From Sandaracinus amylolyticus (lineage in GTDB: Bacteria; Myxococcota_A; Polyangia; Polyangiales; Sandaracinaceae), in the NCBI RefSeq assembly GCF_021631985.1, contig NZ_CP070225.1:10044001-10108000 (forward strand): a DNA stretch of 64,000 bases. The letters are read 5' to 3'. This document shows positions 1-64,000 of the stretch, piece after piece. Positions within the stretch are counted from its first letter, which is position 1. The number at the start of each line of letters is the position of its first letter. The notes below the pieces were generated by a model. That model was not told the origin of the DNA and searched no databases. It worked only from the letters and a program-made list of their open reading frames with translations. The position numbers were made by a program, and so were the translations under genes.

Positions 1-1401
1 ACGACCGACGGTCTCGACCTTCTGCGCGCGCACGAGCTGCTCGGTGAGGCGCACGCGCTCGGTCACGTCGACGTTCACGCCGAGGACCCCGACGACGCGA
101 TCTCCCACTCGGATCGGCGCGGCGATGCCCTCGTAGCGCCGCGCGACGCCGACGTGCACGTACTCGGTCGGGCGCACCACGACCTCGCCCGCGAACGCGC
201 GCGCGTTGTTCTCGCGCCAGTGCGCGAGCACGCTCGGGCTCACGTCGAGATCGACGATGCGCTTGCCCGTCGCGTCGCCCCAGTGCTCCTTCGCGGTCGA
301 GTTGATCAGCACGTAGCGCTCGTCGCGATCGAGGATCCAGAAGTCGAAGGGCAGGCTCTCGATCGCGGTCTCGAGGCGCGCCTCGGACTCGACGAGGCGC
401 GCCTCGGTGCGGCGTCGCTCCGCGATCTCGGCGCCCAGCTCGGCGTTGGCGCGCTCGAGCTCCTCGGTGCGCGCGGCGACCCGCGCCTCGAGCTCGTCGC
501 GCATCCCCGCGAGCTCGCGCTCGCTCTGACGTCGTGCCCACTCCGCGCTCGCCAGCACGAGCGTCGGCATCGCGAGCGCGAAGACCAGCGCGTCGACCTC
601 GAGCAGCGCGAGATCGAGCGGCACCTCACCGAGCGGCTGCCGCCCACGCGCGAGCGCGACCACCACGCCGAGCCACGCCAACATCGCGGCGATGCCCGCG
701 TCGCGCGGCCCGAGGCGATATGCGATCGCGACGAAGATCGGCAGGAGCACGTAGGGCGCGCGCACGCCCGGGCCGATCCCGAGCGGCGCGAAGAGCACCT
801 CGATCGCGATCAGCAGCACGAGCACGTACGCGGCACGCTCGAGGCGCGGCACGTCGAACGCGAGCCGCGCGCGGAACGCGAGCACGATCGGCACGACCAG
901 CGTCACGCCCATGAAGTCGCCGAGCCACCACGTGAGCCACGTGCGCGCGATCCCGCCCCCGGCGCCGAGCGCGTGCACCGTGATCGTCCCGACCGTCGCC
1001 GCGACGACGCACGCGTGCCCCGCGCACGCGACGAGCAGCCCGACGCTGCGCGGCGTGCGCAGCGCATCGAGCCCGCGCGCGAAGCGGAGCACGAGCACGC
1101 GTCCGACCAGCGCCTGCACCGTCGAGCCCGCGCCGATCGCGGTGCTCGCGAGGATCAGTCCGGTGCTCGACACGCCCTCGCGCGCGTAGAAGCACGCGTT
1201 GAGCAGCGCAGCGCCGGCGAAGATCCCCGGCCACGCGCGCGCTCCGAGCACGAGCATCGCGGCGAGCGCGATCCCCGAGGGCAGCCACACCGGAGAGACG
1301 TTGCGCGGCGTGCTCGCGAGCGCGATCCCGAGCCACCCCGTCGCGACGTAGATCGCCGCGAGACCGGAGAGCGTGAGCAGGCTCCGCCCGTGAGCTCGCA
1401 T
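1..1401 (-). CDS. MASE1-PAS sensor histidine kinase, C-terminus outside the window
   Basis: The gene reads leftwards and runs off the window edge after 467 codons. Residues 1-285 form a multi-pass hydrophobic region of MASE1 type (early motif NVSPVWLPSGIALA). Residues 286-345 are a charged coiled coil, and 345-447 a PAS domain containing WILDRDERYVLINSTAKEHW. The last residues, RAQKVETVGR, are the usual entry to a HisKA dimerisation helix, so the catalytic domains lie upstream of base 1. The ATG at 1401 is chosen because it opens directly into the first membrane helix. Family knowledge: MASE1 kinases sense membrane or small-molecule signals and phosphorylate a response regulator. No regulator is visible here. 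Confidence 0.85.
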   Translation of the reverse strand, partial: MRAHGRSLLTLSGLAAIYVATGWLGIALASTPRNVSPVWLPSGIALAAMLVLGARAWPGIFAGAALLNACFYAREGVSSTGLILASTAIGAGSTVQALVGRVLVLRFARGLDALRTPRSVGLLVACAGHACVVAATVGTITVHALGAGGGIARTWLTWWLGDFMGVTLVVPIVLAFRARLAFDVPRLERAAYVLVLLIAIEVLFAPLGIGPGVRAPYVLLPIFVAIAYRLGPRDAGIAAMLAWLGVVVALARGRQPLGEVPLDLALLEVDALVFALAMPTLVLASAEWARRQSERELAGMRDELEARVAARTEELERANAELGAEIAERRRTEARLVESEARLETAIESLPFDFWILDRDERYVLINSTAKEHWGDATGKRIVDLDVSPSVLAHWRENNARAFAGEVVVRPTEYVHVGVARRYEGIAAPIRVGDRVVGVLGVNVDVTERVRLTEQLVRAQKVETVGR

Positions 1402-1492
1402 CGCCCTGGAGGATGTACCCACACGGAGGCGCTTGTCGCGTTCCTCTTTCGTGTAGGGCGGTGTGCTTACGACCGTGGCGAAACGCCGCGAT

Positions 1493-2716
1493 CTAGCCGG
1501 TCACCAGCATCCAGACGAACGCGCTCGCGGCAGCGAGCTGCATCGCCTGGAACCGCACCTCGCGCTTCTTCAGCTCGTGCCACACCCGCGCGAGCACCAG
1601 CATCGCGACGAAGAGCGCGAGCGCGACGAACGTCGCCTCGCCGAGCGAGAGCGTCTCCCCGGTGTACGCGCGGATCCCGCGGTTGAGCACCGACCCGTGC
1701 AGCACGAGCAGGTGGCCCACGTAGACGATCAGCGACTCCTGCCCGACCACGCGCACCATCGTCAGCGCACGCCCGCTGAGCGCGACTGGATCACGCGCGA
1801 CCTTCGCGCGCTCCATCCATCGCTCCGCGAAGCAGAGCAGCGTGAGCACCGCGAGCACGTTGCCGAGCCGCCAGAAGAAGAAGTACGGGCTCGTCTTCCA
1901 GAAGTCGTGCACGCCGTAGGGGTTCCACAGCGTGTGGTTGATCGCGATCGGCACGAGCAGCACGAGCGCGGTGACGATCGCGAAGGGCCACGCGAGCGTG
2001 CGCGCCGGCTGCGCGACGTCGCGCGCGAAGTACGCGCAGAGGATCCCCGCGTACGTGAAGCCCGCCCACGGCACGAGTGGGAAGAGCGATCCCGACGAGC
2101 TGTTCACGAAGCCCGAGATCGCCGGGTGCAGCACCTCGTGCGCCTGCCATCGCCACACGATCGGCGCGGCGAGCACGACGAACGTGAACATCGTCCCGAC
2201 GGCGATCGCGAAGCGACGCGGCGTGCGCAGCACGACCACGAGCAGCTGACAGATCGCGAGGCTGATCGCGATGTGCTGCAGCACGTCGACCTGCAGCCAT
2301 CGGTTCAGCCGCTCGGGGCTCAGATTCATGAGCGCCTGGAGCGACGTCGACGGCAGGTGCAGCGCGTAGCCGATGATCAGCAGCCAGCCGTAGCGGCGGA
2401 AGCGCTTCCACAGCGCGGGCCCGGGGCGCAGGTTCGCGTCCCACGTGCGGAACGTCGTGTAGCCGAAGGCCAGGCCCGACGCGAAGAGGAACATCGGCGC
2501 CGTGTAGCCGTGCACGAACATGTGGTGCCGGTACCAGCGCTCGGCGCGCACCGCGGGGTCGAGCAGCTCGGTGAAGGTGTGGCCCTGCACCATCAGGAAG
2601 ACGGCGCAGAAGCGCAGCAGATCGAGGGCGAGCCAGCGCCCGCCCTTCTTCGTCTCCTTCGACGTCTCGACGCTCGCCGCCATCGAAAACCGCGCGCGAT
2701 GTTCCACGTCCGTCAC
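1493..2716 (-). CDS. Multi-pass membrane acyltransferase (HGSNAT/acyltransferase-3-like)
   Basis: This 407-residue protein has about ten hydrophobic segments. Its opening, RWLALDLLRFCAVFLMVQGH, is the arginine / LDLLR / histidine signature of membrane acetyltransferases of the HGSNAT (DUF1624), YeiB and acyltransferase-3 type. These move acyl groups onto sugars or envelope polymers across the membrane; the substrate here is unknown. The longest frame starts at GTG 2716, but the ATG at 2683 (MAASVETSK) is an equally likely start. It is followed by the sensor kinase on the same strand after a gap of about 90 bases. The exact subfamily is uncertain. Confidence 0.7.
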   Translation of the reverse strand: MTDVEHRARFSMAASVETSKETKKGGRWLALDLLRFCAVFLMVQGHTFTELLDPAVRAERWYRHHMFVHGYTAPMFLFASGLAFGYTTFRTWDANLRPGPALWKRFRRYGWLLIIGYALHLPSTSLQALMNLSPERLNRWLQVDVLQHIAISLAICQLLVVVLRTPRRFAIAVGTMFTFVVLAAPIVWRWQAHEVLHPAISGFVNSSSGSLFPLVPWAGFTYAGILCAYFARDVAQPARTLAWPFAIVTALVLLVPIAINHTLWNPYGVHDFWKTSPYFFFWRLGNVLAVLTLLCFAERWMERAKVARDPVALSGRALTMVRVVGQESLIVYVGHLLVLHGSVLNRGIRAYTGETLSLGEATFVALALFVAMLVLARVWHELKKREVRFQAMQLAAASAFVWMLVTG

Positions 2717-2765
2717 GGACGCGCAAACCCGGAAGGCAAAGACGAAGCGCGCTCATCCTCGCACG

Positions 2766-3785
2766 TCAGGAGACGGCGAGACAGACCTTCCCGAAGTGCG
2801 CACCCGAGGCGAGATGCGCCAGCGCCGCGGGCGCGTCGTGGAAGTCGAAGGTGCGATCGATCACCGGGCGCACCTCGGGGTGCGTCGTCAGCGCGCGGCA
2901 CAGTGCTTCGAGGCTCTCGCGCGGCCCGACCATCACGCCCTGCAGGCGCACTTCGTTCATCAGCACCGGCAGCACGCTCAGCGTCTCGGCACCCCCCGCG
3001 AGCACGCCGATGACGTACACGCTGCCACCGCTCGTCACCGCGCGCAGCGACTGCGCCATGGTGCCCGCGCCGCCCACTTCGACGACGTGATCGACGCCGA
3101 TGCCGCCGGTGCGCTGGCGCACCGTCTTGCCCCACTCGCGATCGCTCGCGTAGTCGATCGCGTCCGACGCGCCGATCGCGAGCACGCGCTCGCGCTTGTG
3201 AGGCTGGCTCGACGTCGCGATCACGCGCGCGCCGAACAGCTTCGCGATCTGCAGCGCGGCGATCGACACGCCGCCGGTGCCCTGCACGAGCACCGTCTCG
3301 CCCGCGGCGATGCGCCCGTGATCGACCAGCGCGTGCCACGCGGTGACGTACGCGCAGGGCAGCGCCGCGGCCTCGACGTCGCTGAGGTGCGCGGGCGCGA
3401 TCACGACGCCCTCGTCGCGCAATCGCACCTCGGTGGAGAGCACGCCGCGCACCGCACCGCCGAGCGCCGAGCGCAGTCGCGCGTGGGTCGGCTTCCCCGC
3501 GACCCACGTCTGCGCGAACGCGCCGATCACCCGATCGCCGACCTTCACCCGCGTTGCGCCGGGCCCGACTGCGATCACCTCGCCGCACACGTCCGAGCAC
3601 GGCACGTGCGGCAGCGCGAGCCGGGGGTCGTACGATCCTTTGAGCACCAACAAATCGCGATAGTTCAGCGAGACCGCGCGCGTACGGACGATGACCTCGC
3701 CGGGCCCCGGCGTCGGATCGTCCTCCGTCGCGAGCACGAGCCGCTCGAGCCCGAACCCACCCTCGATGCGCCAGGCCTTCGTCAT
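2766..3785 (-). CDS. Zinc-independent medium-chain NAD(P)-dependent oxidoreductase
   Basis: 339 residues, the normal length for the quinone-oxidoreductase/MDR family. The N-terminal GroES-like fold carries SLNYRDLLVLKGSYDP and VGDRVIGAF. The Rossmann half has the nucleotide-binding stretch VLVQGTGGVSIAALQIAK at about residues 165-182. The structural-zinc cysteine cluster of classical alcohol dehydrogenases is absent, which fits the zinc-independent NADPH:quinone reductase-like branch. The start lies 4 bases after the stop of the PAP2-like gene, so the two are probably co-transcribed. The substrate cannot be deduced. Confidence 0.85.
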   Translation of the reverse strand: MTKAWRIEGGFGLERLVLATEDDPTPGPGEVIVRTRAVSLNYRDLLVLKGSYDPRLALPHVPCSDVCGEVIAVGPGATRVKVGDRVIGAFAQTWVAGKPTHARLRSALGGAVRGVLSTEVRLRDEGVVIAPAHLSDVEAAALPCAYVTAWHALVDHGRIAAGETVLVQGTGGVSIAALQIAKLFGARVIATSSQPHKRERVLAIGASDAIDYASDREWGKTVRQRTGGIGVDHVVEVGGAGTMAQSLRAVTSGGSVYVIGVLAGGAETLSVLPVLMNEVRLQGVMVGPRESLEALCRALTTHPEVRPVIDRTFDFHDAPAALAHLASGAHFGKVCLAVS

Positions 3786-3789
3786 CGCG

Positions 3790-4980
3790 TCAGAACCAGC
3801 CGGCGACCATCGCGCCGTAGGTATCGCCGGGGCCCACCATCGGTGCCGGGATCAGCGCGACCGGCGGGCGCAGCTCGGGGCGCGCGCCGCCTTGGTAGTG
3901 CACGAGCCACGGCACGATGTAGCCCGCGACGAAACCGACCGCCGCGCCCATCAGCACGTCGGTCAGGTACTCCTGGTTGCTCATCACGCGCAGCAGCCCG
4001 ACCGCGCTCGCGACCGTCATGCCCACGACGCACGCCGACGCGTCCGCCGCTTCGTCGTCGAAGAGCGGCATGTGCGTGTGGTGCAGGCACATCAGCGACG
4101 CGCCGGTGAAGGCGTTCATCGTCTGGTTCGAGAAGAAGCTCGTCGTCTCGAAGTCGCCGTCCTCGCAGCTCGGATCGGGCGGCGACGCGGACTCGCGGCA
4201 GCGCGTCGCGACCGGGCGCTCGCGGCGCGCGAGCAGCACCGTGACCTTCCAGACCACGAGCGAGATCACGTACGACTCGAGCGCGATCAGGCCCATCTGG
4301 AACGCCGCGTCCCAGTTGCCGTCGACGATGCCGACCGCGCCCAGCGCGTCGATCACGAAGGGCGACGCGATCATCACCCACTGCAGCACCTCGGACGCGA
4401 CGCGCGCGGTCTCGCGCGCCTCCGCGGACTGCAGGCGCAGGTTCTGCTCGACGGGATCGTCGAAGAGGATCCCGCCCGTCCAATTCGCGCTCGCGGTCGC
4501 GGTGGGGAGGAGCTCCGCCGCGACCAGCAGCGCGCCGAGCCCGAGCGAGAGCACCGCCTCGTCGAACGAATAACGCGGCCAGTCCTCGCGCCACACGATG
4601 CGATGGCGCGGCTCGAGATCGATCTGCGCGGCCGCGGGCGCGGTGCCGACGACGGTGCCGAGCGTCGCGACGACGTCCTCGCCGCGCTCGTCGGGCGCTT
4701 CTTCTTCTTCTTCTTCTTCGTCGTCCTCGACAGCGCCGGGATCGAGGCCCGCGCCTGCGCTCCCGTGGGGCGATGTCGACTGATCGACCGCGCCCTCGAC
4801 GATCCCCGAGGCGTCGACGTCGGGCGGAGGCGGGGGCGTCGGTGGCGTCACCGGTGGAACCGGTGTGCTCGACGAGCCGACGTCGCCCGGCACGACCGCG
4901 CCACCTTGGGCGCTCGCGACGGATGCGCCCGCGAGGAGCGCGCAGGCAGTCGCGAGCGCGAGCAGACCGCGGACGATCAC
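3790..4980 (-). CDS. Secreted or membrane PAP2-fold protein with degenerate active site
   Basis: 396 residues with an N-terminal signal peptide (ending ASVASAQ) and a low-complexity acidic run of Glu at about residues 82-98. A PAP2 (lipid phosphatase) membrane fold follows. The three PAP2 motifs can be placed but are altered: motif 1 ends RRERP without the usual upstream lysine; motif 2, normally PSGHT, reads FSNQT; motif 3, normally R-x5-H-x3-D, reads RVMSNQEYLTD with Glu for His. Both catalytic histidines are therefore missing. Inference: an inactive, structural or lipid-binding member. It overlaps no neighbour and is probably co-transcribed with the oxidoreductase 4 bases downstream. Confidence 0.7.
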   Translation of the reverse strand: MIVRGLLALATACALLAGASVASAQGGAVVPGDVGSSSTPVPPVTPPTPPPPPDVDASGIVEGAVDQSTSPHGSAGAGLDPGAVEDDEEEEEEEAPDERGEDVVATLGTVVGTAPAAAQIDLEPRHRIVWREDWPRYSFDEAVLSLGLGALLVAAELLPTATASANWTGGILFDDPVEQNLRLQSAEARETARVASEVLQWVMIASPFVIDALGAVGIVDGNWDAAFQMGLIALESYVISLVVWKVTVLLARRERPVATRCRESASPPDPSCEDGDFETTSFFSNQTMNAFTGASLMCLHHTHMPLFDDEAADASACVVGMTVASAVGLLRVMSNQEYLTDVLMGAAVGFVAGYIVPWLVHYQGGARPELRPPVALIPAPMVGPGDTYGAMVAGWF

Positions 4981-5082
4981 GGCCGAGATGTACGGCGGTC
5001 ACTCGATCTGCACAAGACCGACCCGTCCCAGCTCACGCGCCGATCTTGCTCCTGCCCTCGCGCTCGGACAACGTCGCGGGCC

Positions 5083-5421
5083 ATGAAGCGGCTCCAGCCA
5101 TTCGCCCCGTTCCTCTTGTTCGCCGCGTGCGCGCTGTCGCAAGCGGGCTGCGTGCGCACGCCGCAGTCGATCTGTCAGGAGTACGTGGACGCGATCAACG
5201 CCATGTTCGAGCGCTGCAACGTCCCCTTCGAGTTCTTCGTCGCGCGCCCCGACGGCACGCGCGGCTGCGGCGCCGTGCAGCGCGTGACCGACGCACATCC
5301 GATCCTCGACGAGTGCATCCCGTGGGCGGACACCGTGGAATGTTCCGAGGTCGATCCCGCCGCCCCGGCGAGCTCGTTCCCGGCCTCCTGCAGCGCGCGC
5401 GTCTTCCAGTTCGTCGAGTGA
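5083..5421 (+). CDS. Small cysteine-rich lipoprotein of unknown function
   Basis: 112 residues. The start MKRLQPFAPFLLFAACALSQ leads to a Cys (residue 22) after SQAG, a plausible lipobox; an alternative is the AAC at residue 16. The mature part has several cysteines (SICQEYVDAINAMFERCNVP, RGCGAVQ, DECIPW, VECSE, SCSAR) suggesting a disulphide-bonded helical domain. It is transcribed divergently from the PAP2-like gene 100 bases away. I do not recognise a family; such short Cys-rich lipoproteins are common in Myxococcota. Confidence 0.7.
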   Translation: MKRLQPFAPFLLFAACALSQAGCVRTPQSICQEYVDAINAMFERCNVPFEFFVARPDGTRGCGAVQRVTDAHPILDECIPWADTVECSEVDPAAPASSFPASCSARVFQFVE

Positions 5422-5447
5422 CGCGCGGGAGCTAAGATCGGAGGAGC

Positions 5448-6446
5448 GTGACGCGATACGAGCGACAGTTTCGATCCGTCGCGCGCTCGCTGGGCCACGT
5501 GGAGCTCATGCGATCGTCGCTCGACGACGCGCTCGGGCTCGATCACCGCGATCTCCTCGACAAGGACGCGGGGCGTCGCTTCCTCGACTTCTACGGCGAC
5601 GAGGGCATCCGCCTCGCGATCTCGCGCTACGGGCTCGAGGGCGCGATGCGCCGTCGCGGCTACGATCACTTCGAGCTCGAGACGCGCGCCGCGGACGATC
5701 GACACACCCTGCTGGTGTTCGGCCGACCGGCGCACGAGCCGGCCAGCGAGGGCGAGACGGGCGCCGATCCCGCGCTGGGCCACTCGGGCTGCAGTGAGCG
5801 CCATCGCCTGATCGAGCTCGTGGTGCGTCGCGATCGCCTCGTGGTGCACGAGGTGCCCGGGCTGCCGAAGCTCGAGGCCGCGTACGACGTGCTCACCGTC
5901 GACTGGCTGCTGCTGCAAGATCCGCTCGCGCGCTTCACCGAGGAGCGGCCGCGCCTGCCGGGGCAGGACGCGCCGGGGCTCGGCATCGGCGAGCGCGTGC
6001 TCGAGCTGCTCTATCGCATGGTCGAGCGCCTGAACCTGCACGCGATGGTCACGGTCGCGGAGTACTTCCACAACGCGGTGCTCTACGCGCGCGAGCTGCC
6101 CTTCTTCGATCCGTCGAACGGCGGTCGGCTGCGCGCGCTCGAGGCGACGCTGATGGGCACCGAGAAGCTCTCGCTCGCGCAGGCGAGCTGGGCGATCGAG
6201 TGGGGCTGCGTGCGCGGCGCGGACGACGCGGTGATGCGCTGGAAGGGCGAGGCGCAGGTGCGCCCGTTCGCGCCCGAGCTCACCGAGTGGATGTCGAGCG
6301 AGGCGCACGTCGAGGCCGAGGCGCGCGCTGCAGCGGCGGCCCGCTTCGTCCTCGATCGTGCGTTCTTCGAGGAGCGGTGGCGCGCGGAGAAGGACGCGCT
6401 CGAAGGGCGCGTGCCCGCGCCGCCGACCGTCGCCGGCGTCGAGTGA
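5448..6446 (+). CDS. Conserved-looking soluble protein of unknown function
   Basis: 332 residues, no signal peptide or membrane helix. The GTG start is supported by a purine-rich GGAGG at 5440-5444, four bases upstream. The sequence is charged and mostly helical: an N-terminal segment SVARSLGHVELMRSSLDDAL, a middle mixed alpha/beta part, and an alanine/arginine-rich C-terminus. I recognise no motif. Its TGA (6444-6446) abuts the stop of the converging pectin-acetylesterase-like gene, so the two genes meet tail to tail with no spacer. Confidence 0.65.
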   Translation: MTRYERQFRSVARSLGHVELMRSSLDDALGLDHRDLLDKDAGRRFLDFYGDEGIRLAISRYGLEGAMRRRGYDHFELETRAADDRHTLLVFGRPAHEPASEGETGADPALGHSGCSERHRLIELVVRRDRLVVHEVPGLPKLEAAYDVLTVDWLLLQDPLARFTEERPRLPGQDAPGLGIGERVLELLYRMVERLNLHAMVTVAEYFHNAVLYARELPFFDPSNGGRLRALEATLMGTEKLSLAQASWAIEWGCVRGADDAVMRWKGEAQVRPFAPELTEWMSSEAHVEAEARAAAAARFVLDRAFFEERWRAEKDALEGRVPAPPTVAGVE

Positions 6447-7658
6447 TCACGGGCCGACGTCGGTCCACGCCGGATCGTCGTCGATCATCCGGCGGACCCA
6501 CTCGGCGAGCGTGATGCCGCCCGCCATCGGTCGTCCGAGATCGCTGATCAAGAACGTGTGCGCGCCGCCCTCGACGTAGAACGTCGCGTGCTGATCGTGC
6601 GGCGCGAGCACGTTGTCGCGCAGATCGATCAGGCCCGCCGAGAAATGAGTCGCGCTCATCTGTGCGTTCGTCGCGCAGCCCTCGCTGAAGCCGTAGCCGT
6701 AGAAGCTGCGGATCACTCCGTCGCGCGTGTTCGAGAGCAGACCGATGCGGCGACCCGGATACTTGATCGCGAGGTACGGCCACAACGCGACGAGGCCGCC
6801 GCCGTCCTCCAATGCGCACTGCGGGCAGTCCTCGGGCACCGCGATGTGCCAGAGATCGCGCGCCTTCTGCTGCAGGCAGGGGCGCATGTAGTCGTCGCCG
6901 AGGACGGGCCCCGAGTCGTCGAGCCCGTAGACCGGCGTGCACCCGAACGCCTGCTGCACCTGATCGAAGTTCGCGAACGCGCCGAGGCCACCCGCGCTCG
7001 CGCCGGTGAGCAGCACCTTCTCGAGCTCGGGGAACGTCGGCACGAGCCGCCGCAGGTACGCCGCGACGTTCGAGTGACCGACCTGATCGCGCCCCTCGTA
7101 GCCGTCGGGGTTCGTGCCCGCGTGCGCGTCGCCGGTGCAGTAGGGCACATAGACGAACGACCAGTCGCGCGTCGGATTGTCCTCGTCGTCGCGTCGGAAG
7201 AGCCCGTATCCGTTCAGCACGAGCGAGAGGCTCTCGAGGCGCTCCGCGTCGAAGCCCGCACGCCCCCCGACGCTGTTGCAGGTGACGGAGTCGAAGCAGA
7301 CGCCGCCGCCCTCGAGGTAGATCACGAGACGCTGCGTGCCGCTCGGCGAGAGGTTCACGCCGATGCCGGTCTCGCTGCCGTCCATGCAGTGCGCGTCGGG
7401 GAACGGCACGAAGGTCCACGCGCCCGCGACGAGGTCGGAGATCGGCGCGCCGGGATCGTCGACGCCCCAGGTGTCGCAGGTGCCGGGGTCGATCTCGAAC
7501 GGCCCTCCGTCGCGCGGCGGGATCGTGCCGGCGTCGATCGGTGGGCCCGCGTCGCGACCCTGTCGCGCGGCGTCGGTGCCCGCATCGAGCGGCGTGCCGT
7601 CGTCGTCGCCGCACGCGGCGAGGGAGAGCGCGAGCGAGAGCACGAGGAGCCTGCGCAT
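6447..7658 (-). CDS. Pectin acetylesterase (CE13/Notum-like) lipoprotein, copy 1
   Basis: 403 residues. Lipobox SLAAC with Cys16, then an Asp/Gly/Pro-rich linker to about residue 60. The catalytic fold shows the oxyanion-hole glycines of LVIYLEGGGVCF (Gly117-119), the nucleophile elbow GASAGG (Ser221), an acid in LDDSGP (Asp247/248) and a late GGAHTF histidine (His367), the Ser-Asp-His layout of pectin acetylesterase/Notum carboxylesterases. Family role: removing acetyl or acyl groups from polysaccharides or lipid-modified proteins, here at the cell surface. A close paralogue is divergently transcribed 102 bases away. Confidence 0.85.
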   Translation of the reverse strand: MRRLLVLSLALSLAACGDDDGTPLDAGTDAARQGRDAGPPIDAGTIPPRDGGPFEIDPGTCDTWGVDDPGAPISDLVAGAWTFVPFPDAHCMDGSETGIGVNLSPSGTQRLVIYLEGGGVCFDSVTCNSVGGRAGFDAERLESLSLVLNGYGLFRRDDEDNPTRDWSFVYVPYCTGDAHAGTNPDGYEGRDQVGHSNVAAYLRRLVPTFPELEKVLLTGASAGGLGAFANFDQVQQAFGCTPVYGLDDSGPVLGDDYMRPCLQQKARDLWHIAVPEDCPQCALEDGGGLVALWPYLAIKYPGRRIGLLSNTRDGVIRSFYGYGFSEGCATNAQMSATHFSAGLIDLRDNVLAPHDQHATFYVEGGAHTFLISDLGRPMAGGITLAEWVRRMIDDDPAWTDVGP

Positions 7659-7760
7659 GGGAGCGCCTCCGTTTCCGAGTGAAGCGCGGGCGAGCGTACA
7701 CCGAGCACCGCTTGATCGCGCTGATACGATCGCCCGGCCCAGCGCCGCGGAGGTGGACCG

Positions 7761-8984
7761 ATGACGCGCCGGATCGCTTCGCTCGTTCTCAGCTCGCTCT
7801 CACTCTCTCTGATCGCATGCGGAGGCGACGACGCTCCGCTCGACGACATCGATGCCGCGACCCAGGACGTCGACGCGGGCACGAGCCCAGGCGACGACGG
7901 AGGCCGCTCCTACCGCGATGCAGGCCCGATCGTCGTGCCCGATCCCGGCGCGTGCGAGACCTGGGGCCTCGACGACGAGGGCGACGCGATCACCGGTCTC
8001 GAAGAAGGCGCGTGGACCTTCGTGCCGTTCCCCGACGCGCACTGCATGAACGGCAGCTCGACCGGCATCGGCGTGAACCTCGCGCCGGGCGGCAGCAATC
8101 GCCTGGTGATCTATCTCGAGGGCGGCGGCGCGTGCTTCGACGCGATCACGTGCTCGGGCGTCGCGGGCATCAACGGCTTCGACGGCGACGATCTCGCGGG
8201 CTCGTCGGGACAGATCTCGACCTACGGCATCTTCCGCCGCGGCGACGAGACGAACCCGCTGCGCGGATGGAACTACGTCTACGTTCCCTACTGCACCGGT
8301 GACGCGCACGCGGGGACGCACCCCGAGGGCTTCGAGGGCCGCGAGCAGGTCGGGTTCCACAACGTGCACGAGTACCTGCGTCGTCTGGTGCCGACGTTCC
8401 GCGAGAGCGAGCTCGTATTGCTCACCGGCGCGAGCGCGGGTGGCCTCGGCGCGTTCGCGAACTTCGATCAGGTGCAGCAGGCGTTCGGGTGCACCCCGGT
8501 GCACATGCTCGACGACTCGGGCCCGGTGCTCGACGACGAGTACCTGCGGCCGTGCCTGCAGTCGATGGCGCGCGAGTACTGGGGTCTCGCGGTGCCCGAG
8601 GACTGCACCGCGTGCAGCGCCGAGGACGGCGGCGGGCTCTCGAGCGTGTGGACGTACCTCGCGCTCAAGTATCCCGATCGCCGCTTCGGGTTCCTCTCGA
8701 GCACCGCGGATCGCACGTTCCGCACGTTCTTCGGGTACGGCCTGAGCCCGCGCTGCAACTTCCCGCAGTCGATGTCGGCGGCGATGTTCGAGGAGGGCGT
8801 GATCGATCTGCGCGATCGCATCCTCGCGCCGCACGACAACTTCCACACGTTCTACCAGGAGGGCGACTTCCACACGTTCGTGGGGCGCAGCCTCGGCAGC
8901 GTGTCGCAGGACGGAACGACCCTCGGCGCGTGGATCGAGCAGCTGATCGCAGGCGACGAGGCCTGGTCGAACGTCGGGCCCTAA
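7761..8984 (+). CDS. Pectin acetylesterase (CE13/Notum-like) lipoprotein, copy 2
   Basis: 407 residues. Lipobox SLIAC with Cys20, an Asp-rich linker, then the same fold as copy 1: LVIYLEGGGACF (Gly121-123), GASAGG (Ser225), LDDSGPVL, and a late histidine in DFHTF (His371). The block LLTGASAGGLGAFANFDQ is identical in both copies, so they are paralogues from an inverted duplication. The leader and linker have diverged more than the catalytic core. The TAA overlaps by 4 bases the TAG of the converging outer-membrane-type gene. Substrate is not predictable. Confidence 0.85.
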   Translation: MTRRIASLVLSSLSLSLIACGGDDAPLDDIDAATQDVDAGTSPGDDGGRSYRDAGPIVVPDPGACETWGLDDEGDAITGLEEGAWTFVPFPDAHCMNGSSTGIGVNLAPGGSNRLVIYLEGGGACFDAITCSGVAGINGFDGDDLAGSSGQISTYGIFRRGDETNPLRGWNYVYVPYCTGDAHAGTHPEGFEGREQVGFHNVHEYLRRLVPTFRESELVLLTGASAGGLGAFANFDQVQQAFGCTPVHMLDDSGPVLDDEYLRPCLQSMAREYWGLAVPEDCTACSAEDGGGLSSVWTYLALKYPDRRFGFLSSTADRTFRTFFGYGLSPRCNFPQSMSAAMFEEGVIDLRDRILAPHDNFHTFYQEGDFHTFVGRSLGSVSQDGTTLGAWIEQLIAGDEAWSNVGP

Positions 8985-9958
8985 CGCCCGAGCTCGACGC
9001 CGAGGAGGAGCCGCACGGCCCACACGCGTGATCGCGTGGCGAGGCCGTCCGGCTCGTCGAGGTTCAGCGTGCCGCGCAGCTCGGCGAGCCAGGGGCGCAG
9101 CATCACGCGCACGAAGGGCACGAGCGCGATCTGTGCGTCGGCGGGCCGCTGCTCCTCGATCGGGCGGCCACCACCATCGCTCCAACCGACGAGCTGCGCG
9201 CGCGCACCGAGCGCGAGCCACTCGATCGGCTGCACGCCGGCGTACGCGGCGACTTGATAGTGCGCGACGGCGACCGGCTCTTCGGGGCCTCCTTCGTCGG
9301 CGCGCAGCACCCAGAACGAAGGTCCCACCGCGAGCTCGCCGCCGATGATCAGCGCCCCGAAGCGCGCGTCGACGTCGCCGCGCGCGAGCACGCTCGGGCC
9401 TCGTACGAATCCGTCCCACGGATCCCAGAACCCGTTCAGCGCGCGCCCGTAGTAGGTCAATGACTCGGCGCGGGTCCGCTCGCCGTTCAGCATCGCGAGC
9501 GGGACGACGAGCGCCGGCCCGCCGCGCGCGCGAACGGTCGATCGATCGCTCCAGCCGAACATCAGCGAGAGCGTCGAGCCACCGATCGCCGCGTAGATCT
9601 CCTCGCCGGCGTGATCGTAGCCGCGGCCGAAATAGCCGCGCAGCGTGCCTTCGAGATCGATGGTCCCGATCGCGCGCTCGTCATCCGTCCAGACCCCGAT
9701 GCGCCCGCTCGCGAACGCGCTCGCGTTGCCGTAGATGACGACCCACGCGAGCGTCGGGTGCCACGCGCCGACGCCCGTCTCGACGGAGACGCGCCGCTCG
9801 ATCGACGCATCGAGCGACTCGCCGCCCGTTCGCGTCTGGGCTCGCGCGGCGCTCGGGTCGCAGAGCCACGCCGTGAGCACCAACGCAGCGAGCGCTCGGC
9901 ATGGCGTGCAGCGCCCCGCCGAGCCGGGGGCGACCGATCTTGCAACGACGATCCTCAC
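8981..9958 (-). CDS. Exported protein, probable outer-membrane beta-barrel or porin-like
   Basis: 325 residues with a long signal peptide (positive n-region; hydrophobic ALAALVLTAWLC; cleavage near ARAQ). The mature chain has alternating hydrophobic/polar strands rich in aromatic residues and Gly (for example YYGRALNGFWDPWDG, IEWLALGARAQLVGW) and ends in strand-like WAVRLLLGVELGR. That is typical of outer-membrane beta-barrel or periplasmic beta-rich proteins. No specific family is recognised. It diverges from the beta-helix gene at 10102, leaving 143 bases for both promoters. Confidence 0.6.
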   Translation of the reverse strand: MRIVVARSVAPGSAGRCTPCRALAALVLTAWLCDPSAARAQTRTGGESLDASIERRVSVETGVGAWHPTLAWVVIYGNASAFASGRIGVWTDDERAIGTIDLEGTLRGYFGRGYDHAGEEIYAAIGGSTLSLMFGWSDRSTVRARGGPALVVPLAMLNGERTRAESLTYYGRALNGFWDPWDGFVRGPSVLARGDVDARFGALIIGGELAVGPSFWVLRADEGGPEEPVAVAHYQVAAYAGVQPIEWLALGARAQLVGWSDGGGRPIEEQRPADAQIALVPFVRVMLRPWLAELRGTLNLDEPDGLATRSRVWAVRLLLGVELGR

Positions 9959-10101
9959 TCGAGCGTGTCATAGCTCGTGTTCGCGCATCGGCTCGCGCAT
10001 TGGAGATCGGACGTGCCCGCGACGACGAGATCGCGCGCGGCGCCGTCTGGCACCGGGCGCGGGACCGCGTCATCACTCTTCGTCTCTTCTGCAGTGCTCG
10101 G

Positions 10102-11724
10102 ATGACTCGTACGATCGTCCTGCCGACGCTCCTCGCGTGCTTGCTCGCGCACCCAGCCGTGGCGATCGCGGCACCGTGCGACGACGCGGCGTTGCACCGG
10201 ATCCTCGCGCCGATCGAAGGCGACGACGACACCGCGGTGGTCGACTGCGATCTCGAGCTCTCGCCGCTGATGGCCGCTGCGATCACGAGGAGCCTGTCGT
10301 TCGTCGGCGCAGCGAGCAGCGGCATCACGGTCGACTGCGACGGGGGCGCGATCGGCTCCGACGATGCGCCCGCGAGGCTCGTGTTCACCTCGCGGCGGAT
10401 CGGCTCGTCGGCGATCGACGGGCTCGGCATCTGGGAGCCGGTCACGGACGTGACGGTGCGCGACTGCGAGATCCACGGGCGCGTGCTGATCCGCGGGATG
10501 GGCACGGGAGGCTGGAACGACGAGGTGACGCGCTCGTCGCACATCCCCCTCGGCCACGTGCAGCGCGTCCGCGAGGCGGCACCACGCCGCATCACGTTCG
10601 ACGGCGTGACCTTCGTCGGCGTCGGCGGCATCCCGATCTACGTCGCGATCGGCGTCGAGGAGACGAGCGTCGTGCGCTCCTCCTTCATCGGCTGGGCGCT
10701 GAAGGCCGCCATCTATCTCGATGCGGAGTCGAGGGGCGCGACGATCCGCGACAACACCTTCGACGTGAGCACCAGCCGGGAGATCATCGCGCTCGACGGA
10801 TCGTCGGAGAACCGGATCATCGGCAATCGGTTCTCCCGTCTCGAGCACGGAGGCATCTATTTCTATCGGAACTGCGGTGAGCGCACGACGGTCCGGATCA
10901 CTCCGCCGCAGGACAACGAGGTCATCGACAACATCTTCTATTACAACCGTTACGAGGGCCCGAACCCGGCCGTGTTCTTCGGGTCCGACAACGGCTATTC
11001 GACGCATCGATTCTGTTATCGCGATCTCGATTACCCCTATGGCAGCGGCCTCGACGATCGCGACTACGCGCGCTGGAACGTGGTCCTGCACAACCAGGTC
11101 GTGGGCCGCTCTCCCGACGACGTGTTCCACACCGAGTGGCCCGCGGCGAACACGCCCAACCACGTCGAAGCGAACGAGTCCGTCGTGAGCGCGGTGTCGC
11201 GACCGGCCGGCTGCCACGCGCCGGGGGCTCGCGACACGCGATTCCTGGCGCACGGGGCCAGCACCGAGGTCGTGTCGGATCGCGACGGCCGCCCTTACGA
11301 AGCACCGGTCGAGGTGAGCTGCTTCGACGGCGATCTCGCCTACGCGTCGGCGCCGCAGCTCCGTGCCGTTCGCGAGGTTCCGTTCTCCTGCTCGCAGTCG
11401 CACGACAACGCGGGATGCGATGGAGTCGTGCGCTGTCCGGACGAGAGCACGCTCGTGGGGGCGCACGCCGCGTGCAACCTCGAGCACGGCCCGGTGACCG
11501 ACGACGCGCTCGCGTCGGTGCCGCGCGATACGCTCCGCGTCGTGCGTGCCTCCGACATCGCGCGCCAGGGACGGTGCTGGATCGGTACGGAGGGCGGCGC
11601 GGCCGGAGAGGTGCCGCTCGCACGCGCGCTCCGCGGCGGTGCCGAGATGTTCGGCTGTCGCGAGCACGACCGCAACGGCGGCGACTGCGAGATCCGCGGG
11701 GTCGCGTATTGTGTCGATCCCTGA
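10102..11724 (+). CDS. Secreted right-handed parallel beta-helix protein
   Basis: 540 residues. The ATG at 10102 is chosen because it opens a signal peptide (MTRTIVLPTLLACLLAHP, cleavage near AIAAP). Residues from about 70 to 320 contain short parallel beta-helix coils such as ENRIIGNRFSRLEHGGIYFY, NEVIDNIFYYNRY and ARWNVVLHNQVVG, the PbH1 pattern of polysaccharide lyases and surface beta-helix proteins. The C-terminal third is Cys-rich (CFDGD, CSQSHDNAGCDGVVRCPDE). No catalytic signature stands out, so carbohydrate binding or degradation is only inference. Confidence 0.75.
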   Translation: MTRTIVLPTLLACLLAHPAVAIAAPCDDAALHRILAPIEGDDDTAVVDCDLELSPLMAAAITRSLSFVGAASSGITVDCDGGAIGSDDAPARLVFTSRRIGSSAIDGLGIWEPVTDVTVRDCEIHGRVLIRGMGTGGWNDEVTRSSHIPLGHVQRVREAAPRRITFDGVTFVGVGGIPIYVAIGVEETSVVRSSFIGWALKAAIYLDAESRGATIRDNTFDVSTSREIIALDGSSENRIIGNRFSRLEHGGIYFYRNCGERTTVRITPPQDNEVIDNIFYYNRYEGPNPAVFFGSDNGYSTHRFCYRDLDYPYGSGLDDRDYARWNVVLHNQVVGRSPDDVFHTEWPAANTPNHVEANESVVSAVSRPAGCHAPGARDTRFLAHGASTEVVSDRDGRPYEAPVEVSCFDGDLAYASAPQLRAVREVPFSCSQSHDNAGCDGVVRCPDESTLVGAHAACNLEHGPVTDDALASVPRDTLRVVRASDIARQGRCWIGTEGGAAGEVPLARALRGGAEMFGCREHDRNGGDCEIRGVAYCVDP

Positions 11725-11771
11725 CGACGAGCACCTGGCGTTCGCGCCCGCATCCGGATAGACAGGCGAAC

Positions 11772-14216
11772 GTGCGCCTCGGCTCGGCCCCGGGAATCGT
11801 CCTCGCGCTGGTGATCGCGATCGCGCCATGCGCCGTGCGCGCGCAGGACGCGGACGCCGGCACACCGCAGGAAGCGCCGCGGCCCGCGCTCACCCCACCG
11901 CGTTTGATCGAGTCCCCGCCCGTCGAGCTGCCCGAGGGCGCGGAGCCCCTGCCGCCCGAGGCATCGGTCGAGCTCGTCATCACGATCGCGGCGGACGGAA
12001 CGGTGAGCGACGCGCAGATCGCGACGCCGCTCCGGGAGGACGTCGACGCGCTCGTGCTCGAGGCCGCGCGCGGCATGCGCTTCGAGCCCGCGACGCGCGA
12101 GGGCCAGGCCATCCCCGCGCGCATCCGCTTCCGCTATCGCATCAGCGTGCCGGAGCCCGAGCCTCCGCCTCCGGTGGAGACGCCGCCTCCCGCCGAGGGC
12201 ACGACGACCGAAGCGCCCGAAGGCACGGCCACGCCGCCCGCCGAGGGCGAAGACACCGAGATCGTCCCGCCGCCCGAAGAGACGCCGTCGTTCGGCGCGC
12301 GCGCGACCGTCGATCGTCCCGAGCCCGGCGCGACCACGCGCATCACGCTCACCGGCGCCGAGCTCAGCACCGTGCCCGGCACGTTCGGCGAGCCGCTGCG
12401 CGTCGTCGCGTCGCTGCCCGGCGTCTCGCGCTCGCCCTTCGGCATCGGCTTCTACGTCGTCCGCGGCGCGAACTTCAACAACACCGGGTTCATGATCGAC
12501 GGCTTCCCGGTGCCGATCCTCTATCACTTCGGGTTCGGCCCCGCGGTCATCGCCAACGACTACGTCGAGCGACTGCGCTTCTATCCCGGCAATTACCCGG
12601 TCTCCTACGGTCGCTTCAGCGGTGGTCTCATCGCCGTCGACACGACCCAGCCGGTGCCGCGCGAGGTGCGCGCGGAGCTCTCGATCGACGCGCTGCGCGC
12701 CTCGGTGGTGCTCGCGTTGCCGTGGGACGACGGGCGCGGCTCGGTGTCGCTCGCGTTCCGCCGCTCGTACTACGAGCTGCTGCTCCCGCTCTTCATCGAC
12801 GGGCTCACGCTCCAGTACACCGACTACCAGCTGCGCGCGCAGTATCGATTCGATCGCGGGTTCAGCGCGTCGGTCTTCGTCTTCGGCTCCGAGGACACGC
12901 TCGACCAGACCGGCGCGATCGCCGGCGGCGCGACCTCGGCGGGCTCGAACACCGCGATCACGATCAACTTCCAGCGCATCATCGCGCGCTTCGTGTGGCG
13001 CATCGGCGAGGGCTCGACCGTCACGCTCTCGGGCACGGTGGGACGCGACGGACAGTTCTTCGGCAGCGCGAACGTCGGTGAGGCGCGACAGCGCTTCGAG
13101 CTCGAGACGTTCAACACCGGTCTGCGCCTCGACGTCGCGCTCAACGTCGCGCCCTGGCTCGGCGTGAACACCGGTCTCGATCTCGCGGGGTCGACCACGC
13201 AGATCGACGTGACCGCGCCCGCGCCCTCGGGGCTCGGCGAGTATCCGCGACCGGTCTTCGATCCCCAGCTCATCCGGCTCACGTCGACCGCCGCGCGCGG
13301 CACGCCGGGCGCGTACCTCGAGGGCGTGCTGCGCTTCGACCCCGTCGAGGTGAGCCTCGGCCTGCGCATGGACGTGCTGCGCTACGGCACCTTGACCGAG
13401 GTCGCGCCCGATCCGCGCGCCGTCGCGCGCTGGCGGGTGCTGCCCGAGTGGTTGATCAAGGCGGGCTCGGGCCTCTTCACGCAGCCGCCGATCGCGGTGC
13501 AGACGATCTCGACGGGCGGAAATCCCGCGCTCGGTCCGACGCGCTCCTGGCAGAACTCGGTCGGCACCGAGATCGATCTGCCCTTCGACATCGACGTCGA
13601 GGTGAACGGCTTCTACTCGCACATGTTCGATCTCGCGCGCTTCTCCTCGGAGATCACGACCGGGCCCGACGGACAGCCGCGCCGCGAGTTCTTCCGCGCC
13701 GATCAGGAGGGCCGCGCGTACGGGCTCGAGGTGCTGATCCGTCGGCCCGTCACCGAGGGCTTCTACGCGTGGATCTCGTACACGCTCTCGCGCAGCGAGC
13801 GACGGCGTCTCGAGGGCTGGGAGCTCTTCAACCAGGACCAGGAGCACGTGCTCAACCTGGTCGCGAGCTACTACATCGACGGCTGGCGCTTCGGCGGTCG
13901 ATTCGTGCTCGCGAGCGGGCGTCCCGTCGAGAACATCCGGGGCGGCGTGTACGACGCGGACGCGAACGACTACGACCCGACGTTCACCGGCACGACGAGC
14001 CGACTGCCGCTCTATCACCAGCTCGATCTGCGCGTCGATCGCGACTTCAACATCGACAACATCATCCGAGGCACGGTGTTCATCGAGGTGCTGAACGTCT
14101 ATTACGCCGAGAACGCCGAGGGCCTCGTCTATCAGTACGACTACCAGCGCAGCGTCCCGCTGCCGGGCGTTCCGATCCTCGGCACGCTCGGAATCCGCGC
14201 CGCTTACGACCCGTGA
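11772..14216 (+). CDS. TonB-dependent receptor with N-terminal TonB-C-like domain
   Basis: 814 residues from the GTG at 11772, which begins a signal peptide ending near AVRAQ. Residues about 60-125 resemble the C-terminal domain of TonB (ITIAADGTVSDAQIATPL, then AARGMRFEPATREGQAIPAR). A Pro/Glu-rich linker (about 128-180) follows, then a plug (VASLPGVSRSPFG, VVRGANFNNTGFMIDGFPV) and a 22-strand-type outer-membrane barrel to the end. Having the partner's domain on the receptor itself is a recurrent architecture in delta-proteobacterial lineages. Ligand unknown; the coupled lipoprotein downstream probably works with it. Confidence 0.85.
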   Translation: MRLGSAPGIVLALVIAIAPCAVRAQDADAGTPQEAPRPALTPPRLIESPPVELPEGAEPLPPEASVELVITIAADGTVSDAQIATPLREDVDALVLEAARGMRFEPATREGQAIPARIRFRYRISVPEPEPPPPVETPPPAEGTTTEAPEGTATPPAEGEDTEIVPPPEETPSFGARATVDRPEPGATTRITLTGAELSTVPGTFGEPLRVVASLPGVSRSPFGIGFYVVRGANFNNTGFMIDGFPVPILYHFGFGPAVIANDYVERLRFYPGNYPVSYGRFSGGLIAVDTTQPVPREVRAELSIDALRASVVLALPWDDGRGSVSLAFRRSYYELLLPLFIDGLTLQYTDYQLRAQYRFDRGFSASVFVFGSEDTLDQTGAIAGGATSAGSNTAITINFQRIIARFVWRIGEGSTVTLSGTVGRDGQFFGSANVGEARQRFELETFNTGLRLDVALNVAPWLGVNTGLDLAGSTTQIDVTAPAPSGLGEYPRPVFDPQLIRLTSTAARGTPGAYLEGVLRFDPVEVSLGLRMDVLRYGTLTEVAPDPRAVARWRVLPEWLIKAGSGLFTQPPIAVQTISTGGNPALGPTRSWQNSVGTEIDLPFDIDVEVNGFYSHMFDLARFSSEITTGPDGQPRREFFRADQEGRAYGLEVLIRRPVTEGFYAWISYTLSRSERRRLEGWELFNQDQEHVLNLVASYYIDGWRFGGRFVLASGRPVENIRGGVYDADANDYDPTFTGTTSRLPLYHQLDLRVDRDFNIDNIIRGTVFIEVLNVYYAENAEGLVYQYDYQRSVPLPGVPILGTLGIRAAYDP

Positions 14217-15154
14217 TGCGTGCCAATCGACTCCGATGCTCGATCTACGCGCTCGCGCTCCTCGCGACTGCGTGCACGGAGAGCCTCGACTCTCCGACGA
14301 TCGTGCGCACTCCGCGCATCCTCGCGATCGTCGCTGAGCCTCCGGAGGCCGCGCCGGGCGAGGATCTGCTCGTCGACGCGATGATCTCGATCCCCGAGGA
14401 CGTGGCGCGCCCGCTCTCGCTGCGCTGGCTCTCGTGCATCGACGCGGAGGAGGTGCTGCGCGCCAGCGGCTTCCGCGAGATCGAGCTGCCGGGCAGCCCC
14501 GAGTGCGACGAGCAGATGCTCCCCGAGGGCGAGCCCTACGTCGTGCGCGGCGAGCGCACCGAGGAGCTCGTCGAGACGCTGCGCGACCTCGCGATGCTCG
14601 GCGGCTTCGACGTGATGCTCTTCGAGACGCTGCTCGCGACGACCGGCCTCGCGTACTTCGTCGACGTGCAGGTGCTCGACGCGAACGGCGAGGTCGTGGT
14701 CGCAGGCTTCAAGCGCGTCGCGATGACGACGCGCGAGATGCCGACGACGAACCCGCCGCCGCCCACGTTCCTCTTCGGGCAGACGATGATCACCGCGACC
14801 GGCGAGCCCTTCGACTTCACGTGCGGCGCGGCCGACGGTGTCGTGCCCACGGTCGCGCCCGGCGCGGAGGTCGAGCTCGTCCCGGTGCTGCCCGAGGGCG
14901 CCGACGAAGAGCCCTGGCTCGAGACCTTTCCGATCTTCGACTTCACCGGTGGGCTCACCACCGCGCGCGAGAACGCGTACTACACGTGGCTCGCGACCGC
15001 GGGGCACATCTCGGAGTTCACGACGCGACCGCCGGAGCGCGCGAGCGAGTGGACTGCGCCCGACGAAGAAGGCTTGCAGACGCTGTGGCTCGTGGTGCGC
15101 GACGGACATCTCGGCGGCAGTGCGTGCCGGCTCGACGTCGTCGTCGCCCGCTGA
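14216..15154 (+). CDS. Lipoprotein coupled to the TonB-dependent receptor
   Basis: 312 residues. The ATG overlaps the receptor stop by one base (TGATG), indicating translational coupling. Signal sequence SIYALALLATAC gives a lipobox Cys at about residue 20. The mature protein is acidic and beta-rich with Ig-like spacing (TPRILAIVAEPPEAAPGEDL) and several cysteines. I recognise no named domain. Inference from position: a surface or periplasmic accessory of the preceding receptor. Confidence 0.7.
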   Translation: MRANRLRCSIYALALLATACTESLDSPTIVRTPRILAIVAEPPEAAPGEDLLVDAMISIPEDVARPLSLRWLSCIDAEEVLRASGFREIELPGSPECDEQMLPEGEPYVVRGERTEELVETLRDLAMLGGFDVMLFETLLATTGLAYFVDVQVLDANGEVVVAGFKRVAMTTREMPTTNPPPPTFLFGQTMITATGEPFDFTCGAADGVVPTVAPGAEVELVPVLPEGADEEPWLETFPIFDFTGGLTTARENAYYTWLATAGHISEFTTRPPERASEWTAPDEEGLQTLWLVVRDGHLGGSACRLDVVVAR

Positions 15155-15343
15155 GCGCCTTCGATCGACTCACCTCCTGCGCGACGCGCTGCGTCGAATT
15201 CCGCGGATTGGCGAGGCTCTTGCCACTGCACTGCTGCGTTCCAGTCGCGCGACGAGATCTCGCGTGATCCGGGCGCGCGCGCTCCAGATGCGAAACGCGC
15301 GCTTTGCAGTGATGAAAGAAGCCGACAGTCCGGAGGTGAGTGG

Positions 15344-16228
15344 ATGGAAGCGGATCGGTGGATCGAAGAGCACATCGACGTCGTGCTCGATCACTACGCG
15401 ACGCTGCGCCGAGCCGAGCACGCCGATCCGCGCCCGCCCGAGCTGATCAAGAAGCTGATGGAGCCCACCGTGCGTCAGCTCGTCGCGTCGCTGCGCGGCG
15501 AGTCGCAGTGGGGCGGCTTCATCGAGGAGCTCGTCACGCGCGTGCTCGCCGCGAAGCAGGCGACCGCGGCGAGCGTGTCCGAGGCCGCGCGCGTGATGTA
15601 CCAGGCGGTCCAGCTCGCGTGGCAGGACGTCGACGCCGCGCAGCGCGAGCCGTGGAGGCTCGCGGTCTGCGAGCAGATGCTCCTCGCGAGCGAGCACGTC
15701 GCGTTCAGCCTCGACATGCACCTCGGTGCGCGCATCCGCGAGCGCAACGAGGCGCTCGCCGCGCAGGAGCGCCTGCAGCAGGAGGTCATCGACGCGCAGC
15801 AGGCGGCGATCCGCGAGCTCTCGACGCCGATCATCCCGCTGCTCGATCGCATCATCGTCATGCCGATCGTCGGCAGCGTCGACACCCGCCGCGCGCGCGA
15901 CATCCTGCGCGCGCTCCTCGCCGGCATCCGCGAGCACCGCGCGCAGGTCGTGATCCTCGACGTGACCGGCGTCGCGGTGATCGACACCAGCGTCGCGAAC
16001 CACCTCACGAAGGCGATCGGCGCCGCGCGGCTCAAGGGCGCGCGTCCGATCGTCACCGGGCTCTCCGACGCGGCCGCCGAGACCATCGTCGAGATGGGCA
16101 TCGACTGGAGCGGCATCGAGACGCTGAGCGATCTGCAGACCGGGCTCTCGCTCGCGCTCTCGCTGGTCGGCTTCGAGCTCCGCCGCCGCGAAGGCGCCGG
16201 CGAAGCGCGCGACGCGCGGGCATCGTGA
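15344..16228 (+). CDS. RsbR-like STAS-domain stressosome protein
   Basis: 294 residues, preceded by a strong ribosome site GGAGGTGA (15332-15339). Residues 1-160 form a helical sensor-type region. Residues about 160-275 are a STAS domain with ILDVTGVAVIDTSVANHL and VTGLSDAAAETIVEMGI, the pattern of RsbR co-antagonists. Thr215 and Thr247 lie in the segments where RsbR proteins are usually phosphorylated (inferred from alignment by eye). It overlaps the next gene by 4 bases (GTGA) and opens a five-gene partner-switching module. Confidence 0.85.
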   Translation: MEADRWIEEHIDVVLDHYATLRRAEHADPRPPELIKKLMEPTVRQLVASLRGESQWGGFIEELVTRVLAAKQATAASVSEAARVMYQAVQLAWQDVDAAQREPWRLAVCEQMLLASEHVAFSLDMHLGARIRERNEALAAQERLQQEVIDAQQAAIRELSTPIIPLLDRIIVMPIVGSVDTRRARDILRALLAGIREHRAQVVILDVTGVAVIDTSVANHLTKAIGAARLKGARPIVTGLSDAAAETIVEMGIDWSGIETLSDLQTGLSLALSLVGFELRRREGAGEARDARAS

Positions 16229-16905
16229 TCTCGTCCGGCACGACGAGCGCGCGCTCCTTCGAGCAGATCGTGCGCGGCATCCTCGCCGCGCACCTCGGGC
16301 CGATCCACGCGGACACGGCGGTGATGAGCGCGTCGCGCCACCTCGGGGTGCAGCCGAGCCAGCTCACCGAGCGCGATCGCGATGCGCTCGCGACCGCGCT
16401 CGCGCGCCCGCTCCGTCTCTATCTCGACGAGACGAAGGTGCGGATCGTCCAGCGCGAGATCACGAACGCGCGCGTCGTGGATCACGGCTTCGCGAGCGCC
16501 GGCGAGGAGGCGCCGATGCGCCCGGTCGAGGCGCGGATCCGCGTGGAGGACGACGTGATCCGCGCGCGCGCCGAAGCGCGCGATCTCGCGGCGCGCGTCG
16601 GCTTCGATCCGGTCGACGCGATCAAGATCGCGACCGTGGTGTCCGAGCTCGCGCGCAACATCGTGATGTACGCGGGCACCGGCACGATCACCGTGCGTCC
16701 GCTCGTCGCGGCGCGCGGCCTCGAGATCGAGTCGGTCGACAGCGGGCCGGGCATCGCCGATCTCGACGCGATCCTCGGAGGTCGTTATCGCTCGCGCAAA
16801 GGGCTCGGCCTCGGGATCGCGGGGAGCAAGCGCCTGCTCGACTCGATGGACGTGACCACGGGGCCGACGGGCACGCGCATCGTCGGTCGCAAGAGGGTGC
16901 CTTGA
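16225..16905 (+). CDS. GHKL ATPase / anti-sigma-type serine kinase with N-terminal extension
   Basis: 226 residues from a GTG overlapping the previous stop. Residues about 100-226 are an RsbT/RsbW-type HATPase: N-box VVSELARNIVMYAGTG, G1 box VDSGPGIAD, and GLGLGIAGSKRL. Residues 1-95 are an extra, mostly helical region (HLGVQPSQLTERDRDALATA) not present in minimal RsbT proteins (about 130 residues); I cannot assign it. Expected role: phosphorylating the neighbouring STAS proteins in a partner switch. The next gene starts with a TTG inside the stop region (TTGA). Confidence 0.8.
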   Translation: MISSGTTSARSFEQIVRGILAAHLGPIHADTAVMSASRHLGVQPSQLTERDRDALATALARPLRLYLDETKVRIVQREITNARVVDHGFASAGEEAPMRPVEARIRVEDDVIRARAEARDLAARVGFDPVDAIKIATVVSELARNIVMYAGTGTITVRPLVAARGLEIESVDSGPGIADLDAILGGRYRSRKGLGLGIAGSKRLLDSMDVTTGPTGTRIVGRKRVP

Positions 16906-17528
16906 GCGAGCGGCTCGGCAGCGACGCGTCGGCAGCGGGGCGCATCGCGCGCTTCGAGATCGCGGGCGCCGCGCGTGCGCTGCGCGGCCTCGCGTGTTGT
17001 GGCGACGCATGGGCTGCGATGCCCGCGGGCGCTGCGGGCGTGGTGCTCGCGGTCGCCGACGGTGTCGGTCACGGTGATGCGGCCCATGCGGCGAGCACGC
17101 GCGCGCTCGCGCTGGTGCGCACGCTGATCGCCGAGGACCCGCTGCGCGCGCTCACCGACGTGATCGCGCGCTGCCATGCCGCCGCGATGGGGAGCGTCGG
17201 GCTCGCCCTCCTCGTCGTGCGCGTCGCGCCGAGCGGCGTCGAGCTCTGCGGCGTCGGCAACGTCGAGGTGCGCTCCTGGCCCGCGCGCGAGAGCCGCGGC
17301 GTCTCGTACGCGGGCACGGTGGGATATCGCTATCGCACCACGCGCGCGTTCTCGTCGAAGCTCGAGCGCGGCGACGTGCTCGCGCTCAGCACCGACGGAG
17401 TGCGATCCACGTTCGAGCTCTCGCGCCCCGGTCCTTCTCTCTCGACCTACGTCGCGTCCGCGCTCGACGCGCACGCGCGCGACAACGACGACGCGACGCT
17501 CGTCGTCCTCCGCGACGCCGAGGACTGA
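16902..17528 (+). CDS. RsbX-like PP2C/SpoIIE phosphatase
   Basis: 208 residues. The TTG at 16902 overlaps the upstream stop by 4 bases. The phosphatase fold shows LAVADGVGHGDAAHAAS (metal-binding Asp and Gly), a central VGLALLVVRVAPSGVELCGVGN core, LALSTDGVRSTF and the late DNDDATLVVLRD metal site. This is the compact SpoIIE/RsbX arrangement without sensor domain. Role by family: removes phosphate from the STAS proteins to reset the switch. Sits between the first ATPase and the second STAS gene. Confidence 0.82.
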   Translation: MSERLGSDASAAGRIARFEIAGAARALRGLACCGDAWAAMPAGAAGVVLAVADGVGHGDAAHAASTRALALVRTLIAEDPLRALTDVIARCHAAAMGSVGLALLVVRVAPSGVELCGVGNVEVRSWPARESRGVSYAGTVGYRYRTTRAFSSKLERGDVLALSTDGVRSTFELSRPGPSLSTYVASALDAHARDNDDATLVVLRDAED

Positions 17529-17530
17529 AC

Positions 17531-17896
17531 GTGTCCACGCACATCAAGAAGCTCGAGGATCTGCTCCTCGTGAACGTGCCCGCCGATCTCGCCGACACGC
17601 AGATCCTCGGGCTGCGCCGCGCGATCCTCGCCGGCATCGAGCGCGAGCGTCCGCGCTGGCTCCTGCTCGACTTCTCGGAGGTCGAGATCTGCGACTCGTT
17701 CTTCGGGCGCTTCGTCGAGACGATGGTCTCGATGGCGCGGCTCATGGGCATGCGCGTCGTGGTGTGCGGTCTCTCCGATGCGGTCGTCGAGACGATGGTC
17801 GAGATGGGCTTCGAGCTGCCCGACGTGACCAGCTTGCTCGACATCGACGACGCGCTCGCGTTCACGCGGCGCGCGCGCGCCGTGCAGCCTCGGTGA
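17531..17896 (+). CDS. RsbS-like single-domain STAS antagonist
   Basis: 121 residues, the length of RsbS. The whole chain is one STAS domain: LLLVNVPADLADTQILGL, LLLDFSEVEICDSFFGRFV (Ser56 at the usual phospho-site) and VVVCGLSDAVVETMVEMGF. By family it would hold the ATPase until phosphorylated. The GTG of the next gene overlaps its stop by 4 bases. Confidence 0.85.
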   Translation: MSTHIKKLEDLLLVNVPADLADTQILGLRRAILAGIERERPRWLLLDFSEVEICDSFFGRFVETMVSMARLMGMRVVVCGLSDAVVETMVEMGFELPDVTSLLDIDDALAFTRRARAVQPR

Positions 17897-18285
17897 CGAT
17901 CGTCGTCGCGGTGCGCTGCGACGCCGATCGCGTGCTCGCGGTGCACCGCGCGCGGCAGCTCGCGCGCGGCCTGGGGTGGGGCGATCGGGATCGCTGTGCG
18001 TTCGAGACGATCGTCCTCGAGCTCTCGCAGAACCTGATCGATCACGCGGGGGGAGGGGAGATCCATCTGCGCGGGTGCGAGGACGCGGGGCTCGAGGTGA
18101 TCGCGATCGATCGCGGCCCCGGGATCGCGCGGCTCGCCGATGCGCTGCGCGGCGGAGTGTCTCCGCGCGCCGGGCTCGGAGAGGGGCTCGCCGCGGTGGG
18201 CCGCCTCGGCCACGAGCTGCGCGTCACCACGCATCCGTCGCGCGGCACTGTCGTGCTCGCGCGCCGCTGGGCGCGCGCTCGTTGA
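17893..18285 (+). CDS. RsbT-like GHKL serine kinase
   Basis: 130 residues, RsbT size. N-box IVLELSQNLIDHAGGGEIHL, G1 box AIDRGPGIARL, and a glycine-rich lid SPRAGLGEGLAAVGRLG. Start is the GTG overlapping the RsbS-like stop. The last codons (LARRWARAR) lie inside the first unit of a 38-bp hairpin repeat array, so the C-terminus is encoded by repeat DNA. Inference: released kinase would signal to a target not encoded here. Confidence 0.85.
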   Translation: MTIVVAVRCDADRVLAVHRARQLARGLGWGDRDRCAFETIVLELSQNLIDHAGGGEIHLRGCEDAGLEVIAIDRGPGIARLADALRGGVSPRAGLGEGLAAVGRLGHELRVTTHPSRGTVVLARRWARAR

Positions 18286-18393
18286 GCACGGTGCTCGCGC
18301 GCCGCTGGGCGCGCGCTCGTTGAGCACGGTGCTCGCGCGCCGCTGGGCGCGCGCTCGTTGAGCACGGTGCTCGCGCGGCGCTGGGCGCGCTGA
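18253..18393. repeat. 38-bp tandem hairpin repeat, 3.7 units
   Basis: Units begin at 18253, 18291, 18329 and 18367 (the last partial and slightly diverged). Each unit folds on itself: GCGCGCC - GCTG - GGCGCGC, flanked by GTGCTC and GAGCAC. The first unit is the 3' end of the RsbT-like gene including its TGA; the last abuts the stop (18394-18396) of the opposing TPR gene. It therefore fills the whole gap between convergent genes and could serve as a bidirectional terminator. Confidence 0.9.
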
Positions 18394-19389
18394 TCAGAAC
18401 GTGCCGCGCACTGCGACGCCGGTGGGCGTCACGTGCAGCGACGCGCTCGGCGCCTGCTCGCTCTCGTCGCCGCCCGAGTCGGCGATCACGAGCGCGAGCG
18501 AGACACCGCCGAGCACGACCGCCGACGCGATCATCACGTCGGTCGCGAGGCTGAGCGTGGCGGTCTCGTCGCGCGCTCCCTCGATCGCCGCGCGATCGCC
18601 GGGCACCACGCCGAGCTGCTCCTGCAGACGATCGTGGCTCTGCACCGCGAGCACCCCGGTGACGACCGCGCCGATCGCGACCGCGCCCGTGATCACGAGC
18701 CCGGTGATGCCGACGGTGCGCACCGGATGCGACTCCGAGCGCTGCTCGACCACGACCGTCGCCGCGATCTCGTGCAGCGTCACGTCGAGCTCGGCGGCCT
18801 CGCCGCCTGCGATCGTGATCGTCTCGCGCCACGGCTGGTGCTCGGGCGCGCGCACCTCGATCACGTGGCGGCCCACGTCGACGGGCAGCGGCTCCGCGAG
18901 CGGCGCGCGTCCGACCTCTTCTTCGTCGACGCGGATCTCCGCGCCGTCGACGTTCACGCGCAGCGCGATGGTGCCGGTGCGGCCGCGCAGCGTCGCGATC
19001 GCCTCCTCGACCTGCGCGCGTCGCTCCGCGTCGATGCGCTCGCCGCCCTGCTCCAGATACGCTTCGAACGCTCGCAGGGCCGCGACGTAGTGCCACATCG
19101 CGAGCTGCGTCTGTCCGATGTTGAACAGCACGTTGTAGGTCGGCAGCACGTCGTACGCGCGCTGGAACTCGATCATCGCCGCTTCGTAGTCGCCCTCTTC
19201 GTAGAGCGTCACGCCGCGCCGGAAGTGCGCGCTCGCCTCGAGCCGCTGTGCCTCGGTGGGACCGGCCTCGGTGGGACCGGCCTCGGCGGTCGCTTCGGCG
19301 GCCTGCGCATGCGCGGCGCCTGGCATCGCGCCGAGCATCGAGAGGACGAGGAGCGCCAGAGCCCAGCGCGCGATTCGTGAGGTCGTCAT
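18394..19389 (-). CDS. TPR/PEGA membrane protein downstream of a Ser/Thr kinase
   Basis: 331 residues. Signal peptide (ALALLVLSMLGAMPGAAHAQA), then a short repeated linker (EAGPTEAGPTEA, encoded by a 15-bp direct repeat). Two or three TPR-type helices follow at about residues 45-125 (HFRRGVTLYEEGDYEAAMIE). Then comes a PEGA-like beta domain at about 140-205 (ALRVNVDGAEIRVDEEEVGR) and two C-terminal hydrophobic helices. The ATG at 19389 lies 22 bases after the kinase stop, so the two form an operon. This architecture is common next to kinases in Myxococcota; a signalling or envelope-scaffold role is inferred. Confidence 0.78.
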   Translation of the reverse strand: MTTSRIARWALALLVLSMLGAMPGAAHAQAAEATAEAGPTEAGPTEAQRLEASAHFRRGVTLYEEGDYEAAMIEFQRAYDVLPTYNVLFNIGQTQLAMWHYVAALRAFEAYLEQGGERIDAERRAQVEEAIATLRGRTGTIALRVNVDGAEIRVDEEEVGRAPLAEPLPVDVGRHVIEVRAPEHQPWRETITIAGGEAAELDVTLHEIAATVVVEQRSESHPVRTVGITGLVITGAVAIGAVVTGVLAVQSHDRLQEQLGVVPGDRAAIEGARDETATLSLATDVMIASAVVLGGVSLALVIADSGGDESEQAPSASLHVTPTGVAVRGTF

Positions 19390-19411
19390 GTCCAGTGCGC
19401 TCTCTCGGCAA

Positions 19412-21154
19412 TCAGGGCGTGGCGTAGGGATCGTCGGTGTCGATGGTGGGCAGTCGGCGGCGCGGCGCGACGAGGATCGATCCATCGTCGTCGCTGGCGG
19501 GCTGCGCTTGCGGCTGCGCGACGGGCGGTGCAGCGGGCGGGGCGCTCGGCGTCTCGGCGCGTACGATGGGCGCGCGCACCGGACGCGAAGGACGGCGACC
19601 ACGCTCGTCCTCCTGGGCGACGGGCGCGTCGTCGGGCGCGGCCTGCAGCGCGACGGCGAGCTCGAGATCACGATCGAACGCGAGCGCGCGACGCTCGGTC
19701 ACGTGACCCTCGGCCTGCACCGTGAGCACGTGCAGCGCCGCGTCCGGCGAGAGCGCGACGTCGAAGGGAAGGGCGATGCTCGCGCCGTCGAGCTCGGCGC
19801 GTGCCGTCTCCGGCTGCGCCGAGATGTGCACGCGGATGCGCGCTGCGGGCGCGACGTCGGAGGGCGCGCTCGCGCTGCTGGGTGCAGTCGGCAGCTCGGT
19901 CGATGCGTCCGGCGCCGAGCCCGCGGTGAGCGCGAGCGCGAGCCCGAGCGCGCCGGTGCCCGCCGCGAGGATCACGCCGATCGCGAGCATCGGCGAGGCG
20001 CGCCGGCGATGCGGCTCCGGTCGCGTCCGCGCGTCGGTGCGCACGGCGTCGCGCGCCTCGTCGGAGAGCGCGCGCTGCTCGGGCGAGAACGACGAGATCT
20101 GCTCGGAGTCGCTCACGCGCGGCAGCCGCGCGATCGCGACGTCGGTGGTCTCCGCGCTGTTCGCCAGTCGGATCTGCTGATCGACGAGCACCTGCATCTC
20201 GCGACGCTCGCGCTCGAAGAGCGGCTCGATCAGCTCGCCGAGCAGGCGCGGGTCGGTCGCGGCCGAGGTGTCCGAGAGGTACTCGTAGATCTCCTGCGCG
20301 AACTGCTCCGCCGTCGCCTGGCGATCCGTCGGCTCGAGCGCGAGCGCTCGCTCGCAGATCTCGACGAGCCGCACCGGCGTGTCGGGCGCGACGTCGCGCA
20401 GCTTCGGCTCGTTGCCCGACATGCGATTCGTGATGCGCTGCAGCTCGGGCACGTTCGCGCCCGCGAGCCGCTTCCCGGTGATCGCCTGCCACATCATCAC
20501 GCCGAGCGGGAAGATGTCCGCGCGGTGATCGAGCGTGTCGCCGCGGAGCTGCTCCGGCGGCATGTAGGCGATCTTGCCCTTGAGCATCCCCTCGCGCGTC
20601 AGGCCCTCACCGCCCGCCGCCTTCGCGATGCCGAAGTCGAGCAGCTTCACCTGCCCGTCGTACGAGATCATGACGTTCTGCGGCGAGACGTCGCGATGCA
20701 CGATGTCGAGCGGCGTGCCGTCGTAGCTCTTCAGCGTGTGCGCGTGATGGAGCCCGCGCGCGGTCTCCGCGAGGATCCGCAGCTGCATCGTGAGTGGCAG
20801 TGACTCGGGCGAGAGCCGTCGCTGGATCGCGCCGAGCGATTGGCCCTGCACGTACTCCATCGCGATGAAATAGCGGCCATCGTCTTCCCCGACTTCGTAT
20901 GTCTGCACGACGTTGGGGTGATTGAGCTGCGCCGCGAGCCGCGCTTCCTGGAGGAACGATTGGATGAAGATCGGATCCTCGAGATCCTCGCGCATCATCT
21001 TGACGACGAGCAGCTTCTGGAATCCCGCTGGGCCCTTCGAGAGCGCGAGGAACACTCGCGCTTGCCCACCTTCGCCGAGCAGCGCGATCACGCGATATCG
21101 GCCGATCATGCGGCTGGAAGGCGCCGCCACTTCCGTGTCGTGCGCAATGCTCAT
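19412..21154 (-). CDS. Membrane Ser/Thr protein kinase (PknB-like)
   Basis: 580 residues from ATG 21154 (MSIAHDTEV). Kinase domain residues about 20-290: glycine loop LLGEGGQARVF, catalytic Lys52 (VVKMM), HRD motif at 153-155 with VSPQN, DFG at 173-175, and MPPEQL substituting for the APE motif. A cytoplasmic linker leads to one transmembrane helix (MLAIGVILAAGTGALGLALAL) and a PEGA-like extracytoplasmic part (VHISAQPETARAELDGASI) ending in a Pro/Ala-rich tail. Sensing by the C-terminal part and phosphorylation of unknown targets is expected. Confidence 0.88.
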   Translation of the reverse strand: MSIAHDTEVAAPSSRMIGRYRVIALLGEGGQARVFLALSKGPAGFQKLLVVKMMREDLEDPIFIQSFLQEARLAAQLNHPNVVQTYEVGEDDGRYFIAMEYVQGQSLGAIQRRLSPESLPLTMQLRILAETARGLHHAHTLKSYDGTPLDIVHRDVSPQNVMISYDGQVKLLDFGIAKAAGGEGLTREGMLKGKIAYMPPEQLRGDTLDHRADIFPLGVMMWQAITGKRLAGANVPELQRITNRMSGNEPKLRDVAPDTPVRLVEICERALALEPTDRQATAEQFAQEIYEYLSDTSAATDPRLLGELIEPLFERERREMQVLVDQQIRLANSAETTDVAIARLPRVSDSEQISSFSPEQRALSDEARDAVRTDARTRPEPHRRRASPMLAIGVILAAGTGALGLALALTAGSAPDASTELPTAPSSASAPSDVAPAARIRVHISAQPETARAELDGASIALPFDVALSPDAALHVLTVQAEGHVTERRALAFDRDLELAVALQAAPDDAPVAQEDERGRRPSRPVRAPIVRAETPSAPPAAPPVAQPQAQPASDDDGSILVAPRRRLPTIDTDDPYATP

Positions 21155-21458
21155 CGGACGCCCGCGTGCTCCCCCCACCCAGTCACGTCCACTCCGGAGG
21201 AAATCTCCGCGTGGGCGCCCCGAGCCCGACGACAAAATACCCGCGTCCCAACGCGCGCATCAACCATTCTCCGCCCCCATTTCGTCACTCGCGCGAAACC
21301 GTTCGTACACACGACGCGCGCGGACCACATCCTGGCGCGCGGTGCGAACGAAATGAAATCGATCGTTTGCACGCTCGCGCCGTTCATGCACCGTGAGGCG
21401 CGCGACACCGACTCGGGGTCGCCGACTCGATAGCGAGGCATGGGGGAGAATGTCTGGC
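21155..21458. other. Divergent intergenic region between kinase and glucan operon
   Basis: About 300 bases between two divergent starts with no convincing ORF of coding character. It must hold promoters for both the kinase operon (leftwards) and the glucan operon (rightwards). The segment around 21346-21380 is relatively AT-rich (GAACGAAATGAAATCGATCG) and is the likeliest promoter area, but I cannot define -35/-10 boxes. A ribosome site GGGGGAGA at 21442-21449 serves the downstream gene. Confidence 0.4.
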
Positions 21459-23405
21459 ATGGTGGCCCACCACTCGACCGCCTGCGCGATCATTGCGCTG
21501 GTACTGCTCGGTGCGTGCGGAGGTGACGATCCGGAGACGGACGCGGCGCCCGTCGTCGGGAGTCGGGTGGTGTTGTCGGAGACGACGGCCACATCGACTC
21601 GCGCGACCTGGGGCGCTGCGACCGACGACGTCACGCCGAGCGCAGAGCTCGAGTACAAAGTCGTGATGAGCGCGGTGGCGGCCTCCGCCATCGACAGTGT
21701 CGAAGAGGCGGAGACGGTCGTCGGCGCAGGGCTCGTGCGCGATTGGACGCGCAACCTGCGCAGCGTCGAGATCGTCGGTCTGACGCCGAACACTGCGCAC
21801 TACGTCGCGCTGCTCGTGCGCGACGAGGCGGGCCATCGCGCGCTCTATGCGCCGTCCGCGGTGACGACGGCGCCCGAGCTCTCGGCCGACAATCGCATCA
21901 CGCGCTTCGCGATCACCTCGCTCACGCCCGAGGTGGTCGGTGAGATCGACGCGGACGCGTCGACGATCTCGGTCACGGTGCCGCGCGGCACCGATCTCAC
22001 GGGCCTCGTCGCGACGTTCACGATCGCCGAGGGCGCGAGCGCGCGCATCGGCAGCGTCGCGCAGGTCTCCGGCACCACCGCCAACGACTTCAGCGCGCCC
22101 GTCGTCTACACCGTGACCTCGCAGAACGGCCTGACGCGCGACTACACGGTCGACGTCGAGCTCGCGCCGCCGGCGTCGGAGAAGCGACTCCTCACGTTCG
22201 CCTTCGAGTCGTTCGATCCCGACGCGGTCGGCGACATCGACGAGACGGCGCACACCGTGACGGTGTTCGTGCCGGGCGATGCGGACCTCACCGAGCTCGC
22301 CGCGACGTTCACCGCGACCTCGAGCGCGACGGTGCGCGTGGGCGACGTGGAGCAGGTCTCGGGCACGACGACGAACGACTTCTCGTCGGACGTGATCTAC
22401 ACGGTCGTCGCGGAGGACGGCTCGGAGCAGGACTACACCGTGAGCGTGGAGCAGGGCGCATCGTCGCTCGCCGCGCTCTCCGCGCTGACGCTCTCGCGCG
22501 GCACGCTCGGCGAGACGTTCGATCGCAATCGCACCGAGTACACCGCGACCCTTCGCTCGCCCTCGCTGACCGTGACCGCGACGACGTTCGATCCCGGCGC
22601 GACGCTCGAGATCGACGGCGCGACGGTCGCATCGGGCGCGGCGTCGGCTCCGATCACGATCGCTCACGGCACGCCGCGCACGATCACGATCGAGGTCACG
22701 GCGCCCGACGCGACGACGACGGAGACCTACTCGATCGTCGTCACTCACGAGCACCCGACGATCGTCGTCGAGGCGCCCGGGGGGACCGAGGCCGTCGAGG
22801 ACGCGCACTGGGCCGACGCCGAGGTGTTCACCGACGCGGTCGACGATGCGATCGGGCGGGTGGGCGATCTGCCGCCGGACGTCTCGCTCCTGCGCGTGAC
22901 CAACGACGCGACGAACCTCTACGTCGCGATCTACCTCGCCGGTGGCGCGCGCAAGGGCTGGAACAACGAGGCTTATCTGCTCATCGACACCGGCTCGACG
23001 AGCGGCGCGACGACGTTCACCTCGAATCCTCCTCTGCCCTGGGGCGACAAGGGATTCGAGACGTCGATCACCGTCGACTTTTCGTTCCACGCGCAAGGCA
23101 ACGAGGCCGCCTTCGCCGCGTTCACCTACGTGGACGACGCGACTGCGGGCACCGGCGTCGAGTCGATGATCGGAGCCGACTTCAACTCGAGCGACGGAGT
23201 CCCGTTCTACGCCGAGATCCGGATCCCGCTCTCCCTCCTCGGTGTGAGCGCGGGGAGCACGATCCGCTTGATCACGCTCCAGAACGACTGGGACGGAATG
23301 GCGAACGGCGAGGTCGCCGACGTCCTGCCCGACTCCACCGCACCGCTCACCTCGGGTGAGAGCGTCGAGATGCTGGACCAGCACGTGAGCTACACCATCC
23401 AGTGA
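21459..23405 (+). CDS. Multi-domain glycan-binding-type lipoprotein, first gene of glucan operon
   Basis: 648 residues from ATG 21459, spaced 9 bases from GGGGGAGA. Lipobox LLGAC. Order of domains: a fibronectin-III-like module (about 30-135); two DUF5018-like repeats (about 145-335) sharing the pattern QVSG-T-NDFS-V-YTV; a cadherin-like beta-sandwich (about 340-435, ALTLSRGTLGETFDRNRTEY); and a C-terminal CBM9/DOMON-like domain (DATNLYVAIYLAGGARKGWN, LPWGDKGFETSITVDFSF). It overlaps the amylase gene by 4 bases. Inference: surface carbohydrate binding in support of the amylase. Confidence 0.75.
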   Translation: MVAHHSTACAIIALVLLGACGGDDPETDAAPVVGSRVVLSETTATSTRATWGAATDDVTPSAELEYKVVMSAVAASAIDSVEEAETVVGAGLVRDWTRNLRSVEIVGLTPNTAHYVALLVRDEAGHRALYAPSAVTTAPELSADNRITRFAITSLTPEVVGEIDADASTISVTVPRGTDLTGLVATFTIAEGASARIGSVAQVSGTTANDFSAPVVYTVTSQNGLTRDYTVDVELAPPASEKRLLTFAFESFDPDAVGDIDETAHTVTVFVPGDADLTELAATFTATSSATVRVGDVEQVSGTTTNDFSSDVIYTVVAEDGSEQDYTVSVEQGASSLAALSALTLSRGTLGETFDRNRTEYTATLRSPSLTVTATTFDPGATLEIDGATVASGAASAPITIAHGTPRTITIEVTAPDATTTETYSIVVTHEHPTIVVEAPGGTEAVEDAHWADAEVFTDAVDDAIGRVGDLPPDVSLLRVTNDATNLYVAIYLAGGARKGWNNEAYLLIDTGSTSGATTFTSNPPLPWGDKGFETSITVDFSFHAQGNEAAFAAFTYVDDATAGTGVESMIGADFNSSDGVPFYAEIRIPLSLLGVSAGSTIRLITLQNDWDGMANGEVADVLPDSTAPLTSGESVEMLDQHVSYTIQ

Positions 23406-25468
23406 TCGACGCGCATCTCGCTCGGAGAGCGCTGCTCGCGGCGCTGGCTGTTCTCGCGGGCGCGTGTGGAGGTGAAGCGCCTCCCGCCGTTCCCGACGCC
23501 GGCGTGCCTCGACATCGGGCCAACACCGATGTCGATTGGCGCGATCAGGTCGTCTATCAGATTCTCGTCGATCGATTCGAGAACGGCGATCCCACCAACG
23601 ACGTCAACGTCGATCGCACGCGCGGAGCGCGATATCACGGCGGTGATTGGCGCGGCGTGATCGAGCGCCTCGACTACATCGAGGCGCTCGGCGCGACTGC
23701 GATCTGGATCAGCCCGGTCGTCGAGAACGTCGAGCTCCACGTCGACGCCGCCGGATATCACGGCTATTCGGCGTCCGATTTCACGCGCCCGAATCCGCAC
23801 TTCGGCGATCTCGCGACCCTGCGCGAGCTCGTCGACGAGGCGCATCGGCGCGGGATCCTCGTGGTGCTCGACATCGTCACGAACCACATCGGACAGCTCT
23901 TCTATTACGACGTCGACGACGACGGCTCGCCCTCGTCCGAGATCCCCGGCGCGGGTGTCGCGCACACTTGCACGCGCGTCTGCGAGGCCGGTGCGTGCAC
24001 GGCCGACGAGCTCGCCTACTGCCGCAGCGCGGGAGAGAGCCTCGACACCGTGAACGAGTGGGATCCCCTCTACGATCCGCGCGGCGTGCGCGCGATGGGG
24101 CGGCCCGACGCGCTCACCGAGGTCGAGTTCCTCGACTGGCCCGACATGAACCGTCGCGCGCCGCCGCGCCCTCCGCCGGAGCTCGACTGGCCCGACGATC
24201 TGCCGTGGTTCGACGAGAGCTCTTGGTACCACCGGCGCGGCCGGATCCCGCCCTTCTTCCCAGGGGGAGAGCTCTCTCGCCGCTTCGTGCGAGAGGCGGA
24301 GACGTACTCCGATTTCGGCGGAGGTCTCTGGGGTCTCGACACCGATCAGCCGATCGTCCAAGAGGCGCTGTTCCGCGTCTATGCGCACTGGGTCGAGGTC
24401 GCGGACTTCGACGGATTCCGCATCGACACCGTGAAGCACGTCGATCGGCCGGACCTCGACCCCGACGTGCGCGGCTTCTGGGGCGACTTCGCGCCGCGCA
24501 TGCGCGCTCACGCCGCATCGCTCGGCAAGTCGTCGTTCTTCATGTTCGGCGAGGCGTTCGACGGAGACGACACGCTCGTGGGCGCGTACACGCGGCCTGG
24601 CACCGATGCGCGCGGCGGGTTCGCGCGGCTCGACTCGATGCTGCACTTCTCGAACAAGTGGCGCGTGTTCGACGAGGTCGTCCGTGACGGCGGCCCGACG
24701 CGCAACGTCGAGTGCGTGCTCGCGGCGCGACGCGGCGCCGCCGAGGAGATCGAGTGGTGTCGCGGCCGCGGCTTCGCGACCGGCGCGACCTACCACACGC
24801 GCTCGGTCGCTTCGCGTGAGCGCGGCGGGACGGGCGTCGCGCCGAGCGAGCAGCTCGTGACGTTCATCGACAACCACGACGTGCCGCGATTCCTGAGCAC
24901 GGGTGCGAGCGTGGAGTCGCTGCACGCCGCGCTCTTCCATCTGCTCACGTGGGACGGAGTGCCCTGCCTCTATTACGGCACCGAGCAGCTCTTCGACGGC
25001 GGCGCCGATCCCGCGAACCGCGAGGACATGTGGGACGGCAATCCTGCGCGCGGGCTCGCGCCGTTCGACACCGAGAATCCGACGTTCGAGCACGTCCGCT
25101 CGCTGATCGCGCTGCGGCGCGCGCATCCCGCGCTCCGTCGCGGGCGCACCACGATCCGCTGGGCGACCGACCGCGAGCGCGGCGCGTCGGACCACGGTCT
25201 CCTCGCGTTCGAGCGCGAGACCACGGACGAGACGCTGCTCGTCGTGCTCAACACCGCGGCCGATCAGACGTCGACCACGTGCACGACGCCCTCGACGCCG
25301 AGCACGTGCATGCGCACGTCGTTCGCGCCCGGTACGCAGCTGCGCGACATCGCCCCCGGCGCCCGAGACTCGACGCATCGAGTCGGTGAGGGTGGTACTC
25401 TGATGCTGACCGTGCCCGCTCGGAGGGGGATGATCTTCGCGCGCGTCGGTGGCGAGGACGAGCCGTGA
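23402..25468 (+). CDS. GH13 alpha-amylase/cyclomaltodextrinase-like lipoprotein
   Basis: 688 residues. GTG start overlaps the upstream stop (GTGA). Lipobox VLAGAC. The GH13 barrel shows all four conserved regions: DIVTNHIG (about 157-164), DGFRIDTVKHV with nucleophile Asp342, FMFGEAFDGDD with acid/base Glu384, and FIDNHDVPRF with Asp493. A long insert (about 175-305) between regions I and II includes several cysteines. It hydrolyses alpha-1,4-glucans such as starch or maltodextrin; cell-surface location is predicted from the lipobox. The stop overlaps the next gene start by 4 bases. Confidence 0.92.
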   Translation: MIDAHLARRALLAALAVLAGACGGEAPPAVPDAGVPRHRANTDVDWRDQVVYQILVDRFENGDPTNDVNVDRTRGARYHGGDWRGVIERLDYIEALGATAIWISPVVENVELHVDAAGYHGYSASDFTRPNPHFGDLATLRELVDEAHRRGILVVLDIVTNHIGQLFYYDVDDDGSPSSEIPGAGVAHTCTRVCEAGACTADELAYCRSAGESLDTVNEWDPLYDPRGVRAMGRPDALTEVEFLDWPDMNRRAPPRPPPELDWPDDLPWFDESSWYHRRGRIPPFFPGGELSRRFVREAETYSDFGGGLWGLDTDQPIVQEALFRVYAHWVEVADFDGFRIDTVKHVDRPDLDPDVRGFWGDFAPRMRAHAASLGKSSFFMFGEAFDGDDTLVGAYTRPGTDARGGFARLDSMLHFSNKWRVFDEVVRDGGPTRNVECVLAARRGAAEEIEWCRGRGFATGATYHTRSVASRERGGTGVAPSEQLVTFIDNHDVPRFLSTGASVESLHAALFHLLTWDGVPCLYYGTEQLFDGGADPANREDMWDGNPARGLAPFDTENPTFEHVRSLIALRRAHPALRRGRTTIRWATDRERGASDHGLLAFERETTDETLLVVLNTAADQTSTTCTTPSTPSTCMRTSFAPGTQLRDIAPGARDSTHRVGEGGTLMLTVPARRGMIFARVGGEDEP

Positions 25469-26883
25469 AGACGAGACACGAGTCACGAGGGGGATGTGTG
25501 CGAGCGATCGACGGACGGATTGGCACTCTCGTAGCGAGCGGATTGGCGCTCTCGCTCGGCTGCTCCGTGGTGCTCGACACCACCGCACGACAGTGCGACT
25601 CGGACTCCGACTGTCGCCGTGCGAGCCCCTCTCTCTCGCTCGCGTGCGTCGATCACGTCTGCGTCGAGCGGGACGGCGGTGTGCAGGAGTTTCCGATCGT
25701 CGTCGACGATCACTTCGAGCCCACCGGGTTCCGCGGCGATCCGGTCGAGGCGTCGGTCGATTGTCCGGTGCGCGCGACCGGCGCCGAACAGCGCGGCGAT
25801 TGCCACGTGATCGCGTACGACCCCTCGGCTCTCGAGGAGTCGGCGAACTACGCGAGCGTGACGTGGCAGAGCCCCGGCGGGAACTGGGGTGACGAGTACG
25901 GCTTCGCGATGCCGAGCGACGCGCGCTCGGTCTCGTTCTATGCGTGGGCCGACGTGGCGGGCGCGAACGCGGTGTTCGGCGTCGGTCATCGCGACGGCGA
26001 CGGCTTCGAGCTGCGCACCCCGCCGATCGCGCTCGGCACCACGCCTCGGCAGTACTGGATCGACGTCACCGACACCCAGTACGACGACGTCGCGAACGGC
26101 TTCACGCTCGAGCTCGCCGCGCCCTCGAGCGGCGCGGTGCGGCTCTTCGTCGACGACATCGTCTGGGACGAGATGCCGCCGCCGGCGCCGCCGGTCGACG
26201 TGACGTTCCAGGTCGACATGACCGCGCGTGCGCTGCCCGACGGCTGCACGGTCTACGTGTACGGCACCTGGAACGACTGGGCGCTCGACGCGGACGCGAC
26301 GATGTCCGACGCCGACGGCGACGACGTCTTCACCGCGACCGTCACGCTGCCGGTGGGCGCCGCGGTCCGCTACAAGTTCGCGTACTCGTGCGGCGACATG
26401 CGTTATCCCGAGACGATCCCGAACGGCTCGACGTGCGGTGTCGACGGTGGTGACTACCTCGATCGCGCGCTCACGCCGGCCGAGACCGCGACGCTGCCCA
26501 CCGTGTGCTTCGGTGCCTGCGAGGGCTGCGACGGACAGGTCGACGTCACGCTCCAGGTGGACCTCGGCACGATGACGCTGGGCGCCGGCTGCACCGTGCA
26601 CGCGCCGGGCGTGTTCAACGACTGGAACCGCGGCGCGGCGGTCATGACGAACACCACCGGCAACGTGTACGCGATCGGCGTGTCGATGCCGGCCGGCCTG
26701 GTCCAGGAGTACAAGTTCGCGATCGACTGCCCCGGGCAGAGCACGCGCTGGGAAGAGCCTCCGCTGGTCGAGGGCTGCACGGTCGCGTCGGACGGCGGCT
26801 ATCGCAACCGCGCGTACACCGCGTCCGGCCCGATCACGCTCGATCCCGTCTGCTTCGGCACCTGCGCTCCCTGCGGCACCTGA
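25465..26883 (+). CDS. Starch-binding-like lipoprotein, third gene of glucan operon
   Basis: 472 residues from the coupled GTG at 25465; a second GTG at 25498 (VRAIDGRIGTLVASGLALSLGC) has a better ribosome site, GAGGGGG at 25487-25493, and gives a cleaner lipoprotein signal. Residues about 60-235 are a beta-sandwich of carbohydrate-binding type. Then come two CBM20/starch-binding-like repeats (about 240-355 and 360-472), sharing VDVTFQVDM / VDVTLQVDL, GTWNDW / GVFNDWNRG and YKFAYSC / YKFAIDC. Inference: holds starch at the cell surface for the amylase. Confidence 0.78.
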   Translation: MKTRHESRGGCVRAIDGRIGTLVASGLALSLGCSVVLDTTARQCDSDSDCRRASPSLSLACVDHVCVERDGGVQEFPIVVDDHFEPTGFRGDPVEASVDCPVRATGAEQRGDCHVIAYDPSALEESANYASVTWQSPGGNWGDEYGFAMPSDARSVSFYAWADVAGANAVFGVGHRDGDGFELRTPPIALGTTPRQYWIDVTDTQYDDVANGFTLELAAPSSGAVRLFVDDIVWDEMPPPAPPVDVTFQVDMTARALPDGCTVYVYGTWNDWALDADATMSDADGDDVFTATVTLPVGAAVRYKFAYSCGDMRYPETIPNGSTCGVDGGDYLDRALTPAETATLPTVCFGACEGCDGQVDVTLQVDLGTMTLGAGCTVHAPGVFNDWNRGAAVMTNTTGNVYAIGVSMPAGLVQEYKFAIDCPGQSTRWEEPPLVEGCTVASDGGYRNRAYTASGPITLDPVCFGTCAPCGT

Positions 26884-27111
26884 GGAGGCGGGCTCGCGGC
26901 GGGGTTGCCTGATCGCCTCGCCGCACTGCGCCTCGACTCCGCCGTGGGCCTCGCCGCAATCGCGACATTCGGCCTCACTCCCTGCGAATCCCCCGCCTTT
27001 TTCGGCCAGAACCGACGTTCCGCGACGTCGGCAACGGGATTGCTCTATCGGGAGTGACGTTCGCGATTGGGCGCGGCGTCGATCCGCTGCATCGCAGTGT
27101 GGGAGAACGTC

Positions 27112-27387
27112 ATGTTGGTCACGATCATCGGTTGGGTTCTGTTCGGCCTCGTCGTGGGTCTGATCGCGCGCGCGATCATGCCCGGCAAGCAGGGCATGGG
27201 CCTCATCGCCACCACGCTCCTCGGCGTCGTCGGCTCGTTCATCGGCGGCTTCATCGGCAACCTGGTGACCGGCCGCGATGCGCTCGCCATGAACCCTGCG
27301 GGCTTCATCGGCGCGGTGCTCGGCGCTCTGCTCGTCCTGTTCCTCGTGGGCATGGTCGGCAGGCGCACGTACCACCGCACGGCCTGA
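27112..27387 (+). CDS. GlsB/YeaQ/YmgE family (transglycosylase-associated) membrane protein
   Basis: 91 residues, three hydrophobic helices rich in glycine: IIGWVLFGLVVGLIARAIMP, then GLIATTLLGVVGSFIGGFIG and GFIGAVLGALLVLFLVGMVG. That is the family signature, including the ARxIMPG turn (ARAIMPGKQGMG). The ATG at 27112 has GGGAG at 27101-27105. Family members are small stress-induced inner-membrane proteins of unknown activity. A 7-bp inverted repeat (CCGACGT / ACGTCGG, 27012-27031) lies upstream and could be regulatory. Confidence 0.88.
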   Translation: MLVTIIGWVLFGLVVGLIARAIMPGKQGMGLIATTLLGVVGSFIGGFIGNLVTGRDALAMNPAGFIGAVLGALLVLFLVGMVGRRTYHRTA

Positions 27388-27456
27388 CGAAGCGCTCACG
27401 CATCGCGGTGATCGCAGCGCGCGGCCCGAGGGTCGCGCGCGCGTCTCCGTCGGCGC

Positions 27457-27690
27457 TCAAGGGCAGGCGAACTGGAGCGGACAGCTCTCGAGCACGAGCA
27501 CCGCACCGGGGCAGCGCGCTGCCATCTCACGACACTGCGCGAGGTTCTCCTCGGTGATGCACGGATCACCGGCGCGGTACCCGGCGCACGCATCGCTGCT
27601 CGCGCCGTCGTCTGTCTGCGTCGGAGGCGTGCTCGAGCCACATCCTCCTCCGATCGCGAGCACCGCGATCGCCATCACCAGCGCTCTCAT
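27457..27690 (-). CDS. Very small Cys-rich lipoprotein
   Basis: 77 residues: MRALVMAIAVLAIGGGC gives a lipobox at Cys17. A Thr/Asp/Ser-rich stretch follows, then a mature domain with paired cysteines (ACAGYRAGDPCITEENLAQC, RCPGAVLVLESCPLQFAC). The ATG overlaps the stop of the upstream membrane-protein gene by 4 bases (ATGA), so it is translated from the same transcript. No family recognised. Confidence 0.65.
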   Translation of the reverse strand: MRALVMAIAVLAIGGGCGSSTPPTQTDDGASSDACAGYRAGDPCITEENLAQCREMAARCPGAVLVLESCPLQFACP

Positions 27691-28709
27691 CGGAAACGCA
27701 CTCCGGTCTGCTCCTCGAGCACGACGAGGAAGACCTGGAAATCCGTCAGCGCCGCGACCGGGAAGCGATAGACACCCTCGCTCTTGAAGAGGCCCTCTTT
27801 GGCGCCCTTCTTCTTGATCACGAGCATGCCCTGCTCGAAGTGGATGTCCTGCGTCTCGTCGATCCGGATCTGCTCCGAGCGCCCGCTCGCGCCGATCTCG
27901 AGGAACCCCTTTCCGACGCCGATCCAGTCGCGGCCACACGCGAAGCGCGCGATGCCCTGCTGCGCGATCATGCGGTCGAAGTGCTGGATGCGGTGCGCCG
28001 ACCACGCGCTCTCCGCCGCGAACGCGAAGTGCACGGGATCGGTCGACTCCAGCGCTCCGTCGTCGCGGAACTGACCGGTGATGCGGAACGCGATCTTCCC
28101 GTTCGCGTCGCGCCACGTGTAGTCGAAGTTCGTGCCGGTGTAGACGCCGTTCACGAAGTGACGGACGCGCTGCACCTTGAGCTCGTTCGCATCGTCGAAG
28201 CGGAAGACCTCGTGCTTCGGCCCGAGGAGCAGCCCGCGCGTGTAGCGCATCAGGCCCTGCTTGCCGACGAAGGTCGACTGCGGGCGCCGCACGAACCAGA
28301 CGAGCGCGACGAGCAGCGCCGTCCCGAAGACCGCGCCCGCGAGCCCGAAGAGCAGCGTGAGCGCCCCTTCGAATTGCATCACGACGAAGAACCCGAGCTG
28401 CAGCGCGAAGTCGCGCACCAGCTGCGCGAAGATCGCGCCGCCGATGCCGCCGAAGATGAAGCCGAGCACACCCGCGGCGATGCGCTGGTTGCGCTGGATC
28501 TTCGTCGCAGGATGCCATCCGCTCTTCGTGCGGTTGGTGCACGCCGAGAGCACCGGGCCGATCGCGGGCTCGACCGGCGCGAGGAAGTCGTCCTCGGGAT
28601 GTCCAGCCGTGCGGTCGTGCCGCATCCACGCGGGCTCGACCGGCTGGCGATACGGGCCCTGCGTGCCCTGCGGCCCGAACTGCTGCTCGAAGGACGGCGA
28701 CGGCTGCAT
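27687..28709 (-). CDS. Membrane protein of unknown function with Pro/Gln-rich N-terminus
   Basis: 340 residues. N-terminal 55 residues are Pro/Gln-rich and disordered. Two transmembrane helices follow (AAGVLGFIFGGIGGAIFAQLV and GALTLLFGLAGAVFGTALLVALVW), then a soluble C-terminal domain of about 200 residues with beta strands (FRFDDANELKVQRVRHF, QDIHFEQGMLVIKKKG), loosely like PH-domain membrane proteins. Translationally coupled to the small lipoprotein downstream. Function unknown. Confidence 0.65.
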   Translation of the reverse strand: MQPSPSFEQQFGPQGTQGPYRQPVEPAWMRHDRTAGHPEDDFLAPVEPAIGPVLSACTNRTKSGWHPATKIQRNQRIAAGVLGFIFGGIGGAIFAQLVRDFALQLGFFVVMQFEGALTLLFGLAGAVFGTALLVALVWFVRRPQSTFVGKQGLMRYTRGLLLGPKHEVFRFDDANELKVQRVRHFVNGVYTGTNFDYTWRDANGKIAFRITGQFRDDGALESTDPVHFAFAAESAWSAHRIQHFDRMIAQQGIARFACGRDWIGVGKGFLEIGASGRSEQIRIDETQDIHFEQGMLVIKKKGAKEGLFKSEGVYRFPVAALTDFQVFLVVLEEQTGVRFR

Positions 28710-28766
28710 GACGTCGAGTCTACGCGGGCTCGCCCGCGCTCGTCCCTCGTCACATCATGGCGACCA

Positions 28767-28933
28767 CCGGTCGGCCGGATCGGCCGACCGGCGGCACCAT
28801 GAGTGCCTCTCTCGCCGGAGGGTTCGTGCGGCGAACCCTCCCCCGCGCGAGTGAATCGCGCGGGTCCCCCTCCCGCCCGAGCGCGGTGAGAGCACGACGC
28901 TCGCGTCGCTCGCGTCGTGCTCTCACCGCGCTC
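28767..28933. terminator. Cluster of four perfect inverted repeats
   Basis: Four adjacent perfect hairpins. Stem 1: 28767-28777/28781-28791 (11 bp, 3-base loop). Stem 2: 28817-28826/28832-28841 (10 bp). Stem 3: 28842-28850/28856-28864 (9 bp). Stem 4: 28879-28900/28912-28933 (22 bp, 11-base loop), whose right arm overlaps the stop codon of the gene at 28932. Position downstream of that leftward gene suggests termination or mRNA 3'-end protection. No U-run follows, so it is not a classical intrinsic terminator. Confidence 0.75.
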
Positions 28934-29405
28934 ACGCGGACGGGCGCGCGCGGAAGAGGAACGCGTCGAGGCGACGTCGCTCCGAGGGCGTGAGCAGCTC
29001 GCCGAGGTACGCGCTCATCTCGCGCGGATCCTGGAACACGCGCCGGCTCGGGTGCTGGCTCTCGCGCACCAGGCGCATGAACTGGAGCATCTCGACGCTC
29101 GACGTCGTGCTGCCGAGGATCGCGCTGCGCTCGATGCGATCGTTGGTCGCGCGCAGCATCACGTGCGCGCGCTCCGCGGCCGGCGGAGGCATGAGGTGAC
29201 AGCCGCGCCAGTCCGCGGCGATCACCACGCGCGTCGTGGGTGGAAGGCGCGACATCGTCGCGCCGATCTTCGAGATCATGTCGTCGACGTCGGTCGCGCT
29301 GCCGTATCCGGCGTCGACTGCGATCTCCATCAGACGACCGCTGTGGACCGCGCACGTGTTGAGGGCTCGCATGCGGCGATCGTAGGCCGATCGCCGCCGC
29401 GCCAT
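28932..29405 (-). CDS. Small soluble protein, possibly STAS/SpoIIAA-like
   Basis: 157 residues, no signal or membrane helix. The pattern VVIAADWRGCHLMPP, followed by a helix LRATNDRIERSAILG and a C-terminal RRVFQDPREMSAYLGELLTP segment, resembles single-domain STAS/SEC14-like proteins seen in Myxococcota, but this is weak. An internal ATG (MRALNTC, at 29372) is an alternative start. It lies 6 bases downstream of the M15 peptidase gene and so may share its transcript. Confidence 0.55.
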   Translation of the reverse strand: MARRRSAYDRRMRALNTCAVHSGRLMEIAVDAGYGSATDVDDMISKIGATMSRLPPTTRVVIAADWRGCHLMPPPAAERAHVMLRATNDRIERSAILGSTTSSVEMLQFMRLVRESQHPSRRVFQDPREMSAYLGELLTPSERRRLDAFLFRARPSA

Positions 29406-29411
29406 CTGCCC

Positions 29412-30140
29412 TCAACGAGCGACGATTCGATCGGGGTCGCCCAGGAACTCGAAGTGCATCGTGTCGCGCAGCTCGTCGTCGCCGAGCCAGTAGAACCCGA
29501 AGCGCTGGAACTGCCGCACCCAGCACTCGGGCATCGCCATGCGCTGGAAGATGTCGTCGGTCTCGAGGCGACACAGCGGATGATCGGGCCACGGCGCGAC
29601 GCACCCGCAGCACGAGTTGCGCTGCGGATCGACGTCGAGCGCGATGCCGTAGACGTGATTGCTGACTTCGCCGTTGTGATAGGTGTTGCGATCGCGGATG
29701 CCGCTGAGGCGCACCGGCGTGTACGGAGTCGCCGTGCACGACTCGGCGATCGCCTGCTCGGCGCAGCGCACCGCGGGGACCACGCGCTCGTGCAGGCGCA
29801 CCGGCAGGCCGAACACGCGGATGCCGCGCGCGTAGTGGAGCGGCGGATGCGGGTTCCACTCGCTGCGCCCGAAGCCCTCGAAGAACCCGTAGCGCTGGGT
29901 GCGCACGCGGATCGCTTCCTGCGCGAGGCGACGCCGCTCGCGCTGCTCCTCGGGCGACATCCGCGCCTTCACGACCCAGTTGCCCCGGACCAGGCCGGTC
30001 TCCGGCTGCTGCTCGTTGCAGCGCAGCGGCGCCTCCTGCGCCGTCTCCTGCGCGCCACCGGTCGACGCGATCATCCATCCCGTGATCGACGCCGCGATGG
30101 CGGCCGCGATCACACCCCTCGTGCTCGTACGCATTCCCAT
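29412..30140 (-). CDS. Exported M15-type metallopeptidase (D-Ala-D-Ala carboxypeptidase/extensin-like)
   Basis: 242 residues. N-terminal export signal (GVIAAAIAASITGWMIA). Zinc site pattern of the M15 (VanY) fold: SNHVYGIALDVDP provides His and Asp, and DTMHFEFLG the second His with neighbouring Glu. Cysteines (NSCCGC, LCRLE) suggest disulphides. Expected to trim peptidoglycan stem peptides in the periplasm or attack prey walls. The ATG at 30140 (MGMRTS) or 30134 (MRTS) are both possible starts. Confidence 0.78.
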   Translation of the reverse strand: MGMRTSTRGVIAAAIAASITGWMIASTGGAQETAQEAPLRCNEQQPETGLVRGNWVVKARMSPEEQRERRRLAQEAIRVRTQRYGFFEGFGRSEWNPHPPLHYARGIRVFGLPVRLHERVVPAVRCAEQAIAESCTATPYTPVRLSGIRDRNTYHNGEVSNHVYGIALDVDPQRNSCCGCVAPWPDHPLCRLETDDIFQRMAMPECWVRQFQRFGFYWLGDDELRDTMHFEFLGDPDRIVAR

Positions 30141-30166
30141 CCTCGATCGAGCCAGACGTCGCGCGC

Positions 30167-31684
30167 TCAGCCGCGCTTCACGCCGTAGATCGCGCCCTGA
30201 CGTCCCCACAGGTACGCGAGCAGATCCTCGACGTGATCGCGATCGCCCACCGCGGCGCGCACGATCTCCGGCGCCTCCAGCACGTGCCCCTGCGTGTGCA
30301 CCTTCTCGCGTAGCCACGCGAGGATCGGCGCGAAGTCACCGCGCTCGACGCGCACCCAGAGATCGGGGATCGCCTGCTGCATCGCGGCACCGAAGCTCGC
30401 CGCGTAGAGGTTGCCCAGCGTGTAGCTCGGGAAGTAGCCGAACGCCGCGCCCGACCAGTGCACGTCCTGCAGCATGCCGCGCGCGTCGTCGGGCGGCGTG
30501 ATGCCGAGGTACTCGCGGTACTTCGTGTTCCACGCGCTCGGCAGGTCCTTCACCGCGAGCGTGCCCTCGAAGAGCGCGAGCTCGATCTCGAAGCGGATGA
30601 CGATGTGCAGGTTGTAGGTGACCTCGTCGGCCTGCACCCGGATGAGCCCGCGCTCCACGCGATTGCTCGCGCGATAGATCGCGTCGGCGTCGATCGCGCG
30701 CTCGGCGCTCTGTGCCTTTTCAGGAAAGTGCTTCTTCACCACGCCCGCGAGCCACGTCGCGAAGGGCTTGCTGCGCCCGACGTAGTTCTCCCAGAAGCGG
30801 CTCTGCGACTCGTGCAGGCCGTAGCTCGCGGCCTCGCGCACCGTCGTGCCGGTGTGCGCGACGGGAAGGCCCTGCTCGTAGAGCGCGTGACCGGTCTCGT
30901 GGATCGTGCCCCCGAGCCCGCTCAGCAGATCGTTCGCGTCGAGGTGCGCGGTGATGCGCACGTCGCCCGGGCCCTGGCCCGTCGAGAACGGATGCTCGCT
31001 CGGATCGAGACGACCTCCGTCGAAGTCGTAGCCCAGCGTCGCCGCGACCTCGCGCGAGAGCGCCCACTGCTTCGTCTCGTCCCAGCCGCCGCCGAGATCG
31101 GGCTGCTGCGGCTGCGCGCTGATCGCCTCGATCAGCGGCACGAGCCCTTCGCGCAATCGCGCGAACATCGAGCGCAGGCTCTCGACCGACGTGCCCGGGT
31201 CGTACTGCTCGAGCAGGACCTCGTAGGGATGACGCTTCTTGTCGATCGCCTCGGCGCGACGGCGCGAGAGATCGAGCAGCGTCTGCAGCACCGGTGCGAA
31301 GCGCGCGAAGTCCGCGCTCTTCTTCGCCTCGATCCACGCCTGGAAGCCCTCGCTGCGCGCACGCGCGAGCTTGTCGACGAGGTCCGCGGGGACGCGCTTC
31401 TCGCGGCGATAGGTGCGACCGAGGTTGCGCAGGCACGCGCTGCGGATCGGATCGCTCGTGGTCGCGCCGTCACCCTCGAGCTGCTCGACCCAGCGGCCGA
31501 TGCGCTCGTCGGTGGTGCGCTCGTGGTGCAGCCGGGAGAGCAGCGCGAGCTGCGCGCCGCGGAGCTCCGCGGCCTTCTTCGGCATGTACGTCTGCTCGTC
31601 CCAACCGAGCACGCCCATCACGCCGTCGAGCGTCTCGATCTCGGTGAGGTGCGCGACGAGCGCGCTCCACTCGCTGGCCTGCAA
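30167..31684 (-). CDS. M32 family metallocarboxypeptidase (thermostable carboxypeptidase-like)
   Basis: 505 residues, normal M32 length. The zinc motif HExxH is present as HETGHALYEQGLP, preceded by the typical DVRITAHLDANDLLSGLGGT and followed by HESQSRFWENYVGRSKPF, both hallmarks of M32 enzymes. C-terminal GNLYAASFGAAMQ is also characteristic. Start is a TTG at 31684 with GGAGG ten bases upstream. Cytoplasmic enzyme that removes C-terminal residues from peptides. Confidence 0.92.
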   Translation of the reverse strand: MQASEWSALVAHLTEIETLDGVMGVLGWDEQTYMPKKAAELRGAQLALLSRLHHERTTDERIGRWVEQLEGDGATTSDPIRSACLRNLGRTYRREKRVPADLVDKLARARSEGFQAWIEAKKSADFARFAPVLQTLLDLSRRRAEAIDKKRHPYEVLLEQYDPGTSVESLRSMFARLREGLVPLIEAISAQPQQPDLGGGWDETKQWALSREVAATLGYDFDGGRLDPSEHPFSTGQGPGDVRITAHLDANDLLSGLGGTIHETGHALYEQGLPVAHTGTTVREAASYGLHESQSRFWENYVGRSKPFATWLAGVVKKHFPEKAQSAERAIDADAIYRASNRVERGLIRVQADEVTYNLHIVIRFEIELALFEGTLAVKDLPSAWNTKYREYLGITPPDDARGMLQDVHWSGAAFGYFPSYTLGNLYAASFGAAMQQAIPDLWVRVERGDFAPILAWLREKVHTQGHVLEAPEIVRAAVGDRDHVEDLLAYLWGRQGAIYGVKRG

Positions 31685-31792
31685 AGGTCGACCTCCGGGA
31701 GGAACAATCCTTTAGCGCCCGCGCGCACGAGAGAGAAGCGCGAAATCGGCGACGCCGAGAGAGAACGCCCATCGCGTCGGGGGCAGAAAAAA

Positions 31793-31830
31793 GAACCGCC
31801 CCGTCTCGGTGGAGAGCGGGGCGGTCCGGA
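31793..31830 (-). terminator. Intrinsic terminator for the leftward lipoprotein gene
   Basis: 9-bp perfect stem ACCGCCCCG (31795-31803) / CGGGGCGGT (31817-31825). Read leftwards, the stem is followed by a T-rich run (TTCTTTTTT, 31786-31794), a classical rho-independent terminator for the gene ending at 32048. Confidence 0.75.
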
Positions 31831-31837
31831 AAAAGTG

Positions 31838-31878
31838 GGCGGCTCGTGGGCTGGGGGGGGACGCCTTCACGAGCCGCC
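31838..31878. repeat. 11-bp perfect inverted repeat
   Basis: GGCGGCTCGTG (31838-31848) pairs perfectly with CACGAGCCGCC (31868-31878) around a 19-base G-rich loop. It sits immediately beside the U-tailed terminator, making a double hairpin in the 363-base gap between the M32 and lipoprotein genes. Confidence 0.7.
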
Positions 31879-31960
31879 GCACCTGTACGCTAGAGCCAGG
31901 TTCGTGCCAGGGATCGCTGCCGCGAAATCACGAGGTTTTCGTCCGCTCGATGTCGCGCAG

Positions 31961-31999
31961 ATTTCAGATCTGCAATTTCAGATCTGCAATGCGCATTGC
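31961..31999. repeat. AT-rich tandem repeat followed by a perfect palindrome
   Basis: Two exact tandem copies of ATTTCAGATCTGCA (31961-31974, 31975-31988), each with the palindrome CAGATCTG, then the perfect 14-bp palindrome GCAATGCGCATTGC (31986-31999). This patch is unusually AT-rich for the region. It lies about 50 bases past the stop of the leftward lipoprotein gene; function unknown. Confidence 0.7.
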
Positions 32000-32047
32000 G
32001 AGCGTCCGCAGCGAGAGGACCGTGATGCGCGTCCCCTGCGCACGGGC

Positions 32048-32548
32048 TCAGTCTCCGCTTCCGGGCGGCCGCGTGCCGTTGAACGCCTGCGTGTTCTGGC
32101 AGGAGTTGCGGATGCCGCACTCGGTGATGCCGTTGGTCTGCTGGAACCAGGTGAGCGTCCCCTCCATCACGTCGCCGTCGAGATCGCCCTCGAGGTCGAC
32201 GATGAACGTGTATGCGCAGGAGCCCTCGGTACCAGCCCTGCCCGTGAGGCGTGCATCGATGTGGCTGCCGTCGACGGTGCCGACGAACTGATTGCCGCCG
32301 ACCACGACGTCGAGGTACGCGCCGGCGAGCCCTTCGACGTTCACGGTGACCGACTCGCCGTCCTGCGTGACCGCGATGGTGGTGCCGGTGACGGTGCTGC
32401 CCTCTTCCCAGTTCGCGAACATGCAGGCGTTCGGGCCGTTCGTGAGGTTGATGGTGTACGTGCCCGCGACGTTCTCGGGATCGTTGCCGCAGCTCGCGAT
32501 CATCAGGCCCAGGAGCGTCGAGAGAAGCACAAGACGGTGCGGTTTCAT
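32048..32548 (-). CDS. Lipoprotein of unknown function
   Basis: 166 residues. ATG at 32548 with GGAGGTAGCG directly upstream. Lipobox LMIASC. The mature domain is beta-rich with an opening AGTYTINLTNGPNAC and repeated short strands (ESVTVNVEGLAGAYLDVVVGG), like small secreted beta-sandwich proteins, and ends GTRPPGSGD. Monocistronic, with its own terminator downstream. Confidence 0.65.
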   Translation of the reverse strand: MKPHRLVLLSTLLGLMIASCGNDPENVAGTYTINLTNGPNACMFANWEEGSTVTGTTIAVTQDGESVTVNVEGLAGAYLDVVVGGNQFVGTVDGSHIDARLTGRAGTEGSCAYTFIVDLEGDLDGDVMEGTLTWFQQTNGITECGIRNSCQNTQAFNGTRPPGSGD

Positions 32549-32645
32549 CGCTACCTCCGGGGCGCGAGGGTAGCTCGCCTGACGCGGTGCGTCGCGCCAC
32601 GAGCCCATCTCGACGTGCTCTGCGCGTCGTGTCAGTCTCTGCACC

Positions 32646-33101
32646 GTGAGCCCAGGGCCCTCGGCGGGGCGGCGCAGTCCCGCGATCTGGATCGGTGTCG
32701 CGCTCGTCGCGATCGGCGGTGTGATCGTCAGCGCGGCAGCCGCGACCCGAGGTCGTGGGCACGCCGAGCAGGCGGCGATCGTGCCGGAAGTGATCGCGCC
32801 CGCGGTGCACGAGGGACACGCGCCTCCGGAGACGCTCGCCGATGCGAGCCGCATCGTGTCGATCGAGATGTACAGCGCGGCGTGGTGCCAGGCGTGCAGC
32901 CGCGCGAAGGCGTGGATGCGCGACCAGGGCATCACGTACCACGAGGTCGACGTCGATCGGCGGGCCGGCGCGCTCGCGCAGCTGCAGATGCTGAACCCGC
33001 GCCGTAGCCTGCCGACGTTCGACGTCGACGGTCAGGTGCTCGTGGGCTTCGAAGAGGCGCGCCTGCGCGCCGCGATCGACGACGCCGCGCGGCGTCGCTG
33101 A
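32646..33101 (+). CDS. Membrane-anchored glutaredoxin/thioredoxin-fold protein
   Basis: 151 residues from a GTG. One N-terminal membrane helix (IWIGVALVAIGGVIVSAAAA), a short linker, then a glutaredoxin domain: EMYSAAWCQACSRAKAWM with the redox pair Cys81-x-x-Cys84, ITYHEVDVDRR, and RRSLPTFDVDGQVLVGF with the cis-Pro. The active site therefore lies probably on the periplasmic side. Likely a thiol-disulphide reductase; partners unknown. Confidence 0.82.
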   Translation: MSPGPSAGRRSPAIWIGVALVAIGGVIVSAAAATRGRGHAEQAAIVPEVIAPAVHEGHAPPETLADASRIVSIEMYSAAWCQACSRAKAWMRDQGITYHEVDVDRRAGALAQLQMLNPRRSLPTFDVDGQVLVGFEEARLRAAIDDAARRR

Positions 33102-33117
33102 CGCGCCTCCCGATCGA

Positions 33118-34308
33118 TCACCGCACGCGCGCGGCGGCGTGCAGGAAGCCGGGCGCCGTGAGCGCGCGGCGCGGGCCGCCCTCGGCGGTGAGCTCGATGA
33201 GCGTCGTCGTCGCGTAGTCCGGCGTGGTCTCGGTGCCGAACACGCGCCCGTCGATCTCGAGCCACACGACGTCGGCGGTCGAGGGCTCGAGCGCGTCGAT
33301 CGGCGTGAAGGAGTCGTCCTCCACGTTCCAGCGCGCCCAGCGCCACGCGGCTTGTCCGGTCACGTCCCAGCTCGCGCCGGTGGGATCGATCGTCACCAGC
33401 GACTCGTCGAGCACGCGCAGGAAGATGCTCGAGCCTCCGCCGGGCACCGGCTCGCCCGCGATCGCGCCCTCGGAGAGCGTGTCGAGCGAGCGCAGGTAGG
33501 TCGGGTCGAACGCGTCCGCGCTCGCGCGCACGCGCAGCGCGCACGGTGCGGTGGTGAGGCGCTCGATGCGATGCGCCGCGCCCGCGAGCGCCGAGCTCAC
33601 GAAGTACACGTCGCCCGACGCGACCGGGATCGCCTGCGTGATGCCGGCGCAGCGCGTGTCCACGTCGACGCGCGATGCGCTGTGGGTCGTGGTGTCGATC
33701 ACCACGAGACCAGTCTCCGGGAGCACGCGATCGTTCTCCCAGTCGAACCAGCCGACCGAGAAGAGCAGCGCATCGCCGCGCGCGACCGCGGCGTAGGAGT
33801 AGAGCGAGAGATAGCCCTCGCGCACGGTCTCGGGGAGCGCGATGGTGCCGGTGACCTCCATCGTGCTCGGGCTCCACACGATCAGCTGCGAGCCCGCGCG
33901 ATCCGGGTAGTACGCGACGTCGTCGGACACGAAGTAGATGGTGTCCCAGAGGTCGATCACGCCGTAGGGCTGGAGGCTGAGCGCGGCCTCTTCGACGAAG
34001 CGGCCTTCGTCGTCGAGCGAGTAGCGCGTGATCGTCGGCGACTCGCCGCTGCCCACCGCGAACCATCCGCCCGCGTGCGCGTAGAGCCGCGCCGAGCCGG
34101 GCACTTCGAGCGCGCGGCTCGTGTCGATCTGCGTGCCTTCCTCGAGCGAGGGCACGACGTGGAAGTACGAGGTCGTCGCGCTGTCGTCCCAGACGCGCGT
34201 CGCGATCACGTAGGGCCCGGCATTGCCGGGCCCGTCGTCGCCGGGGGATCCATCGCAGCTCGAGAGGATCATCACGAGCGCGAGCACGAGCGGTCTACGG
34301 TTCATCAT
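33118..34308 (-). CDS. DUF4374/MxcI-like lipoprotein, copy A
   Basis: 396 residues. Lipobox ILSSC at Cys18; the first ATG (34308) overlaps the stop of copy B by 4 bases (ATGA). The mature part reads as a beta-propeller-like repeat: SYFHVVPSLEEGTQIDTSRA, then SQLIVWSPSTMEVTGTI, ETGLVVIDTTTHSASRV and a late ATTTLIELTAEG. This matches DUF4374-type lipoproteins (MxcI in myxochelin loci, from memory) linked to siderophore uptake. Part of the iron locus. Confidence 0.65.
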   Translation of the reverse strand: MMNRRPLVLALVMILSSCDGSPGDDGPGNAGPYVIATRVWDDSATTSYFHVVPSLEEGTQIDTSRALEVPGSARLYAHAGGWFAVGSGESPTITRYSLDDEGRFVEEAALSLQPYGVIDLWDTIYFVSDDVAYYPDRAGSQLIVWSPSTMEVTGTIALPETVREGYLSLYSYAAVARGDALLFSVGWFDWENDRVLPETGLVVIDTTTHSASRVDVDTRCAGITQAIPVASGDVYFVSSALAGAAHRIERLTTAPCALRVRASADAFDPTYLRSLDTLSEGAIAGEPVPGGGSSIFLRVLDESLVTIDPTGASWDVTGQAAWRWARWNVEDDSFTPIDALEPSTADVVWLEIDGRVFGTETTPDYATTTLIELTAEGGPRRALTAPGFLHAAARVR

Positions 34309-35495
34309 TCTCCGAGCTCCACGAGCTGATAGGCCCATCCGGGGATCGTGAAGCGCAGCGTCGGCGCGCCCTCGGCGCCGATCTCGTACGCCGACGTCGA
34401 TCCGTAGTCGTTCGTGGGCAGGAGCACGATGGTGCGATCGCCGCCCACGCGGAACGCGTAGTAGCCGCCCGAGAAGAGACCGAGCTCGTCGATCGGCGCG
34501 GCGGTCCACGACGTCGTGTCGACGCGCCAGAGCCGCCACGCGGTCGCGAGCGCGGCCTGGCCGGGCACGACGTCGGCGGGGAGCTCCTCGGTGTGCAGCA
34601 CCGCGACCAGCGCGACGCCGTCGGCGAGATAGCGGAACGCGGCAGTCGGACGATCGCCGACGAGCGTCGAGAGATCGCGCGTCCACGTCGTGTCGACGGC
34701 ATCGCGATCGGCGGGCACGCGCACGACGCAGGGACGCGGCGCGCTCTCGTCGAAGTGCGGCGCCGGAGCGCTGAACACCCAGTTGCTGAAGTACGCGTTG
34801 CCCGCTTCGTCGACGCTCGCGACGTCGAGGCCGGGGCAGGGCGCCTCGAGGACCTCGCGCGCCTCGCCGGTCGCGGTGTCGATCACCGCGATCTGCGAAG
34901 CGGGCGCGAAGCGATAGTAGTCGTCATCTGCGAAGTAGTGCGGGTGCAGCACGCGGCCCTCGCGCGCGACCGCGCCGCGATCGAAGCTCGCGCGCACCGC
35001 GAGCCCGTCGCGCGCGGTGTCGACGCCCTCGAGCTCCACGACGCCGATCGCCTCGAGCGTCGTCGGATCCCATGCGACGCGCTGCACGTCGTCGACCGCC
35101 ATGAACGCGCGCGACGAGTCGCCGAACACGTTGCGGTAGAGCGCGCCGGCCGCGCCGAAGTCGAGGAAGCTGAGGCGACCGCTCTCCGCGAACGTGCCCT
35201 GCTCGTCCGCCGAATAGCGCGTGAGCGTGGGTGCCTCTCCGTCGCCGACGAAGAGCATGCGCTCGACGCCGCCGATGGTCGCCCATCCCGCGAACTCGCG
35301 CGCGCTCGAGAGATCGACGTCGCCTGCGTCGAGCGCGTCGAGGAACACGACGTACGTCGTCGTGCCCTCGTCGCCGAACACCGTGCTCGCGACCGCGTAC
35401 TGCGCAGCGACCGCGCCTGGGCCGCCGCCGTCGTCACCGCTGCACGCCGCGAGCGCGAGCGCGCCGACCACCACCACCGCTCCCCGTTTCTGCAT
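34305..35495 (-). CDS. DUF4374/MxcI-like lipoprotein, copy B
   Basis: 396 residues. Lipobox ALAAC at Cys18, then SGDDGGGPG linker. Same layout as copy A: TTTYVVFLDALDAGDVDLSS, QRVAWDPTTLEAIGVVEL, SQIAVIDTATGEAREV, SAYEIGAEGAPTL. Copies A and B are adjacent on one transcript, and the promoter region carries a 13-bp inverted repeat 71 bases upstream of this start. Probably an iron-regulated surface protein; direct function is unknown. Confidence 0.65.
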   Translation of the reverse strand: MQKRGAVVVVGALALAACSGDDGGGPGAVAAQYAVASTVFGDEGTTTYVVFLDALDAGDVDLSSAREFAGWATIGGVERMLFVGDGEAPTLTRYSADEQGTFAESGRLSFLDFGAAGALYRNVFGDSSRAFMAVDDVQRVAWDPTTLEAIGVVELEGVDTARDGLAVRASFDRGAVAREGRVLHPHYFADDDYYRFAPASQIAVIDTATGEAREVLEAPCPGLDVASVDEAGNAYFSNWVFSAPAPHFDESAPRPCVVRVPADRDAVDTTWTRDLSTLVGDRPTAAFRYLADGVALVAVLHTEELPADVVPGQAALATAWRLWRVDTTSWTAAPIDELGLFSGGYYAFRVGGDRTIVLLPTNDYGSTSAYEIGAEGAPTLRFTIPGWAYQLVELGE

Positions 35496-35565
35496 CCGCC
35501 GAGCTCCTCGAGCGCGCGCGCCTCGTTCGCCCGCGCTCCTGCTGGAAGACCGCGAAGATGGTCGT

Positions 35566-35596
35566 CATGAGAACGACTGTCAAAGTCGTTCTCATG
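35566..35596. promoter_or_regulatory. Operator-like perfect inverted repeat upstream of copies B and A
   Basis: CATGAGAACGACT (35566-35578) and AGTCGTTCTCATG (35584-35596) are perfect arms around a 5-base centre (35579-35583). The sequence partly matches the Fur-box-like site at 35691-35709 (12 of 19 positions) and lies between the two divergent lipoprotein promoters. Confidence 0.6.
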
Positions 35597-35690
35597 GAGT
35601 GTCGGGAAATCTCGAATGATTTCACGACACGAACCGACCGTGGTTGAGCTCCGGCGCACCATCGCCGTCCTCGTCCTTGAACATTTCCAC

Positions 35691-35709
35691 GAGAATGATA
35701 GTGACTTTC
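35691..35709 (+). promoter_or_regulatory. Fur-box-like site upstream of copy C
   Basis: GAGAATGATAGTGACTTTC matches 14 of 19 positions of the classical Fur consensus GATAATGATAATCATTATC and sits 16 bases before the ATG at 35726, in an AT-rich patch. Position fits a repressor operator. Identification as Fur rather than another metalloregulator is inference. Confidence 0.55.
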
Positions 35710-35725
35710 AAATCCGAGAGGTCCC

Positions 35726-36997
35726 ATGCCGTATCCCGCTTCGCTCCGAACGTTCCTCGCCTCGCTCCTCGCGCTCACGCTCGTCGCCTGCGGCGACGAC
35801 TCCGCCCCATCCGACGATGCCGACGCCGGCGCCCAGCCCGACTCGGGCGCGTCCGACGCCTCGCTCCCCGATGCGTCCGAGCCCGTCGACGATCCGCTCT
35901 TCGTGCTGCACTCGGCGGTGCAGAACAGCGAGGGCCGCACCAACTACTTCACCGCGGTGCGCTCGCTCGGCGAGGTCGCGGAGATCGACTACACGTCGTC
36001 GATCGAGCTGCCCGGACGCGCGCGCCTCTACGCCGAGCCCGGCATCGGGTTCTTCGCGATCGGCGATGGCGAGGACACGAGCGTCACGCGCTACACGCTG
36101 CGCGAGGACGGCACGTTCGAAGAGGGCGAGCGCCTCTCGTTCCAGCCCTTCGGCGTGACCGCGATGGGCGCGCAGGCCGTGCTCTTCGTCAGCCCCACGC
36201 GCGCTTACTACAAGGACCCGGGGCAGGCGCAGATCATCGTGTGGAACCCGACCGCGATGGAGGTCGAGACCGTGATCGAGCTGCCCGCGGATCTGATCCG
36301 CGAGGGTCGCGTCACCGGGTTCAGCGCGTGGGCGAGCCGGCCCGGCGAGGCGTACTTCGCGGTCGGCTGGACGACGATGGAGTACGACCGCGTCGACGCG
36401 GGCAGCGCGCTCGTGCGCATCGACACGACGACGAACGCCTTCACCGTGATGAACGACGCGCGCTGCCGCGATCTCAACAAGGTCGGTGTGGTCGGTGACG
36501 CGCTCTACTTCTTCAGCGGCGTGATCAACGGCTTCGGGCACGCGGTGTATCCCGACGACGGCGGTCAGCAGGACTGCATGCTGCGCGTGATGCCGGGACA
36601 GAACGTGTTCGATCCGAGCTGGGTCGGGACGATCTCGAGCGCGCTCGAGGAGAACGAGATCGGCACGGTGATCGCGGTGACCGGCGACGGTCGCGCGTGG
36701 GCGCAGGTCGTCGACACCGACGTCGCGCCGAGCACGCCGGGCTCGACCTACGGCGAGTGGTACGCGGCGGGCTGGCGCTGGGTGAGCCTCGACCTCGCGA
36801 CGGTCGGCGACGTGGTGCGCATCGAGGGCGAGCCGGGCGCGTACAGCGGGTTCACGGTGGTCGACGGAACGCGCTTCTTCGTGTCGCAGACCGAGGCGGA
36901 CTACTCGGAGACGACGCTGCTCGATCTGAGCGGTGGCGCGCCTGCGCCGGGCATCACCTTCCCCGGGTTCGCGCTCGACCTCGCGCGCGCTCGCTGA
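35726..36997 (+). CDS. DUF4374/MxcI-like lipoprotein, copy C
   Basis: 423 residues. ATG with GAGAGG upstream; lipobox TLVAC at Cys22; Asp/Pro-rich linker to about residue 55. The propeller-like region is colinear with copies A and B (TNYFTAVRSLGEVAEIDYTS, AQIIVWNPTAMEVETVIEL, SALVRIDTTTNAFTVM, SETTLLDLSGG). It is followed after 7 bases by the PepSY protein, implying one operon. Transcribed divergently from copies B/A. Confidence 0.68.
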   Translation: MPYPASLRTFLASLLALTLVACGDDSAPSDDADAGAQPDSGASDASLPDASEPVDDPLFVLHSAVQNSEGRTNYFTAVRSLGEVAEIDYTSSIELPGRARLYAEPGIGFFAIGDGEDTSVTRYTLREDGTFEEGERLSFQPFGVTAMGAQAVLFVSPTRAYYKDPGQAQIIVWNPTAMEVETVIELPADLIREGRVTGFSAWASRPGEAYFAVGWTTMEYDRVDAGSALVRIDTTTNAFTVMNDARCRDLNKVGVVGDALYFFSGVINGFGHAVYPDDGGQQDCMLRVMPGQNVFDPSWVGTISSALEENEIGTVIAVTGDGRAWAQVVDTDVAPSTPGSTYGEWYAAGWRWVSLDLATVGDVVRIEGEPGAYSGFTVVDGTRFFVSQTEADYSETTLLDLSGGAPAPGITFPGFALDLARAR

Positions 36998-37004
36998 GGC
37001 TCGC

Positions 37005-38519
37005 TTGAAGCTCCCTCGTCACGCGTTCCAGACGTACTGGGACGTGCACGCGTGGTCGGGCGCGATCGCAGCGATCGTGCTGAACGCGATGTTCTTCGCG
37101 GGCGTGTTCGCGCTCTTCCACGAAGAGATCGCGCTCTGGCAGGACCCTCGCGCCCATCACGCGCCCGGCGCCGTGTGCAGTGATGCGCAGCTCGAGCCGC
37201 TCGTCGCGAGCGCGCTCGAGCGTGCGGGGTTCCCGGTGCGGACCGCGTTCGTCACCGTGCACGAGGGAGCGTGCGCGCCGACCACGATCGATCTGCGGGG
37301 CGTCGAGGCGCACCAGCGTCGCGTCGTGATCGGCGATGCGCGCAGCGGTGAGGTGCTCGATCAGCGATCGAACGTCGCGACGTTCCTCTTCTACTTCCAC
37401 TTCCTCTATCACCCCGACGCCGGCTGGGGCATGTACGTCGCGGGGCTCTTCGGGCTCGCGCTGCTCCTCGCGATCGTGAGCGGCGTGTTGATCCACCTGA
37501 AGGATCTCGCGCGGCAGCTGCATCGTTATCGCGACGACGAGCACGGCGTGCGGGTCCTCTTCTCCGATCTGCACAAGGTGCTCGGGGTGATGGGGCTTCC
37601 GTTCCAGACGATGGTCGCGCTCACCGGCACGATCATCTGCTTCGCCGCGCCGCTCGCGCGCGCGTGGCAGGCGCCGGTGTTCGCGAACGACCCGAACGCG
37701 GCGCTCCAGGCGTTCTTCGACATCGATCGTGCGCCGCCGCCGAGCGACGTCGAAGGGTCGCGCCTCGCGCTCGACGAGCTCGTCGCGCGGGCGCGTGCGG
37801 CGGTGCCCGAGATGGAGCCCGACTCGGTGCGCCTCACGAGCCCCGGTGACGCGAATTCGACGGTCGAGGTGACGGGGCCGGTGCACGGCGTGCTCTTCGG
37901 GCAGGCGCGGGTGCGGGTGCGGGCGAGCGACGGCGAGGTGCTGCGCGTCTCGGTGCTCGATCATGCACGCGCGACGCACGTGCTGATGCGCTGGGTGTAC
38001 GGCCTGCACTTCGCGTGGACCGCGGGCGCGGTGACGAAGCTGCTCTACGCGCTGCTCGGGATCGCGGGGTGCGCGACGCTGCTGAGCGGCAATTGGATCT
38101 GGCTCGCGCGGCGCGATCGGCGGCGTGAGCATCGCGGCAATCGCGTGCTCGCGCGGCTCACGCTCGGCGTCGGGCTCGGCATCGCGAACGCGGTCGCGGC
38201 GATGTTCCTCGCGAGCCGGGTGCTCCCGTTCTCGCTGGCGTGGCACCTCGAGGGTGAGGTCGCGGCGTTCGTGCTGGCGTGGATCGGCGCGACCATCGCG
38301 GCGTTCGTCGCGCGCGACGAGGCGCGCTGCGCGATCGCGCTGCTCGTCGTGTCGGGCGCGACCTTCTCGCTCGTGCCGCTCGCGAGCATCGTGGTCACCC
38401 CGCTGCGCGCGTTCTCGGGCTCCGAGGTCGCCGCGGTCGATCTCGGTCTCGCCGCGTGCGGCGCGATCATGCTCGGCTGCGCCGCGCTGGTGAGGCGCGG
38501 CGCGCGTCGTGCTCGGTAA
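37005..38519 (+). CDS. PepSY-associated TM protein (iron-uptake/reductase-like)
   Basis: 504 residues. TTG start 7 bases after copy C. N-terminal WDVHAWSGAIAAIVLNAMFFAGVFALFHEE is the typical PepSY_TM opening (first helix with His). Further His-bearing helices follow (FYFHFLYHPDAGWGMYVAGL, LIHLKD, DLHKVLGVMGLPF, YGLHFAWTAGAVTKLLYALLG), consistent with haem ligation as in FegS/PiuB-type ferric reductase proteins. The C-terminus carries four extra helices. Likely reduces or processes siderophore-bound iron in the inner membrane. Confidence 0.78.
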   Translation: MKLPRHAFQTYWDVHAWSGAIAAIVLNAMFFAGVFALFHEEIALWQDPRAHHAPGAVCSDAQLEPLVASALERAGFPVRTAFVTVHEGACAPTTIDLRGVEAHQRRVVIGDARSGEVLDQRSNVATFLFYFHFLYHPDAGWGMYVAGLFGLALLLAIVSGVLIHLKDLARQLHRYRDDEHGVRVLFSDLHKVLGVMGLPFQTMVALTGTIICFAAPLARAWQAPVFANDPNAALQAFFDIDRAPPPSDVEGSRLALDELVARARAAVPEMEPDSVRLTSPGDANSTVEVTGPVHGVLFGQARVRVRASDGEVLRVSVLDHARATHVLMRWVYGLHFAWTAGAVTKLLYALLGIAGCATLLSGNWIWLARRDRRREHRGNRVLARLTLGVGLGIANAVAAMFLASRVLPFSLAWHLEGEVAAFVLAWIGATIAAFVARDEARCAIALLVVSGATFSLVPLASIVVTPLRAFSGSEVAAVDLGLAACGAIMLGCAALVRRGARRAR

Positions 38520-38611
38520 TCTGTCGAAGATCGGCTCGCCCGCCCGTTCCTACCGTCCGCGCGCTTCGCGCGCTCCCGTCCGGGACGTGCGGGACGAGCA
38601 CTCCGGCAGAC

Positions 38612-40750
38612 TCAGTAGTCGACGACGAGCTTCAGGTAGATCGAGCGCCCGGGGCGCTGCACGCCGAAGAGATCGTAGAGGCGCTCGTCGGTGAGGTTCG
38701 TCAGCTCGATCGTCGTCGCGATGCGGGGCGCGCCCATCACCCGGTAGGTGAGCGCGAGGTCCTGCGAGAATTGCGAGGGCACGGTCTGCTTGAGATCGCG
38801 GCGTCCCTGCGACTCCCAGCCGCGGAAGAACTCGTGCACGTAGCGCGCGTCCCACGTGAGCGTGAGCTCGTCGTCGCCGAACAGGTCCTGCACCCGGAGC
38901 TGCGCCGAGAAGTTCGCCCAGACCCACGGGCGGTTCGGCATGCGATCGCCGCGGAACGAGGAGAACGTGCCCTCGCTGCTCGTGTTCCGATGGTCGAGGA
39001 ACGTCGCGTTGGCGCCGAGCGCGACCCACTCGCCCGGGCTCTCCCAGCGCACGTTCGCTTCGGCGCCCGCCGAGAGCGCCTCGTAGACGTTCTGATACGA
39101 GAACGTGCGCTCGTTGCCGAGCAGGATGATCGTGTCCTGGTGCCATCGGAGGAAGCCCGCGGCGCTCGCGAGGATCGCGCCGATCGGCGTCCGCTCGAGA
39201 TCGAGCGAGAGCTCGACCGTGCCGTTGTGGCTGCGCTCCGGCGCGAGCTGCAGGTTGTGGACGATCTGCACGCCATCGCCGAACACCTCGTAGGGCTCGG
39301 GCAGCCGGGTGGCGTACTCGTAGCTCCCGCGCGCGAAGAGCCCGTCGACGATGCGCACGCGCACTCCGTCGCCGAAGCCGACGTCGTGGGTCTCGCGCCG
39401 GCGGTCGACGAAGGTGTTGCCGGGCAGCACCTCCTCGCTCGACGCGAGATAGACGTAGTCCTTGAAGAACACCTGGTTCTCGAGCAGGTCGTCGAACGCC
39501 GAGACCTCGTACGAGAGGCCCGAGACCATCGTGAAGAGCTCGCGCCGCGCGGTGAGCGGGTCGCGGCCACCGGGGTTCGACTCGATGCGCTCGTCACCCG
39601 AGCGGCTCACGTAGCGCGGCGTCGCGTTGAGGTGGATCGAGTGCTCGGGCGTGATCTGCCACGCGAGGTTGAGCCGCGCGGGGAGCGCGTCCTCCCAGAT
39701 CGTCTGATCGCGCGGGCGCGACTCGATCTCGCCGGCCACGCGACGCTCGCGCACCCGTCGTCCGCGCCAGTCGTAGACCCACGACGACGCGTCGAGGAAC
39801 GTGATGTCGCGCCGCGTGTAGCCGACGTACGCGTCGATGCGGACCTCGTCGGTGATCGTGTGCTCGTAGCGAGCGAGCGCGCCCGCGCTCACCTCGCCGT
39901 AGACGACGTCGCCGTACGGCACGCTCATCACGATGTTGTGCTGGAGGTCGCGATCGTACTCGCCGACGAACCCGCGAATCGTGAGACGGTCGGCGAAGGG
40001 CACACCGACGAAGCCGGTCTCGAGCGACACGCCGTAGGACTCGTATCCGTCGTGGAAGCGGCGCACGCGCGCGGGCTGGAGGCGCCCGCGGGAGTCGGGC
40101 ACGTCGACGTCGATCCAGTAGTCGTTGTCGGCGTGGTCGTAGTGGAGCTGGGCGCCGGCGTAGAAGCCGGTGTCGTCGTGACGGAAGCCCGCGTCGGCCG
40201 AGAGGCGGTAGGTGCCCCACGAGCCGGTCTGCAGCGAGACGCTGGCGTGCGACCGGAAGTACGAAGGACGGACCAGGTTGATCGCGCCGCCCAGCGCGTC
40301 TGCGCCGAAGCGCAGCGGCACCGTGCCTCGATAGATCTCGATGCGCTCGACGAGGTGCACCGGCACGTTCACCGTGCCGCTGCCGAAGCCGACGAGCTGG
40401 TACGGGACGCCGTCGACGAACATGCGCACCGCGCTGTCGCACATGCCGTGCAGGCAGATGCGCCCGAACGAGCCGAGCCCGCCCGCGCGGCGCACCGTGA
40501 TGCCTGCCGTGCGCGCGAGCGCGTCGCCCATGTCGGCGGCACGAGTGCGCACCTCGTCGGTCTCGACGACCTGCACCGAGTCGCTCGACTCGGCGAGCTC
40601 TTCGGCCTCGGTGGGCGCGCGCACCACGACGTCGTCGGTGAGGAGATCCTCGAGCTCGATCTCTTCGACCTCGTCGTCGCGCTCCTGCGCGTGCGCGACG
40701 ACGGGCGCGAGCGCGAGCGCGAGGATCACGAGGCAGCGTGCGCGTCTCAT
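38612..40750 (-). CDS. TonB-dependent siderophore-type outer-membrane receptor
   Basis: 712 residues. Signal peptide ending VVAHAQE; an acidic TonB-box region (EIELEDLLTDDVVVRAP); plug domain (SVQVVETDEVRTRAADMGDA, then GRICLHGMCDSAVRMFVDGVP and VERIEIYRGTVPLRFGADAL); barrel ending in YLKLVVDY with the expected terminal aromatic. Two plug cysteines (ICLHGMC) are unusual. Final gene of a leftward three-gene operon (4-bp overlap with the preceding small gene). Iron-siderophore uptake is inferred from the locus. Confidence 0.85.
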   Translation of the reverse strand: MRRARCLVILALALAPVVAHAQERDDEVEEIELEDLLTDDVVVRAPTEAEELAESSDSVQVVETDEVRTRAADMGDALARTAGITVRRAGGLGSFGRICLHGMCDSAVRMFVDGVPYQLVGFGSGTVNVPVHLVERIEIYRGTVPLRFGADALGGAINLVRPSYFRSHASVSLQTGSWGTYRLSADAGFRHDDTGFYAGAQLHYDHADNDYWIDVDVPDSRGRLQPARVRRFHDGYESYGVSLETGFVGVPFADRLTIRGFVGEYDRDLQHNIVMSVPYGDVVYGEVSAGALARYEHTITDEVRIDAYVGYTRRDITFLDASSWVYDWRGRRVRERRVAGEIESRPRDQTIWEDALPARLNLAWQITPEHSIHLNATPRYVSRSGDERIESNPGGRDPLTARRELFTMVSGLSYEVSAFDDLLENQVFFKDYVYLASSEEVLPGNTFVDRRRETHDVGFGDGVRVRIVDGLFARGSYEYATRLPEPYEVFGDGVQIVHNLQLAPERSHNGTVELSLDLERTPIGAILASAAGFLRWHQDTIILLGNERTFSYQNVYEALSAGAEANVRWESPGEWVALGANATFLDHRNTSSEGTFSSFRGDRMPNRPWVWANFSAQLRVQDLFGDDELTLTWDARYVHEFFRGWESQGRRDLKQTVPSQFSQDLALTYRVMGAPRIATTIELTNLTDERLYDLFGVQRPGRSIYLKLVVDY

Positions 40751-41010
40751 GGGCGGGCTCCGATCGCGAGCGCGAGCGCCGCGGTCGACACCGTGAGCGC
40801 GAGCGCGGCGCGCCAGACGCGCGCGTCGAGGAAGACGAGGGACGCGGCGGCGACCCAGAGCGGGACCGTCGCGCCGAAGCCGATCGCGAGCCGCACGTCC
40901 TCGGCGGCCGGCACGAAGAGCGCGAGCGCGATCCCGGCGAGCACGGCGGCGGGCAGCGCGCCGATCACCGCGAGCAGCGTGCGCAACGTGGCGAGGACGC
41001 GCTCACGCAT
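40747..41010 (-). CDS. Small membrane protein (DUF3649-like) in the iron operon
   Basis: 87 residues with three hydrophobic helices: LLAVIGALPAAVLAGIALALFVP, then AIGFGATVPLWVAAASLVFL and AALALTVSTAALALAIG. Layout and genetic context match the small DUF3649 proteins found beside PepSY proteins and siderophore receptors. Overlaps both neighbours (8 bases upstream, 4 downstream), so it is translated as part of the operon. Confidence 0.6.
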   Translation of the reverse strand: MRERVLATLRTLLAVIGALPAAVLAGIALALFVPAAEDVRLAIGFGATVPLWVAAASLVFLDARVWRAALALTVSTAALALAIGARP

Positions 41011-41308
41011 GGACGCGCTCCGCGATCAGCGCGGCGAGCGCGACGACGACGGCGAGGGCGCTCGTGAGCGCGCGCGAGCGCGGCGCGATGCGCGCGGCGA
41101 TCGGCAGCACGCTCGCCGCGAGCGTCCACGCGAGCGTCGCGACGAACACGCCCTCGACGAGGTCGGTGCTCGACGCGACGCGCGCCGCGGCGACGAAGAG
41201 CGCGGCGCTCGTGATCCGCAGCGCGATGCGATGCCGTGGGTCGATCGCGCCTGCGTGGAGCGCGGCATAGGAGAGCCACGCGAGGGCGGAGCCGGCGAGC
41301 TCAGACAA
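41003..41308 (-). CDS. Small membrane protein (DUF3325-like) in the iron operon
   Basis: 101 residues, three helices; ALAWLSYAALHAGAIDPRHRIAL carries the Y-x-x-L...RH pattern of DUF3325 proteins, which accompany DUF3649 and PepSY genes in iron-uptake operons. First gene of the leftward operon; a Fur-box-like palindrome lies about 39 bases upstream. Confidence 0.58.
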   Translation of the reverse strand: MSELAGSALAWLSYAALHAGAIDPRHRIALRITSAALFVAAARVASSTDLVEGVFVATLAWTLAASVLPIAARIAPRSRALTSALAVVVALAALIAERVHA

Positions 41309-41346
41309 CGTGGCTCTCCGTGGAAAAACCTCGATGAGGCGTGAGG

Positions 41347-41367
41347 ATGAGAGTTGCTCTCATTCTC
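41347..41367 (-). promoter_or_regulatory. Fur-box-like palindrome upstream of the receptor operon
   Basis: ATGAGAG - TTG - CTCTCAT (41347-41363) is a perfect 7-3-7 inverted repeat. Its minus-strand reading GAGAATGAGAGCAACTCTC closely matches the site at 35691-35709 (GAGAATGA-AG--ACT-TC shared) and 12 of 19 positions of the Fur consensus. It lies just upstream of the operon that ends with the TonB receptor. Confidence 0.58.
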
Positions 41368-41525
41368 GCGTGGCTAGCAGGCGGACCCCCGAGCGTCCAG
41401 GCCCGAGGACATCGGGCGTGCGGTTCCGACCGCCATGTCGGCTGGGCCCGACCACGCGGCGGGGCTCGGCGCGCGCGTTCGGGTGCCGCGTGCGCGGGCA
41501 CATCGCGTGCTGATGCGCGCGTGCC

Positions 41526-43445
41526 ATGCACGCTCGTTCGATCGCCTTCGTCGCCGCGCTCGTGTCGCTCGCGCTCTCGAGCTCACCGGCGCGCGCGGAC
41601 ACCTACCGCGTCGGGCCCGGGGGCTCGGTCCGACAGCTCGCCGATCTGCCCGCGCTCGCGCCGGGCGACGTCGTCGAGGTCGAGGGCGGCGCGACGTACG
41701 AGCCCGCGTCGTTCGAGACGCCCGGCGCCGACGGCGCGCCGATCGTGCTGCGCGGGATCCGATCGTCGGCCGGTGAGTGGCCGGTGCTCGAGGGCGGTGA
41801 GAACACGCTCGAGCTCGCGGCCGATCACTACGTCGTCGAGGGCTTCGAGATCCGCGGCGGCACGAGGCGCTGCGTGTTCGTGCACGCGCACGACCTCACG
41901 CTGCGCAACCTGCGCATCCACGACTGCGTGAACCACGGCATCGAGGGCGGCGGTGGTGGCGGCGGCGATCTCACGCTCGAATTCGTCGAGGTGTATCGGA
42001 GCGGCGAGGGCACGCAGCACCACCAGATCTACGTGTCGAGCGACACGAGCGCGCATCCGGGCTCGGTGTTCCGCATGCGCTTCTGTTACGTCCACGACGG
42101 GCGCGGCGGGAACAACGTGAAGAGTCGCTCGGAGCGCAACGAGATCCACTTCAACTGGATCGAGGGCGCGCTCTATCACGAGCTCGAATTGATCGGGCCG
42201 GATCCCGACGACGCGGGCGTCGGCGAGGACGACGCGATCGAGAACAGCGACGTCGTCGGCAACGTGCTCGTGAAGGGCGGCGGTCACTCGGGCGGCTGGA
42301 TCACGCGCATCGGCGGCGACGGGACCGGACAGACGTGGGGGCGCTATCGCTTCGTGAACAACACGATGGTGCTCGCGAGCGACTCGAGCGGTGTGTTCCG
42401 CGTGTTCACCGGCGTCGACTCGCTCGAGGCGCACGGGAACGTGATCGTGGCGCGCGGCGCGAGCAGCGCGCGTGTGGTGCGCGACGTCGAGGCGGAGTGG
42501 CTCTCGGGCTCCGCGCAGCTGCACGGCTCGAACAACTGGGTGATGGACGGTCTGGGGTTCGTCCCCGCGAGCTGGACCGGGACGATCCGCGGGAGCGATC
42601 CCGGGCTCGAGTCGCTCGAGGGGAACGACCTGCGGCCGCGCGAAGGGAGCGTGCTGATCGACGCCGCGATCCGCGCGCCTGCGAGCCCGGCGGGCTTCGC
42701 GTTCCCCGGTCCGCTCGCGGTGCCGACGCATCATCCGGGCATGCGCGCGCTCGTCGCGCCCGAGATGCCTCGGCCCGACGTGGGCGATCTCGACATCGGC
42801 GCGTTCGAGCACGGCGCAGGGCCTCCGGTGACGGCGCCCGACGCCGGGACGATGTCGATGCCCGACGCGGGAAGCGCGTGTGTGCCCTCGTGCGGCGCGC
42901 GCGAGTGCGGGAGCGACGGCTGCGGAGGGACGTGCGGGAGCTGCGGGCCGCGCGAGGCGTGCAGCAGCGCGGGCGCGTGCACGTGCGAGGACCGTGCGAG
43001 CACGTGCGGCGGCGCGTGTGTGGACACGCGATCGAGCCCGGATCACTGCGGCGCGTGCGACGTCGCGTGCGAGGCCGACGAGGTGTGCGCGGAGGGCGCG
43101 TGCGCGAGCGAGTGCAGTGGGTCGCTGGTCGCGTGTGATCGCGCGTGCGTCGACACGACGCGGGATCGCGCGCACTGCGGTGCGTGCGGCGTCGTCTGCG
43201 AGGGTGCGTGCGAGGACGGTGCGTGCGTCGTGACCGGGCGGGTCGAAGGAGGATGCGGATGTCGCGCGGTGGGCGCGCGATCCGGCGCGCGCGGCGCGTG
43301 GATCGTGATCGCGCTCGGGGCGCTGGTCTGGGCGCGACGGCGGCGCCGACATCCGCGCTACGGCGCCGTCCACTCGCTCGGCGGCGGCTCGCCGTCGAGC
43401 GCGCGCAGGAACGCTGCGATCACACGCTCGTCGCCCTCTTCGTAG
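41526..43445 (+). CDS. Secreted beta-helix protein with Cys-rich repeats and MYXO-CTERM-like tail
   Basis: 639 residues. Signal peptide (SIAFVAALVSLALSSSPARA); a right-handed beta-helix region (about 45-400) with coils such as YVVEGFEIRGGTRRCVF, LTLRNLRIHDCVNHGIEGG and WGRYRFVNNTMVLA. Then Cys-rich modules (CVPSCGARECGSDGCGG; CGGACVDTRSSPDHCGACDV) and a sorting tail: GGCGCRAV, a hydrophobic helix, RRRRRH at about residue 609. The frame continues 30 residues beyond the Arg cluster and overlaps the converging peroxidase gene by 88 bases. Confidence 0.78.
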   Translation: MHARSIAFVAALVSLALSSSPARADTYRVGPGGSVRQLADLPALAPGDVVEVEGGATYEPASFETPGADGAPIVLRGIRSSAGEWPVLEGGENTLELAADHYVVEGFEIRGGTRRCVFVHAHDLTLRNLRIHDCVNHGIEGGGGGGGDLTLEFVEVYRSGEGTQHHQIYVSSDTSAHPGSVFRMRFCYVHDGRGGNNVKSRSERNEIHFNWIEGALYHELELIGPDPDDAGVGEDDAIENSDVVGNVLVKGGGHSGGWITRIGGDGTGQTWGRYRFVNNTMVLASDSSGVFRVFTGVDSLEAHGNVIVARGASSARVVRDVEAEWLSGSAQLHGSNNWVMDGLGFVPASWTGTIRGSDPGLESLEGNDLRPREGSVLIDAAIRAPASPAGFAFPGPLAVPTHHPGMRALVAPEMPRPDVGDLDIGAFEHGAGPPVTAPDAGTMSMPDAGSACVPSCGARECGSDGCGGTCGSCGPREACSSAGACTCEDRASTCGGACVDTRSSPDHCGACDVACEADEVCAEGACASECSGSLVACDRACVDTTRDRAHCGACGVVCEGACEDGACVVTGRVEGGCGCRAVGARSGARGAWIVIALGALVWARRRRRHPRYGAVHSLGGGSPSSARRNAAITRSSPSS

Positions 43446-44512
43446 AAGAAGCTGCTGGTGATGAAGGACTCGAGATCCCGCGTCCCGCTCCGCCCGTACG
43501 GCGCGGTCTGCGCGATGTTGCGCAGCGACGGAGTGCGGAACCGTCCTTCGTCGTCCTCGGTCGGACCCTCGGGCAACGTCAGCGCCTCACCCGCGTCCTG
43601 ATCGAAGTAGGGCCCGGCCGCGCTGAACGGGCTCGCGAGCAGGATCTCGATGCCCTCCGCGCGCCCACGATCGCCATCGGTGCCGCTCGCCGCGGTCAGA
43701 CGGAACGCGCCGTCCGCGAGCATCGGCCCCGAGTGACACGTCGCGCATCCCGACCGCACGAAGCGCGCGAGCCCGCGCCGCGCGTCCTCGTCGAGCGCAT
43801 CGCGCTCACCGTCGAGATAACGATCGAGCGCGCTCGGACCGCTCGCGATCCGTCGCATGTACGCCTCGAGCGCCTTGCCCACGTTCGCGACGACTCGGTT
43901 CACCGCGTCGCGATCGTCCTCGCTCATCGCCTCCCAGCTCGCATCGCCGGGCTTGCCCTCGGCGGGAAGACCCTCGAGCACCGGAAGCGCGCCGAAGATC
44001 GCTTCGTACGCGTCGCGGTGCTCGCTCGCGATGCGATGTGCGATCGCGAGCCGCGTCGTGCGCATCTCGATCTCGTTCTCGAACGCGAAGAGCGGCTGCG
44101 ACCACAGGCTGTCGGCGCGCCCGTCCCAGAAGAAGAAGCCTTCGTTCCACCCGGCGTTGTAGAGCGTCGGGCTGTTGCGCGCGCCGGGCGATCCCGCGAT
44201 CACCTCGGACACCGCGACGCCGTCCTGGAACGCGCGATCCGCGCGATGACACGTCGCGCAGCTCACGTCCGGCACCGTCGCGAACCCGGTGTCGAAGAAG
44301 ATCGCGCGCCCCAGCTCGGCCGCCCGCACGTCGTCGGCGTACGCGTTCCCACGCGCCGCCGGCAGCGTTTCCGGAAGGCGCCACGCGGCGATCGTCTCGC
44401 ACTCCGCGTCGTCGAGCCCGAGGTCCGCGCACTCGGCGCGCAGCCCGGTGAGCGGCTCGGCGCAGCCGACCGCGAGCGATGCGAGCAGCGTGATCGAGAG
44501 GGAGCTTCGCAT
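43358..44512 (-). CDS. Di-haem cytochrome c peroxidase/MauG-like lipoprotein
   Basis: 384 residues from ATG 44512. Lipobox LAVGC (Cys17). Two CxxCH haem sites, both CATCH: residues 85-89 (VPDVSCATCHRADRAFQDG) and 256-260 (RSGCATCHSGPML). ARNSPTLYNAGWNEGFFFWDGRADSLW and the late FRTPSLRNIAQTAPYGRSG are family signatures. Enzymes of this type reduce peroxide or oxidise protein or organic substrates in the periplasm. Diverges from the Calx-beta gene with 108 bases between starts. Confidence 0.9.
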   Translation of the reverse strand: MRSSLSITLLASLAVGCAEPLTGLRAECADLGLDDAECETIAAWRLPETLPAARGNAYADDVRAAELGRAIFFDTGFATVPDVSCATCHRADRAFQDGVAVSEVIAGSPGARNSPTLYNAGWNEGFFFWDGRADSLWSQPLFAFENEIEMRTTRLAIAHRIASEHRDAYEAIFGALPVLEGLPAEGKPGDASWEAMSEDDRDAVNRVVANVGKALEAYMRRIASGPSALDRYLDGERDALDEDARRGLARFVRSGCATCHSGPMLADGAFRLTAASGTDGDRGRAEGIEILLASPFSAAGPYFDQDAGEALTLPEGPTEDDEGRFRTPSLRNIAQTAPYGRSGTRDLESFITSSFFYEEGDERVIAAFLRALDGEPPPSEWTAP

Positions 44513-44620
44513 CGTGATCGCACCGCGATCGTACGCGCCGGCGCAGGGGCTTGGAACCATACGTCCAGTCTGCGATCGTGGACGCGCCCGCGCCCCCGAG
44601 CGCGCAGAAACACGAGCTGC

Positions 44621-47600
44621 ATGCGAAGCCCAGCCACCGCCACCTTCCGTCTCCTCTCCGTGCTCGCGTTCGTCCTCGCCGTCGCGCTCGCGCCCGGGCG
44701 CGCCCACGCCGTGCTCTATCCGTGCACGCTCGCGGGCTTCGACACCGCGCTGACCGCGGGTGGGATCGCGACCTTCTCGTGCGCCGGCCCGACGACGATC
44801 GTCGTGCCCGGGACGCGCACGATCTCGCGCCCCGGCACCGACATCGACGGCGAAGGCCGGCTCGTGATCTCGGGCAACGATGCCCGCGTCCCGCTGGTCG
44901 TCGCGGCGGGTGTCACCGCGACGATCCGACGCCTCACGATCGAGCGCGGCAACAGCCCGGCCTACGGCGGCTGCATCGACGTCGTGGGCACGCTCGATCT
45001 CGAGCGCAGCACGGTCCGCACCTGCCGGGCGGCGACCGGCGGCAACGGAATCTACGTGCGGGCCGGCGGCCGCCTCCGTGCGAGCGCGAGCACATTCTCG
45101 GGCAACGACGGCGGCGTCGAAGGCGCGATCGGGGTGCACGGCGGCATTGCGGATCTCACGAACGTCACGATCGAGGGCCCGCTCCGCGGGGTCGTCACTC
45201 GCTACGGCGGCAGCGCGACGCTCACGCACTGCACGATCACCACGACCCACGAGCCCGCGTTCGCCATCGCGGCCGGCGACACGGTGACGATCGGCCACTC
45301 GCTGCTCGTCTCCTCGGGCTCGCCGGCCGTCACGGGCGCGGGAACGTTCGTCTCGACGGGCTACAACGTGTTTCGCGTCGCGCCGTCGATGACGCCGACC
45401 GGCGACGTCACCGGGAACCAGGTCGCGACCCCGCTCCTCGGGCCGCTCGCGGACAACGGCGGTCCCACCCAGACCCGCGCGCTGCTCGCGTGCAGCCCCG
45501 GCATCGACGCCGGTGCGATCTCCGGCGGCCCCGCGAACGACCAGCGCGGTCAGCCGCGCCGTGCGGGCGGCGCGCGCGACGTCGGGGCGTACGAGTCGGA
45601 CCTGCGTCCATGCCTCACGATCAGCGACGTCACCACGACCGAGGGCGACGCGGGCACGGTGAACGCGACGCTCACGGTGAGCCTCTCCGGCCTCTCGAGC
45701 GTCGCCGCGAGCGTGAGCTACGCGACCGCCAACGGCACCGCGCTCGTCGACGACAACGACTACGTCGCGGCGTCGGGCACCCTCACGTTCCCGGCCGGCA
45801 CCACCACCCGCACCGTCGCGATCGCGGTGCGCGGCGACGTGCGGTTCGAGCCGAACGAGACGATCATGGTCAACCTCTCCGCGGCGACCGGCGCGACCCT
45901 CGCCGACGCGCAGGGCGTGGTGACCATCGACAACGACGACGTGCGGCCCTCGATGTCCGTCGCCAATGCGACGATCGCCGAGGGCGACGCCGGCAACAGC
46001 ACCCTCGCGTTCGTCATCACGCTGACGGCACCGACGTCGGAGACCGTCACCGTCGGCTTCGCGACCTCCGACGGCACCGCCACCGCGGGCGTCGACTACG
46101 CCGCGCGCACCGGCACCGTCACGTTCACGCCGGGCGCGACCAGCCGCACCGTGAACGTCACGGTCGTCGGCGACGTCGTGCACGAGCCGAACGAGTCGCT
46201 CGAGCTCGAGCTGAGCGGCCCCACCGGCGCGACGATCACCGACGGCAACGGCCTCGGCACGATCACCAACGACGACGCCGCGCCCGCGATCTCGGTGAGC
46301 GACGTGAGCGTCGACGAGGGCGACAGCGGCACCACGCCTGCGCGGTTCACGGTGTCGCTCTCGCGCCCCAGCGCGTCGCAGGTGCGCGTGAGCTACGCGA
46401 CGCAGGTCGGGAGCGCGACGCTGGCCGATGCCGACTACGTGCAGGCGATGGGCACGCTCACCTTCGCGCCCGAGGTCACGAGCCTCGACGTCGTCGTCGA
46501 CGTGCGCGGCGATCTCCGCCACGAGCCCGACGAGGCGTTCGCGCTGCTGCTCAGCGCGCCCTCGGGCGGCACGCTCGCCGACTCGGTCGGTGTCGGCACC
46601 ATCGTGAATGACGACGCGGCGCCGACGATCACGGTGAGCGACGCGACGGTGGTCGAGGGCACGACCGGCGTCGCCACCGCGACGTTCCTCGTGACGCTGT
46701 CGAACCCGAGCTCGAGCCCGATCGACGTCGCGTATGCGACCGCCGACGACACTGCGACGCTCGCGGACTCGGACTACACCGCGGCGACGGGGACGCTGCG
46801 GCTCGGAGCCGGCGAGACCTCGCGCGCGATCGGCGTGAGCGTGCGCGGCGACACGCGCTACGAGCCCGACGAGACCTTCGTGCTGCGGCTGAGCGCGCCG
46901 TCGATCGGCACGCTCGGTGACGCCGAGGGCGTTGGGACGATCGAGAACGACGACGGGCTACCGACGCTCGCGATCGACGACGTCGCGGTCACCGAGACCG
47001 ATGGCGCGCTCGACGCGTCGGTCACGGTGCGCCTCGCGGGCGTGAGCGCGGGCACCGTCACAGTGGGCTACGCGACCGCCGACGACACCGCGACCAGCGG
47101 CGCCGACTACGACGCCGCGAGCGGGACGCTCACGTTCGCGCCCGGCGTCACGACCCAGACGATCGCGCTGCGTGTGCTCGGCGACGACGTGCACGAGGGC
47201 GTCGAGCGCTTCGCGGTCGCGCTCAGCTCGCCGAGCGGCGCGACCCTCGCCGACGGCAGCGCCGTCGTCACGATCACCGACGACGAGACCGAGCCCGTGC
47301 TCGCGATCGCCGACGCGACGAGCGCCGAGGGCAACGCGGGCACGACGCCCGCGACCCTCGCGGTGACGCTCTCGGGCCCGAGCGCCGCGTCGATCACCGT
47401 CGCCTGGGCAACGGCCGACGGCACCGCGACGACGGCCGACTACGTCGCGTCGTCGGGCACGCTCACGTTCGCGCCGGGCGAGCTCGCGCAGACCGTCGCA
47501 ATCGACGTCACCGGCGACACGATCTCCGAGCCCGACGAGACGGTCCTCGTGCGCCTGTCGGGCGCGACGAACGCGACGATCGCCGACGCCGAGGCGGCGC

Positions 47601-48175
47601 TGACGATCACCGACGACGAGGGCGCGCCGATCGTCGTCGTCGCGGGCGCCGAGGTGGACGAGGGCGACGAGGGCACCACCGATCTCGCGTTCGCGATCAC
47701 GCTGAGCCACGCGAGCAGCGACACCGTCACGATCGACTACGCGACCGAGGACGGCACCGCGACCGTCGACGACGGCGACTACGAGAGCGCGACCGGCACG
47801 CTCACGTTCGCGCCCGGCGAGACGACGCAGACGGTCACGGTGCACGTGCTCGGCGACCTCGAGGTCGAGAGCGACGAGACGCTGCTCCTCGTGCTCAGCG
47901 CGGCGACGAACGCGACGCTCGACGAGGAGTCGGTCGAGGGCACGATCACCAACGACGACGAAGCGCCCGACGCCGGCACCGACGCGGGGGAGCCGCTCGA
48001 CGCGAGCGTCGCCGTGGACGCGGGCACCGCGCCCGACGCCGGTGTGGTGGTGCGCAGCGACGGCGGCTGCGGCTGCGTGGTGATCGGCGGGGATCGCCGC
48101 GCCGTGAGCCCGATCGCCGCGGCGGTCATGCTCGCGCTCGCGCTCGTGCTGGCTGCGCGCCGCCGCGCGCGCTGA
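44621..48175 (+). CDS. Large Calx-beta repeat surface protein with MYXO-CTERM-like tail
   Basis: 1184 residues from ATG 44621. Signal peptide (LLSVLAFVLAVALAPGRAHA). Residues about 25-325 resemble a polymorphic-outer-membrane/beta-helix region with choice-of-anchor style GCIDVVGTLDLERSTVRTC and DVGAYES. Then seven Calx-beta domains of about 110 residues, each with a TI-EGD opening, YATADGTA, DY-A-SGTLTFAPG and a closing TI-NDD calcium-type motif. The tail is an Asp/Ala linker, GGCGCVVIGG, a hydrophobic helix and RRRAR. Calcium-dependent adhesion is inferred from family. Confidence 0.85.
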   Translation: MRSPATATFRLLSVLAFVLAVALAPGRAHAVLYPCTLAGFDTALTAGGIATFSCAGPTTIVVPGTRTISRPGTDIDGEGRLVISGNDARVPLVVAAGVTATIRRLTIERGNSPAYGGCIDVVGTLDLERSTVRTCRAATGGNGIYVRAGGRLRASASTFSGNDGGVEGAIGVHGGIADLTNVTIEGPLRGVVTRYGGSATLTHCTITTTHEPAFAIAAGDTVTIGHSLLVSSGSPAVTGAGTFVSTGYNVFRVAPSMTPTGDVTGNQVATPLLGPLADNGGPTQTRALLACSPGIDAGAISGGPANDQRGQPRRAGGARDVGAYESDLRPCLTISDVTTTEGDAGTVNATLTVSLSGLSSVAASVSYATANGTALVDDNDYVAASGTLTFPAGTTTRTVAIAVRGDVRFEPNETIMVNLSAATGATLADAQGVVTIDNDDVRPSMSVANATIAEGDAGNSTLAFVITLTAPTSETVTVGFATSDGTATAGVDYAARTGTVTFTPGATSRTVNVTVVGDVVHEPNESLELELSGPTGATITDGNGLGTITNDDAAPAISVSDVSVDEGDSGTTPARFTVSLSRPSASQVRVSYATQVGSATLADADYVQAMGTLTFAPEVTSLDVVVDVRGDLRHEPDEAFALLLSAPSGGTLADSVGVGTIVNDDAAPTITVSDATVVEGTTGVATATFLVTLSNPSSSPIDVAYATADDTATLADSDYTAATGTLRLGAGETSRAIGVSVRGDTRYEPDETFVLRLSAPSIGTLGDAEGVGTIENDDGLPTLAIDDVAVTETDGALDASVTVRLAGVSAGTVTVGYATADDTATSGADYDAASGTLTFAPGVTTQTIALRVLGDDVHEGVERFAVALSSPSGATLADGSAVVTITDDETEPVLAIADATSAEGNAGTTPATLAVTLSGPSAASITVAWATADGTATTADYVASSGTLTFAPGELAQTVAIDVTGDTISEPDETVLVRLSGATNATIADAEAALTITDDEGAPIVVVAGAEVDEGDEGTTDLAFAITLSHASSDTVTIDYATEDGTATVDDGDYESATGTLTFAPGETTQTVTVHVLGDLEVESDETLLLVLSAATNATLDEESVEGTITNDDEAPDAGTDAGEPLDASVAVDAGTAPDAGVVVRSDGGCGCVVIGGDRRAVSPIAAAVMLALALVLAARRRAR

Positions 48176-48180
48176 GGGCC

Positions 48181-48216
48181 GACGAGGGGCGCGGCGTGTC
48201 GCCGCGCCCACTCGTC
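48181..48216. terminator. Strong bidirectional hairpin between convergent genes
   Basis: GGGCGCGGCG (48187-48196), loop TGT, CGCCGCGCCC (48200-48209), extended by GACGAG (48181-48186) pairing with CTCGTC (48211-48216) across one bulged A. It begins 5 bases after the Calx-beta stop, upstream of the converging membrane-protein gene end. Confidence 0.75.
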
Positions 48217-48336
48217 CGGTTCGTGAGCCCGCTTCCGCCCGCGCACGCTGTCGTCTTGCCGGTCCCTTTCCGCGGCACGACCTGCGGCGACATGCACGAG
48301 GACCTTCGAGCTCGGCCCGGGGCGACGGCTGCTGCG

Positions 48337-48843
48337 TCAGCGAGGAGGGCCGAAGCTGCAGGCCGCTTCGCAGCCGCGCGGGTTGCACGGGTCGGCCGCC
48401 GCTCGGACGCACTCGAGGCACGCGCTGCGCGCCTCGGGCGCGCTCGCCTCGCACATTGCCTGGAACATCCCCGCGATGCTGGGCCCGCCCGACGTGCACG
48501 CGCTCATCGTCTCGGCCAGCTCCGCGCACGTGGCCTCCTGCGCCGCCTGCGCGCGCCCTTCCCAGAACCGGCTCCCCTGGACGACGGCGATCGGGATCAG
48601 CCCGCCGACGAGGAAGAGCACGCCCCACGCGACGACCGGCAGGTACATGAAGTGGTCCTCGCGGCCGCGCCTGTTGAGCAAGAGCCCCAGCGGCAGCACG
48701 AGCGCCGAGACCGCCACGGCGAGCATGCCGAACGTGTCGTAGTCGCCTCGGTACTGCGGCGGGACCAGCAGCACGTGCGCGATGAGCGCGACCCCGACGA
48801 CCACCGGGACGACGAACCCGAAACCCGACCACACCAGCTTCAA
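48337..48843 (-). CDS. Small membrane protein with Cys-rich C-terminal domain
   Basis: 168 residues. Three hydrophobic helices (FGFVVPVVVGVALIAHVLLV, FGMLAVAVSALVLPLGLLL, YLPVVAWGVLFLVGGLIPIAVV), then an extracytoplasmic domain with eight cysteines (TCAELAETMSACTSGG, AMCEAS, ACLECVRAAADPCNPRGC, ACSF). No family recognised. About 100 bases with no gene lie between it and the terminator hairpin. Confidence 0.6.
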   Translation of the reverse strand: MKLVWSGFGFVVPVVVGVALIAHVLLVPPQYRGDYDTFGMLAVAVSALVLPLGLLLNRRGREDHFMYLPVVAWGVLFLVGGLIPIAVVQGSRFWEGRAQAAQEATCAELAETMSACTSGGPSIAGMFQAMCEASAPEARSACLECVRAAADPCNPRGCEAACSFGPPR

Positions 48844-49076
48844 GCGAACCTCGCGGGGAAGTGAAGACCCGGCTTGCTACGCCCGAGCCTCGCCCGTTCT
48901 CCTCTCGCTCGCAGACACGTCGTCGGGGAGATCGGTCGCGGCGGCGTGGAGATCGCGCCGATCGCCGCCGCTCGCGATCGCCGCACCTCGTCGCGTGGCG
49001 CGTCGTCGTACCCGCGTGATCGCGCGCGTTATCCTCGCGCGCGGCATGACCAGACCGACGACGAGGCCCGCTCGCG

Positions 49077-49802
49077 TTGCTGGGCGCGCTCGCGCTCGGC
49101 GCGATCGCGACGGCGAACGCGCAGGACGCCGCGCCGGCGGCGACGAGCGAGGGCGATCACGCGCAGCACCGCGTGTTCAGCATCGTGGTCGACGCCGCGG
49201 AGGGCCTCACGCCGCGTGAGGTGGGCTGGGCGCTCGGCTGGGCAGTGCCCGAGCTGAACGCGCGCTGCGCCGGCCCGGGCCCGGTGCTCGAGTCCCATCC
49301 GCTCGCGCTCAGCGTGGACGCGCGCGGTCGCGTCACCATCGCGACGTACGACGGACCGTCGGCGGCGTGCGTGCGCGGCGCGCTCGCGGGCGCGCGCTTC
49401 CCCCACGGTCATCCCGCGACGGTGCGCGTGACGCTCTCGGTGCTCGCGCCGCTCGTGGGTTTCGGCTCCATCGGTGGCAGCGGCAGCGGCTCCGGCGTGG
49501 CGTGGCAGGGCCCGCTCCGGCCGCGCGATCTGGAGCCCTTCGTCGCGTGTCGTCGCGGTGGGCGCGAGATCGCGTACGACGTGCAGGTCACCGTCGACGC
49601 GAGCGGCGCGGTGAGCGACGCGCGCGCGATCCGACCGTCGGGCCGCGCCGCGGTCTGCGTCGTCGACACGCTGCGCGCCTCGCGCTTCTCCGCGCCCCGC
49701 GACGCCGCGCCCGCGACCTTCCGCGCGACGCTCGTCATCGGCCCGCCCCTCCGCCTCGGCGGTGGCGGCTTCGGCGGCGGCGGCCACATCGGCGGTCCCT
49801 GA
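49077..49802 (+). CDS. Exported Gly-rich protein of unknown function, possibly frameshifted at its start
   Basis: 241 residues from a TTG at 49077 in the clearly coding frame: LLGALALGAIATANAQ is a signal-peptide core but lacks the usual positive n-region, and no ATG is in frame before a TGA at 49047. An ATG at 49046 in the next frame encodes MTRPTTRPAR, exactly the missing n-region, so a 1-base shift near 49046-49076 probably separates them. The mature part has a central GSGSGSG linker, two similar AgmX/TonB-C-like halves with VTVDASGAVSDARAI, and a Gly-rich end. Confidence 0.55.
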   Translation: MLGALALGAIATANAQDAAPAATSEGDHAQHRVFSIVVDAAEGLTPREVGWALGWAVPELNARCAGPGPVLESHPLALSVDARGRVTIATYDGPSAACVRGALAGARFPHGHPATVRVTLSVLAPLVGFGSIGGSGSGSGVAWQGPLRPRDLEPFVACRRGGREIAYDVQVTVDASGAVSDARAIRPSGRAAVCVVDTLRASRFSAPRDAAPATFRATLVIGPPLRLGGGGFGGGGHIGGP

Positions 49803-49915
49803 GTCGAGCACGCGCCCTGAGGAGAGCGAGAGCGCGCGAACGCGGCCCGCACTCTCGACGAGACCGCGGGTCGTGTCGCGTGTGGGGCCGCGGATGCGCG
49901 TGGTACGATCACGTC

Positions 49916-50182
49916 GTGCCGACGGATCGCGACGAGGACGCTCGCCGAAAGCGCGCCGAAGCGCGCCGCGCGAGAGAGCTCGCCGGCGAGGTCATCGCTG
50001 CTCGCACGCCCGACGTCGCCCTCCACGAGGGCACTTCGAGTGAGACGCGCATCGCGCGCACCTGGGAGCTGACGCGCCGGCTCTGGCTCTTCGCCGGCCG
50101 AGCCATCCGCGAGGTGCCGCGTCACGAGTTGCCCGGCGAGGTCTTCGATATCCGTGCTGAACGCCGACGCGCTCCCGGATGA
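49916..50182 (+). CDS. Small charged protein preceding a nucleotidyltransferase
   Basis: 88 residues from a GTG. Very rich in Arg/Glu/Ala (RRKRAEARRARELAGEV), mostly helical, no signal. It overlaps the nucleotidyltransferase gene by 29 bases in another frame, so the pair is translationally linked. The arrangement of a small charged partner with an MNT-fold protein recalls toxin-antitoxin modules, but I do not recognise this protein. Confidence 0.5.
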   Translation: MPTDRDEDARRKRAEARRARELAGEVIAARTPDVALHEGTSSETRIARTWELTRRLWLFAGRAIREVPRHELPGEVFDIRAERRRAPG

Positions 50183-50630
50183 CTTCCGCGACCTCTTGGT
50201 CGCGCTCGTCGATGCACGTGCAGAGTTCGTGCTGGTCGGTGGCTACGCTCTCGCGGCGTACGGACACGTGCGCGGCACGGACGATCTCGACGTGTTCGTC
50301 CGCCCGACGGCCGAGAACGCACGGCGCGTGTTCGATGCGCTCGTCGCATTCGGCGCGCGGGTCGCCGCGCACGGCGTGACCGCCGGCCTGTTCGCGAAGC
50401 CCGGCTACGGCTATCGCGTCGGGATCAAGCCGCACCTCGTCGAGCTGCTCACGGAGATCGACGGAGTGTCGTTCGACGACGCGTCCCGCGACCCTCGTGT
50501 CGTCCACGTCGAGGGTCGACAGGTTCCGATCATCGGACGCGGCGCACTGCTCGCGAACAAGCGGGCCGCCGCGCGACCGAAGGACCTCGCGGACGTCGAG
50601 TGGCTCGAGCGGCACGGCGACCACGAGTGA
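50154..50630 (+). CDS. MNT-fold nucleotidyltransferase (DUF6036/AbiEii-like)
   Basis: 158 residues from a GTG. The nucleotidyltransferase core is clear: EFVLVGGYALAAYGHVRGTDDLDVFV gives the GG-x-A helix and the catalytic D-x-D pair (Asp in DDLDVF). A substrate-pocket LVELLTEIDGVSFDDA and a C-terminal RGALLANKRAAARPKDLADVEWL motif, typical of this group, follow. Possible toxin or antitoxin component with the overlapping upstream small protein. Confidence 0.75.
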   Translation: MLNADALPDDFRDLLVALVDARAEFVLVGGYALAAYGHVRGTDDLDVFVRPTAENARRVFDALVAFGARVAAHGVTAGLFAKPGYGYRVGIKPHLVELLTEIDGVSFDDASRDPRVVHVEGRQVPIIGRGALLANKRAAARPKDLADVEWLERHGDHE

Positions 50631-50647
50631 CGACAGCCTTCGAGCGC

Positions 50648-52096
50648 TCATCCGGTGAGCTCGCCGTCTTCCTCCTGCTCGCTCCGCGTCGCGCGGCGGA
50701 TCTCGCTCTGCGTCATCGGCCCGCGCAGGTACGACATCGCCCAGCGGGGGTTGAGGAGCGAGGGCTGCGACGTCTTGGCGTCGCGCACCACGAACCAGCG
50801 CGGGGCGAGCCTCTTCACGAGCGCGCCGAGCTCGCTCTTCTTCTTGTCCTCGCCGAGGCCCTCCATGACACGCGCGCGATCGGCGTCGGTCTGCAGGCGC
50901 CCGAGCATCCAGGTGCCGGCGTTGGACAGCGCGCGGTAGTCGAGGTCCATCGGGTTCTGCGTCGCGAGCACGACGCCGACGCCATACGCGCGCGCCTGCT
51001 TCATCAGCGCGACGAGCGGCCGCTTGGTGGGCGGGCTCGCCGGGTGCGGCGGGATGAACCCGTAGACCTCGTCGAACACGACGAGCGCCTTGAGCCGGCT
51101 GCTCCCGGGCAGGCTGCGCGTCCACGTCAGCACCTCCTCGAGCAGCACGCCGAGCACCAGCGCGCGCTCGTCGTCGTCGAGGTGCGCGACGCTGACCACC
51201 GTCGCCGGGGTCTTGCCGTCGACTTTCTCCATCCACCGACCGACGTCGAGATCCTGACCCGTCCGCCACGACGCGAACGACGGCGACGCGATCAGCGTGT
51301 TGAGGTCGGCCGCGAGCTCGGCCCGGAGGCGCGCCGAGAGGAACTGCTCGACCGGCAGTGCGCCCACGACGGCGAGCGGCGGCTCGAGGATCTCGGGCAC
51401 CAGCTGCTCGAGCGCCGCGGTCTCGCCGCGCCGGAGCCGCTGCTCGGCGAGCACCGCGAGGAAGGCGTGCTCGCGGCTCTTGCCGGGATCGCCGTCGCGC
51501 CCGGTGAGGCGCAGCACCAGCGAGATCGCCGCGCTCAGGCGCGCGCGCATCGCGGCGGCGTCGTGCGCCCAGGCGTCCGAGCGGCGCTCGAGCGCCGAGA
51601 GCAGATGCAGCGGCTCACCGGCGTCGGAGCCCGGCGTCACGACCCGCACCATCGTGCTCGCCGCGTGCGCTGCGAGCTCGGCCTCGCCGATCGACCACTG
51701 GCGCAACCCCTCGGCGTGCTTCGCGAGCGCCGCCTCGACCACGTGCGCGTCGGCGATGCCGTCGTCGTCGTCCGGCTCGGGCTCCACCCACGGCCCCATG
51801 CGCGCTGCGTCGAGCGACGGGAACGCGAGCTTCAGGTTCGGCAGGTCGCCTTTCACGTCGATCACCAGCACCGGCACCCCGGCGCGCAGCGCCTCCTCGA
51901 TCATCACGGTGACGAGGCCGGTCTTGCCGCTGCCGGTCATCCCGACGACGACCGCGTGCGTCAGCAGGTGATGGGTGGGCAGGTGAAACGGGCCGAGGTC
52001 GTTGCGTCCGTCGATGGACCGGCGCTGACCGAGGTGGAGTCGAGGAGCCACGATCGCCTCCGTAAGCGATGCGAAGGAGAGGAGAGGGGGAGTCAA
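50648..52096 (-). CDS. HerA/VirB4-type ATPase
   Basis: 482 residues; the longest frame begins with a TTG at 52096. Walker A GMTGSGKTG (about 52-60) preceded by HLLTHAVVV; VPVLVIDVKGDLPNL follows as in HerA/DUF87 proteins. Walker B ALVVFDEVYGF, and VGVVLATQNPMDLDYRALSN as the sensor region, are canonical. HerA-type ATPases form hexameric DNA pumps and are frequent in prokaryotic defence operons. Next leftward gene upstream (52211) is a probable partner. Confidence 0.85.
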   Translation of the reverse strand: MTPPLLSFASLTEAIVAPRLHLGQRRSIDGRNDLGPFHLPTHHLLTHAVVVGMTGSGKTGLVTVMIEEALRAGVPVLVIDVKGDLPNLKLAFPSLDAARMGPWVEPEPDDDDGIADAHVVEAALAKHAEGLRQWSIGEAELAAHAASTMVRVVTPGSDAGEPLHLLSALERRSDAWAHDAAAMRARLSAAISLVLRLTGRDGDPGKSREHAFLAVLAEQRLRRGETAALEQLVPEILEPPLAVVGALPVEQFLSARLRAELAADLNTLIASPSFASWRTGQDLDVGRWMEKVDGKTPATVVSVAHLDDDERALVLGVLLEEVLTWTRSLPGSSRLKALVVFDEVYGFIPPHPASPPTKRPLVALMKQARAYGVGVVLATQNPMDLDYRALSNAGTWMLGRLQTDADRARVMEGLGEDKKKSELGALVKRLAPRWFVVRDAKTSQPSLLNPRWAMSYLRGPMTQSEIRRATRSEQEEDGELTG

Positions 52097-52210
52097 AGCC
52101 CACGTCGACGACGCGGCGTGCCGACGTGAAGCCGGTTCGCGCGCGTCGATGCGAGCGTGGTCGTGGGCGTGGACGGCGACGGCGACGTGAACGGCTTTCC
52201 CGCGCCGCGA

Positions 52211-53065
52211 TCACGGGGCGAAGGGCCCCCCGCCGTTGTTCGGGCCCTCGACGACGATCGGCGTGGGCGCCGGCGTCGGCTCGACATCCTCGTCGGGCCC
52301 GTCGGTGTCGGTGCCGCTCTGCCTCCGTCCACGACGCGCGTAGAGCGAGGGCGCGATCTCGTCGGCGTCGCCCTGCGGCCAGCGCACGAACGTGAGCATC
52401 CGGCGGATCTCGTCGTAGGTGCGGACGAGCAGCGTGAGCGCGCGGTCGCGCAGCTCGCGCGCGGGCATGCGGGTCGCGCCCTGCTCGCGCTGGTTCAGGC
52501 GGTCGAGCATGGCCTGCGCCTTCGCCTGGATGCGCTCGAGGTCGACCTGGGTCAGCAGCGTCCGGCCCTCGATGGTCGGCCAGAGCGAGCGGGTCAGGCT
52601 GAGGAGGACGAACGTGCTGTCGACGGTCGTCCGGTAGCCCTGCGTCGAGCGCCCCGCGTCGATGCGCGCGCGGTCGATGATCTTGCGGTTGGCGAGGGCG
52701 TCGAGGTCGCCGACGAGGAGCTGGTGCTCCTCGAGCACCCCGCGGTGCAGCTCGCGCATGTCGCTGTCGTCTTCCGTCGCCTGGACGTCGTACGCGACCT
52801 GGTACGTCGCGTAGACGACGGTCGGCAGGTCGTCGAGCAGCGTGCGGGCGCGCTCGCCGAACTCCGCGATCAGCGCGACGCGGTGACGGGCGATGCGCGG
52901 CAGGCTGCCGCCGACGACGCCGGCCGCCGTGCGCGCGTCGAGGCGCGCCGAGTGGAGCACCTCGGAGGCCGGCATGTTGATCAAGATCTCGCGCTTGGCC
53001 TCGAGCGCGGCGATCAGCGTGGGACCGTCGGGCATGACGGGCTGCTCGTGGATGATCTCGGGCAT
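52211..53065 (-). CDS. Helical protein of unknown function upstream of the HerA ATPase
   Basis: 284 residues from ATG 53065, with AAGGAG about 11 bases upstream. Predominantly helical with regular charged heptads (TVDSTFVLLSLTRSLWPTIE, LERIQAKAQAMLDRLNQRE) and a disordered Asp/Pro/Gly tail ending GPNNGGGPFAP. No catalytic motif recognised. Same strand as the HerA gene with a 114-base gap, so it may act with it. Confidence 0.55.
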   Translation of the reverse strand: MPEIIHEQPVMPDGPTLIAALEAKREILINMPASEVLHSARLDARTAAGVVGGSLPRIARHRVALIAEFGERARTLLDDLPTVVYATYQVAYDVQATEDDSDMRELHRGVLEEHQLLVGDLDALANRKIIDRARIDAGRSTQGYRTTVDSTFVLLSLTRSLWPTIEGRTLLTQVDLERIQAKAQAMLDRLNQREQGATRMPARELRDRALTLLVRTYDEIRRMLTFVRWPQGDADEIAPSLYARRGRRQSGTDTDGPDEDVEPTPAPTPIVVEGPNNGGGPFAP

Positions 53066-53183
53066 GGGGACACACACTCCTTCCTGGTTCGGCCCGCGTT
53101 TCGTTCGCGAGTGCCCCCCTCATCGGAGCTGTGGTTCCGGCGTTGCGTCGAAAATCGACGCGACGCGATCTTCCTCGGCGCGG

Positions 53184-53460
53184 GATGGGCCGGAGCCATC
53201 GACGGCGTTTTCAGAATCGACCGGCGATGGGTCCGACCTATCGGCGGCGATTTTGGAAACGAGGAGGGAAGGGTCGGACCTATCGGCGACGATTTCGAAA
53301 TCGATCAGGCATGGGTCGGACCTATCGCCGGCGATTCTGAAATCGATCGGGCATGGGTCGGACCTATCGCCGGCGATTTGAAGACGATCGGGCATGGGTC
53401 GGACCTATCGGCGGCGATTCTGAAATCGATCGGGAAGGGTCGGACCTATCGGATCGACCC
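53184..53460. repeat. 41-42 bp minisatellite, about seven units
   Basis: Units anchored by the GGGTCGGACCTATCG-like motif start near 53187, 53229, 53271, 53313, 53355, 53396 and 53437 (spacings 42, 42, 42, 42, 41, 41). The unit core reads GGGTCGGACCTATCGCCGGC, followed by GATTCTGAAATCGATCGGGC with variation; one copy contains the palindrome GATTTCGAAATC. Units are contiguous, with no spacers. No convincing protein is encoded; the 546-base gap 53066-53611 otherwise holds nothing I can identify. Confidence 0.85.
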
Positions 53461-53611
53461 GACCGTCTCCGGGCGCAGCACCGGTCGGTTCGACCCGGCT
53501 ACATGGGTGACAGTTGGTGGGGCCTTTCGTGTCCTGCCGTCCTTGAGCCCGCGACTACGGACACCCATGCAGGTGATGGTCGCGAGTCTGTGAAGGCTGC
53601 AATTTTCGGTC

Positions 53612-54232
53612 ATGAACAAACCGTACGTACAGACTACTCGCTCCGAACCTCGAATCACGTTCAGTGCGCTCGCAAAGCTGCTCGTTCCGCACACGCTCGA
53701 TGCTCACGAGAGCATCGTCAAAACATGCAAGTACCCGCCGACTGCGAAGGTCATCAACTACAAGGATGGCATTCAGTGGCTCATCGGGATCGTCGTCGGC
53801 GATGGCAAGACTGGTGGCACGCTCGAAGCTCACGAGCGCGAGGTTGTGGACATCGTGAAGGCAGATCCCATACGGCTACCGAAGGGCGTCACGGCTGCGC
53901 GCGTCCCCCAATCGAGCGCGAAGTGGTACCTGGAAGACGTCGAGATCTCGATGGTGCCTGACCTCATCCTGTCAGGTCCGAAAGGCGTCGGGGTTCTCAA
54001 GTTCCACGTCAACAAGGAGCCGCTGCCGCGAGGTGTTGGCCCGACGATGGCTGCTCTCCTGTATCACTACGAGAGCGTCGAGAGACAGACACCGAACGTG
54101 GTTCCTGAGTACTGCCTCGTGTACGACGTCAGATCCAAGAAGTTCCACAAGCCGAGCGGAACCACGAGCAGTCTCGTGGATCGCGCTCGTGCAGCATGCC
54201 GATTCGTCGCGTACGCCTGGGACCGCGTGTGA
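53612..54232 (+). CDS. Unknown accessory protein with relatively low GC
   Basis: 206 residues from ATG 53612, no clear ribosome site. Codon use is less G/C-biased than in surrounding chromosomal genes, suggesting transfer. Middle segment SMVPDLILSGPKGVGVLKFHVNKEPL, followed by PTMAALLYHYESVE, loosely recalls PD-(D/E)xK nuclease spacing, but the expected acidic residue before the lysine is absent, so this is weak. Lies between the minisatellite and an IS remnant. Confidence 0.55.
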   Translation: MNKPYVQTTRSEPRITFSALAKLLVPHTLDAHESIVKTCKYPPTAKVINYKDGIQWLIGIVVGDGKTGGTLEAHEREVVDIVKADPIRLPKGVTAARVPQSSAKWYLEDVEISMVPDLILSGPKGVGVLKFHVNKEPLPRGVGPTMAALLYHYESVERQTPNVVPEYCLVYDVRSKKFHKPSGTTSSLVDRARAACRFVAYAWDRV

Positions 54233-54370
54233 CCGACGCAAAGCCAGTCTGTCGATCAGCAGGCGAACCGGACGCGCCCACGACCGACGGACCGCGCATG
54301 CATAGCGGACCAACAAGCCTCTGTCCCCGCCTGCCGAGGCATATCCCGCGGGGTGCCGCTGCCGATGCCG

Positions 54371-54867
54371 AGTGACAAGGGGACGCCGTTCGGTCGACGG
54401 CAATCGGAGCTCCCTCGGCTCAGCGTGTGGTGGATCAAGTCGGGGATCACTCCGGAGCGAATCGAGCGGGGTCACCCGAGCAGAACGATCGGCACGAGCG
54501 GATGCACCGGACGCTGACGGCCGGTGTCGCGTCGCCGCCGCGCCCCGAGTGGGGAGAGCAGAAGGGTCCACTTGATGCGTTCCGTCTCGAGCTCAACGAG
54601 GTGCGTTGGCGCAGCGAACGCTGGCCTCGGTTATCAGCCGAGTGCGCGTCGCTTGCCGGACACGACGTCGACCCGGAGTACCCGGACGACTTCGAAGTTC
54701 GCCGCCCTCGCAAGAGCGGCGGCCTCTGCATGGACTACGGGAAGGTCGGTCTCGGCGTTGTGCTCGCCGAGGAGTGCATCGGGATACCGATGCTCGTGGA
54801 CGAAACGGTTACCCACGACTCCGCTTGCACACGAGCGCCCGCAACTTGCACACCCCTGCCTCCCTGA
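54371..54867 (+). pseudogene. IS481-like transposase remnant, frameshifted
   Basis: Translation from 54371 gives SDKGTPFGRRQ, then RLSVWWIKSGITPERIERGH, matching the DNG-PF / LS-WWI-LGI-PERI-PGHP block of IS481-type integrases. At 54478 the frame shifts by one base and continues EQNDRHERMHRTL, PLDAFRLELNEVR and YPDDFEVRRPRKSGG with VLAEECIG, the usual C-terminal sequence. The N-terminal catalytic part is missing and key residues are mutated, so this is a decayed fragment. Terminal inverted repeats were not found. Confidence 0.75.
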
Positions 54868-54884
54868 TCGACGATGATCCTGCC

Positions 54885-55685
54885 GTGAGCGTCGTGCTTG
54901 ATTGGTCACTGATCGACGACCTTCGACGAGCGATCGCGCGCGGCCGCGCTCTTCCGGAGGTGTTCGGCGACGTCGCGCTGGGCGCCGCCTTCGAACTCGC
55001 ATGCGCGTGCGAAGCGGGAGACGCCGCGCTGCGCGATGCTGTGACGCGATGGTCGATCGCATCGGGGGTTCTGCGCTCGTCCGTGCGTGCGCTCGCCGGA
55101 CACGCGTCGCCTGTGCCGGATCCCTTCGGCGTGCCGACGTCTGAGATCCGCCCGGCGCCTCGTGACGGGCGCGACATGGACGACCATCTGTGGACCGAGC
55201 ATCGCGAGCGTTTTCACCGTTCACTCGTTCATCTCGCCGGACTGCCCGCAAGGACTGCGCGAGCAGTGGGCGGCGCGTACGCGGAGATGGCTGACAACAT
55301 CATCTCGCACGCGTCGTCAGACGGGAGTCCGACTCGTTCTCTCGTTGGGTTCCGCGTTTCCTCGACGGAGTTCGAGTTCGCCGTTGCTGACACCGGGAGG
55401 GGCATTCGAGCTTCGCTGCACGAGCGACCGGAGCACCGACGTCTGATCAACCACGTCGATGCTCTGGATGCTGCCGTGCGTGGTGGTGCGACGCGCCGGG
55501 CGCACGCCGCCGGAGGTGGCTTCAACGACCTCCACATCGCCCTGGCCGACCTCAACGCGGTTCTGCGCTTTCGTACGGGCGACGCCGCGCTCACTCTCGA
55601 CGGCCGTGGTGCAGACCGAATTGCAGCGCGCTCGGCCTCGCCGATGATGGATGGCTTCCAGCTCAGCGTGGTTTGTCGCTGTTGA
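54885..55685 (+). CDS. GHKL-type ATPase, first gene of an accessory cassette
   Basis: 266 residues from GTG 54885. Residues 1-120 are a novel helical N-terminal region (FELACACEAGDAALRDAVTR). The ATPase part shows the N-box AYAEMADNIISHAS (Glu134, Asn138), G1 box ADTGRGI (169-174) and a glycine lid HAAGGGFNDLHI (about 207-218). No HisKA helix, so it is not a classical sensor kinase. Paired with the STAS-like gene 46 bases downstream, suggesting a partner-switch-like relation. Upstream boundary is the IS remnant. Confidence 0.75.
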   Translation: MSVVLDWSLIDDLRRAIARGRALPEVFGDVALGAAFELACACEAGDAALRDAVTRWSIASGVLRSSVRALAGHASPVPDPFGVPTSEIRPAPRDGRDMDDHLWTEHRERFHRSLVHLAGLPARTARAVGGAYAEMADNIISHASSDGSPTRSLVGFRVSSTEFEFAVADTGRGIRASLHERPEHRRLINHVDALDAAVRGGATRRAHAAGGGFNDLHIALADLNAVLRFRTGDAALTLDGRGADRIAARSASPMMDGFQLSVVCRC

Positions 55686-55713
55686 ACGACTCGTCTTGAC
55701 CGTCGCGCAACCT

Positions 55714-55734
55714 CATGCTTCATTCTGAAGTATG
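55714..55734 (+). promoter_or_regulatory. Operator-like imperfect palindrome covering the STAS/wHTH start codon
   Basis: CATGCTTCA (55714-55722), TTC, TGAAGTATG (55726-55734): arms match at 8 of 9 positions. The final ATG is the start codon at 55732. An upstream TTGACC (55696-55701) sits 17 bases before TTCATT (55719-55724), so transcription might begin at or very close to the ATG (possible leaderless message). Autoregulation by the encoded winged-helix domain is inference. Confidence 0.5.
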
Positions 55735-56352
55735 AAGTTCGCGCGCGTGACGGTTCCGGTCGCCAGAGCGCCGGCCGACGTGGCGGGGGCATCGGTGGGC
55801 CTCCTCCATCGGCGTGTGATCGATGACGTTCTTCGTGCCGAGTCGCGGGATCCGCGCTTGCTGGTGCTGGATTTCGCGCCGGTGAGGTCCGCGACCGCCA
55901 GCTACTTGAAGGTCTTCTGGCTTTCCGTTGTGCGCGCTGGCGAGCGTTGGATGCAGGCGCAGGCGTCGGTCGCGATCGAGGGCGAGCCGCCGACGGTCGA
56001 CGTCTACCCGGTTCTCACGAATCTCACCGAGGACGTTCGCGAGGAGTTTGCCGTGCTCGCGAAGGCGGAGGGCGTTTGCGCGATCGAGGCGCGTCTTCCG
56101 CGCGACTCCGAACTGGGCGTCGTGCACGTGCACGGGGTGCTGGAGCCGTCCGTGCGAGAGACGATTCTTGCGCTGAGTATGCACGGCCCGGTATCGGCGG
56201 CTGCGCTCCACGCGGCTCAGGGCTCCAAGCTCGCTGCAACGGCGTGGAACAACCGCTTGAACGAGCTCTGCCGGCTACGCCTCGCCACGCGGCGCAAGGT
56301 CGGTCGGCAGATGGTCTATGAGCTCATCGCGCGCGAGGTGGTGTATGGGTGA
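55732..56352 (+). CDS. STAS-like (DUF4325-type) protein with C-terminal winged helix
   Basis: 206 residues. N-terminal half has a STAS-like core: RLLVLDFAPVRSATASYLKVF, with the strand-loop-helix spacing of DUF4325. C-terminal 75 residues form a probable winged helix-turn-helix: HGPVSAAALHAAQGSKLAAT, NRLNELCRLRLATRRKVGRQ and MVYEL. Follows the GHKL ATPase and overlaps the next gene by 8 bases. Inference: DNA-binding partner controlled by the ATPase, perhaps repressing its own cassette. Confidence 0.65.
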   Translation: MKFARVTVPVARAPADVAGASVGLLHRRVIDDVLRAESRDPRLLVLDFAPVRSATASYLKVFWLSVVRAGERWMQAQASVAIEGEPPTVDVYPVLTNLTEDVREEFAVLAKAEGVCAIEARLPRDSELGVVHVHGVLEPSVRETILALSMHGPVSAAALHAAQGSKLAATAWNNRLNELCRLRLATRRKVGRQMVYELIAREVVYG

Positions 56353-56740
56353 GGCGTGGCGACGGTTACGTGCTTCTCGCTACCGCCAGCAAGAGGACCG
56401 CGCGGTGATCGCTCTCGTCGCCCCGAGCTTGGAGCGCCTCTGGCGCGCGACGCTCGCCGGGACCGAGCTAGTGTGCAATCCGAAGGTGCCGCGCGACTCC
56501 GTTCCTGTCGGAGAACGCGCCGTGCTGCTGCTCAAGCCGGGCGGGGCGACGATCCTCGACGGAGCGACCGAACTCGGGGAGCTGGACACTGGCTCGATCG
56601 CACTGCTTGACGCCGGGCTGCGCGATATCGGGCCGGTCGCGAGAACGCTGACGTGCATTTCCGTGCGAATTACGCGAATCGGCACGTTCTCCAACGAGTT
56701 CAGTGTCTCACTGTGTGGGGATCCCGATGAGCCGGCGTAG
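56345..56740 (+). CDS. Small beta-rich protein of unknown function in the cassette
   Basis: 131 residues from ATG 56345, overlapping the upstream gene by 8 bases and the downstream gene by 14. Basic N-terminus (RRLRASRYRQQEDRAVIALV), then short beta strands (RAVLLLKPGGATILDG, ARTLTCISVRITRIGTF). No motif recognised. Tight overlaps show it is an integral part of the four-gene unit. Confidence 0.6.
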   Translation: MGEAWRRLRASRYRQQEDRAVIALVAPSLERLWRATLAGTELVCNPKVPRDSVPVGERAVLLLKPGGATILDGATELGELDTGSIALLDAGLRDIGPVARTLTCISVRITRIGTFSNEFSVSLCGDPDEPA

Positions 56741-57881
56741 TCTTCCGACGCTCGACGCGGCGACTGCCCCCGCGGGACTCTGCGCGACGTGCGGCTATCG
56801 AGAGCCCTGTGGCGGGCTCGACGAGCCGTCGCTCTTCGGATGCTTCGTGGATTGCGGAGGCGCGTGCGCGCGTGCCGCCGGTGGACGCTGCGACTACACC
56901 TGTCCGAAACGGCCTGCGCAGTTCGCGAGACGTTGGGCCGAGGTCGGTGGACTGCCGATCGCGTACCCGGCGGCGCCTCTGGTCGGGCCAGTGTCGGACC
57001 TTCCGCGGTACGTCCCGTTCATTCGGCACGGCTCGCGGCGCGAGATGACCCTGGAGCTGAAGCACGTCGCGGTGCCGACCTTCGAGCTGGTGTCGGGTGC
57101 CGGGCGGCAATACGGTCCTCGTGCGCGGGATGGCCGCGACCTGCGCCGGCGACTGGTGTTGCGTCCCGATGCGCAGGTCCTGTTCGTAAGCGTCGCACGC
57201 GATCCCGAAATCGAACGATATTGGGCACACGCGACGGAATTGAACCTGCCCGAACGCTTGGCCGCACTGGGCCTGTGGGGCATGACCGCTCCCAACTTCT
57301 CGTTCTTCGACGACATGCCGCGGACGCAGATCCTCTACAATACTGCCAGGATCGTGCGCGCCACTGAGGCCTTGTCGAAGGCCGGTGTGCCGTCCGTCCT
57401 CCACCTGAACGCGCTCACGAAAGCCGATCTGCGATTCTGGGTATCGCTGCTTCGAGATCATCCTCAGATGGTCTACGTCGCTAAGGAGTTCCAGACCGGC
57501 GCGCGCAGCGATCGCGTGCGTGCCGAGCGCATGATTGACGGTCTGGAGTTCATCCAAGCGCGAGTGCCGCAAGAGCTCAGACCCATCGTCATTGGTGGCA
57601 CGCAGTACACGCGACGTCTGGTGTCGTCCTTCCCTCGCGCGACGTTCATCGATTCGCGGCCGTTCATGAACGCAGTGAACCGACAGCGCTTCGTCTTCGA
57701 CGCTGCTGGGGCACGCTGGGAGAAGTGTCCGACTGCGCCCGATGAGCCGATCGACGATCTGCTCGCGAGCAACATCGCGGCATACAGTCGGTATGTCGCT
57801 GCACTCGGAAACGGTGCAATCGACGATGCTGCGGCGGCCTGTGTTGAAGCGTCTGACGAATCTCTCACCGAAGACGAATGA
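56727..57881 (+). CDS. Cys-cluster protein with DUF4417-like domain
   Basis: 384 residues from ATG 56727. The N-terminus has eight cysteines at 19, 22, 28, 39, 43, 47, 55 and 59 (CATCGYREPC, CFVDCGGAC, CDYTC), a likely zinc or Fe-S site. The C-terminal half carries NFSFFDDMPRTQILYNTARI and a following GVPSVLHLNALTKADLRFW, reminiscent of DUF4417 proteins of phages and mobile elements. Last gene of the cassette, with no terminator seen. Function unknown; a metal-dependent effector is one possibility. Confidence 0.55.
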   Translation: MSRRSLPTLDAATAPAGLCATCGYREPCGGLDEPSLFGCFVDCGGACARAAGGRCDYTCPKRPAQFARRWAEVGGLPIAYPAAPLVGPVSDLPRYVPFIRHGSRREMTLELKHVAVPTFELVSGAGRQYGPRARDGRDLRRRLVLRPDAQVLFVSVARDPEIERYWAHATELNLPERLAALGLWGMTAPNFSFFDDMPRTQILYNTARIVRATEALSKAGVPSVLHLNALTKADLRFWVSLLRDHPQMVYVAKEFQTGARSDRVRAERMIDGLEFIQARVPQELRPIVIGGTQYTRRLVSSFPRATFIDSRPFMNAVNRQRFVFDAAGARWEKCPTAPDEPIDDLLASNIAAYSRYVAALGNGAIDDAAAACVEASDESLTEDE

Positions 57882-58164
57882 CGACGCTACGAGCTGATCG
57901 GCGCTCTACTTCGCAGCACCCGCGTCGCTGAGAAAGGCGTCGGCGTGATCGGAGGCGGCGCGACAGGCCGTGTGTCGCGGGACGCGAGCGCTGTCGTGTT
58001 CTGGGCACGACTCGCACGCTGCGCGTGTTCGGGACCGCGTCACCGTTTCGCCCATCGAGCGCGCACTGCAAGCTCGTGCCTCGGGGCCGCGACGGCGATC
58101 GTGTCGTTCACCGAAGCTCTACTCGTCGAGCGCGAGAACTTACGACCTACGATGGGTCTGCGCG
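57882..58164. other. Gap between convergent cassette and XRE gene
   Basis: 283 bases with no ORF of convincing coding character and no perfect hairpin that I can see. The two flanking genes converge here. Confidence 0.5.
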
Positions 58165-60117
58165 CTAAGCACGCGGCTTGTAAAACGCCGTGAACGCGTT
58201 CGCAATGAGCCCGTGGCGCGAGATGACGCGCATCGTGGATCTGGTAGACCGCTCTACAAGCCGGTAGTTGTCGTCATCGATCTCCAGGTCCGAGTGCAGT
58301 TCATTTCGAAACAGTGCTCTCACCAGGGCCGCGCATGAGTCGACAGAACGAGCAACCAGAATCCCGTTGAGCACGCCGGTGCTAAGGATGACCTGGAGTG
58401 CGAGGGGATGCTGCTCTCGAAAGGTCTTGGACCGGCGTTCGAACATCACCGTCGTCGCCACGAAGATTCCAATCAGGTGGCGTCGAACCTCGGGAGCCGG
58501 AGCGACGTCCTCCCCACGGCGAATAACGGCATCAAGCCAGGCCCGATAGGCGCCGCGCTCGTCCTCAGGAATGCGGCCAGTTTCCCCGTAAAGGTCAAAG
58601 TCTGCCCAGTGCTGTCGCGTCGCACGGAGGATGACGTCATCCGTTGCTCCGATGAGCCGGATGGTGATGAGGCGCGCGAGCAGAGACTGGGCGTCCATCG
58701 TCTCGTCGAGTTCCCGATCATCTTCATTCCCCTCGCGCGCGACGAGAGACTGAAGGTCGGCTCGCGTCTTGGCACCGAGCGATTCGCTGTCGATGAGGTC
58801 GGGAACGAAGAGCCGGGGGACATAGACGATCACGGGCTTGCCCTGACCCAGAGCTACTGAGGCTTCGGAGTCCTTTCCGAACGTGTCGCTCTTCTGGGCC
58901 ATGTAGATCGTCATCGAGGAGCGCTTCAACATGAGCGCTTCAACGAGACCCTTGGCGACGCGATCCTCGATCCACGACTGCGTCGGGTTGAAATGCCTGA
59001 GCCTCAGCGACTCAATCGTTGGATTCCTGAACAATTCGGAGCAGAAACTGTTGACGGACACGAAGTCCGCGTCGGATCGCATCGAAGTTGCAACGTAGAC
59101 GTCGAGATGGTCCGCGGCGAGGTAGTGAGCCAGGTTGCGCTGAGCTCGGGCCTGCGTATCAGCCATGCGCGCCAGATCGGAATCTTCCTTCGGCGCAAGG
59201 AAGTCGGCCTCACGGCGAAGCTGATCCGGGTCAGGGGCGAAAAGAGGCGACAGAAATCCGTGTTGAATGTTCGAATTGAACTTGCGCAACAGCGAATCCA
59301 TTTTTCGCCGACGCTTCTCACTAAACTGATCGAGTGCCGACTTGTCCGCTGCCAGCGCGTCGGCCAGTTCGCGCAGGAAGCTGGCCAGCAGCGTACGCTC
59401 TCCGTGTTCTTGACGGGCCCGCTCTGCTGAAATGTAGCCGAGGTCCGGCAAACGTTCGTCCGGGATGGTCTCGATAACCGACCACGGAGCTCGGACTCTG
59501 TAGGCGTCGTCCTTTCGCGGCGAGATCGCGGAGAGTTCTTGTTCGAGTGTCGGCGTGGTCGAGAGCTGGTCGTATGCCTGCTCGAAAGTGCTGAACAGCC
59601 TAATCGCGTCCTTTTGATACGCACGAACGTGGGCGAGTAGCTCCGCCGGGGACCTGATCGCGTCAGGCCCAAGATATCGGTCGAAGAACGCACGGGAGCA
59701 CTGCCGCACGTCGTAGAAGACGAGGACGGAGTTAAATGCGTCGAATGCTTGGTCCGGAGTGCGCACGGTGCGGAACAGCGCAAGCACCGCCGTGTCGGCG
59801 ACGGATACGGTGTGCTCGTCGTGTGCGCGAAGCGTTACGACACGCCCCACCAGTTCCATGAGTGCCTCCTCGAAGGCAAGACGTCGCTGATAGTCGTCGT
59901 TGAGGAAGCTCTTCCAGTATCGATTCGGGATCGCCAGGGCTTCACAGATCTGGGCCAGGACCTCGCTGGCCGGTAGGCGACGGCCCTGCTCGAGGTGCGC
60001 AACAACGGACCGGTTCGTCGGCGGGTTCACTGCTTTGGCGACGGCGTCTTGGGAGAGCCCCTTTTGCTCGCGCGCCGCTTGGACCTGCTCGCCCAGTTCC
60101 TGGAGTGTCACAGACAT
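58165..60117 (-). CDS. XRE-HTH protein with deoxyribosyltransferase/TIR-like domain
   Basis: 650 residues. Residues 6-60 are a Cro/C1-type helix-turn-helix (REQKGLSQDAVAKAV, HLEQGRRLPASEVLAQICEA). A long helical middle (70-335) follows. Residues about 338-437 contain LDVYVATSMRSDADF and KSDTFGKDSEASVALGQGKP followed by VIVYVP, with Glu418, resembling nucleoside deoxyribosyltransferase/TIR-like Rossmann domains that cleave nucleosides or NAD. A helical C-terminus completes it. Size and make-up suggest a self-contained defence or abortive-infection effector; the activity is inferred. Confidence 0.65.
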   Translation of the reverse strand: MSVTLQELGEQVQAAREQKGLSQDAVAKAVNPPTNRSVVAHLEQGRRLPASEVLAQICEALAIPNRYWKSFLNDDYQRRLAFEEALMELVGRVVTLRAHDEHTVSVADTAVLALFRTVRTPDQAFDAFNSVLVFYDVRQCSRAFFDRYLGPDAIRSPAELLAHVRAYQKDAIRLFSTFEQAYDQLSTTPTLEQELSAISPRKDDAYRVRAPWSVIETIPDERLPDLGYISAERARQEHGERTLLASFLRELADALAADKSALDQFSEKRRRKMDSLLRKFNSNIQHGFLSPLFAPDPDQLRREADFLAPKEDSDLARMADTQARAQRNLAHYLAADHLDVYVATSMRSDADFVSVNSFCSELFRNPTIESLRLRHFNPTQSWIEDRVAKGLVEALMLKRSSMTIYMAQKSDTFGKDSEASVALGQGKPVIVYVPRLFVPDLIDSESLGAKTRADLQSLVAREGNEDDRELDETMDAQSLLARLITIRLIGATDDVILRATRQHWADFDLYGETGRIPEDERGAYRAWLDAVIRRGEDVAPAPEVRRHLIGIFVATTVMFERRSKTFREQHPLALQVILSTGVLNGILVARSVDSCAALVRALFRNELHSDLEIDDDNYRLVERSTRSTMRVISRHGLIANAFTAFYKPRA

Positions 60118-60248
60118 CGTAGTAGGCCTTTCGTTTGGTATCGGTAGATCGCAGAAGCCTGTATTTGGGGCGCCCAGATTTCACTCTGAAGAGAGCGCCG
60201 GTCTCTCGGTCGTAGGGAATGATGCGCTACGAGTTCGACGTGATCGCT

Positions 60249-61895
60249 CTATCCCGCTGCCCTTTTCGTCTCCTGGTACAGCCACGCAGGCATCGGCGTC
60301 TCCAGGTCCCACTCGATCTGCATCGGTCTCGCACCCCGATGCGAGCGATAGAACCCTCGCCCCAAGTGCACGTACGGCATCGTCTCGCCGCGATCTCCCG
60401 TCCTGCGCTGGCGCACGAAGAGGAGGACGTTGTTCTTCGCGCCCGGCCTCGCGCTGATGTAGCGGCGGCCGGTCGGCGCGTCCTCGTGGGCGATGCTCTG
60501 GCTCTCCCAGTGAAAGCGCGTCGGGCTGATGGGGTAGTCGTCGTAGAGCGTGGTGGGCGTGTAGTGCTTCTCGCTCTTCTCCAACGTGATGAAGAGCAAC
60601 TCGGTGCTGCGGCGCGGGACGTGGAAGACGCCAGTCTGGATGCGCTTCACTCCACCCTTGTCGCTGCGCTCGTCGATGCCGGCGAGGACCTCGTCGAGGG
60701 TGTACGTCACGTGGGTCAGGAGCGGCAGATCGCCGAGCGCGCCGCCGAGGCGGCCACCGAGCCAGCGCGAGCGATCCGCGAGGACCGCGAGGAGCTGCGC
60801 GAGCTCGCGGCGTAGCGCGGGGCGGGACCAGAGGTGCGCCCACGCCTGGTCCATCCCGGCGTACGAATGCCGCACCCAGCCGAGCAGGACGAAGAGCCAG
60901 CGCTGCATCGCGTCGCCCGCATCGGGCGCGGGAGGAGCGCTCCGCGACACCAGGCTCAAGAGGCCATTCAGGCGCTCGGTGTCGTCGACGTGCAGCAAAC
61001 GCGACAGCGCACGCGAGACTTGCTGGTCCTCGGCGCTCTCGAGCTCGGCCTTCTCGAAGCCAGCCTCGCGACGCATGCGGGTGAACGTCCAGGCCGGCGT
61101 GCCTCCCGCGTACACGTCCTCCAGCTCGGCGCCGGTCTCGCGCAGGAAGGTCGCGAGGTCGACGTCGCCGAGCTCGCGCAGATCCTCGACGAGCGCGCGC
61201 TTGCCGAGGCCGAGCGCGTGCTCGACGTTCTCCAGCACCGCCTGCTGCGAGACGCGATCGAGCTGGATGACGCAGCCGCTGGGCAGCGAGGGGAAGCCGC
61301 GCTCGATCTCGCTCTTCACGCTCCGGCGGGTGCCGCCGACGATCGCGCGGTAGCGCAGGTCGAACCGGAAGCGGCGGTGCGCGCCGCCGATGAAGTCGAG
61401 GACGGTGAGGCAGTCCTTGCGCGACTTGAGGAACGGGCAGAGCAAGTCGAGGCGGTCCGTCGACGCGAGCTCGCGGTTCACCTCGGGGCCCAGCGAGACG
61501 TCGTGGCGGCCGTTGACCAAGAGGTCGCTGGTGGCGAGCGGGATCTCGGGCCGCGCGGTCGCCGCGGGGTCGCGCACCGCGAGGAGGCGCGCGCCGGGCG
61601 GGACGACGTGATCGTCGGCGCTCGCGCCCGAGCCCGGCACGTCCTCGAGCACCGCGAGCACGCGGTTCGTCAGCTCGAGCTGGCGGGTCAGCGCGTCGTC
61701 GCGCGAGGAGGAGAACGCCGCGAGCGCGTGGACGAGCCGCCCGTGGATCAACCGCGCGAGGGTGCGTGGGGAGTCGGCTGGGTCGAGCGGCTCGGTCTCG
61801 TGGAGGTCGGGCGGCAGCGAGGACAGCGAGCCCTGCAGCGCGGCCGTGACGGGCGCGTCGTAGACGCCGGGGACGAGTGGACGCCGAGCTGTCAC
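60249..61895 (-). CDS. DUF3427 protein lacking the helicase core
   Basis: 548 residues from a GTG. Residues 115-155 match the N-terminal PLD-like part of DUF3427 helicases (LLVNGRHDVSLGPEVNRELA, TDRLDLLCPF). Residues from about 158 match the post-helicase part (DCLTVLDFIGGAHRRFRFDL; GFPSLPSGCVIQLDRV), and about 400-548 form the DUF3427 domain (ISPTRFHWESQSIAHED; ISARPGAKNNVLLFVRQ). The DEAD-box ATPase motifs expected between are absent: the frame jumps at about residue 156 (near 61415-61430). It is either an in-frame deletion derivative or a remodelled nuclease. Confidence 0.68.
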   Translation of the reverse strand: MTARRPLVPGVYDAPVTAALQGSLSSLPPDLHETEPLDPADSPRTLARLIHGRLVHALAAFSSSRDDALTRQLELTNRVLAVLEDVPGSGASADDHVVPPGARLLAVRDPAATARPEIPLATSDLLVNGRHDVSLGPEVNRELASTDRLDLLCPFLKSRKDCLTVLDFIGGAHRRFRFDLRYRAIVGGTRRSVKSEIERGFPSLPSGCVIQLDRVSQQAVLENVEHALGLGKRALVEDLRELGDVDLATFLRETGAELEDVYAGGTPAWTFTRMRREAGFEKAELESAEDQQVSRALSRLLHVDDTERLNGLLSLVSRSAPPAPDAGDAMQRWLFVLLGWVRHSYAGMDQAWAHLWSRPALRRELAQLLAVLADRSRWLGGRLGGALGDLPLLTHVTYTLDEVLAGIDERSDKGGVKRIQTGVFHVPRRSTELLFITLEKSEKHYTPTTLYDDYPISPTRFHWESQSIAHEDAPTGRRYISARPGAKNNVLLFVRQRRTGDRGETMPYVHLGRGFYRSHRGARPMQIEWDLETPMPAWLYQETKRAAG

Positions 61896-62002
61896 TCGAG
61901 AAGAGACCGTAGCGAATCGCGAAGAGCGTGTACAGGGACGCTGGGCTCGTCCGCTGTCGCTGTCCGCGCCGCCCCCGCGGTCCTACTCGCTCCGCGCGTC
62001 CG

Positions 62003-63145
62003 TCAGGTCCTCCCCGCGAGGAACGCGCGCAGCTCGCGCACCAGCGCCTTTGGCTGCTCCATCGCCGCGAAGTGCCCGCCGCGCTCGAGCACCGTGAAGT
62101 GCACGACGTGGTTCATCTCCTCGGCGACGCGACGCACCGTGAGGAACGCGTCGCGCGGGAACACCGCCACACCCATCGGCACCTCGCAGCGCGCAGGCTC
62201 ACCCCACGCCGCCGAGGCCTCCGCGTACACCTGCGACGACGATCCCGCAGTGTTCGTCAGCCAGTAGATCGTCGCGTTCGTCAGCATCTGATCGCGATCG
62301 ACCGCTTCCTCCGGACGCGCCTCGCAGTCCGTCCACTTCTTGAACACGTCGACGATCCACGCGAGCTGCCCGACGGGCGAGTCGGCGAGCGCGTACGCGA
62401 GCGTCTGCGGCGTCTGCGACTGCACGTACATATAGGCCGAGAGCTCGTTCTCGTAGCGCGTGCGCGCGTCACGGCTGCGCGCCTCGTGCTCGTCCTGGGG
62501 CTCGCTCTCGGGCCCGCCGAACGAGAAGATCTGCAGCACGTGCACCGCAGACACGTGCGCTGCGTCGTGCACGCCCATCTCGCGCGCGATCATCGCGCCG
62601 GTGTCGCCGCCGTGGACCGCGTAGCGCTCGTAGCCGAGGCGCCGCATCAGCACGATCATCGCGTGCGCCATCCGCGTCACGTTCCATCCCGCCTCGCGCA
62701 TCGGTCCCGAGAAGCCGAAGCCCGGCAGCGACGGCACGATCACGTGGAACGCCGGCGAGCCTTCCGTCAGCGGGCGGATCAGCTGCGTCAGCTCCGCGAT
62801 CGAGCCCGGCCAGCCGTGCAGCAGGAGCAGCGGCGTCGCGTCTGGCGCGGGTGATCGCACGTGGAGGAAGTGCACGCGCTCGCCGTCGATGCGCGTGACG
62901 AACTGCGGGAACGCGTTGAGCGCGGCCTCGTGCGCGCGCCAGTCGTAGGTGGTGCGCCAGTGCTCCACGAGCTCGCGCAGGTAGTCCCCCGGCACCCCGC
63001 GCGACCAGCCCATGCCGGGCAGCTCCGAAGGCCACCGTGTGCGCCCGAGGCGCGCCCGCAGATCCGCGAGGTCCTCGTCGGGGATCGCGATCCGGAACGG
63101 TCGGATCTCTTCGTCCACCATCGTGCTCGATTCGCTCTTCGTCAT
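62003..63145 (-). CDS. Epoxide hydrolase (EHN + alpha/beta hydrolase)
   Basis: 380 residues from ATG 63145 with AAGGAG eight bases upstream. N-terminal EHN domain ([37 protein letters not shown]), oxyanion segment HGWPG (110-114), nucleophile in [10 protein letters not shown] (Asp181) and catalytic His in RGGHFAAME (about 358). The typical microsomal-type epoxide hydrolase that opens epoxides to diols. Divergent from the WYL regulator with a 78-base shared promoter region. Confidence 0.9.
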
Positions 63146-63189
63146 CGCATCGTCTCCTTGCATCGCTCGTGGTGAACGTAGTCGGCATT

Positions 63190-63208
63190 GCGGACAGGAT
63201 GTGTCCGC
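63190..63208. promoter_or_regulatory. Operator-like palindrome between epoxide hydrolase and WYL regulator
   Basis: GCGGACA (63190-63196), GGATG, TGTCCGC (63202-63208): perfect 7-5-7 inverted repeat in the 78-base divergent gap, 15 bases before the regulator ATG. It is well placed to control both genes, probably bound by the regulator. Confidence 0.65.
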
Positions 63209-63223
63209 GATAGTCGGAGCACG

Positions 63224-64000
63224 ATGAAGACGAGCGCGCGCCTCCTCCGCCTCCTCACGCTCCTGCAGTCGCGTCGCGACTGGTCGGGCGCCGACCTCTC
63301 GGAGAGGCTCGCGGTCGAGGTCCGCACGCTGCGCCGCGACGTCGAGCGCCTGCGCGAGCTGGGCTACGAGATCCACGCGTCCTCCGGCGTCGGCGGCGGA
63401 TATCGCCTCGGCGCGGGCACCACGCTCCCGCCGCTGCGTCTCGACGACGACGAGGCGGTCACGATCGCGGTCGCGCTCGGCACCGTCGCCGCGAGCATCC
63501 CGCACCTCCAGGACACTGCGCTCGCGGTCCTCGTGAAGCTCGATCAGCTCTTGCCCGCGCGCCTGCGCCGCCGCACCCGCGCGCTGCACTCGATGACGAT
63601 CGCGATGACCGGCGGGCCGCGCGTCGACCCTGCGCTCCTCGCGACGATCGCGACCGCGTGCCGCGACACCGAGCAGCTCCTCTTCACCTACGAAGACAGT
63701 CGCGGGCATGCGAAGGCGCGCACCGTCGAGCCGCTGCGTCTCGCGCACACCGGACGCGTCTGGTACCTCGTCGCGTGGGACGTCGATCGCGAGGACTGGC
63801 GCACGTTCCGCGTCGATCGCATCGCGCATCGAGGCCTGCGCGTCGGACCGCGGTTCGTGCCGCGCGAGCCACCCGAGGACGTCGCGACCTACGTCTCGCG
63901 ATCGATCGCGGCGGCGCCGTATCGCAGCCGGGTGCGGCTGGTCCTGCGAGGCAGCGCCGCCGAGATGGCGAAGGTCGTCCCGTCGTGGGTGGGCGTGCTC
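63224..64000 (+). CDS. YafY-type HTH/WYL transcriptional regulator, 3' end cut
   Basis: 259 codons before the window end. N-terminal HTH ([40 protein letters not shown]), then a WYL domain ([44 protein letters not shown]). Family members bind palindromes as ligand-responsive regulators of nearby enzymes. Divergent neighbour is the epoxide hydrolase, its likely target. Confidence 0.87.

Follow-up and report, generated by a model that had tools for sequence, protein, structure and literature searches.

A 38-bp tandem array that very probably expanded from the coding tail of an RsbT-like gene

The window, by which we mean the whole 64,000-nucleotide stretch of DNA analysed here, comes from a soil bacterium and holds a 38-bp tandem array between an RsbT-like gene, of a stress-signalling type, and an opposing, convergent gene. 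This array is very probably a young, lineage-specific minisatellite that expanded from the 3'-terminal part of the RsbT-like gene. It offers a clean example of the last codons of a gene giving rise to intergenic spacer; a sister species still shows the single-copy state, and the same genome holds at least one parallel.

Structure of the array and of the genes that flank it

The RsbT-like gene closes a series of STAS, HATPase and SpoIIE-type phosphatase genes recognised by Pfam (the SpoIIE match, at 24.4 bits, falls slightly below the Pfam cut-off of 25), and its GTG start overlaps the stop codon of the STAS gene that precedes it. The first-pass annotation had proposed that the first unit of the array encodes the final residues and the stop of this gene, and translation of the reading frame at 17893-18285 agrees: the last 10 codons and the stop codon fall inside unit 1 (Table 1). 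Tandem Repeats Finder places the array at 18253-18390 with a period of 38, 3.6 copies, 99% matches and a score of 269. Units 1 to 3 are identical, while the fourth comprises 24 nt (18367-18390), one of them substituted, and TGA comes next at 18391-18393. This last copy ends RWAR*, and the minus-strand stop of the opposing TPR/PEGA gene (18394-18396) comes immediately after its final TGA, the abutting stops reading TGATCA. The earlier description of a gap filled with exact copies is therefore accurate for units 2 and 3 and inaccurate for the last copy, which is partial and changed.

Table 1. Features of the array locus (positions in the window).
Feature	Position	Strand	Details
RsbT/HATPase-like gene	17893..18285	+	Pfam HATPase_c E 3.8e-06; 130 residues
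Unit 1, 38 bp (GTG CTC ... CGT TGA GCACG)	18253..18290	+	gene end, stop 18283-18285
Unit 2, identical copy past the gene stop	18291..18328	+	own TGA at 18321, other frame
Unit 3, identical copy	18329..18366	+	own TGA at 18359, third frame
Fourth unit, partial, then TGA	18367..18393	+	abuts opposing stop (TGA/TCA)
Opposing convergent gene, TPR and PEGA-domain protein	18394..19389	-	Pfam PEGA E 2e-09, TPR_2 E 3.7e-08

The array is real. A 31-mer spanning the junction between units has three matches in the window, with up to three mismatches allowed, and none in 100 dinucleotide shuffles of it, so that the array is not a product of chance. With the same tolerance, a 37-mer of the unit finds three matches in the 10.96-Mb genome, all of them within the array. 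Tandem repeats can be miscounted, and the extra copies might in principle have been introduced during assembly; we consider such an artefact very unlikely, given that the array, at 141 bp, is far below long-read length, that its last copy carries changes of its own and that unit 1 is conserved in the sister genome.

Because the stop codon sits in unit 1, the RsbT-like protein is unchanged and the extra copies form an untranslated spacer. Phase variation of this protein was considered and rejected on the sequence, as copies that follow the stop in unit 1 cannot shift its frame. The stops of the three full units (18283, 18321 and 18359) lie in three different frames, since 38 is not a multiple of three. 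A gene tail recruited as a multi-hairpin spacer between near-touching convergent genes, with a stop in every frame, could be imagined as a boundary element. We hold this to be distinctly improbable, and until shown otherwise the three-frame stops are a by-product, since any unit of non-triplet length that carries a stop does the same. The arrangement also carries a warning for annotation, in that tandem copies of a gene tail yield spurious ORFs in all three frames.

A single copy of the gene tail in the sister genome

The orthologue of the RsbT-like gene in the sister genome (G001; 87% protein identity, E 2.5e-67) has the same protein end, VVLARRWARAR*, and carries the tail in a single copy. 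The convergent stops are 3 nt apart in this genome (TGA, GCG, opposing stop) and 108 nt apart in the window, and the interval between the aligned flanks is 33 nt as against 138 nt in the window genome (G000). Having found the same residues in single copy, with a gap of 3 rather than 108 nt, we conclude that the array looks like a lineage-specific expansion. The proposal that the array originated from the 3' coding end of a gene is thus borne out, and its suspected variation in length is seen between species, as one copy against 3.6 in the single orthologue compared.

The locus itself was detected only in these two genomes in a DNA search of 10 genomes of the family, nine of which gave some match, those in the other family genomes being short and low-scoring. 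The remaining relatives yielded just distant homologues (about 32-44% identity) with different C-termini, and an orthologue scan of further genome contigs returned one locus only, from Pseudomonas (39% identity), which is uninformative for the junction. The polarity of the expansion is accordingly read from one sister, the sole single-copy orthologue here. The junction reads TGAGCGTCA in the sister genome and TGATCA at the last copy of the array; the last copy could keep the older junction, with the sister genome reduced from an older two-copy state, which is a less simple account than expansion from a single copy.

A further difference between the two genomes lies about 92 bp from the array. 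The sister genome is without an 8.3-kb stretch that corresponds to window positions 18485-26803, the alignment jumping across it within about 13 nt, and retains at this place only a remnant of approximately 30 codons from the 3' end of the opposing PEGA gene.

Hairpin folding and the question of a terminator

Each full 38-bp unit is predicted to fold at -24.4 kcal/mol (z -2.9; none of 200 shuffles reaches this), a stability matched by 54 of 21262 38-mers sampled from the window. The single copy of the sister genome folds at -20.7 kcal/mol, within the top 1.9%. For the fourth, partial unit the predicted fold is weak, at -12.9 kcal/mol when taken in a 38-nt frame. Taken as a whole, the plus strand of the array does not stand out clearly (z -1.6; 10 of 200 shuffles fold as well); the minus strand exceeds its shuffles in stability (z -3.5, 0 of 200). 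The inner stem, GCGCGCC/GGCGCGC, consists of the conserved codons for ARRWAR. The outer stem, GTGCTC/GAGCAC, is perfect and coincides with the unit boundaries, while the sister genome has GTCTTG/GAGCGT instead. That this outer stem is private to the window lineage and sits at the unit boundaries might mean, against the minisatellite reading, that the hairpin itself was favoured.

In the first-pass annotation these hairpins had been taken for the tandem duplication of a terminator, a view that our results do not support. The inner stem is coding and the outer stem is missing in the sister genome; on the plus strand neither the array nor the sequence that follows it has a run of more than two T, and the minus side has no A-run beyond a single nucleotide. 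A terminator scan of positions 15000-22000 found nothing at the array, its single terminator-like site lying elsewhere with 0.9 expected by chance, and Rfam gave no family at the array, with two sub-threshold matches elsewhere to worm and trypanosome snoRNA models (E 0.12 and 0.61). On the combined evidence of the coding inner stem, the outer stem absent from the sister genome, the missing T-runs and the negative scan, a duplicated terminator is unsupported.

The repeated hairpins could also be envisaged as insulating both convergent genes, either by terminating transcription in both directions or as a roadblock, with more copies making the effect stronger. The two genes do converge with their stops facing, the full unit folds well, with few 38-mers of the window its equal, and the minus-strand array surpasses its shuffles; the plus-strand array, however, does not clearly do so, neither strand has a T-run, and no terminator-like site lies at the array. 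Moreover, no such device is needed in the sister genome, where the tail is present as one coding copy and the stops are 3 nt apart. We therefore judge insulation of this kind improbable, and a regulatory role for the array finds no support.

Origin of the array and comparison with other repeats

The copy structure, the single copy in the sister genome and the unchanged protein end are established directly, and the route from one state to the other may be pictured as follows. An ancestor resembling the sister genome would have had one copy of the tail, nearly touching the stop of its convergent neighbour, in which the conserved ARRWAR codons happened to form a GC-rich stem. Slippage in replication, or template switching, at this hairpin-prone tail could have produced a 38-bp duplication, and more slippage among the identical copies might then have led to the three complete units and the incomplete fourth. 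Slippage is probably the mechanism, in keeping with general knowledge of tandem repeats. The array probably has no functional consequence; here we infer the absence of an important function.

Tandem arrays are common in the window genome. Four 400-kb stretches of the window genome (1.6 of 10.96 Mb) contain 15, 6, 5 and 6 high-identity arrays, 32 in all (at least 94% match, period of at least 18), and one 400-kb stretch of the sister genome contains 11. Around the window, a 400-kb stretch holds 39 merged arrays of any identity with a repeat score of at least 80; both flanks of 23 of these were located in the sister stretch, with the array differing in length in 15 cases and the same in 8. A second gene-end duplication was found at G000:C1:10171215-10171261, where the last codons and TGA of a convergent gene are doubled (24 bp x 2, 100%) and are single in the sister genome; TGATCA is present at this junction also. 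With 32 arrays and a second gene-end duplication in evidence, the 38-bp array is an example of something that this genome does habitually. Gene-end arrays were counted as 2 of 32 in the window genome and 1 of 11 in the sister stretch, numbers that are unreliable and may be too low because the crude gene calls missed the RsbT-like gene and the test did not flag the 38-bp array itself; one window-genome case, at 1077773, looks on inspection by eye like a hairpin element and not like the copy of a gene's tail. The part of the literature that was accessible to our search contained nothing on gene-tail arrays of this kind in myxobacteria.

A further array occurs in the window at 53181-53452, with a 42-bp unit present 6.6 times at 82% matches and with GGGTCGGACC and GATTTNGAAATC-like palindromic parts. 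A 41-bp array of similar appearance, with GGGTCCGACCC, is found in the sister genome at 8147942-8148382.

It is exceedingly unlikely that the 38-bp unit is a mobile, dispersed palindromic repeat of the REP type that landed at the gene end. The genome does contain another dispersed hairpin family, often in tandem, but the three places that match this unit genome-wide (up to three mismatches) all lie in the array and there is no excess of weaker matches in 1.6 Mb, two results on which a dispersed repeat was ruled out. The best relative of the unit in 1.6 Mb agrees at 29 of 38 positions, as compared with a mean of 27.7 and a maximum of 30 in shuffles (n=40). Furthermore, the sequence of unit 1 is conserved in the sister genome as the end of the gene.

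The other hairpin family has the consensus CCGTCCGCGCGCTTCGCGCGCTCCCG and, with up to two mismatches, 189 copies in the window genome and 91 in the sister genome. No copies occur in G002, G003, G005 and G007, and a reversed-pattern control gave none; it is a REP-like family that is present only in the window and sister genomes among the six tested. Its copies are often in tandem, with a spacing of about 77-100 bp (for example at G000:C1:184076 and G001:C1:1040542).

Comparison with known systems sets the array apart from two of them and brings it close to a third. It resembles intrinsic (Rho-independent) terminators in having a GC-rich stem-loop at a gene end, and differs in that neither strand has a U-tract and the stem overlaps and flanks the stop codon, with a coding inner part. 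Like the array, REP/BIME and MIRU elements consist of short or palindromic repeats that stand at the ends of genes; they are dispersed over the genome, whereas the 38-bp unit is confined to one locus. Bacterial minisatellites, or VNTR, consist of almost identical units, some tens of bp long, arranged head to tail; their copy number differs among relatives and their last copies are degenerate. Although its unit is a gene tail with a stop and its variability is seen between species only, the array shares with these minisatellites both its head-to-tail units (3.6 copies, 99%) and a copy number that differs from that of the sister genome.
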